From positions 1 to 44,762 of the forward strand of contig ONBI01000006.1 in assembly GCA_900316035.1 (NCBI GenBank): 44,762 bases of DNA, written 5' to 3'. The position numbers and the translations under genes are program-made. This stretch comes from an uncultured Eubacteriales bacterium (GTDB taxonomy: Bacteria > Bacillota_I > Bacilli_A > RFN20 > CAG-288). Shown here piece after piece: positions 1 through 44,762 of the stretch (its first letter is position 1; each line of letters opens with the position of its first letter). The notes under the pieces are model-generated. The model searched no databases. It was not told the DNA's origin and saw only the letters and a list, made by a program, of their open reading frames with translations.

Positions 1-291
1 ATCTATGCATATGCCAAGTAGCGGACATGCAGTTTTACATAGAAAAGTGGCTTTCATCCCACGGGCAAGCCTGTGGGTTTTGCGCCACAATTTATAACTT
101 TCAAAACGCTCTCGATCGAGTGTTATCCGTCCTTCCTCATTATCTTCTGTATTAGCCTTCCGAACAGAAGCAGAAGGAATATCGCCTTCTGCTTTCTTTT
201 CAACGCTTTCTGGTCTATCCCATCCTCCGATAAGAAGAAGAGACAGGCAAGCGGATAATACAATTTTCAGGATGTTTCTCTTCATGAACAT
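1..291 (-). CDS. Partial ORF with N-terminal signal-like segment, runs off the left edge
   Basis: An open frame on the minus strand starts at ATG 291 or 285 and is still open at base 1, about 97 codons. The first residues read MFMKRNILKIVLSACLSLLL followed by IGGW, which is a basic start and a hydrophobic stretch like the lipoprotein signals elsewhere in the window. There is no clean lipobox, because the position expected to be Cys after the hydrophobic run is Trp. No Shine-Dalgarno motif lies ahead of either ATG. The last 30 codons overlap a strong nested hairpin (47-88), where the amino-acid sequence looks unlike protein. It may be a lipoprotein gene cut by a mobile-element end, or a decayed gene. 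Function unknown. Confidence 0.35.
   Translation of the reverse strand, partial: MFMKRNILKIVLSACLSLLLIGGWDRPESVEKKAEGDIPSASVRKANTEDNEEGRITLDRERFESYKLWRKTHRLARGMKATFLCKTACPLLGICID
47..88. repeat. Nested hairpin at window edge (possible transposon-end or structured-RNA element)
   Basis: CCCACGGGC (58-66) pairs with GCCTGTGGG (69-77) across an AA loop, eight Watson-Crick pairs and one G-T. Outside it GTGGC (47-51) pairs with GCCAC (84-88). Such perfect subterminal hairpins occur at IS200/IS605 ends and in TnpB-associated RNAs, but no transposase is visible and the window ends here, so the class is not established. Confidence 0.4.
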
Positions 292-615
292 ATTTTAGTG
301 GTTTTGAATCTTTTCATACAAGTAGAATCCTGCAAGGGAATGAGCAATTAGAATCAGAATCTTTCAAGGTTCTTTTATAGGACGAACAAATCTTTCAGGA
401 CAAGTCTTCGGAGGAGTGCTCTCCTGAATGGACCACCGTTGAAAATCCTTGAGGAATCCAAGTCGTTCCGGCGCAATCGACATTGAACTTCTCTTCCTCA
501 ATCCCTTCCTTCAGCAGAGGGTCCGAATCTTCATAGTTTTGACGAGATAATCCGTATAGGAACTTCTGAGATAGGAGATTTTTCTTTTGCTTTCTGCATC
601 GAAAAAAAGAACCGA
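292..615. other. Intergenic stretch with possible C-terminal gene fragment
   Basis: No intact gene is present. On the minus strand a frame without a start codon is open from about 600 to a TGA at 395-397, about 68 codons. Its translation has a plausible globular composition and ends in HSGEHSSEDLS. It reads upstream straight into the terminator at 616-657, so if it was ever coding it has lost its start. The rest of the interval (292-395) shows no clear promoter or structure. A chance open frame is the main alternative. Confidence 0.25.
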
Positions 616-657
616 AAAAGGAGTCAAGGATCCTTTTTCAGGATTCTCGACTCCTTC
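616..657 (-). terminator. Intrinsic terminator of the InlB-repeat lipoprotein gene
   Basis: AAGGAGTC (618-625) pairs with GACTCCTT (649-656), and the inner ATCCT and AGGAT continue the stem. Read on the minus strand it is followed by T-rich sequence, and it lies just past the stop codon of the lipoprotein gene. Confidence 0.8.
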
Positions 658-666
658 TTTCCCTTT

Positions 667-2949
667 CTATTCTTTTGCTACGTCGGTCCAATCGGAGAAA
701 TCAGCCAATTCACTCGGTATCGTTTCGGAATCATCGATTTCACTGTAGGTGATCTCATAGTCGAACGTATTGCCGTTCTGCGTGAGCTTGCAGGCCAACG
801 AGACGTATTCTCCCGCTGGGGAGATCGTGACGAGCAGATCCGATGAAGCATAGGACCCTAGAACGGTGGCATCCATGCTATAGGCGAGCCATTCGACGTT
901 GTTTATTGTGAGGAGATCCGGTTGAAGAGAGAAGACATAGTTGCCTGCGGAATCGTCTGCTCTCCTCTGGAAAATCTCTTCCTTGAAATCGAAATCCGGT
1001 TTCCGGTACGTCATCTCCTTCTTTCCTTTCAGTCCGTTCGGCGTGGAAGAGGAGTAATATTGAGAACGGTTATCGGAAGAGTGGATTCCGAAATAGGTTG
1101 TCGAGGCAACTTCTCCGTTCTGATAGGTCTTTCCCTGGACGGAGTAACCGGAGGAGATCACGCGGCCTACATAGGAGTTTGTCAGAAGGGAACCATAATG
1201 GCAGGTCGAGCGGAATGAGTAGCAAGAAGAGGCTATTTCGCTTCTCGCTTTCCGGAAGGAGCGATAGGCGGCCTCATCCTGCGAACTTACGGAATAAGGC
1301 GTCTTTTTGACCTCACTATCTTCAATGAGGGTCGAACCGACATCGAAGAGAGTCAACGTGATCGTCGCCCATCCTGCGGAAGAGAAAGAAGTCTTGCCTT
1401 TTTCCTTCGTCGATAGATTCAGTTCGAACTTCAGAGATTGGATCTGAGTCAGATTCATCGTCAGAGAAGCGCTCGTAAGTTCCGTTTTCAGCTCTGCTCC
1501 CTCTTCCGTCAGATTCGAGAGAGAGACATAGTATTGCCCTATGACGGAATTGAAGAAATCAGAGATGTGAGAGAAGGCGGCGTTGACATCGTCGTCGTCT
1601 TTCTTGTCGCTGGGGACATCATACTTCCAGAGTCCGTCGCCGGAAGCATATTTCCTGAATTCGAACATGTTTGCCTTCAGCAGGGAGAAAGGGTTCTTCA
1701 GAGCGTCGATGTCGGCAAACTTCTTTCCGTCTCCGGTTCTTTTGGTTTCGACTTCGTTTTGGCGGTTGATTTCGTCATAGACCGGATAGCCTTCGCTGTC
1801 GGCATAGAACTTGGCTTCTCCCTGGCTGCCGTCTTCATAGAGGCAGCTAGCGATATACTTGTCGTCGGTGATCTTGTAGGTTGTCGTCCCTTTATGCGTC
1901 GAATAATCTTTGTTGAGGAAAAGACTCGTCTTCGCTTCCATCGTCAGAGAAGAGGAGGCGAGGCTTTCTAAGATTCCGTCGGTCAAGAGATCGTTGATGG
2001 AATAGACGGCTTTGAGAGTGATATCTTCAGCAAAAGGCCAGAGTTTACCTTCCGTGTCAAATGTTTCGCTGTCGTATTCATCTTCCGGGTTGTTCCAACG
2101 CCAATAGGAGAACGTATACCCCGGTTTTGTCGGAGCGGGGAGAGAATAGGCTTCACCATAGCAGACCGTAGCTCTCGTCTTCTCCAGCGTTCCGCCGTCG
2201 GGATCGAGGGTGACTTGAAATTCCTTGCCTGCCACATGAGCGTAGAGAGACAGATCCTTGAACGGAGTTCCGTTTTCCCATCTCGTCCCATCCTTCGTTT
2301 CCCAATATTGGAACTCGGTTCCCTTCAAGGCCGTATCGATTCGTTCTTTGTCCAGTTCATCGGCCTCTTTGCTGTCTTTGCAGACATAGCTCGGAGAAAA
2401 AGGCTTTCCGGAAAGGATCTCTTCCCGATGAACCTGCACCGGAATCGGTTTGTCATAGTGCGAAGAGGCGACAGGATAGTAATACGTGACAGAGATGTTG
2501 TAGCAGACGTAGATGTTGAGGCTGTAGACATTCTTCTCCTTTTGATCCCCGGAAGTTACCAGGAGATAGAAATTGTTGTCGCCTCCCTCTAGCGTCGTTG
2601 TAAGAGGGTAATATGCACTGCGGGCAATCCCGTCTGCGATAGGATGCTGACCGTATTTGTCGAGAGCCAAGAGCCACGTCGCTCCTTTCGAAACCTGAAT
2701 CAGAGGATTCAGATCAACACTCAGAGTACCCGCCTCCTCGATGAGGAGGACTTTGTTTTCTTCTATGGTTGCTCCGGTCAAAGAGAGCAGCTTCGCTTCT
2801 TTTCCCTGTGTCTCAACGACATAAGAGGAATTTTCAGAGCGGGCGGATTCCCCGGAGCGGGAAGATCCTCCTTCTTTCTGACAGCCGGCAAGCCAGATTA
2901 GATTCGAAACAGCTAACAGCACAGCTAATCTTCTACGTTTTCTATTCAT
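667..2949 (-). CDS. Large surface lipoprotein with cadherin-like and InlB B-repeat domains
   Basis: A 760-residue predicted lipoprotein. The start chosen is ATG 2949, giving MNRKRRRLAVLLAVSNLIWL and a lipobox ending AGC (Cys 23). A longer frame exists upstream but encodes no signal, and AGGAAAGGAAAG just ahead supports 2949. After a Ser-rich linker, about residues 65-145 resemble a cadherin-like beta-sandwich: a Trp near its start, a GGDNNFYLLVTS turn and a VYSLNIY strand. A degenerate and then a clear InlB B-repeat follow; the clear one holds VTLDPDGGT, APTKPGYTFSYW and ITLKAVY. The remaining 450 or so residues are beta-rich, polar and not recognised. The start overlaps the stop of the MerR gene (ATGA), so the two are probably translationally coupled. 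The repeats suggest a cell-surface protein for adhesion or ligand binding, but no ligand can be named. Confidence 0.85.
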   Translation of the reverse strand: MNRKRRRLAVLLAVSNLIWLAGCQKEGGSSRSGESARSENSSYVVETQGKEAKLLSLTGATIEENKVLLIEEAGTLSVDLNPLIQVSKGATWLLALDKYGQHPIADGIARSAYYPLTTTLEGGDNNFYLLVTSGDQKEKNVYSLNIYVCYNISVTYYYPVASSHYDKPIPVQVHREEILSGKPFSPSYVCKDSKEADELDKERIDTALKGTEFQYWETKDGTRWENGTPFKDLSLYAHVAGKEFQVTLDPDGGTLEKTRATVCYGEAYSLPAPTKPGYTFSYWRWNNPEDEYDSETFDTEGKLWPFAEDITLKAVYSINDLLTDGILESLASSSLTMEAKTSLFLNKDYSTHKGTTTYKITDDKYIASCLYEDGSQGEAKFYADSEGYPVYDEINRQNEVETKRTGDGKKFADIDALKNPFSLLKANMFEFRKYASGDGLWKYDVPSDKKDDDDVNAAFSHISDFFNSVIGQYYVSLSNLTEEGAELKTELTSASLTMNLTQIQSLKFELNLSTKEKGKTSFSSAGWATITLTLFDVGSTLIEDSEVKKTPYSVSSQDEAAYRSFRKARSEIASSCYSFRSTCHYGSLLTNSYVGRVISSGYSVQGKTYQNGEVASTTYFGIHSSDNRSQYYSSSTPNGLKGKKEMTYRKPDFDFKEEIFQRRADDSAGNYVFSLQPDLLTINNVEWLAYSMDATVLGSYASSDLLVTISPAGEYVSLACKLTQNGNTFDYEITYSEIDDSETIPSELADFSDWTDVAKE

Positions 2950-3398
2950 TTTTCTTTCCTTTCCTGGATAACGTACTCTCTCTTCTTCCCTTCTTCCTGT
3001 TCCTCCTTCTCGATGAGGCGAAGGGAACAGAGAATCAGCTCTTCCCAATCTGAATTCTTCTTTCCGTTTTCGCTTTGGGAGTCGAATCGCAGAAACTCGT
3101 CGAGCGAACTCAGGGCCTTCTCTTTCATCCCGATGCTCTTCTCTAATTTCTTCTTCCGGAGGAACAGGACGTGTATCAGGCTATCCTTTCCGCTCTGTAT
3201 CTTCCGGATGTCGCTTGTCGTCAATCCTGACCTTGTGAGAAACTGGAGAATCTTCAGGTTTTCGATGTCCTTCGGAGTGTATTCCGTCGGATGGTTCCCC
3301 TGTGGGGAATGCTCTGGGGAAAACACCTTGGATTTCTTGTAGAACTTGATCTTCTCCGGACTCATAGATAACAGGAGGGCAACATCTTTCGGCTTCAT
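2946..3398 (-). CDS. MerR-family transcriptional regulator
   Basis: A 150-residue DNA-binding regulator. Residues 1-65 form a MerR winged helix-turn-helix: KPKDVALLLSMSPEKIKFYK is the first helix-turn-helix, YTPKDIENLKIL the wing and following helix, and SGLTTSDIRKI the third region. Residues about 80-150 are charged and helical, as expected for the dimer coiled coil. There is no Cys pair for metal binding and no obvious effector domain, so the signal is unknown. GGAGG lies ahead of ATG 3398. The stop overlaps the start of the lipoprotein gene by ATGA, making that lipoprotein the likely regulated target. The upstream promoter has the long spacer and dyad expected of MerR control. Confidence 0.85.
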   Translation of the reverse strand: MKPKDVALLLSMSPEKIKFYKKSKVFSPEHSPQGNHPTEYTPKDIENLKILQFLTRSGLTTSDIRKIQSGKDSLIHVLFLRKKKLEKSIGMKEKALSSLDEFLRFDSQSENGKKNSDWEELILCSLRLIEKEEQEEGKKREYVIQERKEK

Positions 3399-3422
3399 TC
3401 TTTCCTCCTTCCCTGAGAAGTG

Positions 3423-3454
3423 AGTTTACGAAGTGGAGACAATGTACCTGTCAA
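3423..3454 (-). promoter_or_regulatory. Candidate MerR-type autoregulated promoter
   Basis: On the minus strand TTGACA (3454-3449) and TAAACT (3428-3423) are separated by 20 bp. Within and next to the spacer GACA (3438-3441 on plus) and TGTC (3449-3452) form a dyad. MerR-family promoters are known for 19-20 bp spacers with the operator dyad inside. The -10 is weak (4 of 6). Confidence 0.4.
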
Positions 3455-3604
3455 GAACCGAGAGTTCCTTTTTCCGTACTTCGTTCTTCTTCTCATGCTG
3501 TGCCGCTGAGAGATGACTCTCATAAGGCAAGTTGTTTTTTTTGCGATTTCCGTGCAGCCGAAAAGGAGAAACGGAATTCAGAGACGATCGCCGGAATGCA
3601 GACA

Positions 3605-3637
3605 ACAAAAAAGGAGAGCCGGAATATCAGCTCTCCG
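3605..3637 (-). terminator. Intrinsic terminator of the Ser-rich lipoprotein gene
   Basis: GGAGAGC (3613-3619) pairs with GCTCTCC (3630-3636). On the minus strand it is followed by six T (3612-3607). It lies about 40 bp past the stop of the lipoprotein at 3677. Confidence 0.85.
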
Positions 3638-3676
3638 TATTCGAAAGGAAAATGAGATTATTAGTTAGAGATGTTA

Positions 3677-4825
3677 TTAGATGACAGCAACATTCAGCGC
3701 CTGGAAGTAGATATCATGATCCGCGCTAAGAGTATAAGTGCCAGCCGAAACATTGAAGCTGAGAGACTGAGCATCGAAGGAATCATCGTGCAGAGTCTTG
3801 GTAGTCGGAGTAGTGCCATCGGTTAAGGTGACGGTCGTATCTAAAGCAGTGGTGCCATCTTCTGCAAGAGTCTTCTTGGCATAGGCAATAGCGACCGTTG
3901 CAGTTCCAGCACCAGAAGAAGTGAACTTGACGGTATCGCCCTGCTTCAGATGGACATAGTTATAGTGGACTTTGTCATCACGTTTAGGTTTCTTGCCATT
4001 TACTTTGCCTTTGAAAATAACTTCCGAACCGGCACTGGTGAAAGTGAAATCGCCATAAACCGTGTTGTTGGCAATCTTTCCAGGATAGAGAAGTTCGGCA
4101 TCTAAATAGCTGTTGCTTGCTAAGGCGACAGTCGTGTCGTTTGCACTACCCTCTGCTTTAGCCGGATCATAGGTGACTTCAATCTTGCTGAGAGTGACGT
4201 TTTCATTCGACATAAGGTAATATTTACCGGCATTCGGGAGATTGAAAACCGTATCGGTGAAGTCCGCAGCTTCTCCCGCTTCGGTTAAAGTGCAGACCTG
4301 AACACCTTCGGCCGTGAAATCACCCTGCTCAGCTCCCTCTTTGACAAGATAGAGACGTCTTTCTTCCTTGGAACCGGATTTACCACTTAACGTGATAGTT
4401 CCAGAACCTGTGGTAGTGAAATAGATGACATGGTTGAGTTTAGAAGAAGAAATAACACCCGATCCACCGGTCTGAACCGTACCAGCGGATTTGCTTTCCT
4501 TATATTTGACACCGACACCATAGAAGAAGCCATCGTCGGCATCCCCGGCAGCGGTTAAAGCGTTGAACTTAGTGAAATCAATCGCCTTAGTGACAGCAGT
4601 CGACGGAGCTGGAGCTTCCGAAGAAGAAGCCGGAGCCGGCTCTTCGGAAGAGATAGGAGAAGAAGAAACTTGAGAAGAAACTTCTGGATTCTTCGAAGAA
4701 GGAGCAGGTTCGGATTCTTTCGGAGTGGACGAAGCCGGAGAAGAAGGACTTTCCTTGGTTTCTCCGCAGGAAACAAGACTCAGACAGAGAACGGCGAAGA
4801 TCAGAGAACGCTTTACAAGTTTCAT
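3677..4825 (-). CDS. Secreted lipoprotein with Ser/Pro/Glu linker, divergent from the pectate lyase
   Basis: A 382-residue lipoprotein of unrecognised family. The start is ATG 4825 (MKLVKRSLIFAVLCLSLVSC, lipobox Cys 20), preceded by AAAGGAA; the longer TTG-started frame would put 16 polar residues before the signal. Residues 21-80 are a Ser/Pro/Glu linker. Two beta-rich segments follow: about 80-225, with VIYFTTTGSGTITLSGKSGS and YYLMSNENVTLSKIEVTY, and about 240-382, a similar beta pattern ending in DIYFQALNVAVI. The pattern resembles carbohydrate-binding or beta-sandwich modules often attached to pectin lyases, but this is shape only and no binding residues are identifiable. It is divergent from a PL9 lyase and shares its regulatory interval, including a TTGTATACAA palindrome. 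A substrate-binding surface protein of the pectin system is a reasonable inference. Confidence 0.75.
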   Translation of the reverse strand: MKLVKRSLIFAVLCLSLVSCGETKESPSSPASSTPKESEPAPSSKNPEVSSQVSSSPISSEEPAPASSSEAPAPSTAVTKAIDFTKFNALTAAGDADDGFFYGVGVKYKESKSAGTVQTGGSGVISSSKLNHVIYFTTTGSGTITLSGKSGSKEERRLYLVKEGAEQGDFTAEGVQVCTLTEAGEAADFTDTVFNLPNAGKYYLMSNENVTLSKIEVTYDPAKAEGSANDTTVALASNSYLDAELLYPGKIANNTVYGDFTFTSAGSEVIFKGKVNGKKPKRDDKVHYNYVHLKQGDTVKFTSSGAGTATVAIAYAKKTLAEDGTTALDTTVTLTDGTTPTTKTLHDDSFDAQSLSFNVSAGTYTLSADHDIYFQALNVAVI

Positions 4826-4862
4826 ATTTTTTTGCAATTCCTTTCGCGGCTGTATCAAAGGA

Positions 4863-4873
4863 CTTGTATACAA
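4863..4873. promoter_or_regulatory. GntR-type operator palindrome, lipoprotein side
   Basis: CTTGTATACAA, core TTGTATACAA perfectly palindromic. It lies 38 bp upstream of the lipoprotein start at 4825. The core equals the centre of the known Bacillus subtilis GntR operator. Confidence 0.6.
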
Positions 4874-4921
4874 CCGAAGCTATATCCATTGTGTACCAAA
4901 TGAAACTTGAATGCAAGAAAG

Positions 4922-4966
4922 GGCTTTATTTTTGTGCTTTACGCCTAAAACGGCTTTATTTTTATG
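4922..4966 (+). repeat. Direct repeat, 30 bp apart, upstream of the pectate lyase promoter
   Basis: GGCTTTATTTTTGTG (4922-4936) recurs as GGCTTTATTTTTATG (4952-4966) with one difference. The 30-bp period is close to three helical turns and the second copy abuts the -35 region, so activator binding or an UP-like role is possible. Confidence 0.5.
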
Positions 4967-4994
4967 TTGTAACCGCTTGCACCTGTGTTACAAT
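4967..4994 (+). promoter_or_regulatory. Promoter of the pectate lyase operon
   Basis: TTGTAA (4967-4972) and TACAAT (4989-4994) with a 16-bp spacer. It lies 39 bp ahead of ATG 5033. The -10 matches 5 of 6 and the -35 4 of 6. Confidence 0.55.
4968..4981 (+). promoter_or_regulatory. CcpA cre box over the pectate lyase promoter
   Basis: TGTAACCGCTTGCA fits the cre consensus TGWNANCGNTNNCW at every position. It covers the -35 and half of the spacer, a position that would repress by blocking RNA polymerase when preferred sugars are present. Confidence 0.65.
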
Positions 4995-5001
4995 CAAAAT
5001 G

Positions 5002-5012
5002 TTGTATACAAG
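5002..5012. promoter_or_regulatory. GntR-type operator palindrome at the pectate lyase start site
   Basis: TTGTATACAAG begins 8 bp downstream of the -10, so it should cover the transcription start, a classic repressor position. Same core as 4863-4873 and 25334-25345. Confidence 0.65.
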
Positions 5013-5032
5013 CGTTTAGAAGGAGGGCACAA

Positions 5033-6565
5033 ATGAAAAAGACGATTGCTTTCATTCCTAGCCTATTATTCTTGGTTCTTCTCGGTTCTTGTTCTCCGAG
5101 CGAACCTTCTGTTTCCGATTCGTCCTCTTCGAGTAGTTCTCCGGTGGAATCGACTTCCTCCGCATCTTCCAGTTCTTCTTCCGTCAATCCGCTTCCGAAG
5201 AAGGATCTCTATGCTTCTCCGGATGGCGGAAAAGGATTCAACGATGATGCCGATGGTTCGAAAGAACATCCTTATGAGTTCATCACCGCTATCAATCACC
5301 TCACCCCGGGTTCTACTCTTTATCTGATGAAAGGAACCTATTCTTCCTTTACTCCTTATCTTATTAACGCGGAAACGGATCTTCATCCAGCTACTTCCGA
5401 AGAAGGAAGAAAAACAATCTGCCCGATGAAAGGAGAAGACGGAAAACCTGTCTCTGTCACTTTCGATTTCTCTCAGATGTCCTTTTCTTCTTCGAACCGT
5501 GGCATCTCTATCAACACCGATTACTGGACCTTGAAAGATGTCGAGGTCAAAGGGGCTGGTGATAACGGCGTCTATATCGGTGGAAACCACAACATCGTCG
5601 AACATCTTGATATCCATGATTGCCAGGATTCCGGTCTTCAATTAGGAAGAAAAGCCTCCGACTGCACCTCGATGGATACTTGGCCGAGCTATAACCTCAT
5701 CAAGAATGTTACCTCCCATGATAACCACGATCCTTCGGGAGAAGACTCCGATGGTTTTGCCTGCAAACTCACAACCGGTGTAGGCAATGTCTTCGATGGC
5801 TGTATCTCCTACAACAACGTCGATGATGGTTGGGATCTATATGCGAAAGCCGAAACCGGTCCGATCGGTCCGGTCACCATTCAGAACTGCATCGCTTTCA
5901 ATAACGGCATCACTTCCTATGGTGTCGGTACCGCTAACTCCGATGGCAACGGCTTCAAGTTAGGTGGCGAAAGTATCGCCGTCGCTCATATCGTCAAGAA
6001 CTGCATCGCCTTTCATAACTTAGCGACCGGTTTTACCGATAATTCGAATCCGGGAACCATCCACATCGAAAACTGCACTTCTTTTAATAACGGAACCAGA
6101 GATTGGGATGCCGCCAATATCGATATGGCACGTACTTCGACTTCTCTGAACTATTACAAGAATATATTCTCCTATTGCACCGGAGATAGAGTGGATCCGA
6201 TTACGGGTAACTCCACGATTGCTAACTCTAAGGATCGCTATAAAGGTACCGCGGATCATTGTCTCTTCTATTGTGGCAATTCGATGCTCTATTTCCAAGA
6301 TGCCGATGTCTGTAACTTTGAAAAAGACGACGAGGCCGGCTCTCCGTATGAATCGGAAGTCTCCCCTTTTGTTTCAATCACCACTCCTCAGCCACAGGCT
6401 TCGAAAGGGAAGGAAGCAAGCGAACACAACGATATTCATCATCTTTTAAGAGACGAAGAAGGGAATATCAAGCTCGGGGATTTCCTGAAGATCAATCCTT
6501 CTTCTCCGTTTGCGACGATGGGTGCTGGTGGCAAAGCCTTAGGGGCGGATTTATCGGGGGATTAA
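5033..6565 (+). CDS. Family PL9 pectate lyase (lipoprotein)
   Basis: A 510-residue right-handed beta-helix lyase that cleaves polygalacturonate by beta-elimination, anchored outside the membrane. The start is ATG 5033, after AGGAGGG, giving MKKTIAFIPS and lipobox LLGSC (Cys 20), then a Ser-rich linker to about residue 50. The active site of PL9 enzymes is recognisable: DSDGFACK (Asp 240), VDDGWD (Asp 264, 265, 268) and GNGFKLGG (Lys 309). The spacing 24-1-3 between the Asp residues equals that of the calcium ligands of Dickeya Pel9A (209, 233, 234, 237), and Lys 309 fits the catalytic base. NC-A/T-FNN repeats mark the helix coils. It leads an operon with two secreted proteins and sits behind a cre box and a palindromic operator. 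No damage is visible, so it should be active. Confidence 0.93.
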   Translation: MKKTIAFIPSLLFLVLLGSCSPSEPSVSDSSSSSSSPVESTSSASSSSSSVNPLPKKDLYASPDGGKGFNDDADGSKEHPYEFITAINHLTPGSTLYLMKGTYSSFTPYLINAETDLHPATSEEGRKTICPMKGEDGKPVSVTFDFSQMSFSSSNRGISINTDYWTLKDVEVKGAGDNGVYIGGNHNIVEHLDIHDCQDSGLQLGRKASDCTSMDTWPSYNLIKNVTSHDNHDPSGEDSDGFACKLTTGVGNVFDGCISYNNVDDGWDLYAKAETGPIGPVTIQNCIAFNNGITSYGVGTANSDGNGFKLGGESIAVAHIVKNCIAFHNLATGFTDNSNPGTIHIENCTSFNNGTRDWDAANIDMARTSTSLNYYKNIFSYCTGDRVDPITGNSTIANSKDRYKGTADHCLFYCGNSMLYFQDADVCNFEKDDEAGSPYESEVSPFVSITTPQPQASKGKEASEHNDIHHLLRDEEGNIKLGDFLKINPSSPFATMGAGGKALGADLSGD

Positions 6566-6569
6566 GAGA

Positions 6570-9500
6570 ATGAAAAAAAGTAAATTCGGTTTATTGCTTC
6601 TCAGCGCTCTATCCTTGACGGCTTTCTCTTTCCAAGGAAATGCTTCCGTTTCTTTCTCTTCTTCCCGTTTCGTTCAGGCGACCAAGGAAGAAGATCAGAG
6701 CAAAGCCAAAGAAGCTTTGGATGTTTTAGCTTCGAACCTCAACATCGATCTCTCCCATGTCCTTACCGATATCATGCTTCCTTTCACCAGCCTATATAAC
6801 GCCAGTATCCGCTGGACTTCTTCTAACGAATCCGTTGTGAAGATCGTCACGAACAAGAACGATAACGGCAAAGTCACTTCCATTGTCGGCAAAGTCACCC
6901 GTCCGGATGCCGATACCGCTCTCACCTTAACGGCTACCGCTCAGATCGGGGAAGACAAAGAAGGAACCAGCCAAAGAAGTTTCCCTTTGACGGCAGCCAA
7001 AAAGTCGAGCAAACAGGCTTCGGATCTTCCTTTAGCGATGGAAGAGGATTTTTCTTCTTATCGTACCGGACTGGATATCTCCAACTATTACAAATGGCAG
7101 ATGACCTCCGGAGAAGATATGATCTCCGAAGCCATCGATAAAGATAGCGATGCTTCTTTACATAATGTCAACGATTTACCCTCGGCTCACGTTTTGAAGA
7201 TCAACTCTGCTCGCCAGGCCTCCGATATCTGCTATAGCCGTAAGATCCATATCACTACCGCCAATGCTCCGCAGGGTGCAGCCTTTGAAGGCTACTTCCT
7301 TTCGATGGGAGAAACCAATGGTATCTCCTTTGAGTTCGTCACTTCCACGGGATCTATCGTACAGACTTTCCGCCTCCGTTCCGATGCTCTTGCCTACGAT
7401 GCTAACGGCAGTTTAAAGGATGCCACTAGCTTTACTCCGAAAGCTGGCGTCTGGTATAAATTCCGCTTTGTTTTACGTACCAAGAGCGGATACGGAATCC
7501 TCAAAGTCTTCGATTTCGAGCAGAACAAATATATCGACCTCACCTTAGATGCAGGGGATGCTTATGTCAACGGAGGCGGTGTCACTTCGAATATCTCCGG
7601 GGATGTCTTAGCCTTAAGAATCCGAGCCAAGAGCGGTTCGAAAGTCGGTGCGACCTATCTTTCCGATTTGAAGTTGGATAGTACCGCAACTCTTGTAGAA
7701 GAAAAGAATCCGACAAATCCTAATCGCAGTAAAGGTATCGGTGAGATCACGGGTTATGAACCGGTGTTATACGCTTATTCCGGGAGCACTCCTTTGGGTT
7801 TGAACCCGGACTTTGTTGTCCATAACCGTTTCGATTCTTCGTTTACCTTAGTCAAAGGAACCGACTATTCTGTTTCGGAACCCACTTCGGTTTCGACCCA
7901 GGAAGACGGTTATACCAAGACGATCTACACTTATACTTTCACTCTCTTAGGAGAGGATACGGAAACCGAGACTATCACGCAGACGGTCTACTTCGATGAA
8001 GAAACCGATACGGGTAGAATCTATAACTTCCGTGCTTCCTATCTCAAAGCCGATAAGAGTGATCCCAGTAAAGCAAGAATCACATTAAGCGGTAATCTTG
8101 TCCGTTCGGATGCTACTCTTCATTATGCGGTTCTGAAACAGGGGAATCCAGCTCCGAGTGCTAACGACTTAGCTTCGGATTCGGTCTCTTCCGCTATCAC
8201 GCATGGTTCCCTTTCTTTAAGCGATAATCCTATCTTCTCTTTTGATACCCATCTTCTTTCCATCCGTGACGAATACGATGTCTATGCTTTGACTACGAAT
8301 ACAAACGGAAATTCTTCCATCGTTTCTTCCTTATCTATTTCTACCGTTATCAACGTTTCCACTCCGGAAGATGTCTATCAGATGGGAACCAATATTGATA
8401 CCGCGAAATCCCAGTTCCGTCTCATCAACGATATCGATATGTCTTCCTTTGAATGGAAAGAGAACTCGGCAGTCAATTTCACCGGTTCTGTCGATGGCCA
8501 AGGTTATAAGATCACTGGCTTACGTATCAACCTTACTTCTAGTAAGGTCGGTATCTTCAATACCTTAAGAGGAAAAATCAAGAATATCGTCTTTGAAAAA
8601 GCCTATGTCTCCGGCATTGAGGATGTCGGTGTTCTGGCCGGTAACGTCTATAACGGAACCGATATCGAGAACGTGAAGTTCCTCTCCTGCAAAGTCGATC
8701 AGGAAGCTTCTTCGACCGGTGGTGGCGGATACTTCGGTATGGTCGCCGGCCGTATGCGTAGAGGTCCGGTCACGGTAAAGAACTTAGTTATCGATGATGC
8801 CTATATCTCCTGCCCGAAATACGTCGGCTTATTGACCGGCGGTATTGAAGATGGGGATGCCGGTGAGACTTACTCTTTCTCGCAGATTCAGGCTCAAGGT
8901 CATATCAATACCGATGGTGCCGCTATCGGTCTGATCGGCCGTAACCGTGCGACTACCGAGATTGAGGATGCCTATGTTTCTTTGACGATTGATAATGGTA
9001 AGAAGGAAGCTGCCGTTGTTGCCGGACACCTCAAAGAAGGTGGAAAACTCCATGTCAAAAGATTGATTGGAGACCTCAAAGTCCGTCAGATGACACAACC
9101 TACCTACTTCAATAACTTCATCGGATCTTTCGATGCGAATACTTGCTCTTACACCGCGGAAGATTGCTATTTCGTCTCGGAAGATTATTCGGATTTAGCG
9201 GATAACCTCACTCCTACGACTTCGACGGTCGATGCCGGTATTTCGATCTCGGTACCGAACGATGTCGATAGCCGTTTCTGGGAGACGAACACCTTCATCC
9301 GTAACTTCGATACGGATCTCTTATGGCATTACGATGAAGAAAAAGGAACTCCTTCTATTCAGCCTCGGAAGAAAGAGGATGTTGTGGTTACGGCTTCGAT
9401 GGTTTCTTCTTATATTGCCGGTATTGATCTGAATAAGACATTAGAGAATCACTATTGCATCTATAAAGCCGAAGAAGATATGGCTTACTTATCCGAGAGT

Positions 9501-9611
9501 GAGAAAGCCAAGATCACCGACGAGGAAAAGACCAAGTTAGCCAAGGCCAAAGAAGCTTACGAAAAAGCAATTGCGGATTTGGATGAAGTGATAGGAGATA
9601 GCAATCTCTAA
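6570..9611 (+). CDS. Large secreted protein with atrophied Ig, lectin-like and GLUG-repeat regions
   Basis: A 1013-residue exported protein beginning only 4 bp after the lyase stop. Its signal, MKKSKFGLLLLSALSLTAFS, has no lipobox Cys. About residues 45-145 match an atrophied bacterial Ig-like domain (WTSSNESVVKI; LTLTATA). About 150-375 look like a jelly-roll module, with EDFSSYRTG at the start and WYKFRFVL and VLALRIRAKSG strands. About 590-900 hold a GLUG-like beta-helix: LINDIDMSSFEW, FTGSVDGQGYKITGL, then VGVLAG, GMVAG, VGLLTG, IGLIG and AVVAG repeats. The C terminus is a charged helical segment without LPXTG or membrane anchor. No lyase catalytic site was found, so it is more likely an accessory binding protein of the pectin operon than an enzyme. 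How it stays on the cell is not clear. Confidence 0.8.
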   Translation: MKKSKFGLLLLSALSLTAFSFQGNASVSFSSSRFVQATKEEDQSKAKEALDVLASNLNIDLSHVLTDIMLPFTSLYNASIRWTSSNESVVKIVTNKNDNGKVTSIVGKVTRPDADTALTLTATAQIGEDKEGTSQRSFPLTAAKKSSKQASDLPLAMEEDFSSYRTGLDISNYYKWQMTSGEDMISEAIDKDSDASLHNVNDLPSAHVLKINSARQASDICYSRKIHITTANAPQGAAFEGYFLSMGETNGISFEFVTSTGSIVQTFRLRSDALAYDANGSLKDATSFTPKAGVWYKFRFVLRTKSGYGILKVFDFEQNKYIDLTLDAGDAYVNGGGVTSNISGDVLALRIRAKSGSKVGATYLSDLKLDSTATLVEEKNPTNPNRSKGIGEITGYEPVLYAYSGSTPLGLNPDFVVHNRFDSSFTLVKGTDYSVSEPTSVSTQEDGYTKTIYTYTFTLLGEDTETETITQTVYFDEETDTGRIYNFRASYLKADKSDPSKARITLSGNLVRSDATLHYAVLKQGNPAPSANDLASDSVSSAITHGSLSLSDNPIFSFDTHLLSIRDEYDVYALTTNTNGNSSIVSSLSISTVINVSTPEDVYQMGTNIDTAKSQFRLINDIDMSSFEWKENSAVNFTGSVDGQGYKITGLRINLTSSKVGIFNTLRGKIKNIVFEKAYVSGIEDVGVLAGNVYNGTDIENVKFLSCKVDQEASSTGGGGYFGMVAGRMRRGPVTVKNLVIDDAYISCPKYVGLLTGGIEDGDAGETYSFSQIQAQGHINTDGAAIGLIGRNRATTEIEDAYVSLTIDNGKKEAAVVAGHLKEGGKLHVKRLIGDLKVRQMTQPTYFNNFIGSFDANTCSYTAEDCYFVSEDYSDLADNLTPTTSTVDAGISISVPNDVDSRFWETNTFIRNFDTDLLWHYDEEKGTPSIQPRKKEDVVVTASMVSSYIAGIDLNKTLENHYCIYKAEEDMAYLSESEKAKITDEEKTKLAKAKEAYEKAIADLDEVIGDSNL

Positions 9612-9628
9612 AGAGGAGGAAAAGAAAA

Positions 9629-10366
9629 ATGAAAAAGAAAACTCTGGCGTTTGTTCTTCTTTCTTTGCTTCTTCCTCTTGCGGGTTGCGGAGAAACGGAT
9701 TCTTCTTCCGATAATCCTCTTCCGACTTCTTCGGAACCGACTTCTTCAGAACCGACTCCCGAAAAAGAAAAGACGATACAGGAAATCCTATCCGAACAAT
9801 CCGGTTTCTACGATATCCGTTCCGATATCAAGATTCAGAAAGACAGTAAACAGTATTATTCCTTCCTCGGCCGAGAGACTCTCTATCTCGGTACGAGCGA
9901 TGGAACCGATGGGAAAATCCGTTATTCTTTCGGTATCCGTGAAAGAATGTCGAACCTCGATAAGAACACCGATACCACCCAGGAAACCTATACTATCTAC
10001 AGGACTCCGGGACAGACTTTTACCCTCAATCCATCTTCTGGAAAATACAGCGTCAAAGAAGAAGAGAACACTGGTTTTACTCCCTTTGTTCTCGGCTATG
10101 ATTTCACCAAAGCGAGTGATGTCTCGACGGTAGATAAAGGTGGCAAATCGGAAGTTACCGGTAAAGTTGCTTCTGCTTCCTTAAAAGGATTCTTCGGTAA
10201 AGATACCCTTACCGGTGTCAGTGATTTTGCTTTCACCGCTTCCTTAGATGCCGATAAAGTTCTCACTTCTCTTATCTTCACCTATACCCAGGATGGCTAC
10301 TCGGTCCGTCAAAGAAAAACCTACTCTACTATCAATAGTCCTTTAACCACTCCGAAGGTCTCTTAA
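9629..10366 (+). CDS. Small lipoprotein, last gene of the pectate lyase operon
   Basis: A 245-residue lipoprotein with GAGG AAAAG ahead of ATG 9629. The signal MKKKTLAFVLLSLLLPLAGC gives a lipobox ending at Cys 20, followed by a linker with repeated PTSSE units. Residues about 50-245 are beta-rich and polar, with many paired strands (YYSFLGRETLYLG; SLIFTYTQDGYSVRQRKTYS). The arrangement is similar to outer lipoproteins that bind soluble ligands, but no family is recognised. It follows the 1013-residue protein by 17 bp and precedes a strong terminator, so the three genes form one transcript. Confidence 0.75.
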   Translation: MKKKTLAFVLLSLLLPLAGCGETDSSSDNPLPTSSEPTSSEPTPEKEKTIQEILSEQSGFYDIRSDIKIQKDSKQYYSFLGRETLYLGTSDGTDGKIRYSFGIRERMSNLDKNTDTTQETYTIYRTPGQTFTLNPSSGKYSVKEEENTGFTPFVLGYDFTKASDVSTVDKGGKSEVTGKVASASLKGFFGKDTLTGVSDFAFTASLDADKVLTSLIFTYTQDGYSVRQRKTYSTINSPLTTPKVS

Positions 10367-10383
10367 TCGTTGAATTGACTAAG

Positions 10384-10436
10384 AAAAAGACGAGGAAGAT
10401 TTCTCACTTATACTGAGATTTCTTCTTCGTCTTTTT
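10384..10436. terminator. Bidirectional terminator between converging genes
   Basis: AAAAAGACGA (10384-10393) pairs with TCGTCTTTTT (10427-10436), and the stem continues inward through GGAAGA and TCTTCT. T runs are present on both strands, so it can end the pectate lyase operon and the SNF2 transcript. Confidence 0.85.
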
Positions 10437-10442
10437 GTGTTG

Positions 10443-13400
10443 CTAAGAAAGTAAGAACTGCAGATCGCTTAAGTCGAGAGAACGGATACCTTCGTCGCCG
10501 TTCTGGATGACGGAAGCGAGTTCCTTCTTCTTGTTCTGTAGCTCGATGATTCTTTCCTCAATCGAATTCTTGCAGATCATCTTCAGAACGGTGACCGGTC
10601 TCGTCTGACCGATACGGTGAGTTCTGTCGGTCGCCTGATTTTCCGCTGCTAAGTTCCACCAAGGATCAAGATGGATGACGATATCGGCGCCGATGAGGTT
10701 TAGACCGGTTCCGCCAGCTTTCAAGGAGACAAGCATCGCCTGGATATTGTCTTTGGTGTTGAAGTCTTCGGCTAAGGCGATTCTTGTCTTTGCCGGAGTG
10801 GAACCGAGAATCTGAGCGGACGGGATCTTCTCTTTATCTAGGAGCTTTGTCAAAGCATTGAGAGTCTGAACAAAGGTCGAGAAGACTAAGACTTTATGAC
10901 CATCGGCGATTGCCTGTTTGATGGTTTCGGTAGCGGCAAGAAGTTTTTCGCTTTCTTCCGGGAAATCTTCATAGGCCATCTTCGGGTCGACACAGATTTC
11001 TCTTAGACGGGTGATCTCCGCTAAGATGGCGATTTTATCGATGCGTTCGGTAAGAGAACGGCGGGCATCCTGAAGAGAAGCATCGTAGAGCTCTCGCTGT
11101 TTTTCGGACATACCGACCGTGATAACGGATTCGGTTTTCGGAGGTAAGTCTTTTAATACGTCTTCCTTTCTTCTCTTGAGAATGAAAGGAGCAATCTTCG
11201 CGGAGAGTTCTTCTTTGGCTTCTTTATCTTCTTCTTCGTCACTATCGCCTTTTCCATAATCCGCATAGAAATCACGATAGCTAGGAAGATACCCAGGCAT
11301 CAGGAAATCGAAGATCGACCATAAGTCCATATAGGAATTCTGAATCGGAGTACCGGTAAGAACAAACTTATGGGTGGCCGATATCTGTTTCACGGCTCTG
11401 GTCTTCTTAGCAAAGACGTTAGCGATATTCTGCCCTTCATCCAGAATGACATAGGAGAAAGTGAACTTACTCACTTCGTCTAAATCATTGCGGAGAGATT
11501 CATAGGAAGTGACATAGACTTCTTTCTTATTCGGATTGAACTGGGAATAGATAGCATTACGGCTGGTCTTGCTACCATCGAGAACATTGACTTCGGCTTT
11601 CGGATCCCAGTGATGGAATTCTTTTTCCCAGTTGTAGATGAGGGATTTCGGTGTGACGATGAGAATCGGTCTCTGTTCTTTCGAGGTGGAAAGAAGAGCA
11701 ATCATCTCCAACGTTTTTCCTAAACCCATATCATCGGCTAAGATGCCGGAGAGATTGTGTCTCGCTAAGACATGAAGCCATTTGACACCGTCTTTCTGAT
11801 ATGGACGTAATACCTTCTCGATATCTTCGGGGACATCGGTCTTCTCTTTCGGGAACTCCTTGATATCTTCAAAAAGGGTCTTCAGTTCCGGAGAGAAAGT
11901 GACTTCGGTATCCTTGTCGGAATACTGCGATAACTTCAAAGCATCGTAGATCGGAAGCTTTGGGGTATCGATCTGATCCAGCTTGAAATCGGAAACCATC
12001 TCCTTGAAAGATTTCGAATCGTCATCGTCAAAAGAAATGATAGAATCCTTCAGTTTTACATATTTTTTCTTCTTTCGATATGCGGTGAGAATGGTCTCCA
12101 GTTCCTCATCGGTATAGGAAGGGGAACCGATACGCATCTGTAACCAATCGATACCGGAAGAAGTGAAGATAGAGATTTTACCGACACCTTTGACCTGGGT
12201 CTTAGCGATATTCTCACTGAGATAGATTTCGGCGGTGCTCTTTAAAGGAGTTAAGTCCATCTTCAGGAAGGAAGCAATCTTCTCTAAGTCATCGATCTCA
12301 CCGTTTTCAGGGAGTTCGAGCAGCTCTAACTGATGGCTGAATCGGTTTTCTTTCTCTTCTCCTTTTCCGACTGGAAGGAATTCCTGTTTGCTTACCTTTT
12401 CTTTATCAAAGTAGTATTCCGTTTGGAAGAGTAAAGTTCCTTTTTCGGTATAGGTGACAATATAGTGAATCGATTGGCGGTAATAAGGATGCTTCTCTTT
12501 GTATGCATCCGAAACCGTTACATGGTTATCTTCGATAGAAGGTAGAATTTCGCTGGATACTTTATCGGCAAAGAGATCGAAACGGAAATCGGGATGGCTG
12601 TTAGCAAAGGTGAAAAGGACCTGTGTTTTCTTGTCATTGACTCTATAGAAAGAGATGATGTGTTTTTTGATATCCAAACAAGCGATGATATCGTTGGTGT
12701 AGTAAACGTTATTTCCAGGTTCTGGATCAAAAGAAAATTGTCCGTTGTCTTTCACTTCAACAGTCGCTTCTTTTTCTTCCTTAGAAATCGAATAAAAGTC
12801 GTCATTGAAGTAAATGGTTCTACCTTTCAACAGATAGAGAGCCTTTGCAAGCTGAGATTCCGGCATAGCGACTTCTTTTTGAGAGTTCGATTGATAAGCA
12901 TAGTAATTGGAAGTCGAATTTGATAGGAAGGAAAAGAAAGCCAAATCCTCTTCGGGAATATCCTTTTTATCAAAGGAATAATTTCCAGAGTGAGTCTGTA
13001 TTTCTCCACCCTCATTTGTCTCAAGATCATCCAGAAAATCATTGGGATAGCAAAGATAAGTGAATTTCTTAGCGCTATCTCTCTTCTGCCTTATACGGAC
13101 ATTGACGATGTTTTCGTAAGAACCTGCATAAACAAAGAATTCGTACTGGAATGCAATAGGAGTTGCTGGCTTTGTTTCCTTTTGCTTCTGCGCTTGTTCT
13201 TCATTGTCGATGGTTTGGATGCGTCTCAGCAGATCCTGAAGATCATATTGCTGATTTTTCCGGATTCTGTTTTCTTCCGCTGAAAACTGCATAATGGAAA
13301 GAAGGGCACGGCTATTCGGTTCATAAAGTTTCGTCAGTTCTTCCGGAGAGAGAGGCTTTTCTTTTTCATATAAGAAAGCAAAAAAAGCAGAAATATATCC

Positions 13401-13667
13401 ATCCGAATAGCCTCTTAAATTATTGGAAGAAATACTCTCTTTGCGGAGAGAGGTATACAGTGTACTGTCAATCGTGAAGAAATAATAATCATCGTTTTCA
13501 AGAGAAAACACTTCATACCCAAGACTTTCAGACATGCTATCAAAACGATAGTAGATGTGGTAGACGCCTGCTTTCAGATCCTCGTAAAATTTCGTTGCCC
13601 CTTTGCTTTTTTTAAATTCTTTACATAAATTCTGATATTCTCTTTCAGAAAATTTTGTGACAAACAT
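10443..13667 (-). CDS. SNF2-family ATPase/helicase
   Basis: A 1074-residue DNA translocase of the Swi2/Snf2 group. The ATPase occupies the C-terminal 460 residues: GILADDMGLGKT (about 641-652, Walker A), LDEGQN (742-747, the DExx box as DEGQ), LTGTPIQN (770-777) and ATDRTHRIGQ (about 1012-1021, motif VI). The first 600 residues are a beta-rich region of the kind annotated as SNF2-associated in Bacillota. It has none of the paired Cys of a SWIM zinc finger, which many relatives carry. GGAGAAT precedes ATG 13667. The gene follows a helical protein of unknown function by 5 bp, so the two are probably cotranscribed and may work together. Likely roles are remodelling of protein-DNA or transcription complexes; no restriction or methylase gene is near, so a defence role is not supported. 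Confidence 0.88.
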   Translation of the reverse strand: MFVTKFSEREYQNLCKEFKKSKGATKFYEDLKAGVYHIYYRFDSMSESLGYEVFSLENDDYYFFTIDSTLYTSLRKESISSNNLRGYSDGYISAFFAFLYEKEKPLSPEELTKLYEPNSRALLSIMQFSAEENRIRKNQQYDLQDLLRRIQTIDNEEQAQKQKETKPATPIAFQYEFFVYAGSYENIVNVRIRQKRDSAKKFTYLCYPNDFLDDLETNEGGEIQTHSGNYSFDKKDIPEEDLAFFSFLSNSTSNYYAYQSNSQKEVAMPESQLAKALYLLKGRTIYFNDDFYSISKEEKEATVEVKDNGQFSFDPEPGNNVYYTNDIIACLDIKKHIISFYRVNDKKTQVLFTFANSHPDFRFDLFADKVSSEILPSIEDNHVTVSDAYKEKHPYYRQSIHYIVTYTEKGTLLFQTEYYFDKEKVSKQEFLPVGKGEEKENRFSHQLELLELPENGEIDDLEKIASFLKMDLTPLKSTAEIYLSENIAKTQVKGVGKISIFTSSGIDWLQMRIGSPSYTDEELETILTAYRKKKKYVKLKDSIISFDDDDSKSFKEMVSDFKLDQIDTPKLPIYDALKLSQYSDKDTEVTFSPELKTLFEDIKEFPKEKTDVPEDIEKVLRPYQKDGVKWLHVLARHNLSGILADDMGLGKTLEMIALLSTSKEQRPILIVTPKSLIYNWEKEFHHWDPKAEVNVLDGSKTSRNAIYSQFNPNKKEVYVTSYESLRNDLDEVSKFTFSYVILDEGQNIANVFAKKTRAVKQISATHKFVLTGTPIQNSYMDLWSIFDFLMPGYLPSYRDFYADYGKGDSDEEEDKEAKEELSAKIAPFILKRRKEDVLKDLPPKTESVITVGMSEKQRELYDASLQDARRSLTERIDKIAILAEITRLREICVDPKMAYEDFPEESEKLLAATETIKQAIADGHKVLVFSTFVQTLNALTKLLDKEKIPSAQILGSTPAKTRIALAEDFNTKDNIQAMLVSLKAGGTGLNLIGADIVIHLDPWWNLAAENQATDRTHRIGQTRPVTVLKMICKNSIEERIIELQNKKKELASVIQNGDEGIRSLDLSDLQFLLS

Positions 13668-13672
13668 TTTAT

Positions 13673-14857
13673 CTATTCTCCATAAAGATGAAGAGATGTA
13701 TCAAAGGAAGGCGTTTTCGTTTCATAAAGAGCTCTCAGATAATGAACACGGGTGGAATGAAAGCAATCGGATATTTTGTACGCTATTTCGGAAGAAAGGA
13801 AATCAGGGTCATCTTTATAGGCATCGATAATACCATTGAAAACGGCTTCCTTGTTGTAGGTGTTCTTGAGCGCTTTATTGAATGCTTTTGTCAGATAACG
13901 GAGATATGTATCTTTAAATCTCTCTTTGATGATGGGAGCAAGACCGACATAATCGGAAAGAGGAAGGGAGGATACAATACCAGGCTTATATTCCGCTCCG
14001 CAAATCATCCCATAAGCAACGCTTTGATTTGCCTTATCGGATTGCGTGGAGAGAAAATCGTCTTCGTTTTCCCTTTCTTCCGGTGTCAAAAGCTGATAGT
14101 AACGATAAAGAATAGAAGAGGAAAAAGAGCCCATTTCAATCAAAGAGCGAAGTAGCTTTTTTTCTTCTTCCGGTGACAGGTTCGGCTTCAGACATTTTGT
14201 GAAAATATCTTCTCGTAGAGTGGAAGCGTAATCGAAATAGAGGCAAGTGTTTTTTAGAACCGAAAGTGCAAGAAGAAATTTCCTTTTTTGAATCAAATAA
14301 CGGACAAATATATCGGAAGCGCGATAAGAAAAATTATAATTTGTCTTGGAAAGTGCTTCGAAAGTGGCATCCTTAATATAGTCTTCTATGGTGTTAAAAT
14401 AGCGATAGAAAAAATCAAGTAATGTGGTTTCTCTGTCTTCCGTGCTCAGAAAGCTATTCTGAATCAAACTGTTTACATAGTAACCATAGGTTTCGCTTTT
14501 CAGAGCCTCAACTAAGAAAGCACTGACGGTCGCTTTGTTTTTCTCTAACATATAGAAACCATCGAACATCTTCTCTTTGACGGAACTTTCGGCAGGAAGA
14601 TCTTCGGTGAAAACCATAAAGCGGTGAGGTAGTTTCTTTCTTTCTTCTAAACTGTAAGTCTTAAAAGCATTCTGAAAAATCGAGACGAGGGAACGGACTT
14701 TGCTGATATCCGACCAAGAAGGACAGCAACGGATAAACGTTGCTTTCGCTTGGTCAAAAAAAGCATCCGGCCGATTGTACTGAAGCATCATCAGACCCGA
14801 CATCTTCTCTTGGTAAGTAGCGGCATCCCAGATAATGTTACTTGGTTTTTCGTTCAT
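13673..14857 (-). CDS. Helical protein of unknown function, first gene of the SNF2 operon
   Basis: I do not recognise this 394-residue protein. A longer frame begins at a TTG at 14995, but that would run through the divergent antiporter promoter and give 46 residues of unrelated composition. ATG 14857 (MNEKPSNIIWD) and ATG 14866 are the realistic starts. The sequence is rich in Leu, Tyr, Phe, Lys and Glu, with no signal, membrane span or Cys motif. The regular pattern of amphipathic helices (FDQAKATFIRCCPSW; FLLALSVLKNTCLYFDYAS) suggests an all-alpha repeat fold such as a TPR- or HEAT-like solenoid, typical of protein-protein interaction. It ends 5 bp before the SNF2 gene. A partner or adaptor of that ATPase is an inference from position only. 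Confidence 0.7.
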   Translation of the reverse strand: MNEKPSNIIWDAATYQEKMSGLMMLQYNRPDAFFDQAKATFIRCCPSWSDISKVRSLVSIFQNAFKTYSLEERKKLPHRFMVFTEDLPAESSVKEKMFDGFYMLEKNKATVSAFLVEALKSETYGYYVNSLIQNSFLSTEDRETTLLDFFYRYFNTIEDYIKDATFEALSKTNYNFSYRASDIFVRYLIQKRKFLLALSVLKNTCLYFDYASTLREDIFTKCLKPNLSPEEEKKLLRSLIEMGSFSSSILYRYYQLLTPEERENEDDFLSTQSDKANQSVAYGMICGAEYKPGIVSSLPLSDYVGLAPIIKERFKDTYLRYLTKAFNKALKNTYNKEAVFNGIIDAYKDDPDFLSSEIAYKISDCFHSTRVHYLRALYETKTPSFDTSLHLYGE

Positions 14858-14864
14858 AGAGAAC

Positions 14865-14870
14865 ATTATA
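14865..14870 (-). promoter_or_regulatory. -10 box just ahead of the helical-protein gene
   Basis: TATAAT on the minus strand (14870-14865) ends 7 bp before ATG 14857, so transcription would begin at about the start codon. The -35 is poor (TTGTTT at 15 bp). No Shine-Dalgarno motif precedes the ATG. Confidence 0.4.
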
Positions 14871-14989
14871 AGCGGAAGAGAAGTAAAACAAATAGGCTTT
14901 AGAAAGAAATAGAGAGGTGTTGTGGAAGCGGAGAGGATTTTGGCGCTTGAATTTCTCCAATAGTATGCAAGAAGGCGCTGAGCCTCACC

Positions 14990-15018
14990 TTGCAAAACCG
15001 AAAACGAAAGCCTATACT
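14990..15018 (+). promoter_or_regulatory. Promoter of the fluoride riboswitch-antiporter transcript
   Basis: TTGCAA (14990-14995) and TATACT (15013-15018) with a 17-bp spacer. The predicted start near 15025 lies just before the aptamer. Confidence 0.65.
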
Positions 15019-15028
15019 TCTTCGCGTC

Positions 15029-15128
15029 AGGGAATGATGTCTCCCTAGCAGGATTCCTGCTGAACCGCTTAACAAAGCTGATGACGTCTGCGCGGAAAAA
15101 GAAAGTGCAGATTTTCTCAGCTTTTTTC
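15029..15128 (+). promoter_or_regulatory. Fluoride (crcB) riboswitch with transcription-terminator platform
   Basis: P1 is AGGGA (15029-15033) with TCCCT (15042-15046) around the loop ATGATGTC. The loop bases GATGTC (15036-15041) pair with GACGTC (15083-15088), the crcB pseudoknot. Conserved AACCGC (15063-15068) and GCTGATGAC (15077-15085) flank the second stem GCTT/AAGC (15067-15070, 15075-15078). An additional hairpin AGCAGG/CCTGCT (15047-15061) is inserted after P1. The expression platform is AAGCTGA (15075-15081) pairing with TCAGCTT (15117-15123), followed by T residues, with an inner stem CTGCGC/GTGCAG. Aptamer and terminator share 15075-15088, so fluoride binding should prevent termination and switch on the antiporter gene. 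Confidence 0.85.
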
Positions 15129-15151
15129 TTTCCGGGAAAGGAATCCAGAGT

Positions 15152-16375
15152 ATGTGGTATCTTTCCTTAGGGATGATTTTGGTCGGAGGAGGATTGATTG
15201 CTTTCCTCTTTCCGAAACTACGTTTACCGGCCTTGCTCGGTTATCTCTGTTTCGGTCTATTGCTAGGGTATTTTCATCTTATCGCTCCGGAGATACTGGA
15301 AGTATCTTCCGAAATCCGCAAGTTCGCTCTTATTATCATTCTTCTGAAAGCGGGACTCAGTCTTAACCTCAATGACCTCAAGAAAGTAGGAAGACCGGCG
15401 ATTCTGATCTCTTTTGTTCCCGCCTGTGTCGAGATGTGTGCGGTCGGTTTATTAGGCCCTTACATCTTAGGACTGAGTTATATTGAAAGCTTCTTGCTAG
15501 GTTCTGTCTTAGGAGCCGTTTCTCCGGCTGTTGTCGTTCCCCGTATGACACAGCTGATGGACGAAGGCTATGGAGTAGACCAAGGAATTCCGCAACTTAT
15601 CATCGCCGGATCCAGCATGGACGATATCGTCATGATCGTCTTCTTCAATTCCTTCCTCTCGTTAGAAACGGGCGGCGATCTTTCGTGGATCACGTTTATG
15701 AATATTCCGATTTCGATTGTTACGGGAGTGGCGGTTGGAATAGGAGCTGGCTTTCTCCTTGCTTTTCTCTATTCCAAAGCGAAGATGAGAGACTCTATTA
15801 AACTTACTCTCTTGCTCGGTATCTCTCTTCTCTTTGTCGTTGCGGAAGAATATTTATCGAAGTGGTTCTCTTTTTCTTCTCTTTTGGCGGTACTGACGAT
15901 GGGTATCGTTCTTCTTTTAAGAAAACCGGATACTTCTTCTCATCTTGCTACCAAGTGCGGAAAGCTCTGGGTACCGGCGGAAATCTTTCTCTTTGTCTTA
16001 GTCGGTGCTTCCTTGGATGTTGCTTATTTAGGAAGTTACATTCTTCCCGCTCTTCTGATGATTCTTCTTTCTTTGGCTTTCCGTTCTCTTGGTGTTCAGG
16101 CTTGTCTTATCAAAACCCCTTTCAACATTAAAGAAAGAACCTATATTTCTATCTCTTACCTTCCGAAAGCTACGGTTCAGGCTGCCTTGGGTGGAACTCT
16201 TTTAGATACCGGAACAAAACTTCAGAACGATGCCATGATCAAAGCCGGGACTATCGTCCTAGCGGTATCCGTCTGTTATATCCTGATCACCGCTCCGCTC
16301 AGTGCCTTTGCTATGGATTTATCTTACAGGCATTTACTGCAACCGAAAAGAGAAGAGATAGTAAAAGACGCATAA
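15152..16375 (+). CDS. Cation/proton antiporter (CPA family) under fluoride riboswitch
   Basis: A 407-residue polytopic membrane protein of the Na+/H+ exchanger superfamily, with about 12 hydrophobic spans. Recognisable features are the N-terminal GLIAFLFPKLRLPALLGYLC re-entrant start (residues 14-33), LLKAGLSLNL, and GSVLGAVSPAVVVPRM in the ion-path region, where CPA1-type proteins carry conserved acidic or polar residues. ATG 15152 follows GGGAAAGGAAT. The gene is alone on its transcript. Antiporters are known members of fluoride-induced gene sets, where they may offset the proton or sodium load of fluoride stress. Direct fluoride export by this protein is not implied; it is unlike Fluc or CLC-F. 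Ion specificity cannot be read from the sequence. Confidence 0.88.
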   Translation: MWYLSLGMILVGGGLIAFLFPKLRLPALLGYLCFGLLLGYFHLIAPEILEVSSEIRKFALIIILLKAGLSLNLNDLKKVGRPAILISFVPACVEMCAVGLLGPYILGLSYIESFLLGSVLGAVSPAVVVPRMTQLMDEGYGVDQGIPQLIIAGSSMDDIVMIVFFNSFLSLETGGDLSWITFMNIPISIVTGVAVGIGAGFLLAFLYSKAKMRDSIKLTLLLGISLLFVVAEEYLSKWFSFSSLLAVLTMGIVLLLRKPDTSSHLATKCGKLWVPAEIFLFVLVGASLDVAYLGSYILPALLMILLSLAFRSLGVQACLIKTPFNIKERTYISISYLPKATVQAALGGTLLDTGTKLQNDAMIKAGTIVLAVSVCYILITAPLSAFAMDLSYRHLLQPKREEIVKDA

Positions 16376-16464
16376 TAGCAACTATTACCTAACGATCTAA
16401 TCAGCACATAAAATAAACACCTTTTGTAATTAACAACCTGTCTATTGCAAAAGAAAGTATTTCT

Positions 16465-18471
16465 TTAGCTCTTCTTCGGTTCCAAGGTTGCCTTCAATTC
16501 CAGAATCTCGTCACGGAGCTGAGCAGCGGTTTCAAAATCCAGTGCTTTTGCAGCTTTGTTCATCTCGGTAGTAAGCTGCTTAATCATCAAGTCGGTCTGC
16601 TTCTGTGTGAGCTTACCGCTCTTCGAGAGTTTGCTATGTTTGGAGTTAGCTTCATCGTCGATCATATGAAGCGGAGCCTGAATCGGTTTGATGATGGTCT
16701 TCGGAACGATGTGATGCTCCTCGTTATATTTCATCTGAATGCTTCTTCTGCGCTGGGTTGCTTTGATGGTTTTATCCATGGCATCGGAGATATTGTCGCA
16801 GTAGAAAATGACTTTACCTTCGGCATTACGGGCAGCACGTCCGGCAATCTGGGTAAGAGAACGTTCGGAACGTAAGAAACCTTCTTTATCCGCATCAAGA
16901 ATTGCAATCAGGGAGACTTCCGGGATATCAAGACCTTCTCTTAAAAGGTTGATACCGACAAGAACATCGTAGATTCCTTTACGAAGTTTATAGAGAATCT
17001 CGGTTCTCTGTAAAGTGAGAATCTCATGCTGGAGATAAGCCACTTTGAAATCATGGGATTTGAGGAAATCCGTGAGGTTTTCGGCATCTCTTACGGTCAA
17101 GGTAACTACCATGACCCGTTCTTTCTTTTCGACTCTCTGCTTGATCTCGTTCATCAGGTCATAGACCGGGTTATTGGTGTTATAACGTACTTCGATGATC
17201 GGATCGAGAAGACCGGTCGGACGGATGATCTGTTCAATCGGTTTATAATCGACCTGTTTCAGTTCGTAGTCACCGGGAGTAGCGGAAGTGCAGATGACAT
17301 TGTTGATCTTCTTTTCGAATTCTTCAAACTTCAAAGGTCTATTATCCAAAGCGGAAGGAAGACGGAATCCATATTGAACCAGAGTCTCTTTACGGGCATG
17401 ATCGCCGTTATACATACCTCCGATCTGAGGAATCGTAACGTGACTTTCATCGATAAAGAGAAGAAAATCCTTCGGGAAATAATCAAACAGAGTATAAGGA
17501 GTCTCTCCTTCTTTTCTGCCATCGAAATGTCGGGCGTAGTTTTCGACACCGGGGCAGATACCGAATTCTCTTAAAGAATCGAGATCGTGTTCGGTACGCA
17601 TCTTCAGTCTCTCGGATTCAAGAAGCATACCCTTGTTATCGAAGTAAGCAAGACGTTCTGCCAGTTCTTCCTGAATCGTTGCGCAGGCTCTTTGGATACG
17701 GGCTAAACCGGAAGCGTGTTCGTGAGCAGGGAAGAACGGGAAATAGTCGACCGTATGAATGACTTCTCCGGTCATCGGACGGATCTGATCAATCTCGGAA
17801 ATCTCATCGAAATCCGAATAGATACGGATGAAGAAATCGTCTCCGTTCGGTGGATAGATATCCATGACATCCCCTTTGATAGAGAAGCAACCAGGACCTA
17901 AATCAATATCGTTTCTCTTATATTGGGCAAGAACCAACTTATTGGCTATCTCATGAGGATTGTACGGCTCTCCGACATGAACGGTAAAAGCCAGATCCCG
18001 ATATTCGTTCGGGTCACTGAGACCGTAGATCGAAGCGACAGAGCAGACGACAATGGTATCTTTTCTTTCCAATAAGGAGTTGACCGCCGAAGCTCGCATC
18101 ATTTCGATTTCTTCGTTCATGACGACCTGCTTATCGATGTAGGTATCGGTTTTCGGAATATAGGCTTCCGGCTGATAGAAATCGAAGTTCGAGATGAAGT
18201 ATTCGACACGGTTCTTCGGGAAGAGTTCCTTGAATTCTCCATAAAGCTGGGCAGCCAGAGTCTTGTTGTGGACTAAGACCATAGTGGTACGCTGAGCTCT
18301 CTGGATGATATTGGCCATCGTAAAAGTCTTACCGGTACCGGTAGCACCTTGAAGAACCTGCCATTTCTTATTTTCTTTCAGTCCTTCGACCAAGGCATCG
18401 ATTGCCTGCGGTTGGTCGCCGGTCGGTTTATAAGGAGAAATCAGTTCAAAAGGATGATCGGGATCTGTCAT
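16465..18471 (-). CDS. uvrB: Excinuclease ABC subunit B
   Basis: A 668-residue nucleotide-excision-repair ATPase that loads onto DNA damage with UvrA and then recruits UvrC. Landmarks in order are GATGTGKTFTMANI (Walker A), YYQPEAYIP-like FDFYQPEAYIP leading into the damage-probing beta-hairpin (YIDKQVVMNEEIEMMRAS), FIDESH (DExH box), the SATPGDYE motif, INLLREGLDIPEV and QIAGRAARN. The C-terminal UVR motif (FETAAQLRDEILELKA) for UvrC contact is intact. Length and content are normal for the family. ATG 18471 overlaps the stop of the upstream protease gene by ATGA, an unusual pairing, and uvrA lies 21 kb away on the other strand rather than next to it. No LexA box was seen. Confidence 0.98.
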   Translation of the reverse strand: MTDPDHPFELISPYKPTGDQPQAIDALVEGLKENKKWQVLQGATGTGKTFTMANIIQRAQRTTMVLVHNKTLAAQLYGEFKELFPKNRVEYFISNFDFYQPEAYIPKTDTYIDKQVVMNEEIEMMRASAVNSLLERKDTIVVCSVASIYGLSDPNEYRDLAFTVHVGEPYNPHEIANKLVLAQYKRNDIDLGPGCFSIKGDVMDIYPPNGDDFFIRIYSDFDEISEIDQIRPMTGEVIHTVDYFPFFPAHEHASGLARIQRACATIQEELAERLAYFDNKGMLLESERLKMRTEHDLDSLREFGICPGVENYARHFDGRKEGETPYTLFDYFPKDFLLFIDESHVTIPQIGGMYNGDHARKETLVQYGFRLPSALDNRPLKFEEFEKKINNVICTSATPGDYELKQVDYKPIEQIIRPTGLLDPIIEVRYNTNNPVYDLMNEIKQRVEKKERVMVVTLTVRDAENLTDFLKSHDFKVAYLQHEILTLQRTEILYKLRKGIYDVLVGINLLREGLDIPEVSLIAILDADKEGFLRSERSLTQIAGRAARNAEGKVIFYCDNISDAMDKTIKATQRRRSIQMKYNEEHHIVPKTIIKPIQAPLHMIDDEANSKHSKLSKSGKLTQKQTDLMIKQLTTEMNKAAKALDFETAAQLRDEILELKATLEPKKS

Positions 18472-19931
18472 GCCGAGAATACCTCATTTGTCAATCTGTC
18501 GTACTCTTCTAAGTATTTATCGTATTCTTCCTTGGTGAACTTATCGTTGACGATTTTGAGCATCGCTCCTTTTTCGTTGAAGGCTTCGCCATAGGAGGTA
18601 TCGTTATAACGGACAGAAAGACTATTGGCATAGTCTTGAACCGCATCGATATAGTGATAATCTTTGGAATAAGAATCCGGATAAGAGGAATCTAAGCCGT
18701 TCAATATTTCAAGGAAGAAATTCTGTGCGTTCTCACTGATACCGATGGACTGGGTGAAGTCCGCTACCAACTGATAATCGTAATAATGGAAGGAGAAAGG
18801 AACATCCGGAAGGATTCCTTTTCCGTGGATGCACATCACTTTATCGGAATCTTTTCCTTCGTCGTACATCGTCTCGTTTTCTCTTTCGGGACCATAGACA
18901 TAGGCGCTGGTATAACGGAGAACAGAACCATCCGAGAAAGTCTTGAAGTTCTGTGCGATTCCTTTCCCGTAGCTCTTATCTCCATAGACTACGGCATTGC
19001 TTCCGGCACGAAGCGCCAGAGTGAAGATTTCACTTGCGCTAGCCGAGCCGCCATCGATGATCAGAGAAAGAGAACCGTAGGTATATTCGGGATCGCTTTT
19101 CTGGGTTCCCTCTTCGATGGTTTTCCCGTTTTTATCGACTAAACGGTAAAGAAGCGTTCCCTTCTTTACAAAAAGAGATGCCATCTTACTTGCCTGGGAG
19201 ACATAGCCTCCTCCGTTCCCTCTTAAATCGAGGACGAGTTTTTTCGCTGTTCCTTTGTAATTCTTGACGATGCTCTCTACCGCTAAAGAGGAAGAACCTA
19301 AGAAAGTGTTGACTCTTATTCCTAACGTATAACCGTTACTTGACGAAGGAGTAGAAAGAAGCGAAATCAGATCTTCGCTATATTCGCTCGGTGCCATCGT
19401 CCAGGAAAGCTCCTGTTCTCCTCTTACTCCTTTAAAGGTAACCGTATTTTCCACAGACGCAATACGGTTATTGATTTCACTCGGACTGTGATCTTTGAAA
19501 GTATAGGTTTCCCCATCGCTCGTAAGAGAGGTGAGGACATCGCCTACCTGGATTCCTTTCTGATGGGCAATCGATTCGGTATAGACTTCCGTGACATAGA
19601 GATTTCCGTCATAAGGGTGGGTTTTGATACCGAATCCTTTTCCTTCGGTGGCTAGACCTTGGTCAGAAGAATTCGAAGTATAGAAAGTAAAAGGATCGTT
19701 CGCACTACTAGCGATGGTGGAAGCTAATCCTTTTGCTGCCAGTTCTCCGAACTGCGTATCTTCTTCCTCATAAAGCCATTCGTCTTGGAGGAGATTATAT
19801 TCGTCGATGAGTTTCTGTTCTTCTGCACTCGGTTTATTCTGATAATAAGAAATAAAATATCCGGCTACACCGCCGACTAAGAGCGTGCAGAGAACTAAGA
19901 GAGTAGGTTTAAGCCAATTCTTTTCTTTCAT
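18468..19931 (-). CDS. S41 C-terminal processing protease
   Basis: A 487-residue membrane-anchored serine protease of the CtpA/Prc family. The start is ATG 19931 (MKEKNWLKPT), preceded by GGAG; a TTG five codons upstream is less likely. A single N-terminal span covers about residues 10-30. A PDZ domain follows (GKGFGIKTH to GIQVGDVLTS, about 97-165). The catalytic core has LVLDLRGNGGG, then GGSASASEIF and SYGKG, giving the Ser-Lys dyad at about Ser 298 and Lys 323. It acts on the outer face of the membrane. The stop overlaps the uvrB start, so the two are cotranscribed and translationally coupled, though no functional link is known. Confidence 0.92.
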   Translation of the reverse strand: MKEKNWLKPTLLVLCTLLVGGVAGYFISYYQNKPSAEEQKLIDEYNLLQDEWLYEEEDTQFGELAAKGLASTIASSANDPFTFYTSNSSDQGLATEGKGFGIKTHPYDGNLYVTEVYTESIAHQKGIQVGDVLTSLTSDGETYTFKDHSPSEINNRIASVENTVTFKGVRGEQELSWTMAPSEYSEDLISLLSTPSSSNGYTLGIRVNTFLGSSSLAVESIVKNYKGTAKKLVLDLRGNGGGYVSQASKMASLFVKKGTLLYRLVDKNGKTIEEGTQKSDPEYTYGSLSLIIDGGSASASEIFTLALRAGSNAVVYGDKSYGKGIAQNFKTFSDGSVLRYTSAYVYGPERENETMYDEGKDSDKVMCIHGKGILPDVPFSFHYYDYQLVADFTQSIGISENAQNFFLEILNGLDSSYPDSYSKDYHYIDAVQDYANSLSVRYNDTSYGEAFNEKGAMLKIVNDKFTKEEYDKYLEEYDRLTNEVFSA

Positions 19932-19954
19932 CGCGTGTTTCTCCAAACGTTCCT

Positions 19955-19963
19955 ATTCTATCA
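19955..19963 (-). promoter_or_regulatory. Extended -10 promoter of the protease-uvrB operon
   Basis: On the minus strand TGATAGAAT is a TGN-extended -10 (TAGAAT). The predicted start leaves a leader of about 17 bases containing the GGAG of the protease gene. No good -35 is visible. Confidence 0.4.
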
Positions 19964-20077
19964 CGCAGAATCCTTTTCCTCAGGATTAGGATTCCTATGG
20001 CAGGCTACTTTCCTTGAAATACCCTTGAATGTAAGGGCATACATACGGGATAAAAGAATTTCTCAATGTTTTTCTGC

Positions 20078-20106
20078 TTGCATTTAAAAAGGGTGCTTTC
20101 TAGAAT
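20078..20106 (+). promoter_or_regulatory. Promoter of the T-box-metNIQ transcript
   Basis: TTGCAT (20078-20083) and TAGAAT (20101-20106) separated by 17 bp, placing the start near 20113, immediately before the T-box stem I. Confidence 0.6.
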
Positions 20107-20111
20107 ATGTG

Positions 20112-20425
20112 CCATAAAGCGCCGATGAGGAAGAGTAATCGCAACGCTGACTCAAGAGAGAATCTCTCCTAGGCTGGAAGAGAGAGGGTCAGAAACGACG
20201 AACATGGCCTCTGAGCTGAGACGGTGAAAGCTTCGAAACAGAGAAGCAAATAACTGTCTACGGGAAAGCCCGTCATAGCCGCTGGGTTTAGAAGCTTGAA
20301 CCCTCTGAGATTCTCTGAAGTGATTCAGGGAGTGAACTAAGGTGGTAACACGGGTTAATAGTCCCCGTCCTTAACTCAAACTACAGCAGATGTGGTTTTG
20401 GTTAGGGGCGGGGCTTTCTTTCTAT
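20112..20425 (+). promoter_or_regulatory. T-box leader, methionine specifier
   Basis: Stem I starts GATGAGGAAGAGTAAT (20124-20139), the usual T-box opening. The specifier loop reads GAACATGGCC, with codon ATG at 20204-20206, that is Met. The T-box proper is AAGGTGGTAACACGGG (20339-20354); its UGGU bulge (20343-20346) pairs with ACCA ends and its U fits the discriminator A of tRNA-Met. The antiterminator pairs ACGGG with CCCGT and AAGG with CCTT. The competing terminator is a long stem from 20363 (CCCCGTCC) to 20413 (GGGGCGGGG), followed by CTTTCTTTCT. Uncharged tRNA-Met should therefore switch on the transporter operon. Confidence 0.95.
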
Positions 20426-20461
20426 AAAAGCTCACCTCTTCCAACCAAAGGAGAGTGTGAT

Positions 20462-21562
20462 ATGAGCCTATTAAGTGTAAGACATCTCGAGAAATCCTTC
20501 GGGGACAAAAAAGTCCTCACGGATATCTGCCTGGAAGTAGAAAAAGGCGATATCTATGGTATTTTAGGTCTCTCGGGAGCTGGAAAATCGACCTTGGTCC
20601 GCTGTCTTAACGGACTCGAACAGTTCGATTCCGGGAAAGTCTATTTCAAAGACCAACTGCTCATTTCCCCGAAGCATCCGATCGAACGGAAAGAGAGAAG
20701 AAAGATTGCGATGATCTTCCAATCCTTCAATCTTCTCGAACAGAGGAATGCTATCGGGAATGTCGAGCTTGCCTTAGAAGTCAACCCTGACTTCTGCAAA
20801 GAGAAAGCGAAACAGATTCGTCTCGAGTACTCGACACGAATGTGCAATGCCAAGAGTGAAGAAGAGAAGAAACAGCTGAAAGCAGAAGAGAAAGCGAAGG
20901 TATCTCATCTCAAAGAGAACATCGCTAGAGATGCTCTTCACCGTGTCGGCTTAGCCGATAAAGAAAAATCCTATCCTTCCGAACTCTCCGGCGGTCAGAA
21001 ACAGAGAGTCGCTATCGCTAGAGCGCTGGTTCTCGAACCGGAAATCCTCTTATCCGATGAAGCGACCTCGGCTTTGGATCCGGAGACGACCACTTCCATC
21101 ATCACCTTGCTGAAACAGCTGAACAAGGAACTCGGATTGACGATCCTCATGATCTCCCATCAGATGAACGTCATCGAAGAGGCGTGCAACAAAGTCGCTA
21201 TCCTCGATTCCTCCCGCATCGTTGAAAACGGTTCGATTCAGGAAGTCTACCTCTCTCCGAAAACCGAGATCTCGCGGAAACTCCTCTACGCCAATCACAT
21301 CAATACCCCGCTCGATGATGAAAAGCAGATCCGACTTCTCTTCAACGGAAACAGCGATGAACCGATACTAGCCAATATCGTTCAGGATTGTCAGATTCTT
21401 GTCTCCGTCGTCTATGCCGATACGAAAGTCTTAGACGGTAAGGTCTTCGGTCAACTGGTTCTCAAGATGCCGAAGAACGATGCCGAAATCAAGAAACTGG
21501 AAATTTATCTCTCCATCCATCACATCGATTATGAGGAGGTGCAGAGCTATGACGGGAAGTGA
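20462..21562 (+). CDS. metN: Methionine ABC transporter ATPase with extra insertion
   Basis: A 366-residue ATPase of the D/L-methionine importer. The start is ATG 20462 after AAAGGAGAG; the longer frame would begin inside the T-box terminator. Walker A is GLSGAGKST (36-44), the Q-loop Gln is 87, the signature LSGGQ is 175-179 and Walker B ILLSDE is 195-200. The C-terminal NIL domain (about 290-366), which senses methionine and inhibits transport, is present. Between Q-loop and signature there are about 35 more residues than in E. coli MetN. The extra part is a Lys/Glu-rich helical segment (about 108-155, including KSEEEKKQLKAEEKAKVSHL). The stop lies 14 bp inside metI. Confidence 0.93.
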   Translation: MSLLSVRHLEKSFGDKKVLTDICLEVEKGDIYGILGLSGAGKSTLVRCLNGLEQFDSGKVYFKDQLLISPKHPIERKERRKIAMIFQSFNLLEQRNAIGNVELALEVNPDFCKEKAKQIRLEYSTRMCNAKSEEEKKQLKAEEKAKVSHLKENIARDALHRVGLADKEKSYPSELSGGQKQRVAIARALVLEPEILLSDEATSALDPETTTSIITLLKQLNKELGLTILMISHQMNVIEEACNKVAILDSSRIVENGSIQEVYLSPKTEISRKLLYANHINTPLDDEKQIRLLFNGNSDEPILANIVQDCQILVSVVYADTKVLDGKVFGQLVLKMPKNDAEIKKLEIYLSIHHIDYEEVQSYDGK

Positions 21563-22217
21563 AATCTGGACCGCGGTCTGGGAAACCACGGCGATGACGC
21601 TCATCTCTACGGTTCTCGCCTATCTGGTCGGTCTTCCGCTCGGTGTTCTTCTTAACGTCACCTCGAAAGGCGGACTTCATCCTAACCGCCCTATTAACCT
21701 CATCCTAGGTGTCATCGTCAACTTCCTCCGCTCTGTTCCTTGCCTCATCCTGACCGTCGTTCTTCTTAACTTCACAAGAGCCATCTTCGGAAGAGGAACC
21801 GGAAGATGGTACACGATGATCGTTCCTCTCTTCTTCTCTTCGTTTGCTTATGTCGCCCGTATTGTCGAGCAGTCCTTAGCCGATGTTCCCTACGGTGAAA
21901 TCGAAGCCGTTAGGAGCATGGGTGCCAGCGACTTTGACATCATGCGTAAAGTATTGCTTCGGGAAGCGCGTCCTTCCCTGACCATGGGAGTTGCTGTCAC
22001 CTTAGTCAATGTCATCGGCTATACGTCCTTCGCTTATAACATCGGTGCCGGTGGTTTGATTGCCGATATCTGGCAGTTCTATACTCGCAACACCGGTAAC
22101 TTCTTATCGCAATGGACGTTCTGGCTGATGATCCTACTCGTTGTCTTGTTGGTTCAGATCATTCAGGAACTCGGATTGTTCCTGACCAAAAAACTAGATA
22201 AAAGGAGAATTCATTAA
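21549..22217 (+). CDS. metI: Methionine ABC transporter permease
   Basis: A 222-residue permease with five or six spans that forms the channel of the importer as a dimer. The start chosen is ATG 21549 (MTGSEIWTAVWETTAMTLIS), which has a perfect AGGAGGT at 21534-21540; the earlier ATG at 21480 would add 23 polar residues read in another frame of metN. The coupling-helix signature EAVRSMGASDFDIMRKVLLR contacts MetN. Typical are SVPCLILTVVLLNFTRAIFG and GYTSFAYNIGAGGLIADIWQ. It overlaps metN by 14 bp and is followed 2 bp later by metQ. Confidence 0.95.
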   Translation: MTGSEIWTAVWETTAMTLISTVLAYLVGLPLGVLLNVTSKGGLHPNRPINLILGVIVNFLRSVPCLILTVVLLNFTRAIFGRGTGRWYTMIVPLFFSSFAYVARIVEQSLADVPYGEIEAVRSMGASDFDIMRKVLLREARPSLTMGVAVTLVNVIGYTSFAYNIGAGGLIADIWQFYTRNTGNFLSQWTFWLMILLVVLLVQIIQELGLFLTKKLDKRRIH

Positions 22218-22219
22218 TT

Positions 22220-23032
22220 ATGAAAAGAACATTAATTGCTTTTTTTGCTTTCGCTGTCGCTTCTGCTTCCTTAGCTTCCTGCTCCGATTCGGCCGATAAG
22301 AAGATTTCCATCGCTGCTTCCGAAATTCCGCATGCCCAGATTCTCAACGAAGCCGTCAAGCCGCTTGTTGAGGCGAAAGGTTATACTCTCGAAGTCAAGG
22401 TCCTCGATTGGACGCTTCAGAACGATGCTGTTGCCAATAACGAATACGACGGAAACTACTTCCAGCACCGTCCGTATCTTCAGCAGTATGCCGGTAACTC
22501 CAACTACGAAAAGGTTGAACCGATCGTTGCCGTTCACTTCGAACCTCTCCGTATCTATCGTGGTAAAGCCGCTAGCGGTGCTAAGCCGACGAAGGATAGC
22601 ACCTTTGAAATCTGCGCAGATTCTTCGAACGAAAAACGTGCTCTTGATTTACTTGTGTCTGCCAAATTACTTGATGGCTATGACGTCGATGCGGAAGGAA
22701 ATCCGACGAACCTTCCTTCCAATATCACTCTGATCGATGAAAGCATTCTTGCTTCTTCCTTAACCGATTATGATTTCGGTGTTCTTCCTTGCAATACTGC
22801 CTTAACCGCTAACCTCACTGCAGACACTTCTCTTCCGGTCGAAGCGGATACGGTTGCCGATAAGAACGCCAACGTCTTAGCGGTCAACACCAGCAAGTAC
22901 ACGAACGATTCTGCTTACAAAGCCAAGATCGATGTCTTAGCCGATGCCCTTCTGGATAAATCGGTTGCAACCTATATTAATACGGCCTGGAACAACGTCA
23001 TCGAACCTTTCCAGAAAGATCTAAGAAAGTAA
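22220..23032 (+). CDS. metQ: Methionine-binding lipoprotein
   Basis: A 270-residue NLPA-family substrate-binding lipoprotein that hands methionine to MetNI. The signal MKRTLIAFFAFAVASASLAS ends in lipobox LASC (Cys 21). Family features are SEIPHAQILNEAVKPLVEAK, LQNDAVANNEYDGNYFQHRP and VHFEPLRIY. AAAAGGAGA precedes the ATG at a rather long spacing. It is the last gene of the T-box-metNIQ operon and is followed by a clear terminator. Confidence 0.95.
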   Translation: MKRTLIAFFAFAVASASLASCSDSADKKISIAASEIPHAQILNEAVKPLVEAKGYTLEVKVLDWTLQNDAVANNEYDGNYFQHRPYLQQYAGNSNYEKVEPIVAVHFEPLRIYRGKAASGAKPTKDSTFEICADSSNEKRALDLLVSAKLLDGYDVDAEGNPTNLPSNITLIDESILASSLTDYDFGVLPCNTALTANLTADTSLPVEADTVADKNANVLAVNTSKYTNDSAYKAKIDVLADALLDKSVATYINTAWNNVIEPFQKDLRK

Positions 23033-23049
23033 TTTTCCTTCCCTAAAAG

Positions 23050-23089
23050 AAAGCGACCCTAAGAGAAAACACTCCTAAGGTCGCTTTTT
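23050..23089. terminator. Terminator between metQ and the histidine phosphatase
   Basis: AAAGCGACC (23050-23058) pairs with GGTCGCTTT (23079-23087), followed by T residues. The converse strand also has a T tract, so it can serve both converging genes. Confidence 0.85.
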
Positions 23090-23135
23090 CTGTTGAACTA
23101 AGATTTTCCTGGTAAGTCCAGCTTTTCTATCGGAT

Positions 23136-23675
23136 TCAGAGTTGGTACTTTACGATCTCACAGTTCTTGATGCCGTAATGGACGAATTCCTCGTTATCCA
23201 TATCATGGAAATAGGTGTTCACTACACGGCTCATGCCACCATGGGCGACGATGAGAACCGTCTTTATTTTGCCGTCGTATTTGGCTTTGAGATCATCGAA
23301 GAAGTTATAGACTCTCTGCGCTACATCAAGATAACCTTCCCCATGGGGATAACGTTTGAAGAAGCACTGACGCTGGGTCAGATAAGGTTCCCCTTTTCTT
23401 TCTTTTCCTTCCATGTCTCCGTAGTATTCCTCAATCAGTCGGTTATCGATAAGAAGAGGAATGTCTCTTTCTCCACGGATGATTTCGGCGGTTTCTCTAG
23501 CTCGGCGTAAAGGAGAGCAGAAGATGAGGTCGATAGGGACATTGAGCAGCTTATCGTGTGCTTCTCTTGCCTGCTGTTTTCCTTTTTCGTTGAGATCGAT
23601 TTCGACATGTCCCTGAATCAACATCGCCTTGTTCCAATCGGTTTCGCCGTGTCTTGTAAAATAAACTGTGATCAT
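23136..23675 (-). CDS. Histidine phosphatase (phosphoglycerate mutase-like)
   Basis: A 179-residue cytosolic phosphatase of the branch with phospho-His chemistry. The RHG motif FTRHGETDWNKAMLIQGH (residues 7-24) carries the catalytic His 9. CSPLRRARETAEII and LIEEYYGDMEGK supply the second Arg and the proton donor region, and VAHGGMSR the second His. The length suits the small CobC/GpmB-like phosphatases better than true glycolytic mutase. The substrate cannot be read from sequence. It is monocistronic, converging on metQ. Confidence 0.85.
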   Translation of the reverse strand: MITVYFTRHGETDWNKAMLIQGHVEIDLNEKGKQQAREAHDKLLNVPIDLIFCSPLRRARETAEIIRGERDIPLLIDNRLIEEYYGDMEGKERKGEPYLTQRQCFFKRYPHGEGYLDVAQRVYNFFDDLKAKYDGKIKTVLIVAHGGMSRVVNTYFHDMDNEEFVHYGIKNCEIVKYQL

Positions 23676-23775
23676 GATAAGGCCATTATAAACAAGGAAC
23701 CCTTTACTACGGAAGAGAAAGCGATTGCCAAAGGAAAAACGCTTCGTTTTCCTTAATTCGTCTTCCGCTTTAGGG

Positions 23776-23781
23776 TATACT
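23776..23781 (+). promoter_or_regulatory. -10 box directly ahead of the DUF523 gene
   Basis: TATACT ends 7 bp before ATG 23789, with AGGAG in between but only 2 bp from the ATG, too close for normal Shine-Dalgarno use. The -35 (TTAATT, 17 bp) is weak. Confidence 0.35.
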
Positions 23782-23788
23782 AGGAGCC

Positions 23789-24244
23789 ATGAAAGAAAAA
23801 GTTCTGATTTCGGCTTGCTTAATCGGCGAAAACTGCCGTTATGACGGGAAAAGCAAGACCAACAAAGAGATTCTGCAATTAGCGAAGTATTATGATCTCA
23901 TCCCGATCTGCCCGGAAATGAGCGGCGGACTGAAGACTCCTCGTTCCCCGAGTGAGATCCAAGGCGATAAAGTCGTCAGCAAGAACGGAAGAGATGTCAC
24001 CGACAATTATCAGGATGGTGCTTATTGGGCTTATTCCATCTGCACTCTTTATCATGTGAAGCTAGCGATTCTGAAAGAGAAATCTCCGTCCTGCGGTGTC
24101 CATTATGTCCATAACGGAAAATTCGACGGCGGCTTAGTCGAAGGTATGGGAATCACAACGAAGAAGCTGGTTTCTGCCGGAGTAAAAGTTATTAACGAAG
24201 ACGAAGCCGTTGCTCTTCTTCATCAGTTAGAAGAAGCAAAGTAG
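23789..24244 (+). CDS. DUF523 (TudS-like) iron-sulfur protein
   Basis: A 151-residue protein of the DUF523 family. The signatures are ISACLIGENCRYDGKSK near the start, CPEMSGGLKTPR and KSPSCGVHYVHNGKF. Cys 10, Cys 41 and Cys 102 are placed like the three ligands of the [4Fe-4S] cluster in characterised TudS thiouracil desulfurases; the family is broad and other members are untested. Thiolated nucleobases from tRNA turnover would be a fitting substrate, and a tRNA-modifying Dus gene follows 36 bp downstream, but that link is inference. Confidence 0.85.
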   Translation: MKEKVLISACLIGENCRYDGKSKTNKEILQLAKYYDLIPICPEMSGGLKTPRSPSEIQGDKVVSKNGRDVTDNYQDGAYWAYSICTLYHVKLAILKEKSPSCGVHYVHNGKFDGGLVEGMGITTKKLVSAGVKVINEDEAVALLHQLEEAK

Positions 24245-24280
24245 TTTTTCTTTGTCTTCTTATTATTAATAGGTACGTCT

Positions 24281-25270
24281 ATGGCAAGTTTCTCTATCGG
24301 GGGAATCCTTATCAAAAACAATCTGGTCCAAGCTCCTTTAGCCGGCTATACCGACTATGCCATGCGGACCATGGCATACGAATATGGAGCCGGTTTAGTC
24401 TACACGGAGATGGAATCGTGTGAATCTCTTTACTACTGCGCCAAACCCACTCTCCATGATCTAGCTGAGACCAAGATGGATAAAAAGAGAAATCCGGAAG
24501 AAAAGATCGCTCTCCAGATTTTCGGTGGAAAGAGCGATGTCGTTCTTTCTTCGATTCCCTTATTTGAAAAATACGGAGACTACGATTTCCTTGATTTCAA
24601 TTGCGGTTGCCCCGTTCCGAAAGTCATCCGTCAGCATGCCGGATCTTATTGGTTAACCAGAACCGAGGAATTGATTGAGCTTGCTAAGAACATGGTCAAG
24701 ATTTCTTCTAAGCCCGTCCTCTTTAAGATGCGGATCGGATTCGATACTCCCTTGGATATGCCTACTTTATGTAAAAAGCTTGAAGATGTCGGAATCCAAG
24801 GCTTTGCCATACACGGAAGAATCCGCAGTGAATTCTTCTCCGGTCCGGTCCATTACGATGTCATCAAAGCAATCAAAGAGAAAGTATCGGTTCCTGTTAT
24901 TGCTAACGGGGAGATTACGGCTTCTAATTTCCAACAGGTTCTTTCCGATACCGGAGCCGATGCCATCATGATCGGACAGCATGCAATGGGATATCCGAAA
25001 ATCTTTGAAGATATGAACCGAATCGAGCAGGGATTAGCTCCGAAAGAAACGACTCTGAAACAACAGATAGAAGATCTGAAAAAACATCTTTCTTTAATCT
25101 TCCGCGCGAAGGAAGAACATTCGGCTGCTGGTATCATGCGTTCGATTTCGGTGAAATATCTTAAAGGCTTCGATGATGTGAAGAAAATCCGCAACGAATT
25201 GGTGCGTTGTGAAACCGAAGCACAGTATCTTGAGGTTTTATCGAAAACAGAAAAGACGATAGAAGCCTAG
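24281..25270 (+). CDS. tRNA-dihydrouridine synthase
   Basis: A 329-residue FMN-dependent reductase that converts uridine to dihydrouridine in tRNA. VQAPLAGYTDYAMRTMAYEY is the FMN-binding start of the TIM barrel. NCGCPVPKV carries the catalytic Cys (Cys 110). KMRIGFDT, GFAIHGR and PVIANGEI follow in the expected order, with GADAIMIGQHAMGYP binding the phosphate. The C-terminal 80 residues are the helical tRNA-binding domain. Length is normal. No strong ribosome site is visible, only AGG 8 bp ahead. Subfamily (DusA, B or C type) is not assigned. Confidence 0.93.
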   Translation: MASFSIGGILIKNNLVQAPLAGYTDYAMRTMAYEYGAGLVYTEMESCESLYYCAKPTLHDLAETKMDKKRNPEEKIALQIFGGKSDVVLSSIPLFEKYGDYDFLDFNCGCPVPKVIRQHAGSYWLTRTEELIELAKNMVKISSKPVLFKMRIGFDTPLDMPTLCKKLEDVGIQGFAIHGRIRSEFFSGPVHYDVIKAIKEKVSVPVIANGEITASNFQQVLSDTGADAIMIGQHAMGYPKIFEDMNRIEQGLAPKETTLKQQIEDLKKHLSLIFRAKEEHSAAGIMRSISVKYLKGFDDVKKIRNELVRCETEAQYLEVLSKTEKTIEA

Positions 25271-25298
25271 TCATTTCCTGAGAAAGACCTGTTTTAGG

Positions 25299-25328
25299 AA
25301 GTGGATTCGTTCTGCTTCCACTTTTCTT
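25299..25328 (+). terminator. Terminator after the Dus gene
   Basis: AAGTGGA (25299-25305) pairs with TCCACTT (25317-25323), then TTCTTTG. Short stem and modest T tract, but correctly placed. Confidence 0.5.
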
Positions 25329-25331
25329 TGC

Positions 25332-25347
25332 TTCTTGTATACAAGAA
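25332..25347. promoter_or_regulatory. Perfect GntR-type operator upstream of the DeoR-kinase operon
   Basis: TTCTTGTATACAAGAA is a perfect 16-bp palindrome. Its core is the same as at 4863-4873 and 5002-5012. It lies about 100 bp ahead of the DeoR start. No strong promoter could be fixed around it. Confidence 0.65.
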
Positions 25348-25444
25348 TAGTCATAACAATTGAGCATTACGAGCAAAATCGTGCGCAAAAGTATATCTAT
25401 TTCGCATTTGAAGGAGTAAAATAGCTCCGATAGGAAAGAAGCAT

Positions 25445-26260
25445 ATGAGCAATAAATCACGCGATAACGAGATTCTCCGCTTATTGGAAGAATCTCCTTC
25501 CCAGTTCGTCTCCGTCGAATCCTTGGCGGAATACTTCAAAACCAGTGAATCCACCATCCGCCGCGACTTACAACGTATGGGAGACGAACACAGAATCCTC
25601 CGCGTCCACGGAGGAGCTACAAGCCTTCACTTCTCCGGGAACTTCAAATTCGACCGTCTCGATAAGGAGTACCTGGAAAGAGAAAGAACCGAACCGGAAA
25701 CCAAGAAGATCATCGCCCGGAGAGCGGCACAACTCGTAAAGGATGGAAGCTGTGTCTACATGGATGCTTCCACTACGGTCGCCAGCATGATTCCCTTCCT
25801 CCCACCGATGAAGAACACCTACTTTGTCACGAATTCTCCGCTTTTAGCCCAGAAGATGGCCGAGAAGAACCTCATCTGCTATGTTACCGGAGGAGAACTG
25901 AAGATCTCGACGAACGCCTTCATCGGAAGCTTCGCCCTGGAATTCCTCAAACGCTTCAACTTCGATATGGGATTCTTCGGGACAAACGGCATCCATCCGC
26001 AGGCAAAATTCACTACCCCGGATCCGCAGGAATGCGCCATCAAATCCACCGTCATCTCCAAATGCTTCAACATCTACATCCTTGCCGATCATTCGAAATT
26101 CGATAATATCGCCACGGCTACCTTCTGCGATTTCAACCGCCCGATTCTGATTACGGATACCTGTGACGATAAATATAAGTCGTTGATCAAGACGATCGAA
26201 GTCAATCCTGCCGGAAACAATGCACAGAATGCACCGGCCACGAAAGGAGACGAAAAATGA
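25445..26260 (+). CDS. DeoR-family regulator of sugar phosphate metabolism
   Basis: A 271-residue repressor. Residues 1-60 are the DeoR helix-turn-helix (VESLAEYFKTSESTIRRDLQ) followed by the family LRVHGGATSL. The C-terminal DeoRC sensor contains MDASTTVASMIPFL, TNSPLLAQKM, TGGELKISTNAFIG, DMGFFGTNGI and ADHSKFD, the usual sugar-phosphate site. AGGAAAG precedes ATG 25445. It overlaps the kinase gene by ATGA. The pairing with a 1-phosphofructokinase-type kinase is that of FruR-FruK, with fructose 1-phosphate as a likely inducer. No PTS fructose permease follows. Confidence 0.88.
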   Translation: MSNKSRDNEILRLLEESPSQFVSVESLAEYFKTSESTIRRDLQRMGDEHRILRVHGGATSLHFSGNFKFDRLDKEYLERERTEPETKKIIARRAAQLVKDGSCVYMDASTTVASMIPFLPPMKNTYFVTNSPLLAQKMAEKNLICYVTGGELKISTNAFIGSFALEFLKRFNFDMGFFGTNGIHPQAKFTTPDPQECAIKSTVISKCFNIYILADHSKFDNIATATFCDFNRPILITDTCDDKYKSLIKTIEVNPAGNNAQNAPATKGDEK

Positions 26261-27186
26261 TTTATTCTTTAACCGTAGCTCCGGCTATCGACTATTCTCT
26301 CTCGATGGGGGATAAACCCATCAAAATCGATGGTGTCAACCGCCCGAGAAGCGATGGCTTCTCTTTAGGAGGAAAAGGCATCACGGTTTCGAAGATGCTC
26401 AAAAATCTCAAGATCGATTCGGTCCCGGTCATCGCTGTCGGCGGTAAGACCGGCGAAGACATCAAGAGCTATGTCGAGCAGGATTTCACCCACGTCAAAT
26501 ATCTTCCGACCGTCGGCGAATCCCGTATCGATGTCGTCATCACCGGATCCATTCACGATCTCCGTTTCGATCCTTCGGCTCCGAAGATCACCGAAGACGG
26601 TCTTAAGGAGATGTTTTCCTTCTTCAAGGATAACCTCAAGAAAGGTGATATCGTCATTCTCTCCGGTTCCTTAGGACAGGAATCTCATGATTTATATAAG
26701 GTGCTCATGAGAGATTACATCAATCCGGCCGGCGCTTATACGATTCTCGATACCATCGGCGATGCTTTGACCTGCGCTCTCGAAGAGCATCCGTTCATGA
26801 TCAAACCGAACGAAGAAGAGCTTGGCGAATTGATCGGTAAGGATATCACTTCGAACGACGATATCTTAGCCGGTGGCGAAGAACTGAAGAAGTTAGGTCC
26901 GACTTCGGTTCTTGTCACCTTGGGTTCGAAAGGTGCTTACTACTTTGCCGAAAACGGTCACATCTATCATTGCTCCAATGCTCACGGTACCCAGATTTCG
27001 GCTGTCGGTGCCGGTGATTCCTCCATTGCCGGTTTCATCAAAGGTTTAGCGGAGAATCAGTCGATTGAAACCCGTCTTGTCTATTCGATGGCAGCTGGCG
27101 GAGCGACAGCTTTCTCGGAACATTTGGGTTCCTATGATCTCTGGAAATCTCTGCTTCCGCAGATCAAGGTTACTTTGATCAAGTGA
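26257..27186 (+). CDS. PfkB-family kinase, 1-phosphofructokinase type
   Basis: A 309-residue ribokinase-fold kinase that phosphorylates a sugar phosphate such as fructose 1-phosphate or tagatose 6-phosphate. The first signature is LGGKGITVSKMLKNL (about 37-51) and the second is SAVGAGDSSIAGFIKG near residue 250, with the catalytic Asp of GAGD. Most relatives read GAGDSMVAG; here it is GAGDSSIAG. The loop FMIKPNEEELGELIG is typical. Overlap with the regulator and the strong terminator behind show a two-gene operon. In FruRKA operons the fruA permease would come next; here it is absent, so sugar phosphate must come from a permease elsewhere or another pathway. Confidence 0.88.
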   Translation: MIYSLTVAPAIDYSLSMGDKPIKIDGVNRPRSDGFSLGGKGITVSKMLKNLKIDSVPVIAVGGKTGEDIKSYVEQDFTHVKYLPTVGESRIDVVITGSIHDLRFDPSAPKITEDGLKEMFSFFKDNLKKGDIVILSGSLGQESHDLYKVLMRDYINPAGAYTILDTIGDALTCALEEHPFMIKPNEEELGELIGKDITSNDDILAGGEELKKLGPTSVLVTLGSKGAYYFAENGHIYHCSNAHGTQISAVGAGDSSIAGFIKGLAENQSIETRLVYSMAAGGATAFSEHLGSYDLWKSLLPQIKVTLIK

Positions 27187-27202
27187 TGATTCGATAGCAA
27201 CG

Positions 27203-27256
27203 AAAAAGGTAGAATCCGGTCGCATTCCAAGAAGTTGCTGGGTTCTACCTTTTTTG
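27203..27256. terminator. Bidirectional terminator
   Basis: AAAAAGGTAGAA (27203-27214) pairs with TTCTACCTTTTT (27243-27254). T runs on both strands serve the kinase operon and the converging glycoside operon. Confidence 0.88.
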
Positions 27257-27281
27257 TAGTAAGAAAACTATTCTTTTTTGC

Positions 27282-27492
27282 TTACCGACTCACATGACTT
27301 CTTCCGTTTTCGCCTGTAGTCACTAATGGTGTTCTCTTGACCGCTTCGTTGACATAGGTGTTGTTATTTCTTTTAGCGATGAATTCTACGAAGGATTCTT
27401 GTAAGGAAGCAGCACCATGGGTGACAGAGGAGCCAAGAGAGCAGATATTCCTTCTTTCTAAAGGACTGCTTTCTTTTTTTTAGAAGAAACAT
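27282..27492 (-). pseudogene. Remnant of an SGNH/GDSL hydrolase gene
   Basis: Only the N-terminal block of an SGNH esterase is left, about 65 codons. The readable part contains ICSLGSSVTHGAASLQESF, equivalent to block I with its nucleophile Ser, then VEFIAKR and a stop at 27282-27284. The frame has no start codon. ATG 27492, 3 bp past the rhamnosidase stop, is in another frame, and the two frames join if one base is dropped from the run of eight A (27471-27479 region). The remaining two-thirds of the domain, including the catalytic Asp-His block, is missing. Its place at the end of the glycoside operon suggests a former acyl-esterase gene that has decayed. Confidence 0.55.
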
Positions 27493-27495
27493 TTT

Positions 27496-30054
27496 TTATT
27501 CTTCAAACGTATATGTACCTGCACCTAATTCCTCTTTTCTTCCACTAGGGAGGACGACTTCCGCTGTGGTATTTGCAGGAATGGTGAACGAATAAATAAT
27601 CTTTTCTCCGTCTCTTTTCCACGAAGAAGAGACTTTTCCATAGACGGAATCATAGCTTCCACTGGCAAAAGAAACACCACTTCCGGGGCGAGGAGAAAGG
27701 AGGTACTTGTTCTCGCCCTGGATAGTAATACCGGCCATCGTCTTGAGAAGCCATTCACACACAGCTCCTTTGGAGTAGTGATTGAGGGAGGCAATACCTT
27801 TGGCGCTAGTGGTATTTCCTTCCCAGGCTTCCCAGACGGTGGTGGCGTTTGACTTAGGCATATATAACCAACCCGGCATCTTCTCATTGAGAAGTAGCCG
27901 ATAAGCATAATCGATATTGATATCGCTTAGGACATCGAGAATCAGAGGAGTCGAAAGAAAGCCGGTTCCTAAGCGCCAGCCGTAATGATCAAGTGCAGTG
28001 ATAAGTCTTTTCTTTGCAAAGGTGGTCTGTTCTTGATTCAGTAAGCCCATGTAAAGAGGCCTTACCAGTTTTGCCTGGCGATCGGTGTCGAGAGTGAACT
28101 GCTTGGATTTGACAAGCTCCTGATAGGCTCTTTTAGCTCCTTCGCTATAGCGTTTGATCCTGGCTAATTCCTTATCTTCTTTCTTACCTAAGATATTAGC
28201 AACTTCCAAAACTTTCGAAAGAGTGTAATAAGTATAAGCAGTGGATTCTTCCGGATGCGGAGAGGAAAAATCGTACCATTTGAAAGCACAGACATCATCC
28301 GGCTCTGCCCATTCTCCATAGGATTGCCCACGGTTGACAGCATATTTCTTATACTTCCATTTCAGAGGTAATGGTTTTGAATAGACACCACCCCATTTCC
28401 CCGCTCTCTTGATCATGAAGTGAGCGTACTTGAGTATCTGCGGATAATACTTCTCTAAGAGTCTTTTATCTCCGTAACGATAGTAATAACGGAGGGGAAT
28501 GTAGACTCCGGCACAGGCCCAACCTACCGATCCGTTCATCACCCACATGTACCAATCTTCGTTTGCATAAGGAGCAATCTGCGGAAGTCTTCCGCATCTC
28601 CATTGACGGTCGAAGATATCCTGAACATGCTTTCTCGTAAAAGCCGCATAGTCAACCATATAGGAAGCGGTGTTGAAGAAGACCTGGCTATCGCCGGTCC
28701 ATCCCATTCTTTCACGGGTGGGGCAGTCACTAGGAAGATCGGTGGAATTGGATTTCAAAGACCATAAAGTGTTCTTATAGAACTGATTGACTAAGGAAGA
28801 AGAGCATGAGAAAGAAGAAGTCTCTTCGAAGTCACTATAAAGAGCAACGGCTTCAAAGTCCTCTTTTTCGATCGGTAAAGTCGTATCGATCTCTGCATAC
28901 TGGAATCCGCCATAGAAGAAAGAAGGAGAATAGATATTCAATCCTTTCTTCAGTGTTACAGTGAATTCCTGAAGAGGAGAGAGCTTTCCATGGAAGTTGC
29001 ATTGGATATTCTTTAAGGTGAGTTCTCCGTTTTCAACGACTTCTCCTAAGCGGATATGGATCTTCTCTCCGCCTTTTGCTTCTAAACGGCAAGAAAGATA
29101 ACCGGAGAGGTTCTGCGGAAACTTGAGAAGTGTCTTCCCGGAAGGGGTTTTCGTCATCTCTATCGGTTTGAATCGTTCGTGTTCTTTGACGGTAACGTTA
29201 TTGGAAGCAGAGAAATTCTTCGCTTCTTTAATAACACGTGCTTTTCCTTTATAGGAAGGAGTGAGATTGAAATCATAGATTTCCCCGTCTTTGAGATCAT
29301 CAAACCGGATAGGTCCGTCGTTTGACCATTCCCAGCTCTTATCGGAAAGAATCTTTTCTACCTTGTCTTTCTCTTTTACTTCAAGCTGCGCAAAGAGAGA
29401 AGTAACCGTTCCATAGGTGTTCCTTCTTCCTTTGGCACCGCTGGAGCCACGGTACCAGCCGTCTCCTAGAACAACTTCGAGGGTATTCTCTCCTTCTTTC
29501 AGAAGAGAAGTGACATCGTAAGTCTGATAGGCGATTCTCTTACGGTAATCGGTAGAACCGGGAGTGAGATGATCCTCACCTACTCTTTTTCCATTCAGAT
29601 ACGCGATATAAACACCACGTGCTGAGATATAGAGTCTTCCTTTCTCTACATGAGAAAGAGTGAAACGTTTGCGGAAATAATCCGCCGGATAACGTTTCTT
29701 CCTGTTCGGATGATAATTACCCGAAATCCAATCGGCTTCAAAATCACTTTCTTCCAGAAGCCCCATTTCGAAATGGGCAGGCTCCGAAAGAGGAGATTCT
29801 TCTCCTTTTTCATTCCACACTTTGACTTGATAGGTGACTTCATCTCTTGAGGAGAAAGGTTCTTTGAAGTCATAGTGCATCGAAGAGGATTCTACTTTTC
29901 CCGTATCCAGGAACGGTTTTCCGTTCTTGGTGGCAATCACTTCATAGGCGCTTTGGGAAACGAATCCCTCGTCATTCCAGAAGATACGAGGAGTTCTGAT
30001 ATCGATACCGAGAGGATCTTTCAGATACTCGGTTCTTAAACGGAAGGCTTTCAT
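27496..30054 (-). CDS. GH78 alpha-L-rhamnosidase
   Basis: An 852-residue glycoside hydrolase that removes terminal alpha-L-rhamnose. N-terminal beta-sandwich domains run to about residue 400 ([54 protein letters not shown] with GDGWYRG), followed by the (alpha/alpha)6 barrel. The active-site motif [13 protein letters not shown] gives Asp 443, Glu 448 and Asp 455. This 5 and 7 residue spacing equals that of Bacillus RhaB (567, 572, 579), where the Glu is the acid. The base Glu lies in TTVWEAWEG near residue 740. A C-terminal beta domain closes the protein. There is no signal peptide, so it works in the cytosol. ATG 30054 overlaps the transporter stop (ATGA). Confidence 0.95.
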
Positions 30055-32009
30055 GCGTTCTTCTCCTTCAAAGCCTCTTTCTCAGAATAGGAAAGAAGCT
30101 CCTGCTTTCTTCTCTGATAGACAAGTTCGCCTTTTGCTTCCTGCTTTTCCCAGAGAGCATCAAGCTTTGCCTGTTTCTTTTTCTCTTTTTCTTCTCTTTT
30201 TGCTTTCTGCTCAGGGGTAAGCTTAGCTTCCTTAGCTAATAGCTTTTCCTGCTTCTTCTTTTCGTTAGCAGCTTCTTTTTCTTCCTGGGCTTTCTTCTTC
30301 GCTTCCAGCTTCTCCTGATTCTGCTTCACAGAAGAAAGATGCTTTTCGAGTTCGGCATTGTAATCTAAGCCTTTTTTCTCACATCTTTCCTTCAATTCTT
30401 TCTCGAAATACATCTCTGCTCTTTCATCCTGTTCCTTCTGCTGCTGACGTGCTCTTTCTTCGGGAGTGAAGTATTCTTTTCCGGAAGCGAGAATCTCCTT
30501 CTTTTCTCTTTCGCGGATCACTGCCTGCTTACGGGAAAGAGTCTTTTCGACATCAACACCCTGGAGAAGGAAGAAGTAAAGGATACCGGCAAAGACTTCT
30601 AAGCCGACAAAGAAGAAGATGAAGAGATTATTGACACTGTCAGGTTGATTGAAGATCGCGGTAAAAGTGCCATCCGAATTGGAGAGAATCTTCTGCATCG
30701 CATCGGTTAAAGCAGGTTGAGTAGACGTTGTCTGCGGAGCGATATAACCTGTTGCGGATAAGCAGCCGTTGAAGATACCGGTGACTAATCCGGCAGCGGC
30801 CGTGATAATGACGGAATAGATCGACATCGCCGTACCATCACAACGGAATCCGTTCTTCCATTCAAGATGATCAAGGGCATCGGCAAAGAGTGCCATGAAG
30901 ACATAGGCACAGGGTAAACCACCGATGTTCTTTATGAACTGACCGGCTAAGACAACCGGAAGATTCCGTGGGAAGAGATAACAGATCAAAGAACCTAAGG
31001 CGTAGATGAGAAATCCATAGGCAGTGACATTCTTCTTACCGAAACGTTTTGCTAAAGGCCAGACAGCGAAGATACCGATTCCCATCGGAATACCGCCTAA
31101 GACCGAGACCAAAGTCTGGGTTTTCCCATCGGAATAAGTTCCTAAGATGTAGTTGCAGTAATAAGGAAGAGCCATATTCTTCAGAGAACTCGTCAAAGTA
31201 TAAAGAAGGAAATAGACAAGAAGGAGAATCATATAACGGTCGGTGAAGACAGCTTTGAGCTGAAGACGGAAAGGAATCTTTTTCGGAGCGGTGCTTTCTC
31301 CTTCTAACGTGATTCTCTCCTTGGTGTTGTAGTATTCGACAAAGGTAAGAGGAAGAGCAAGAAGCGAGAAGATGCTCATCACCAGTAACCACATATGGGC
31401 ACTGCCACCGAGATGCGGATAGATGAAAGTAGGGAAGATCAAAGCGACGACGATACCACTCATCATGACCGAAGCGATATTGTTGAAGACGGCTAAACCA
31501 CCTCTTTGGTTGATGTTACGGGTGGAGAGAGGGACCATGAGGTTGTGGCTCATGGAGTAGATCGTGAAGGATAAGGAATAATAAAGGTTATAGGAGAAAG
31601 CGACCCAGACTGCTTCGACAATAGGATTCTGGCTTGGAACGATAAAGAGAAGGATGCCGCTGAGTGCAAGAAGAGGAGCTGAGAAAAGAAGCCAAGGTCT
31701 TGCCTTTCCTTGTTTCGTCTTCGTGCGGTCGATGAGATAACCGAAGAGAATGTTGGTGCAGGCATCTAAGATCTTGGAAAGAATCGGGAAGATGACAAGG
31801 AAGAGCCCTCCTCCTAACGTGCTAAGACCCAAGACATCGGTGTAATAGATGTTGAGATAGGTCGCTAAGAGAGCATTGAAAAGAAGAGCACCGCAAGGAC
31901 CGAGAAGATAACCTAACCACTTTTCTTTGCCTTCAACATTTTCGGAACGGATACGGCTATTGAAGATAGGAGCGCTGAATTTTTCTCTTTTCGTTTCTGC
32001 TTTTCCCAT
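30051..32009 (-). CDS. GPH/MFS-type sugar transporter with long charged C-terminal tail
   Basis: A 652-residue transporter of the glycoside-pentoside-hexuronide group. About 12 spans lie between residues 28 and 483, beginning [19 protein letters not shown], with the loop [20 protein letters not shown] typical of the family (DRTxTxxGKxRPW). The final 169 residues (about 484-652) are highly charged, mostly Lys, Glu and Gln, and predicted as long helices ([20 protein letters not shown]). This replaces the IIA domain found on LacS-type transporters and is not a known domain. The gene lies between a beta-glucosidase and a rhamnosidase and probably imports their glycoside substrate, driven by protons or sodium. 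The start follows the GH3 stop by 6 bp. Confidence 0.88.
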
Positions 32010-32015
32010 AATCGG

Positions 32016-34427
32016 TTATTTTCCCTTTTTCGCCATCATCTTATGTAACCCTTTGAAGAAGTGACCATTGACCATCTCGAGTACACCTTCTGCTAATTTG
32101 TAGGAGAAAGACCCCGCAGAGGAGAAGGAGAGAGAACGGAGGGAGTTATAAGGCATGAGTTCGGCGATGAAGACACCGGCTTTTTCTTCTCTGCCTCTTT
32201 GCTCTGGATCTTTGATGTGTTTGGCTTTTTTGACTTTGTGTTTTCCTACCCACACGGTCATCTTTCTAAACTTTTTACCGAAGGAAGTATTGAAGTAAGC
32301 AATCGGTGTTTCTAAGGTATAAGGCTTCGTGATAGTGTCATCTTTCTTTTCTCTTTCTAAGAGGGAATAGAATTCCTCATCGGTAAGAGAATAAGAAAGC
32401 ATCTTTTCTTTCAAAGCAGGAGATATTTCTTCATCCATCTTTTCACCGGCTAAGGAAATCTCCTTCTGAAGTATCAAGGATTCACTGGAAGAACCGACAT
32501 AGATAGCGTAGGTTCCGTCTTCCAACACGAACTCTTTCTTCTGCGGCACATAGACCTTTAAGGCAGAGAAAGGAATACGGACTTCGATTCTCTTTTCTTC
32601 GCTGGGTTTCAGATTATCTTTGGAGAATCCTTTCAGCTCTCGGATAGGGCGGAGGAGAGAAGAGTCTTTCTTGCCGACATAGACTTCGGAGATTTCTTTT
32701 CCTTCTCTATTCCCTGTGTTCTTGACGGTATAAGAAACAAGAACACTATCTTCTTCCTGCTTTACTTCTAAGTCAGAATAGGAGAAGGTTGTATAGCTGA
32801 GACCATATCCGAAGGGGAAAGCAAACTTCTTTGATCCTTCTTTCGCTTCTCTATAACCGACGAATAATCCTTCTTTATAGAGATAAGTGAGCTGTGGTTT
32901 GAACTCTTTTCCATAAGGAACTTCTTCGTAGGATTGATAGAAGCTTTCAGCTAGTTTGCCGCTCGGATTCTCTTCTCCCAGAAGCAAGGACACTAAGGCA
33001 TTTCCGCCTTCCTGTCCCGGTAATCCACAATAGAGAAGAGCATTGATCTTCTCTAAGCAAGGAATCTCCATCACTCCTCCACCATAAAGGAGGACGATGA
33101 TTCTTTTTCCAGAAGGTATTTTTTCTAATAAGGAAATCTGATTCTTTGGAAGCTTGATCGATTTACGGTCATAACCTTCGCTATCGTCGGTTCCTCTTTC
33201 GCCTAAGAAAAGAAGAATCGTATCGGCTTTTGTAGCAGCTTCCAAAGCTTTCTTTTCTAACTTTGGATTCGGTTCCTTTTCTCTTTCCTGATAGCCTTCT
33301 TCATAGGTATAAGAGATACCTCTCTTCTGGAAGACTTCCTCTAAGGTTTCTTTTTTATAGGAGTGGATCATCGAAGAACCACCACCTTGATAATGTTCTT
33401 CTTTGAACGGAGAACCGAGGATGAGAACCTTCTCTTCTTTGAATAAAGGAAGTGTGTTGTTCTCATTCTTCAATAAGACCATAGATTCAAGGGAAATCCG
33501 ATAAGCAAGCTTATCATCCTCTTCGAAGATGCTCTTATCTTTTACGCTCTTATCCACCTTGCTTGCTTTATCCAAAGCACGTAAGATTCTGCGGTCGCTC
33601 TCTTCTTCTCTTTGGGCAAGAAGAGAATCCTTTTTTATGGCTTCTTCGACTTTCTCTGGATTCTCTTCTATGCAGCCGGGCATCTCAAGATCCATGCCTT
33701 CTTTTAAAGCTTCCACACGGTCCTCAGTTCCTCCCCAATCCGACATTACTAATCCATCGAATCCCCACTCTTTGCGGAGAACCTCCTGAAGCAGATAATC
33801 GTTCTGACAGCAGAAAGCAGAGTTGACCTGGTTATAACCTGTCATCAAGGATCCCGGATGCGCATGTCGGATCGCCATCTGGAAAGGGAGGAGATAGATT
33901 TCTCTCATGACTCTTTCTTCACAGAGAGAGTCGGAAGAGAAACGGAAAGATTCGTTATTGTTTAAAGCGTAGTGCTTCACGCAGGCTCCGACCCCTTCTC
34001 CCTGTAAGCCCTCGATATAGGAGATAGCGAGTTTTCCCGTCAGGATAGGATCTTCCGAATAATATTCGAAGTTACGTCCGTTGAGAGGATTTCTCTTGAT
34101 GTTGATGGCAGGTCCTAAAAGGATATCGACATCGTAGTATTTGGCTTCTTTTCCTAAAGCCTTTCCCATCTCGTTGAGCAGGGCAGGAGACCAGGTATTA
34201 CCGAGGTTTGCTCCGACCGGAAAACAGGTAGAAGGGAGAGTGTGATCGACCCCGGAGACTGCTCCGGCATTCGGGTCTTCTTTTCTTACACCGATCGGTC
34301 CATCCGAGAGTTTTAAGGAAGGAATCCCTAAACGGGGAATCGCATACGTCTCCATATTCTTCGCACCGGAAAGGAGTTTTGCTTTTTCTTCCGGTGTCAG
34401 CTCTTTGACTTTCTCTTCGTAGGACAT
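32016..34427 (-). CDS. GH3 beta-glucosidase
   Basis: An 803-residue family 3 glycoside hydrolase. Domain 1 is a TIM barrel with LKLSDGPIGVR, RNPLNGRNFEYYSEDP and KHYALNNNE (Lys 151-His 152), and the nucleophile Asp 230 in GLVMSDWGG. Domain 2 is the alpha/beta sandwich (ILLFLGERGTDDSEGYDR) that brings the acid/base. A fibronectin type III-like domain follows (GKEISEVYVGK), with about 110 extra charged residues at the end. There is no signal peptide, so it acts inside the cell. GGAGG precedes ATG 34427. It heads the three-gene operon, so the glucose left after rhamnose removal could be released by this enzyme. Confidence 0.95.
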   Translation of the reverse strand: MSYEEKVKELTPEEKAKLLSGAKNMETYAIPRLGIPSLKLSDGPIGVRKEDPNAGAVSGVDHTLPSTCFPVGANLGNTWSPALLNEMGKALGKEAKYYDVDILLGPAINIKRNPLNGRNFEYYSEDPILTGKLAISYIEGLQGEGVGACVKHYALNNNESFRFSSDSLCEERVMREIYLLPFQMAIRHAHPGSLMTGYNQVNSAFCCQNDYLLQEVLRKEWGFDGLVMSDWGGTEDRVEALKEGMDLEMPGCIEENPEKVEEAIKKDSLLAQREEESDRRILRALDKASKVDKSVKDKSIFEEDDKLAYRISLESMVLLKNENNTLPLFKEEKVLILGSPFKEEHYQGGGSSMIHSYKKETLEEVFQKRGISYTYEEGYQEREKEPNPKLEKKALEAATKADTILLFLGERGTDDSEGYDRKSIKLPKNQISLLEKIPSGKRIIVLLYGGGVMEIPCLEKINALLYCGLPGQEGGNALVSLLLGEENPSGKLAESFYQSYEEVPYGKEFKPQLTYLYKEGLFVGYREAKEGSKKFAFPFGYGLSYTTFSYSDLEVKQEEDSVLVSYTVKNTGNREGKEISEVYVGKKDSSLLRPIRELKGFSKDNLKPSEEKRIEVRIPFSALKVYVPQKKEFVLEDGTYAIYVGSSSESLILQKEISLAGEKMDEEISPALKEKMLSYSLTDEEFYSLLEREKKDDTITKPYTLETPIAYFNTSFGKKFRKMTVWVGKHKVKKAKHIKDPEQRGREEKAGVFIAELMPYNSLRSLSFSSAGSFSYKLAEGVLEMVNGHFFKGLHKMMAKKGK

Positions 34428-34447
34428 ACTCTCATCCTCCTGTTTTG

Positions 34448-34476
34448 CCTATAGTTTAATGAGATAGCGCTTTCAA
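34448..34476 (-). promoter_or_regulatory. Promoter of the glycoside operon
   Basis: On the minus strand TTGAAA (34476-34471) and TATAGG (34453-34448) with a 17-bp spacer, placed 20 bp before ATG 34427 including the GGAGG. Confidence 0.6.
34462..34475 (-). promoter_or_regulatory. CcpA cre box over the glycoside operon promoter
   Basis: TGAAAGCGCTATCT on the minus strand fits the cre consensus TGWNANCGNTNNCW at every position. It overlaps the -35 and the spacer, so CcpA would repress the operon directly. Confidence 0.7.
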
Positions 34477-34480
34477 ATCT

Positions 34481-34515
34481 ATTAAAATTGTCTTATTATT
34501 ATTAAAAGTGTCTCA
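34481..34515 (+). promoter_or_regulatory. Tandem AraC-like sites between the glycoside operon and its regulator
   Basis: ATTAAAATTGTCTTA (34481-34495) recurs as ATTAAAAGTGTCTCA (34501-34515), a 20-bp direct repeat matching 16 of 20 bases. Direct repeats about two turns apart are the usual AraC target. They end 5 bp upstream of the glycoside operon -35, as expected for an activator, and overlap the region before the regulator's own start. Confidence 0.55.
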
Positions 34516-34518
34516 TTT

Positions 34519-35712
34519 ATGGAAAACCAAGACTTGTTTTATCTTACGGATACGATGGCTTCGTTAGCAGGGATTCCTGTCCGTATTTATCAAGGAAAAG
34601 AGAAGATTCATTACTCTTCTATGCTTTCTTTCCCTGTAGATCCTGTTACAGGAGAAGAAGAGAAAGTCTTCTCCTTAAAGGATAAGGTCGGTTATTTCTA
34701 TACCGAAGATTTCTATTATTACGTTTATGTGAAATCCAAAGAGAAAACGATTGTTTTAGGTCCTTCCCGTTTTAGGAAACAGAACAAACAGGAACAGAGA
34801 GACATCGCTTTCCGTTTAGGTTTAGATGAAGAAGATACTATCTCCTTCTGTAGTGCTCTAGATCAACTGATGCCTTTCCCGATGGAATCGTTGCTTCAGG
34901 TAGCTCTTGCTTTGAATCTTGTTCTCAACGGGGAAAGAAAGAGTCTGACCGAATTTCTTCTTCCTTCTCTTCCGAAGGAAAAAGAAGAAGTGAACGAAAG
35001 TCCGAAGACCGGAGAAGATCAGCAAGAAAACTACGGCCACAACACCCTCAATATCGAAAAGAAGCTCCTCTTCTATGTTTCTCATGGAGATAAAGAAGGA
35101 TTAGACCATTTTCTTCAATCGATGCCGGCTATTCGACCAGGGTTACTTTCCGATAACGCTCTAAGAGAAAGAAAGAATCTCTTTATTGTCATTGCAACCT
35201 TAGTCTCTAGAGCGGCTATCGAGGGAGGACTTGATAGCGAAGACGCATTCACACTATCGGATCTTTATATTCAGCGCTCGGAGCTGGTTCATGAAATATA
35301 CGAGATAAACTCGCTGATTTTCCGGATGATCTCCGACTATACCGAAAGGGTAGCATCGTTAAAGACAGTCTCTTCCTCTCCTTTGGTTCAGCAAGTCTAT
35401 ACCTATGTTCAGAAACATATCTCCGAAGATTGCTCGATAGATGAAATAGCGGCAGCCGTTTTTCTTTCCCGCAGTCGGCTCTGCACCAAGTTCAGAGAGG
35501 AGAGCGGAAAGACCGTGAAAGACTTCGTTATGGAACAGAAGATTGCGGAAGCAAAGAAACTTCTTGTTGTAACTACGCATCCTCTTTCGCAGATCAGCAC
35601 CTACTTAGGTTTTTCTTCCCAAAGCTATTTCAATGCGGTCTTCCGTAAGGCTGTCGGTCTTTCTCCACGGGCTTATCGGGAGAAGAATACCGGTTCGGAA
35701 GAAGCACATTAA
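34519..35712 (+). CDS. AraC-family regulator of the glycoside operon
   Basis: A 397-residue regulator with two regions. The N-terminal 270 residues are a putative sensor beginning MENQDLFYLTDTMASLAGIP, with no recognised sugar cupin; it resembles the N-terminal part of larger AraC regulators of Bacillota. The C-terminal region from about residue 292 is the paired helix-turn-helix: CSIDEIAAAVFLSRSRLCTK and HPLSQISTYLGFSSQSYFNA with the closing VGLSPRAYR. The gene is divergent from the GH3-transporter-GH78 operon across 91 bp containing its likely binding sites. It should activate that operon on a glycoside signal. ATG 34519 has no clear ribosome site. Confidence 0.88.
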   Translation: MENQDLFYLTDTMASLAGIPVRIYQGKEKIHYSSMLSFPVDPVTGEEEKVFSLKDKVGYFYTEDFYYYVYVKSKEKTIVLGPSRFRKQNKQEQRDIAFRLGLDEEDTISFCSALDQLMPFPMESLLQVALALNLVLNGERKSLTEFLLPSLPKEKEEVNESPKTGEDQQENYGHNTLNIEKKLLFYVSHGDKEGLDHFLQSMPAIRPGLLSDNALRERKNLFIVIATLVSRAAIEGGLDSEDAFTLSDLYIQRSELVHEIYEINSLIFRMISDYTERVASLKTVSSSPLVQQVYTYVQKHISEDCSIDEIAAAVFLSRSRLCTKFREESGKTVKDFVMEQKIAEAKKLLVVTTHPLSQISTYLGFSSQSYFNAVFRKAVGLSPRAYREKNTGSEEAH

Positions 35713-35735
35713 CTCTCTCATTTTTGCCTGTTCAA

Positions 35736-35764
35736 TTTACTTGATTCTGTCCTCTTTCTATAAT
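35736..35764 (+). promoter_or_regulatory. Promoter of the EAL gene pair
   Basis: TTTACT (35736-35741) and a perfect TATAAT (35759-35764) with a 17-bp spacer, leaving a leader of about 84 bases before ATG 35855. Confidence 0.6.
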
Positions 35765-35854
35765 GGGAAGGGCCGAACTATAAAACACCCCCTTTCTTCA
35801 ACTTTTCTAACGGGATGAGATGACTTTTTCGGAAGTGGAAAACGGATTAGACCG

Positions 35855-37777
35855 ATGATATTCAATATCAATTTCGGATTGAAGCTATCGGCTGGGGCTC
35901 TCTCTTTACTCTGCTTTTTCCTTGGACTCAAAAACTTTCATCTTCGTTCGATTCACTTGCTCCCTTATCTCGCTTTAGTTCTGAATATCATTCTTTGCTC
36001 GGCAGTTTCCGCAACTCTTTCTTATTATGAAATCTATCCGGAAGGTATCCGTGATGCGGTAAGAGATGTTTTAGAAAACATCTATACTTACATCCATGAT
36101 TTTCTTCCGTATCTCCTATTACTTTATATGTTCCACATCTTCTCTATCCACTATCACCAGAACAAAATTCTCTATGTTGTAACTTCCTTACCTCTCTTCT
36201 TCCTTGAGATTGCGGTTACGATCAATTTCTTTTATCCGATTCTTTACCGGTATCAGGATCACAGCTATCAGAGATTGGATGGATGGATCTCCTTGGTTCT
36301 GGTGACTGCTCTTTATTATTTAGCTACTTATTTCTTTACGTATCTTCATCGAAAAGCGTTACCTTTGAATTCCTATCGTTTCCTGGTTCTTGCTTATTCC
36401 TTACCTTTGATTGGTATTGCGGTACAACTCTTTGCTAATATCAAAGCCGAACTTTTCGGAGAAGCTTTATCTCTCTTGATTCTTTATTTCTCGTTGGAGA
36501 GTAACGACGGAGAGATTGATTTCTCCTCGGATTCCTATAACGAAGAAGCCTTGATGAACGAAATCCGAGGAAGAGTGAATATGAAACAGCCCTTCACTCT
36601 GATTGATATCCGTTTATTAAGTACTGATGGAACTTTCTCTTTATTCTCCCCAGAAGAAAAGAGAGATATGGCATTAGCAATTCTCAAAGAGATCAAGAAG
36701 CTTTATCGTCCTTCTTCCGTGTATGTCTGGAACGAAGAAAGATATTATCTCTGCTTACGGAAAAGCAAAGAAGAGTGTAACGAAGACGTTACAAGACTTA
36801 GACAACAGGTAGAGAAAGATTATCTTCTGAATGCTTCTTTGACAATATCCGTGAAACTATCCTTCACTCTTCTTTCCTATCCGGATCCTTTAGCGAATGA
36901 AGATGAACTGTTCCGTTATCTTCTCAATCCGCAGGAAACCTCCTTAGGAGAAGAGAAAAAAGAAGATAATCCGGAAGAGAACTTCTACCATCGGAAACGT
37001 TCCGTTCTGATCGGAGAAGCTATTCAGAATGCTTTGGATAACAATCGTTTCACCCTCGATTATCAACCTATCTATCCGAAAGATTCTTCTACTCCGGTTG
37101 CTTTAGAGACCTTCCTCCGTTTAGAAGATCCTATCTTAGGAAAAATATCACCTGCGGAGATCTTCCCGATAGCGAAACAGAATGGGTCTCTCCCTTCCTT
37201 AGGAGAGCGACATCTGGAGATTGCAGCTTCCTTCTATGCGAAGAATCACTTAGAGCAGTACGGAATCAAACACATTTTTGTCAAAATCAGTGAAATTGAG
37301 CTATATAACGAAGCTCTTCCGGAAATCTATCAAGCAATCCTTTCAACGTATTCTTTAGAGCCTTCTCTCTTTGCTCTCGAAGTCAATGAACGGGAAACTT
37401 CTTTTTCCGATACGGCTTTGAAGAGCATGCTGAAAGCTTTACAGGACGATGGATTCCCTATCGTCTACGATAACTTCGGTGATGATTCCACGAACCTCAT
37501 TCAGCTTCTTTCTTCTTCAATCGAAGGCGTCAAGATCGATCGGAAGATCCTTTGGGAAGCGATGGAAGACGATAATAGAAGACTGTTACTGAAGAACATT
37601 CTGAAAGCCTTGAAGAATAACGGTAAGACCATCTATCAATCCGGTGTAGAGACCAAAGAAGAGGAGGAGTTTGCTCTCACCTATGCGGTCGATTATCTTC
37701 AGGGTTATTACTTCAGCCATCCTTTACCGGAGAAAGAGATACTTCCTTTCTTAGCAAAAGGAGGAAGAAAAGCATGA
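35855..37777 (+). CDS. Membrane protein with degenerate EAL domain
   Basis: A 640-residue protein with about seven spans in residues 10-215, a relic GGDEF-like region (about 240-350, where the signature position reads VWNEERYYLCL) and an EAL-fold domain (about 385-630). Compared with active phosphodiesterases, Glu 418 (ETFLR), Glu 509, Asp 539, Lys 560 and Gln 616 are kept. The metal-ligand Asn is Lys 477, the second Asp of DDFG is Asn 540 and the Glu of EGVE is Ser 596. Cleavage of c-di-GMP is therefore unlikely. It may bind the nucleotide or act through the neighbouring intact EAL protein, whose start it overlaps by ATGA. The N-terminal membrane part may sense a ligand. Confidence 0.85.
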   Translation: MIFNINFGLKLSAGALSLLCFFLGLKNFHLRSIHLLPYLALVLNIILCSAVSATLSYYEIYPEGIRDAVRDVLENIYTYIHDFLPYLLLLYMFHIFSIHYHQNKILYVVTSLPLFFLEIAVTINFFYPILYRYQDHSYQRLDGWISLVLVTALYYLATYFFTYLHRKALPLNSYRFLVLAYSLPLIGIAVQLFANIKAELFGEALSLLILYFSLESNDGEIDFSSDSYNEEALMNEIRGRVNMKQPFTLIDIRLLSTDGTFSLFSPEEKRDMALAILKEIKKLYRPSSVYVWNEERYYLCLRKSKEECNEDVTRLRQQVEKDYLLNASLTISVKLSFTLLSYPDPLANEDELFRYLLNPQETSLGEEKKEDNPEENFYHRKRSVLIGEAIQNALDNNRFTLDYQPIYPKDSSTPVALETFLRLEDPILGKISPAEIFPIAKQNGSLPSLGERHLEIAASFYAKNHLEQYGIKHIFVKISEIELYNEALPEIYQAILSTYSLEPSLFALEVNERETSFSDTALKSMLKALQDDGFPIVYDNFGDDSTNLIQLLSSSIEGVKIDRKILWEAMEDDNRRLLLKNILKALKNNGKTIYQSGVETKEEEEFALTYAVDYLQGYYFSHPLPEKEILPFLAKGGRKA

Positions 37778-39702
37778 GAGATTCTTTCTTCGGAATGGAA
37801 GCTTCCACCATCTTCATCGCTTTCTGTTCTCTTCTCTATCTCTTGATGGGAAAGAGACTTCCTCGCTATGAACAACGTAGAACTTTCCTGCTTTTGATTC
37901 TGGATGTTCTTATCTCTGCCGTTTTCTCTTTCACCTTCCAGATTGTTTTACATTCGCTTCATTTAAGGCACTATGAATTACGTATGACCTTGATGTCGGT
38001 CTATTACGGAGTCCATATCTTCTTACCACCGCTGTTCTTCCACTACACTCTCCTAATGGACGGAACTCTTTATAAGTATCCGCGCAAGTATCGCTTCGTG
38101 ATTTATCTTCCGAATCTAATTCCGATTGTTCTTCTCATTATCAACGGTTTCCATCCGTTCCTCTTTGATATCACCGAGGATGTCGAACTCGTACAGATGA
38201 TGATCTATCCTCTCTTCTTGGTCGGTATTATTTATCTTCTGCTTTCGATTATGGATTTCATCCACCGTTCTTCTCTCTTACGGAGAAGAGATAAGATTGC
38301 TTACTTTGCGGCGTTAGCGGTTTATATCACTTCCTTTATTCTTCAGTTCTATCTCACGGAACTCCGTATTGAACTATTAGGAGCTATCTCCGCTCTTTTG
38401 ATTCTCGAAATCCTATCCGAAGCCGATGGTTCACTTTCTTCTCCGACAAGTGGCGTTCTTTCTTCTACTGCCTTCAAAGGAAAACTGTCTCAGTTCTTAG
38501 CGTTACATATCCCATGTGAAATCATCTCTGCCCGTATTGCTAACCTCTCGGTCGCTTATTCGATATTAGGATTGAATAAGAGCACCGCCTTAGCCAGAAA
38601 AATGGGAGAAAGACTTTTCTTCCTCCATAAGTGTGAAGATATCTTCACTTACCAAGTCGAAGATGACCGGTTTGTCTTCTTGATCTTAGGTGGCTTTGAA
38701 AAGAATCGGAAAACCATCTACGAAGGAATACAGAATACGGTGGATCATCCCGATCAGGTACTAGGTGTACCTTTCCGGATGGAAGCGATGGTGATGGATC
38801 TTAAAGTTCCGGAGGATGCTACTTCCTTAAGTGAAGTGATGGCTTTATTCCGAAACGAAAGAACATTACCAGTGAGAAAATCCCTCAATCTTCTTCCGCG
38901 AGAAGGGGTTGAGGATCTGAAGAAAGATCTGAAGATTCTTTCCGCGGTAAGAAGAAAAATAGAGAGAAAAGAAATCGAAGTCTATTATCAACCGATCTAT
39001 TCGGTCGAAGAGAAGAGGGTTGTAGCCGCCGAAGCCCTGCTCCGTCTCAAAGACGAAGAACTCGGTTATCTGAGACCGGACAAAGTCGTCCATCTTGCCG
39101 AACACAACAATCTCATCTCCGCCTTGGATCAGGCGGTCTTAGACAAAGTCTGTACTTTCTTAGAATCCGGAAAACCGCAGAAAGAAGGAATTTCCTATCT
39201 CGAAGTGAATCTTTCTCTTTATGAGATGCTCTCTCCGCATCTCAGTGAGCAGTATCTAGCTATCCTTCAGAAGCATCATGTTCCGGTGAACCGGATCAAC
39301 CTGGAATTTTTAGAGACAGCCGATAGTAACTTCCCTGTTTTTGAAGAGAGAAAGAAAGCTTTGAAAGATGCCGGATTCTCTCTTTCTCTCGATGATTTCG
39401 GAACAGAGTATTCCAATATGGAAAGACTCTTCACCAACGATTTCCGCAATATCAAGATTGATAAAGGACTCCTTTGGAACGCCATGAAAGATAAGAACAC
39501 CAAAGAGCTTCTTTCTTCCTTGATTTCGATGCTGAGGAAAATGGGTTTCAACGTCATTCAGGAAGGCGTAGAGAATAAAGAGCAGCTCGATTTTGTTTCT
39601 TCCTGTGGTGCCAATCTGATTCAAGGATACTATTTCTCTTCGGCTCTTCCGGAAGAGGATTTCTTAGAGTATCTTCAGCACTTCTCTCTGAAACAGGAAT
39701 AA
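37774..39702 (+). CDS. Membrane EAL-domain c-di-GMP phosphodiesterase
   Basis: A 642-residue membrane protein of the same build as its upstream neighbour: about seven spans (10-215), a GGDEF-like region lacking the signature (YQVEDDRFVFL, 293-303) and a C-terminal EAL domain (about 390-640). All expected catalytic residues are present: Glu 420 (AEALLR), Asn 479, Glu 511, Asp 540-541 (DDFGTEYS), Lys 561, Glu 597 (EGVE) and Gln 617. It should hydrolyse c-di-GMP to pGpG at the inner face of the membrane, under control of the membrane sensor. Translation is coupled to the inactive partner, suggesting equal amounts and possibly a heterodimer. No diguanylate cyclase occurs in the window. Confidence 0.92.
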   Translation: MRDSFFGMEASTIFIAFCSLLYLLMGKRLPRYEQRRTFLLLILDVLISAVFSFTFQIVLHSLHLRHYELRMTLMSVYYGVHIFLPPLFFHYTLLMDGTLYKYPRKYRFVIYLPNLIPIVLLIINGFHPFLFDITEDVELVQMMIYPLFLVGIIYLLLSIMDFIHRSSLLRRRDKIAYFAALAVYITSFILQFYLTELRIELLGAISALLILEILSEADGSLSSPTSGVLSSTAFKGKLSQFLALHIPCEIISARIANLSVAYSILGLNKSTALARKMGERLFFLHKCEDIFTYQVEDDRFVFLILGGFEKNRKTIYEGIQNTVDHPDQVLGVPFRMEAMVMDLKVPEDATSLSEVMALFRNERTLPVRKSLNLLPREGVEDLKKDLKILSAVRRKIERKEIEVYYQPIYSVEEKRVVAAEALLRLKDEELGYLRPDKVVHLAEHNNLISALDQAVLDKVCTFLESGKPQKEGISYLEVNLSLYEMLSPHLSEQYLAILQKHHVPVNRINLEFLETADSNFPVFEERKKALKDAGFSLSLDDFGTEYSNMERLFTNDFRNIKIDKGLLWNAMKDKNTKELLSSLISMLRKMGFNVIQEGVENKEQLDFVSSCGANLIQGYYFSSALPEEDFLEYLQHFSLKQE

Positions 39703-39749
39703 TCCGTTTTCTGCAAACGTTTCTTTACCCCGAAAACAAGAAACTTCTT

Positions 39750-39755
39750 TATAAT
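39750..39755 (+). promoter_or_regulatory. -10 box of uvrA
   Basis: Perfect TATAAT, 26 bp ahead of ATG 39782, with GGAG between. No clear -35 or LexA box. Confidence 0.45.
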
Positions 39756-39781
39756 TAAGAGGTAACTTTTTGGAGTGTGCT

Positions 39782-42640
39782 ATGGCCGAAGAAAATACCA
39801 GAGATTATATCGTCGTCAAAGGCGCTAGGGAGAATAACCTCAAGAACGTAAACGTCACGATCCCTAAGAACGCCTTAGTTGTTTTCAGCGGTGTATCGGG
39901 GTCAGGAAAATCAACCCTTGCTTTCGATACGATTTTTGCCGAAGGACAGAGAAGATACGTCGAATCTCTCTCTTCCTATGCCCGTATGTTCTTAGGAGAC
40001 TTCTCAAAGCCGGATGTCGATAGCATCGATGGTCTTTCCCCTGCTATCTCTATCGATCAGAAGACGACTTCCCATAACCCGAGATCGACCGTCGGAACCG
40101 TCACCGAAATCTACGATTATCTCCGTCTTCTCTATGCCCGTATCGGAGTCGCCTATTGTCCACATCACCATATCCCGATTCAGGCTTCTTCTCTTCAGCA
40201 GATTGCTAATGCCGTAAAGAAGAATCCAGTCGGCAGTAAAGTCACCGTCTTTGCTCCGGTTGTCATGAACGAAAAAGGAACTCATGCGGATACTCTGCAG
40301 AAGTTTTTCTCCGCCGGTTTCACGAGAGCTAAGATCGACGATAAACCCTTGACCCGTTATGAGACGGCTCCGGTTCTCGATAAGAACCTGAAACACACGA
40401 TCTCCTTTGCTATCGACCGTCTTATTCTCAATCCCGAGAATGAATCCCGTCTTTTCGATTCTCTCCGTACCGCTTTGGATTATGCCAAAGGCTATGTCTC
40501 GATCGATATCGATGGTAAAGAGACCCTTTATAGCGAACATCAGTCCTGCCCGATCTGCGGTTTCTCGGTTCCTCCTCTTGAACCTCGTCTTTTCTCTTTC
40601 AATAACCCATTAGGATGCTGTCCGGACTGCAACGGCTTAGGAGTCAGGATCGAAGCCGACCCAGAACTGATGATTGCCAATCCCGAGAAATCCATCGACG
40701 ATGGTGCTATCGCTTGCCTTCCGAAGAAGAACCACGATACCATCGAATGGAACGATTTCTATGCGGTTTTAGAGAAATACAAGATCTCCACGAAGACTCC
40801 TTTCAACAAACTCTCCCAGAGACAGAAAGATATCATCATCTATGGTCCCCCGGAACCGGTCCACTATGTTTTAGAGACCCGTTCTGGTTCTAAGATCAAC
40901 AAGTATGTCACCGAAGGCTTAAAAGCCCGTATCGACCGTCTTTATATGACGACCACTTCCCAGTGGATGAAGGAGTACTACGGCTCCTTCATGTCGGAAC
41001 ATGAATGCCCGACTTGCCATGGAGCAAGACTCAATGAGATGGTTCTTTCGGTTCAGGTCGGTGGTCTTAATATCCACCAGCTCTGCTCGATGTCGTTAGG
41101 GAAAATCTATGAGTTCTTAGGAAGCCTCGACTTAACCGAAACTCAGCATACGATTGCGGATATGATCATCAACGAGATCCGTAACCGCCTGAAGTTCCTT
41201 ATCGATGTCGGACTCGATTACCTCACTCTCTCGAGAGAAGCTTCGACTCTTTCCGGTGGGGAATCGCAGCGTATCCGCTTAGCGACTCAGATCGGTTCGA
41301 AACTGACCGGTGTTCTTTATGTTCTTGATGAACCTTCGATCGGTCTTCATCAGAGAGATAACGATAAACTCATCAAGACTCTGAAAGAGATGCGGGATTT
41401 AGGAAACTCCCTGATCGTTGTGGAACACGATGAGGATACGATTCTTGCCGCCGACTATGTCGTGGATATCGGCCCTGGTGCCGGCGATCATGGTGGACAG
41501 GTGATATTCGCCGGAAAACCGGAAGACCTGAAGAAGGATAAAAACTCTTTGACCGGAGACTACCTTTCCGGAAGAAGGATGATTCCGCTTCCGCCGGCAA
41601 GAAGAACCTATACCAAGATGCTCACTATCAAAGGAGCACACTGCCATAACTTAAAACATATCGATGTCCGGATTCCGCTTTCCTGTTTTACCGTTGTTAC
41701 GGGTGTCTCCGGTAGCGGCAAGTCCTCTTTGGTCGATGACTGCTTATTCAAGACCGCCCGTTCGGAACTCGGTTTCAAGACCGAGAAAGGGCAGTGCGAT
41801 AGCATTGAGAATCTGAAGTATATTTCCAAAGTCATCAATGTTTCGCAGGAGCCGATTGGAAGAACTCCACGAAGCAACCCAGCTACCTATATCAAGGTTT
41901 TCGACGATATCCGCGAAGTCTTTGCTTCGACCAAGGAAGCCAAAGTCAAAGGCATGGATAAGTCGATGTTCTCCTTCAATATGAAGGGTGGAAGATGCGA
42001 AGCCTGTCAAGGCGCAGGTGTTAAGAAGATCACGATGAACTTCCTTCCGGATGTTTACGTGACCTGTGATGTCTGTCACGGAAAACGTTATTCCGATGAT
42101 GTTCTTTCGGTTCTCTATAAAGGAAAGAATATCGCCGAAGTTCTCGATATGAGAGCTGAGGAAGCTTTGACTTTCTTCTCTGCGATTCCGCAGATCAAGA
42201 ACAAGCTTCAGACTTTGGTCGATGTCGGTTTAGGATATATGAAGTTAGGTCAGCCTTCGACGACTATCTCCGGCGGTGAAGCACAGCGTATCAAGCTCGC
42301 TTATGAACTGGAAAAGTCTTCGGACGGCCATACCCTTTATATTCTCGATGAACCGACAACCGGTCTTCATCCTTACGATATCGAAAAGCTCGTGGCGGTT
42401 CTCAATCGTCTTGTCGATGCGGGCAATACGGTGGTAGTCATCGAGCACAATCTCGATGTCATCAAGTCCGCGGATTACCTTGCCGATTTAGGTCCCGAAG
42501 GTGGCGATAGGGGTGGTAACCTCGTCTTTGAAGGAAGCCCGGATGATATCGTCAACTGCAAGGAATCCTATACGGGTATCTATCTCAAGAGAGAACTCGA
42601 AAAAGAGAAGTACGCTTCTCTCTTCGCTAAGCAGAAGTAG
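39782..42640 (+). CDS. uvrA: Excinuclease ABC subunit A
   Basis: A 952-residue damage-recognition ATPase of nucleotide excision repair. The start is ATG 39782 (MAEENTRDYIVVKGARENNL) after TTGGAG; a TTG four codons upstream is less likely. There are two ABC modules: FSGVSGSGKST (Walker A, about 35-45), the first zinc site CPICGF to CPDCNGLG, LSGGESQRIRLA and VLDEPSIGLH; then VTGVSGSGKSSL, the second zinc site CEACQGAG to CDVCHG, ISGGEAQRIKLA and ILDEPTTGLHPYD. Length and all motifs are normal. It is monocistronic here, and uvrB is elsewhere on the other strand. Confidence 0.98.
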   Translation: MAEENTRDYIVVKGARENNLKNVNVTIPKNALVVFSGVSGSGKSTLAFDTIFAEGQRRYVESLSSYARMFLGDFSKPDVDSIDGLSPAISIDQKTTSHNPRSTVGTVTEIYDYLRLLYARIGVAYCPHHHIPIQASSLQQIANAVKKNPVGSKVTVFAPVVMNEKGTHADTLQKFFSAGFTRAKIDDKPLTRYETAPVLDKNLKHTISFAIDRLILNPENESRLFDSLRTALDYAKGYVSIDIDGKETLYSEHQSCPICGFSVPPLEPRLFSFNNPLGCCPDCNGLGVRIEADPELMIANPEKSIDDGAIACLPKKNHDTIEWNDFYAVLEKYKISTKTPFNKLSQRQKDIIIYGPPEPVHYVLETRSGSKINKYVTEGLKARIDRLYMTTTSQWMKEYYGSFMSEHECPTCHGARLNEMVLSVQVGGLNIHQLCSMSLGKIYEFLGSLDLTETQHTIADMIINEIRNRLKFLIDVGLDYLTLSREASTLSGGESQRIRLATQIGSKLTGVLYVLDEPSIGLHQRDNDKLIKTLKEMRDLGNSLIVVEHDEDTILAADYVVDIGPGAGDHGGQVIFAGKPEDLKKDKNSLTGDYLSGRRMIPLPPARRTYTKMLTIKGAHCHNLKHIDVRIPLSCFTVVTGVSGSGKSSLVDDCLFKTARSELGFKTEKGQCDSIENLKYISKVINVSQEPIGRTPRSNPATYIKVFDDIREVFASTKEAKVKGMDKSMFSFNMKGGRCEACQGAGVKKITMNFLPDVYVTCDVCHGKRYSDDVLSVLYKGKNIAEVLDMRAEEALTFFSAIPQIKNKLQTLVDVGLGYMKLGQPSTTISGGEAQRIKLAYELEKSSDGHTLYILDEPTTGLHPYDIEKLVAVLNRLVDAGNTVVVIEHNLDVIKSADYLADLGPEGGDRGGNLVFEGSPDDIVNCKESYTGIYLKRELEKEKYASLFAKQK

Positions 42641-42672
42641 AAGGAACACTTTCTTCTTTTTGTCCCTTTTCC
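42641..42672 (+). terminator. Weak terminator after uvrA
   Basis: AAGGAACA (42641-42648) pairs with TGTCCCTT (42661-42668) except for one mismatch, followed by TTCCC. Position fits, strength is poor. Confidence 0.35.
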
Positions 42673-42759
42673 CAATAAGATATCCTGCGTTGTCTTTCCT
42701 TTTGTTTTTCGGATGTTAGAATAGAAACGCTTCTTTGAATAGAAGAGATTCCTCAGTAT

Positions 42760-43284
42760 ATGGCAGATAGTGAATTCAATGATCTGGCCACCGATAATCT
42801 GGCTACGGGATTCGATAATTCCCCGAACAATTTAGCGACCAGTGATGAATTGAAAGCTCCTTCTGTTTATTCAGAAGAGACCACTACTGCTTATGCCAAA
42901 AGCAAAAGAATCGCCGGTGGTATCACCACCGCTATCGCTATTCTTTCGGTTGGCTTAGGTGGCGTGTCTTTCTTGACTTCTAACTATGTTACGAATCCTC
43001 CCACGATTGCCGATAACGAATTGGTTTTGGATGAGGAAACCGATGAACTATCGTTCCACTTCACGATAGCGAATAGCGAACCTTATCCGATCACTTTAGT
43101 AGTAACGCTCGATGAAACGACTCTTCTCTCCTACGATGTTTCTAAAGAAGGAACCTATTCCTTCTCTTTAGTACCATCGAAAGAAGAAAGGAACGGATAT
43201 GTGAAAGTCTACTTTACGTCTGCCGATTATCAGGGTCCCCTCTGGGAAGAAGAATACTTCACCAAAGCTTTGCTGGATGAATGA
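42760..43284 (+). CDS. Single-span membrane protein of unknown function, upstream of the MscS gene
   Basis: I do not recognise this 174-residue protein. Residues 1-50 are acidic and polar with three LAT units (NDLATDNLAT and later NNLAT). One membrane span covers about 51-74 (IAGGITTAIAILSVGLGGVS). The outer part (75-174) is a beta-rich domain (VLDEETDELSFHFTI; PITLVVTLDETTLLSYDV) of about one Ig-like sandwich. The charge pattern places the N terminus inside. The MscS channel gene starts 21 bp after the stop, so the two are cotranscribed and it may be an accessory of the channel. No strong ribosome site; the start is the only Met upstream of the span. Confidence 0.7.
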   Translation: MADSEFNDLATDNLATGFDNSPNNLATSDELKAPSVYSEETTTAYAKSKRIAGGITTAIAILSVGLGGVSFLTSNYVTNPPTIADNELVLDEETDELSFHFTIANSEPYPITLVVTLDETTLLSYDVSKEGTYSFSLVPSKEERNGYVKVYFTSADYQGPLWEEEYFTKALLDE

Positions 43285-43305
43285 GAATATAAGGAGAACC
43301 GACAT

Positions 43306-44619
43306 ATGAAAAAACCATCGAACATGACGAATCAGAGTCAGTCGAAAGAGACCGATTTCCATGTGAAACCGGAAGCGGAACTTGAAAAAGACATCTCGGC
43401 CGAGGAACAGAAAGACGTAGCAAAACAAACCAATCCTCAACCGCAGCCGAATTCTTCCGATAAACCTCAGCCGAAAGAAAAGAAGAAAGGTTGGTGGAGA
43501 AGAAAGACCATCGGACAGAAAGTAAGCTTCTGCTTCTCGATGCTCTTCTTTGCCTTAGCGATCTTCCTCCTCATCTACATGAATGATTTAAGAGCTTTCG
43601 GTGCAGACGAAGCCGCCGATAAGATCTACGGCAAAGGTGTCGCGAACGGCTGGATTGCTTTCGGTAATAACGTTATCAACGCTTCCGAATCGATCTTTGC
43701 AACCATTGTCATCATCGCTATCTGTATCTTCTTACAGATGATCGTCAACTTCCTTACCCGTTTATTCGGAAGAGGGAGACGAGGAGAAACCGTCGGTGCT
43801 CTTATCCGTTCCTTAGCCAAATATGTCTTCATCATCCTTGCTATCGCTATCATCTGTGGCTTCTGGGGTGTTGACTTACAGTCTATTCTTGCCGGTGTCG
43901 GAATCGTCACCCTCATCGTCGGCTTAGGCTGTCAGACTCTCATTCAGGATGTCATTGCCGGTCTCTTCATCGTCTTCGATGATTACTTCGCCGTCGGGGA
44001 TATGGTCATCATCGATGGCTTCCGTGGTACCATCAGCGATATCGGACTTAAGTCGACGAAGCTTCAGGATGCCGGTGGAAACATCAAATCCATCAATAAC
44101 TCTTCCATTACTACTGTCGTGAATCTCTCCCGTATGGATTCGATTGTTACGGCCAACCTCTCTGCCGGTTATAACGAAGATCCGATCCGTGTCGAAGGTA
44201 TTCTTATCAAAGCTTTACCGGAGATTCAGAAGAAGATTCCGGCTATCACCGATACGCTTACCTATAAAGGTATCAGCGAAGTCGGCGAGAACGATATCTC
44301 CTATATGGTTCTCTGCCACTGCAAAGAAGCAGATCGCTTCCAGGTCACCCGTGACCTAAACCGTGAACTCCTGCTCTTAGCGAGACAATACGATATTCAG
44401 ATCGTTTTTCCACAGATTACGGTTAATCAGCCGGATCCTGTCAATCGTCCGAAGACGACCGAAGATCAGAAGAAGATCTCGGCGGAAACAATTGCTAAGA
44501 TGAGAGCTCTTCCGGAAGAACCGGAGAAAGAAAAGTTCGATTTCTTCCGCCGTGCCAGAGACTTAGCCGTCAACGAAGCAACGGATCTTAACAACAATCT
44601 CAAAGACGGCCGTAAGTAA
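43306..44619 (+). CDS. MscS-family mechanosensitive channel
   Basis: A 437-residue channel that releases solutes on hypo-osmotic shock. The first 65 residues are cytosolic, charged and Pro/Gln-rich. Spans follow at about 73-92, 126-150 and 170-187, and the pore helix TM3 lies at about 192-225 (LAGVGIVTLIVGLGCQTLIQ, then DVIAGLFIVFDDYFAVGD), with the Gly/Ala packing of the family. The beta domain is VGDMVIIDGFRGTISDIGLK, then NSSITTVVNLSR, and the C-terminal alpha/beta domain ends near residue 380, followed by a charged tail. AAGGAG precedes ATG 43306. One gene with a single-span protein precedes it. Confidence 0.93.
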   Translation: MKKPSNMTNQSQSKETDFHVKPEAELEKDISAEEQKDVAKQTNPQPQPNSSDKPQPKEKKKGWWRRKTIGQKVSFCFSMLFFALAIFLLIYMNDLRAFGADEAADKIYGKGVANGWIAFGNNVINASESIFATIVIIAICIFLQMIVNFLTRLFGRGRRGETVGALIRSLAKYVFIILAIAIICGFWGVDLQSILAGVGIVTLIVGLGCQTLIQDVIAGLFIVFDDYFAVGDMVIIDGFRGTISDIGLKSTKLQDAGGNIKSINNSSITTVVNLSRMDSIVTANLSAGYNEDPIRVEGILIKALPEIQKKIPAITDTLTYKGISEVGENDISYMVLCHCKEADRFQVTRDLNRELLLLARQYDIQIVFPQITVNQPDPVNRPKTTEDQKKISAETIAKMRALPEEPEKEKFDFFRRARDLAVNEATDLNNNLKDGRK

Positions 44620-44624
44620 AAACA

Positions 44625-44652
44625 GCCCTCTCCCGCAAGGGAGAGGATTTTT
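44625..44652 (+). terminator. Intrinsic terminator of the MscS operon
   Basis: CCTCTCCC (44627-44634) pairs with GGGAGAGG (44639-44646) around a GCAA tetraloop, followed by ATTTTTA. Confidence 0.92.
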
Positions 44653-44669
44653 ATATTCTTTGTATTTTT

Positions 44670-44691
44670 TTGACTTTCTAAATGAAGTCAA
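44670..44691. promoter_or_regulatory. Inverted repeat near the right edge
   Basis: TTGACTT (44670-44676) and AAGTCAA (44685-44691) form a 7-bp dyad with an 8-bp centre, lying 20 bp past the MscS terminator. It may be an operator for a gene beyond the window; a TTGACA at 44723-44728 is a candidate -35 for such a gene. Confidence 0.35.
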
Positions 44692-44762
44692 TACTTTTCT
44701 GAATCATTTTCATTATATCGAATTGACAGACGAAAACTCTCTTCCTATGGAAGATGATGTGT

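Follow-up and report, generated by a model that had tools for sequence, protein, structure and literature searches.

The window, that is, the whole 44,762-nucleotide stretch of DNA from an uncultured Eubacteriales bacterium that was analyzed here, carries a conserved fluoride riboswitch linked to a single downstream gene, which encodes an NHA2-like (CPA2) cation/proton antiporter. With a confidence of roughly three in four, we propose that the leader acts as a fluoride-ON transcription switch and that the electroneutral cation/H+ antiporter under its control limits fluoride stress through pH adjustment and cation exchange. Fluoride switches usually point to fluoride-protective genes. Binding of fluoride and switching by the window RNA would be expected by analogy with known members of the class, while protection by exchange of H+ for Na+, Li+ or K+ is put forward with less assurance.

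A search of the whole window against Rfam placed the fluoride riboswitch aptamer (crcB RNA motif, RF01734) at 15021–15097 on the forward strand (E = 1e-9), in an alignment spanning positions 1 to 64 of the 64-position model and with a score of 46.0 bits, above the gathering threshold of 34; the family model gave 60.9 bits. The preliminary description had proposed a crcB aptamer at this site, to be checked with the Rfam covariance model, and the above-threshold score bears this out. The P1 stem-loop (AGGGA-ATGATGTC-TCCCT; 15029–15046), whose strands 15029–15033 and 15042–15046 enclose the loop ATGATGTC, is supported by the RF01734 match and RNAfold, as well as by pair counts, and the P3 stem-loop (GCTT-AACA-AAGC; 15067–15078) by the RF01734 match and pair counts. 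The pseudoknot pairs GATGTC (15036–15041) with GACGTC (15083–15088), all on the forward strand, with one U-G wobble, and the conserved aptamer bases AACCGC and GCTGATGAC are both present. Across 79 aptamer homologues, 93.8% of cells are paired for the 13 base pairs that make up P1, P3 and the pseudoknot, and the covariation of these pairs reaches 0.176, compared with 0.076 in shuffles, which ignore relatedness, and at most 0.055 with slid partners. The third pseudoknot pair covaries as well (A-U 48, U-G 18, G-U 7 and U-A 4), corroborating the pseudoknot as it had originally been drawn. On these sequence comparisons, we regard 15021–15097 as a genuine and standard fluoride riboswitch; chance is excluded.

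The window differs from most homologues in the composition of its pseudoknot: its top pair is C-G and its U-G wobble is the third pair, whereas the majority combine a U-G top pair with a Watson-Crick third pair. In the homologue alignment, a C-G top pair tends to be accompanied by a third-pair wobble (Fisher p = 0.001, uncorrected for relatedness). The wobble at the top of the pseudoknot has been described as essential for switching (PMC11077080). The same study names the two helices of small model aptamers P1 and P3, with a joining region between them, while elsewhere the same stems are numbered P1 and P2, with the pseudoknot as P3 (PMC8004769). The P1/P3 naming would leave room for a P2, namely the variable hairpin found here.

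This hairpin (AGCAGG-ATT-CCTGCT; 15047–15061, forward strand) is formed by six pairs between 15047–15052 and 15056–15061, lies between P1 and the junction, and is predicted by RNAfold as well as by the homologous segments. It had been singled out as an odd insertion; its existence stands, its oddity does not. Although it is an addition to the RF01734 motif, it is common in this subset: a stem of at least three pairs occurs in 73 of 75 distinct P1-to-junction segments, with 49 different 5' arms, and the summed Watson-Crick stem length of the 75 segments is 286, versus 172 ± 5.8 after shuffling (z = 19.7). Hairpins of differing sequence in 73 of the 75 inserts thus rule out a peculiar insertion, the window hairpin being among the longer ones of the set. 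Two CLC-linked switches whose genes have canonical CLC-F signatures (L217 and L219) also carry the hairpin, and it is absent from the Fluc-linked switches that were read (L004 and L214). It is a common, optional and sequence-variable helix of these aptamers.

Upstream of the aptamer, a σA-like promoter (TTGCAA-17 nt-TATACT; 14990–15018, forward strand) was recognized by its spacing and by its count (1 found versus 0.3 expected in shuffles). As this promoter puts the predicted transcript start near 15025, the RNA starts at the aptamer. The minimum free energy structure of 15025–15130 contains P1, the second hairpin and a terminator (RNAfold, −36.8 kcal/mol), and is more stable than expected (z = −3.3; none of 200 shuffles was equally stable). 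The predicted intrinsic terminator (15074–15127, forward strand) consists of a stem at 15074–15124 and a U6 tract at 15122–15127, and its 5' arm incorporates GACGTC from the pseudoknot as well as the 3' side of P3 and the conserved bases GCTGATGAC. Because the terminator uses these aptamer strands, aptamer and terminator are mutually exclusive, an arrangement that has the layout of an ON switch acting on transcription and matches the logic of the crcB motif. A terminator on the same conserved core is found in 82 of 88 homologous leaders, so that the sharing of sequence between terminator and aptamer, already remarked upon in the preliminary description, extends well beyond the window. A putative ribosome-binding site (AAAGGA; 15137–15142, forward strand) lies 9 nt before the ATG.

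Two further features of the window may be recorded here. A divergent open reading frame of 440 aa (13673–14995, reverse strand) lies upstream of the switch and has no Pfam or NCBIfam match; since its listed TTG start at 14995 crosses the promoter region, the true start is probably further in. At 20113–20375 (forward strand), a T-box leader (99 bits, gathering threshold 93) is located directly upstream of a gene for a MetN-like methionine ABC transporter ATPase (20390–21562).

Relics of fluoride switches do exist: in two genomes (G102 and G181; loci L211 and L213), an intact-looking switch is followed by about the first 20 antiporter codons only, the rest of the gene being gone. It is nevertheless highly improbable that the window RNA is a degenerate, non-functional remnant of this kind, as every element, from promoter through aptamer, terminator and ribosome-binding site to the full-length gene, is intact, and both the conserved bases and the covarying pairs have been kept.

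The gene under control (15152–16375, forward strand) encodes a 407-aa NHA2/SLC9B2-like cation/proton antiporter with the DD motif D157–D158. PF00999 (Na_H_Exchanger; 156.5 bits, cut-off 26.2) is its only Pfam match, and since the next gene, uvrB, faces the opposite way, no gene other than the antiporter lies behind the switch; both points agree with the CPA-type antiporter first proposed. Neither PF02537 (Fluc/CrcB) nor PF00654 (CLC) was detected in the product, which has no sequence relation to Fluc or CLC-F, the usual products of fluoride-switch genes, and the NCBIfam equivalog for NhaP2-type K+/H+ antiporters (PRK05326) scored 80 bits, far below its cut-off of 355. The best solved relative is mammalian NHA2/SLC9B2 (PDB 7B4L and 7P1I; PMC8850199), which is matched over the whole transport domain (170 bits, E = 7e-49), whereas solved prokaryotic Na+/H+ antiporters score only 64 and 27 bits; this similarity to NHA2 settles the fold. 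The NHA2 ion-site residues D277, D278, E214, R431, K459 and T461 (PMC8850199), which include the E214–R431 salt bridge, correspond to D157, D158, E94, R311, K339 and T341 of the window protein. Differences from NHA2 are the shorter length, the long N-terminal region being absent, a Tyr in place of Trp456, and control by a fluoride switch. All six site residues are invariant in 109 homologues, whether or not a riboswitch is present, and this identity rules out a special, fluoride-adapted ion site among the residues examined. From what is established for NHA2, electroneutral Na+(Li+)/H+ exchange is what one would expect by default, and we infer a similar electroneutral cation/H+ exchange for the window antiporter. 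A second antiporter copy is represented in the window genome by its 3' half, some 210 codons long (L225:675–1385, reverse strand), on a 3.8-kb contig (G000:C25); either this paralogue is truncated, or the contig is mis-binned or chimeric.

The antiporter had been regarded as an unusual partner for a fluoride switch. In the window's class it is the usual one: of 395 genomes, a fluoride switch was detected in 98 and the antiporter in 119, and 88 of the 102 switch hits are followed within 1 kb by an antiporter gene in the same orientation, at a median distance of 48 nt. The remaining 14 hits include antiporter loci that are cut or have decayed as well as switches in front of crcB, CLC-F or different genes; a few weak ones are probably due to chance. 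Within the window's family (23 genomes), seven genomes have the switch, six before the antiporter and one before crcB, and antiporters scoring above 600 bits occur in exactly those six. The switch is present at about 60 of the 80 closest named antiporter loci, in carriers that include Faecalibacterium, Blautia, Megasphaera, Enterocloster, many uncultured gut Firmicutes and a few Bacteroidota; in the antiporter tree it is spread throughout, with scattered absences. More distant homologues (34–45% identity) with RF01734 just upstream were found in Picosynechococcus PCC 7002, Ilyobacter, Cetobacterium, Peptoclostridium (where a CBS-domain gene intervenes between switch and antiporter) and Acetoanaerobium. 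These five, among them one cyanobacterium and two Fusobacteriota, are the distant homologues read from the plasmid collection, so that every one of those read has the switch. Altogether, the pairing recurs at about 150 loci in several phyla.

In line with these counts, Na+/H+ antiporters are given as the second most common class of fluoride-riboswitch genes, after the exporters, in PMC11139923 (citing Baker 2012). The pairing is thus widespread, already published and very common in gut Firmicutes. A related arrangement is found in C. difficile (CD0656-7; PMC11477304), although there the antiporter follows a CLC-F gene in one fluoride-switch operon, whereas the window antiporter stands alone. 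The preliminary description is accordingly supported in part: RNA, coordinates, pseudoknot, terminator and gene were right, and the two features held to be odd, the hairpin and the partner gene, are ordinary. In one genome (G242), a fluoride switch of 41 bits (L218, G242:C37) precedes a gene that, judged by eye, resembles an iron-sulfur scaffold protein, a second switch precedes the antiporter, and there is a third weak hit.

The unit also appears to move. A genome of the window's genus (G005; L098) and one from another family of the same order (G174; L152) share a segment of 1551 bp at 92.8% identity. It comprises the promoter region along with switch and antiporter, and the flanks examined show no similarity. 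In the antiporter tree, the proteins from the window's genus are found at several places far from one another. These comparisons suggest transfer between families as a cassette of about 1.5 kb. Separately, many enterobacterial plasmids carry an NHA-like antiporter truncated to its C-terminal half (L236:2525–3073; 44% identity to the window protein); it accounts for most of the 350 matching plasmid records, and in one resistance plasmid that was read it lies beside rmtB.

Many carriers have neither of the known fluoride exporters, an observation beyond the reach of the preliminary description, which was made from the window sequence. In the window genome neither Fluc nor CLC was found, an absence that is weak by itself in an assembly that is 75% complete and in 93 contigs. 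All six switch-antiporter genomes of the family, the window's and five others, contain no Fluc and no recognized CLC-F; one of them (G014) encodes a full CLC that lacks CLC-F signatures, and in another (G007) there is only a weak partial CLC match. Among 50 named antiporter genomes, Fluc was detected in none of the 34 with the switch and in 1 of the 16 without it, by a search that recovered Fluc in 10 of 14 control genomes. CLC proteins were detected in 24 of the 50. Fifteen of the 34 carriers have no CLC, 13 have a CLC-F-type protein, four a chloride-type and two other CLCs. The 13 comprise 11 proteins of a GREGA/GEIVP form and two nearer the canonical signatures. For one tested GREGA/GEIVP protein, CLC-F was the closest solved structure (161 versus 26 bits), and a non-fluoride assignment was rejected on this basis; with all such proteins assigned to the CLC-F type, fewer carriers count as exporter-less. 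Near the CLC genes of the 34 carriers no fluoride switch was found, apart from one weak 15-bit match. Depending on the count, 19 to 21 of the 34 carriers, many of which are incomplete metagenome assemblies, have no recognized fluoride exporter (Fluc or CLC-F-type), and in these the antiporter is the only recognized fluoride-response gene. Across strains in general, more than 85% are reported to have Fluc or CLC-F (PMC11139923). In the window's class Fluc is rare overall (11 of 395 genomes), and the idea that Fluc and antiporter strictly exclude each other in this class was discarded for want of significance (395 genomes, Fisher p = 0.18).

The lack of Fluc in all 34 carriers (against 1 in 16 genomes without the switch), of any CLC in 15 of them and of both exporters in the six family members is what would be expected if the antiporter itself moved fluoride, by F−/H+ exchange or cation-coupled F− export, in place of Fluc and CLC-F. 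A monocistronic unit that has moved between families as a cassette fits the same expectation, and halide transport has been proposed for the NHA fold: a review (PMC9174904) mentions one study reporting Drosophila NHA1 to be an H+-Cl− cotransporter. Such transport nonetheless seems unlikely. Since the cation-site residues of NHA2 are the same with or without the riboswitch, nothing points to an altered selectivity, and the ion site, as read from sequence, would lend direct fluoride transport no support. Moreover, 13 of the 34 carriers also have a CLC-F-type protein, and the joint presence of CLC-F and antiporter in the C. difficile operon suggests different jobs for the two (PMC11477304).

Alternatively, the antiporter could be an accessory gene for pH or ion homeostasis, with the main work in carriers lacking Fluc and CLC-F being done by another, unrecognized exporter. 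This agrees with the role in pH homeostasis that has been ascribed in print to Na+/H+ antiporters linked to the riboswitch (PMC11139923), and with the few carriers that have additional switch hits at other genes, G242 among them. We consider it possible but rather doubtful, given that a single hit is the rule, with few exceptions, among the 98 switch-bearing genomes, that the antiporter is the only switch-linked gene in most carriers, and that the cassette is transferred as one gene.

Our preferred reading is a fluoride-ON switch for an antiporter acting through pH and cation exchange, and it would operate as follows. Without fluoride, the nascent RNA would fold the 15074–15124 terminator and transcription would stop. 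Once Mg2+-fluoride is bound, the conserved GCTGATGACGTC strand would be held by P1, P3 and the pseudoknot, the terminator would be blocked and the antiporter would be made. HF that has diffused into a cell dissociates into F− and H+, and the build-up of F− follows the pH gradient. By exchanging H+ for Na+, Li+ or K+, the antiporter could then adjust the cytoplasmic pH and so reduce both the acidification and the gradient-driven accumulation that follow HF entry, in cells of which many have neither Fluc nor CLC-F. If H+ left through the exchanger, pH would be restored; if H+ entered, less fluoride would accumulate and HF would diffuse out, a route suggested here that needs no fluoride-binding site and would suit exporter-less cells. 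An antiporter working in its usual direction, with H+ moving in, would acidify the cytoplasm, and this counts against the pH and cation mechanism.

More tentatively, NHA2-like antiporters might constitute a third class of primary fluoride-resistance transporter, replacing Fluc and CLC-F in many anaerobic Firmicutes and spreading as a switch-gene cassette; they would then either move fluoride or discharge the pH gradient so that HF diffuses out. The value of the finding lies in the question of whether cation/proton exchange by this antiporter alone suffices for fluoride resistance, and in the link that it draws between the exchanger family of human NHA2 and bacterial fluoride defence.
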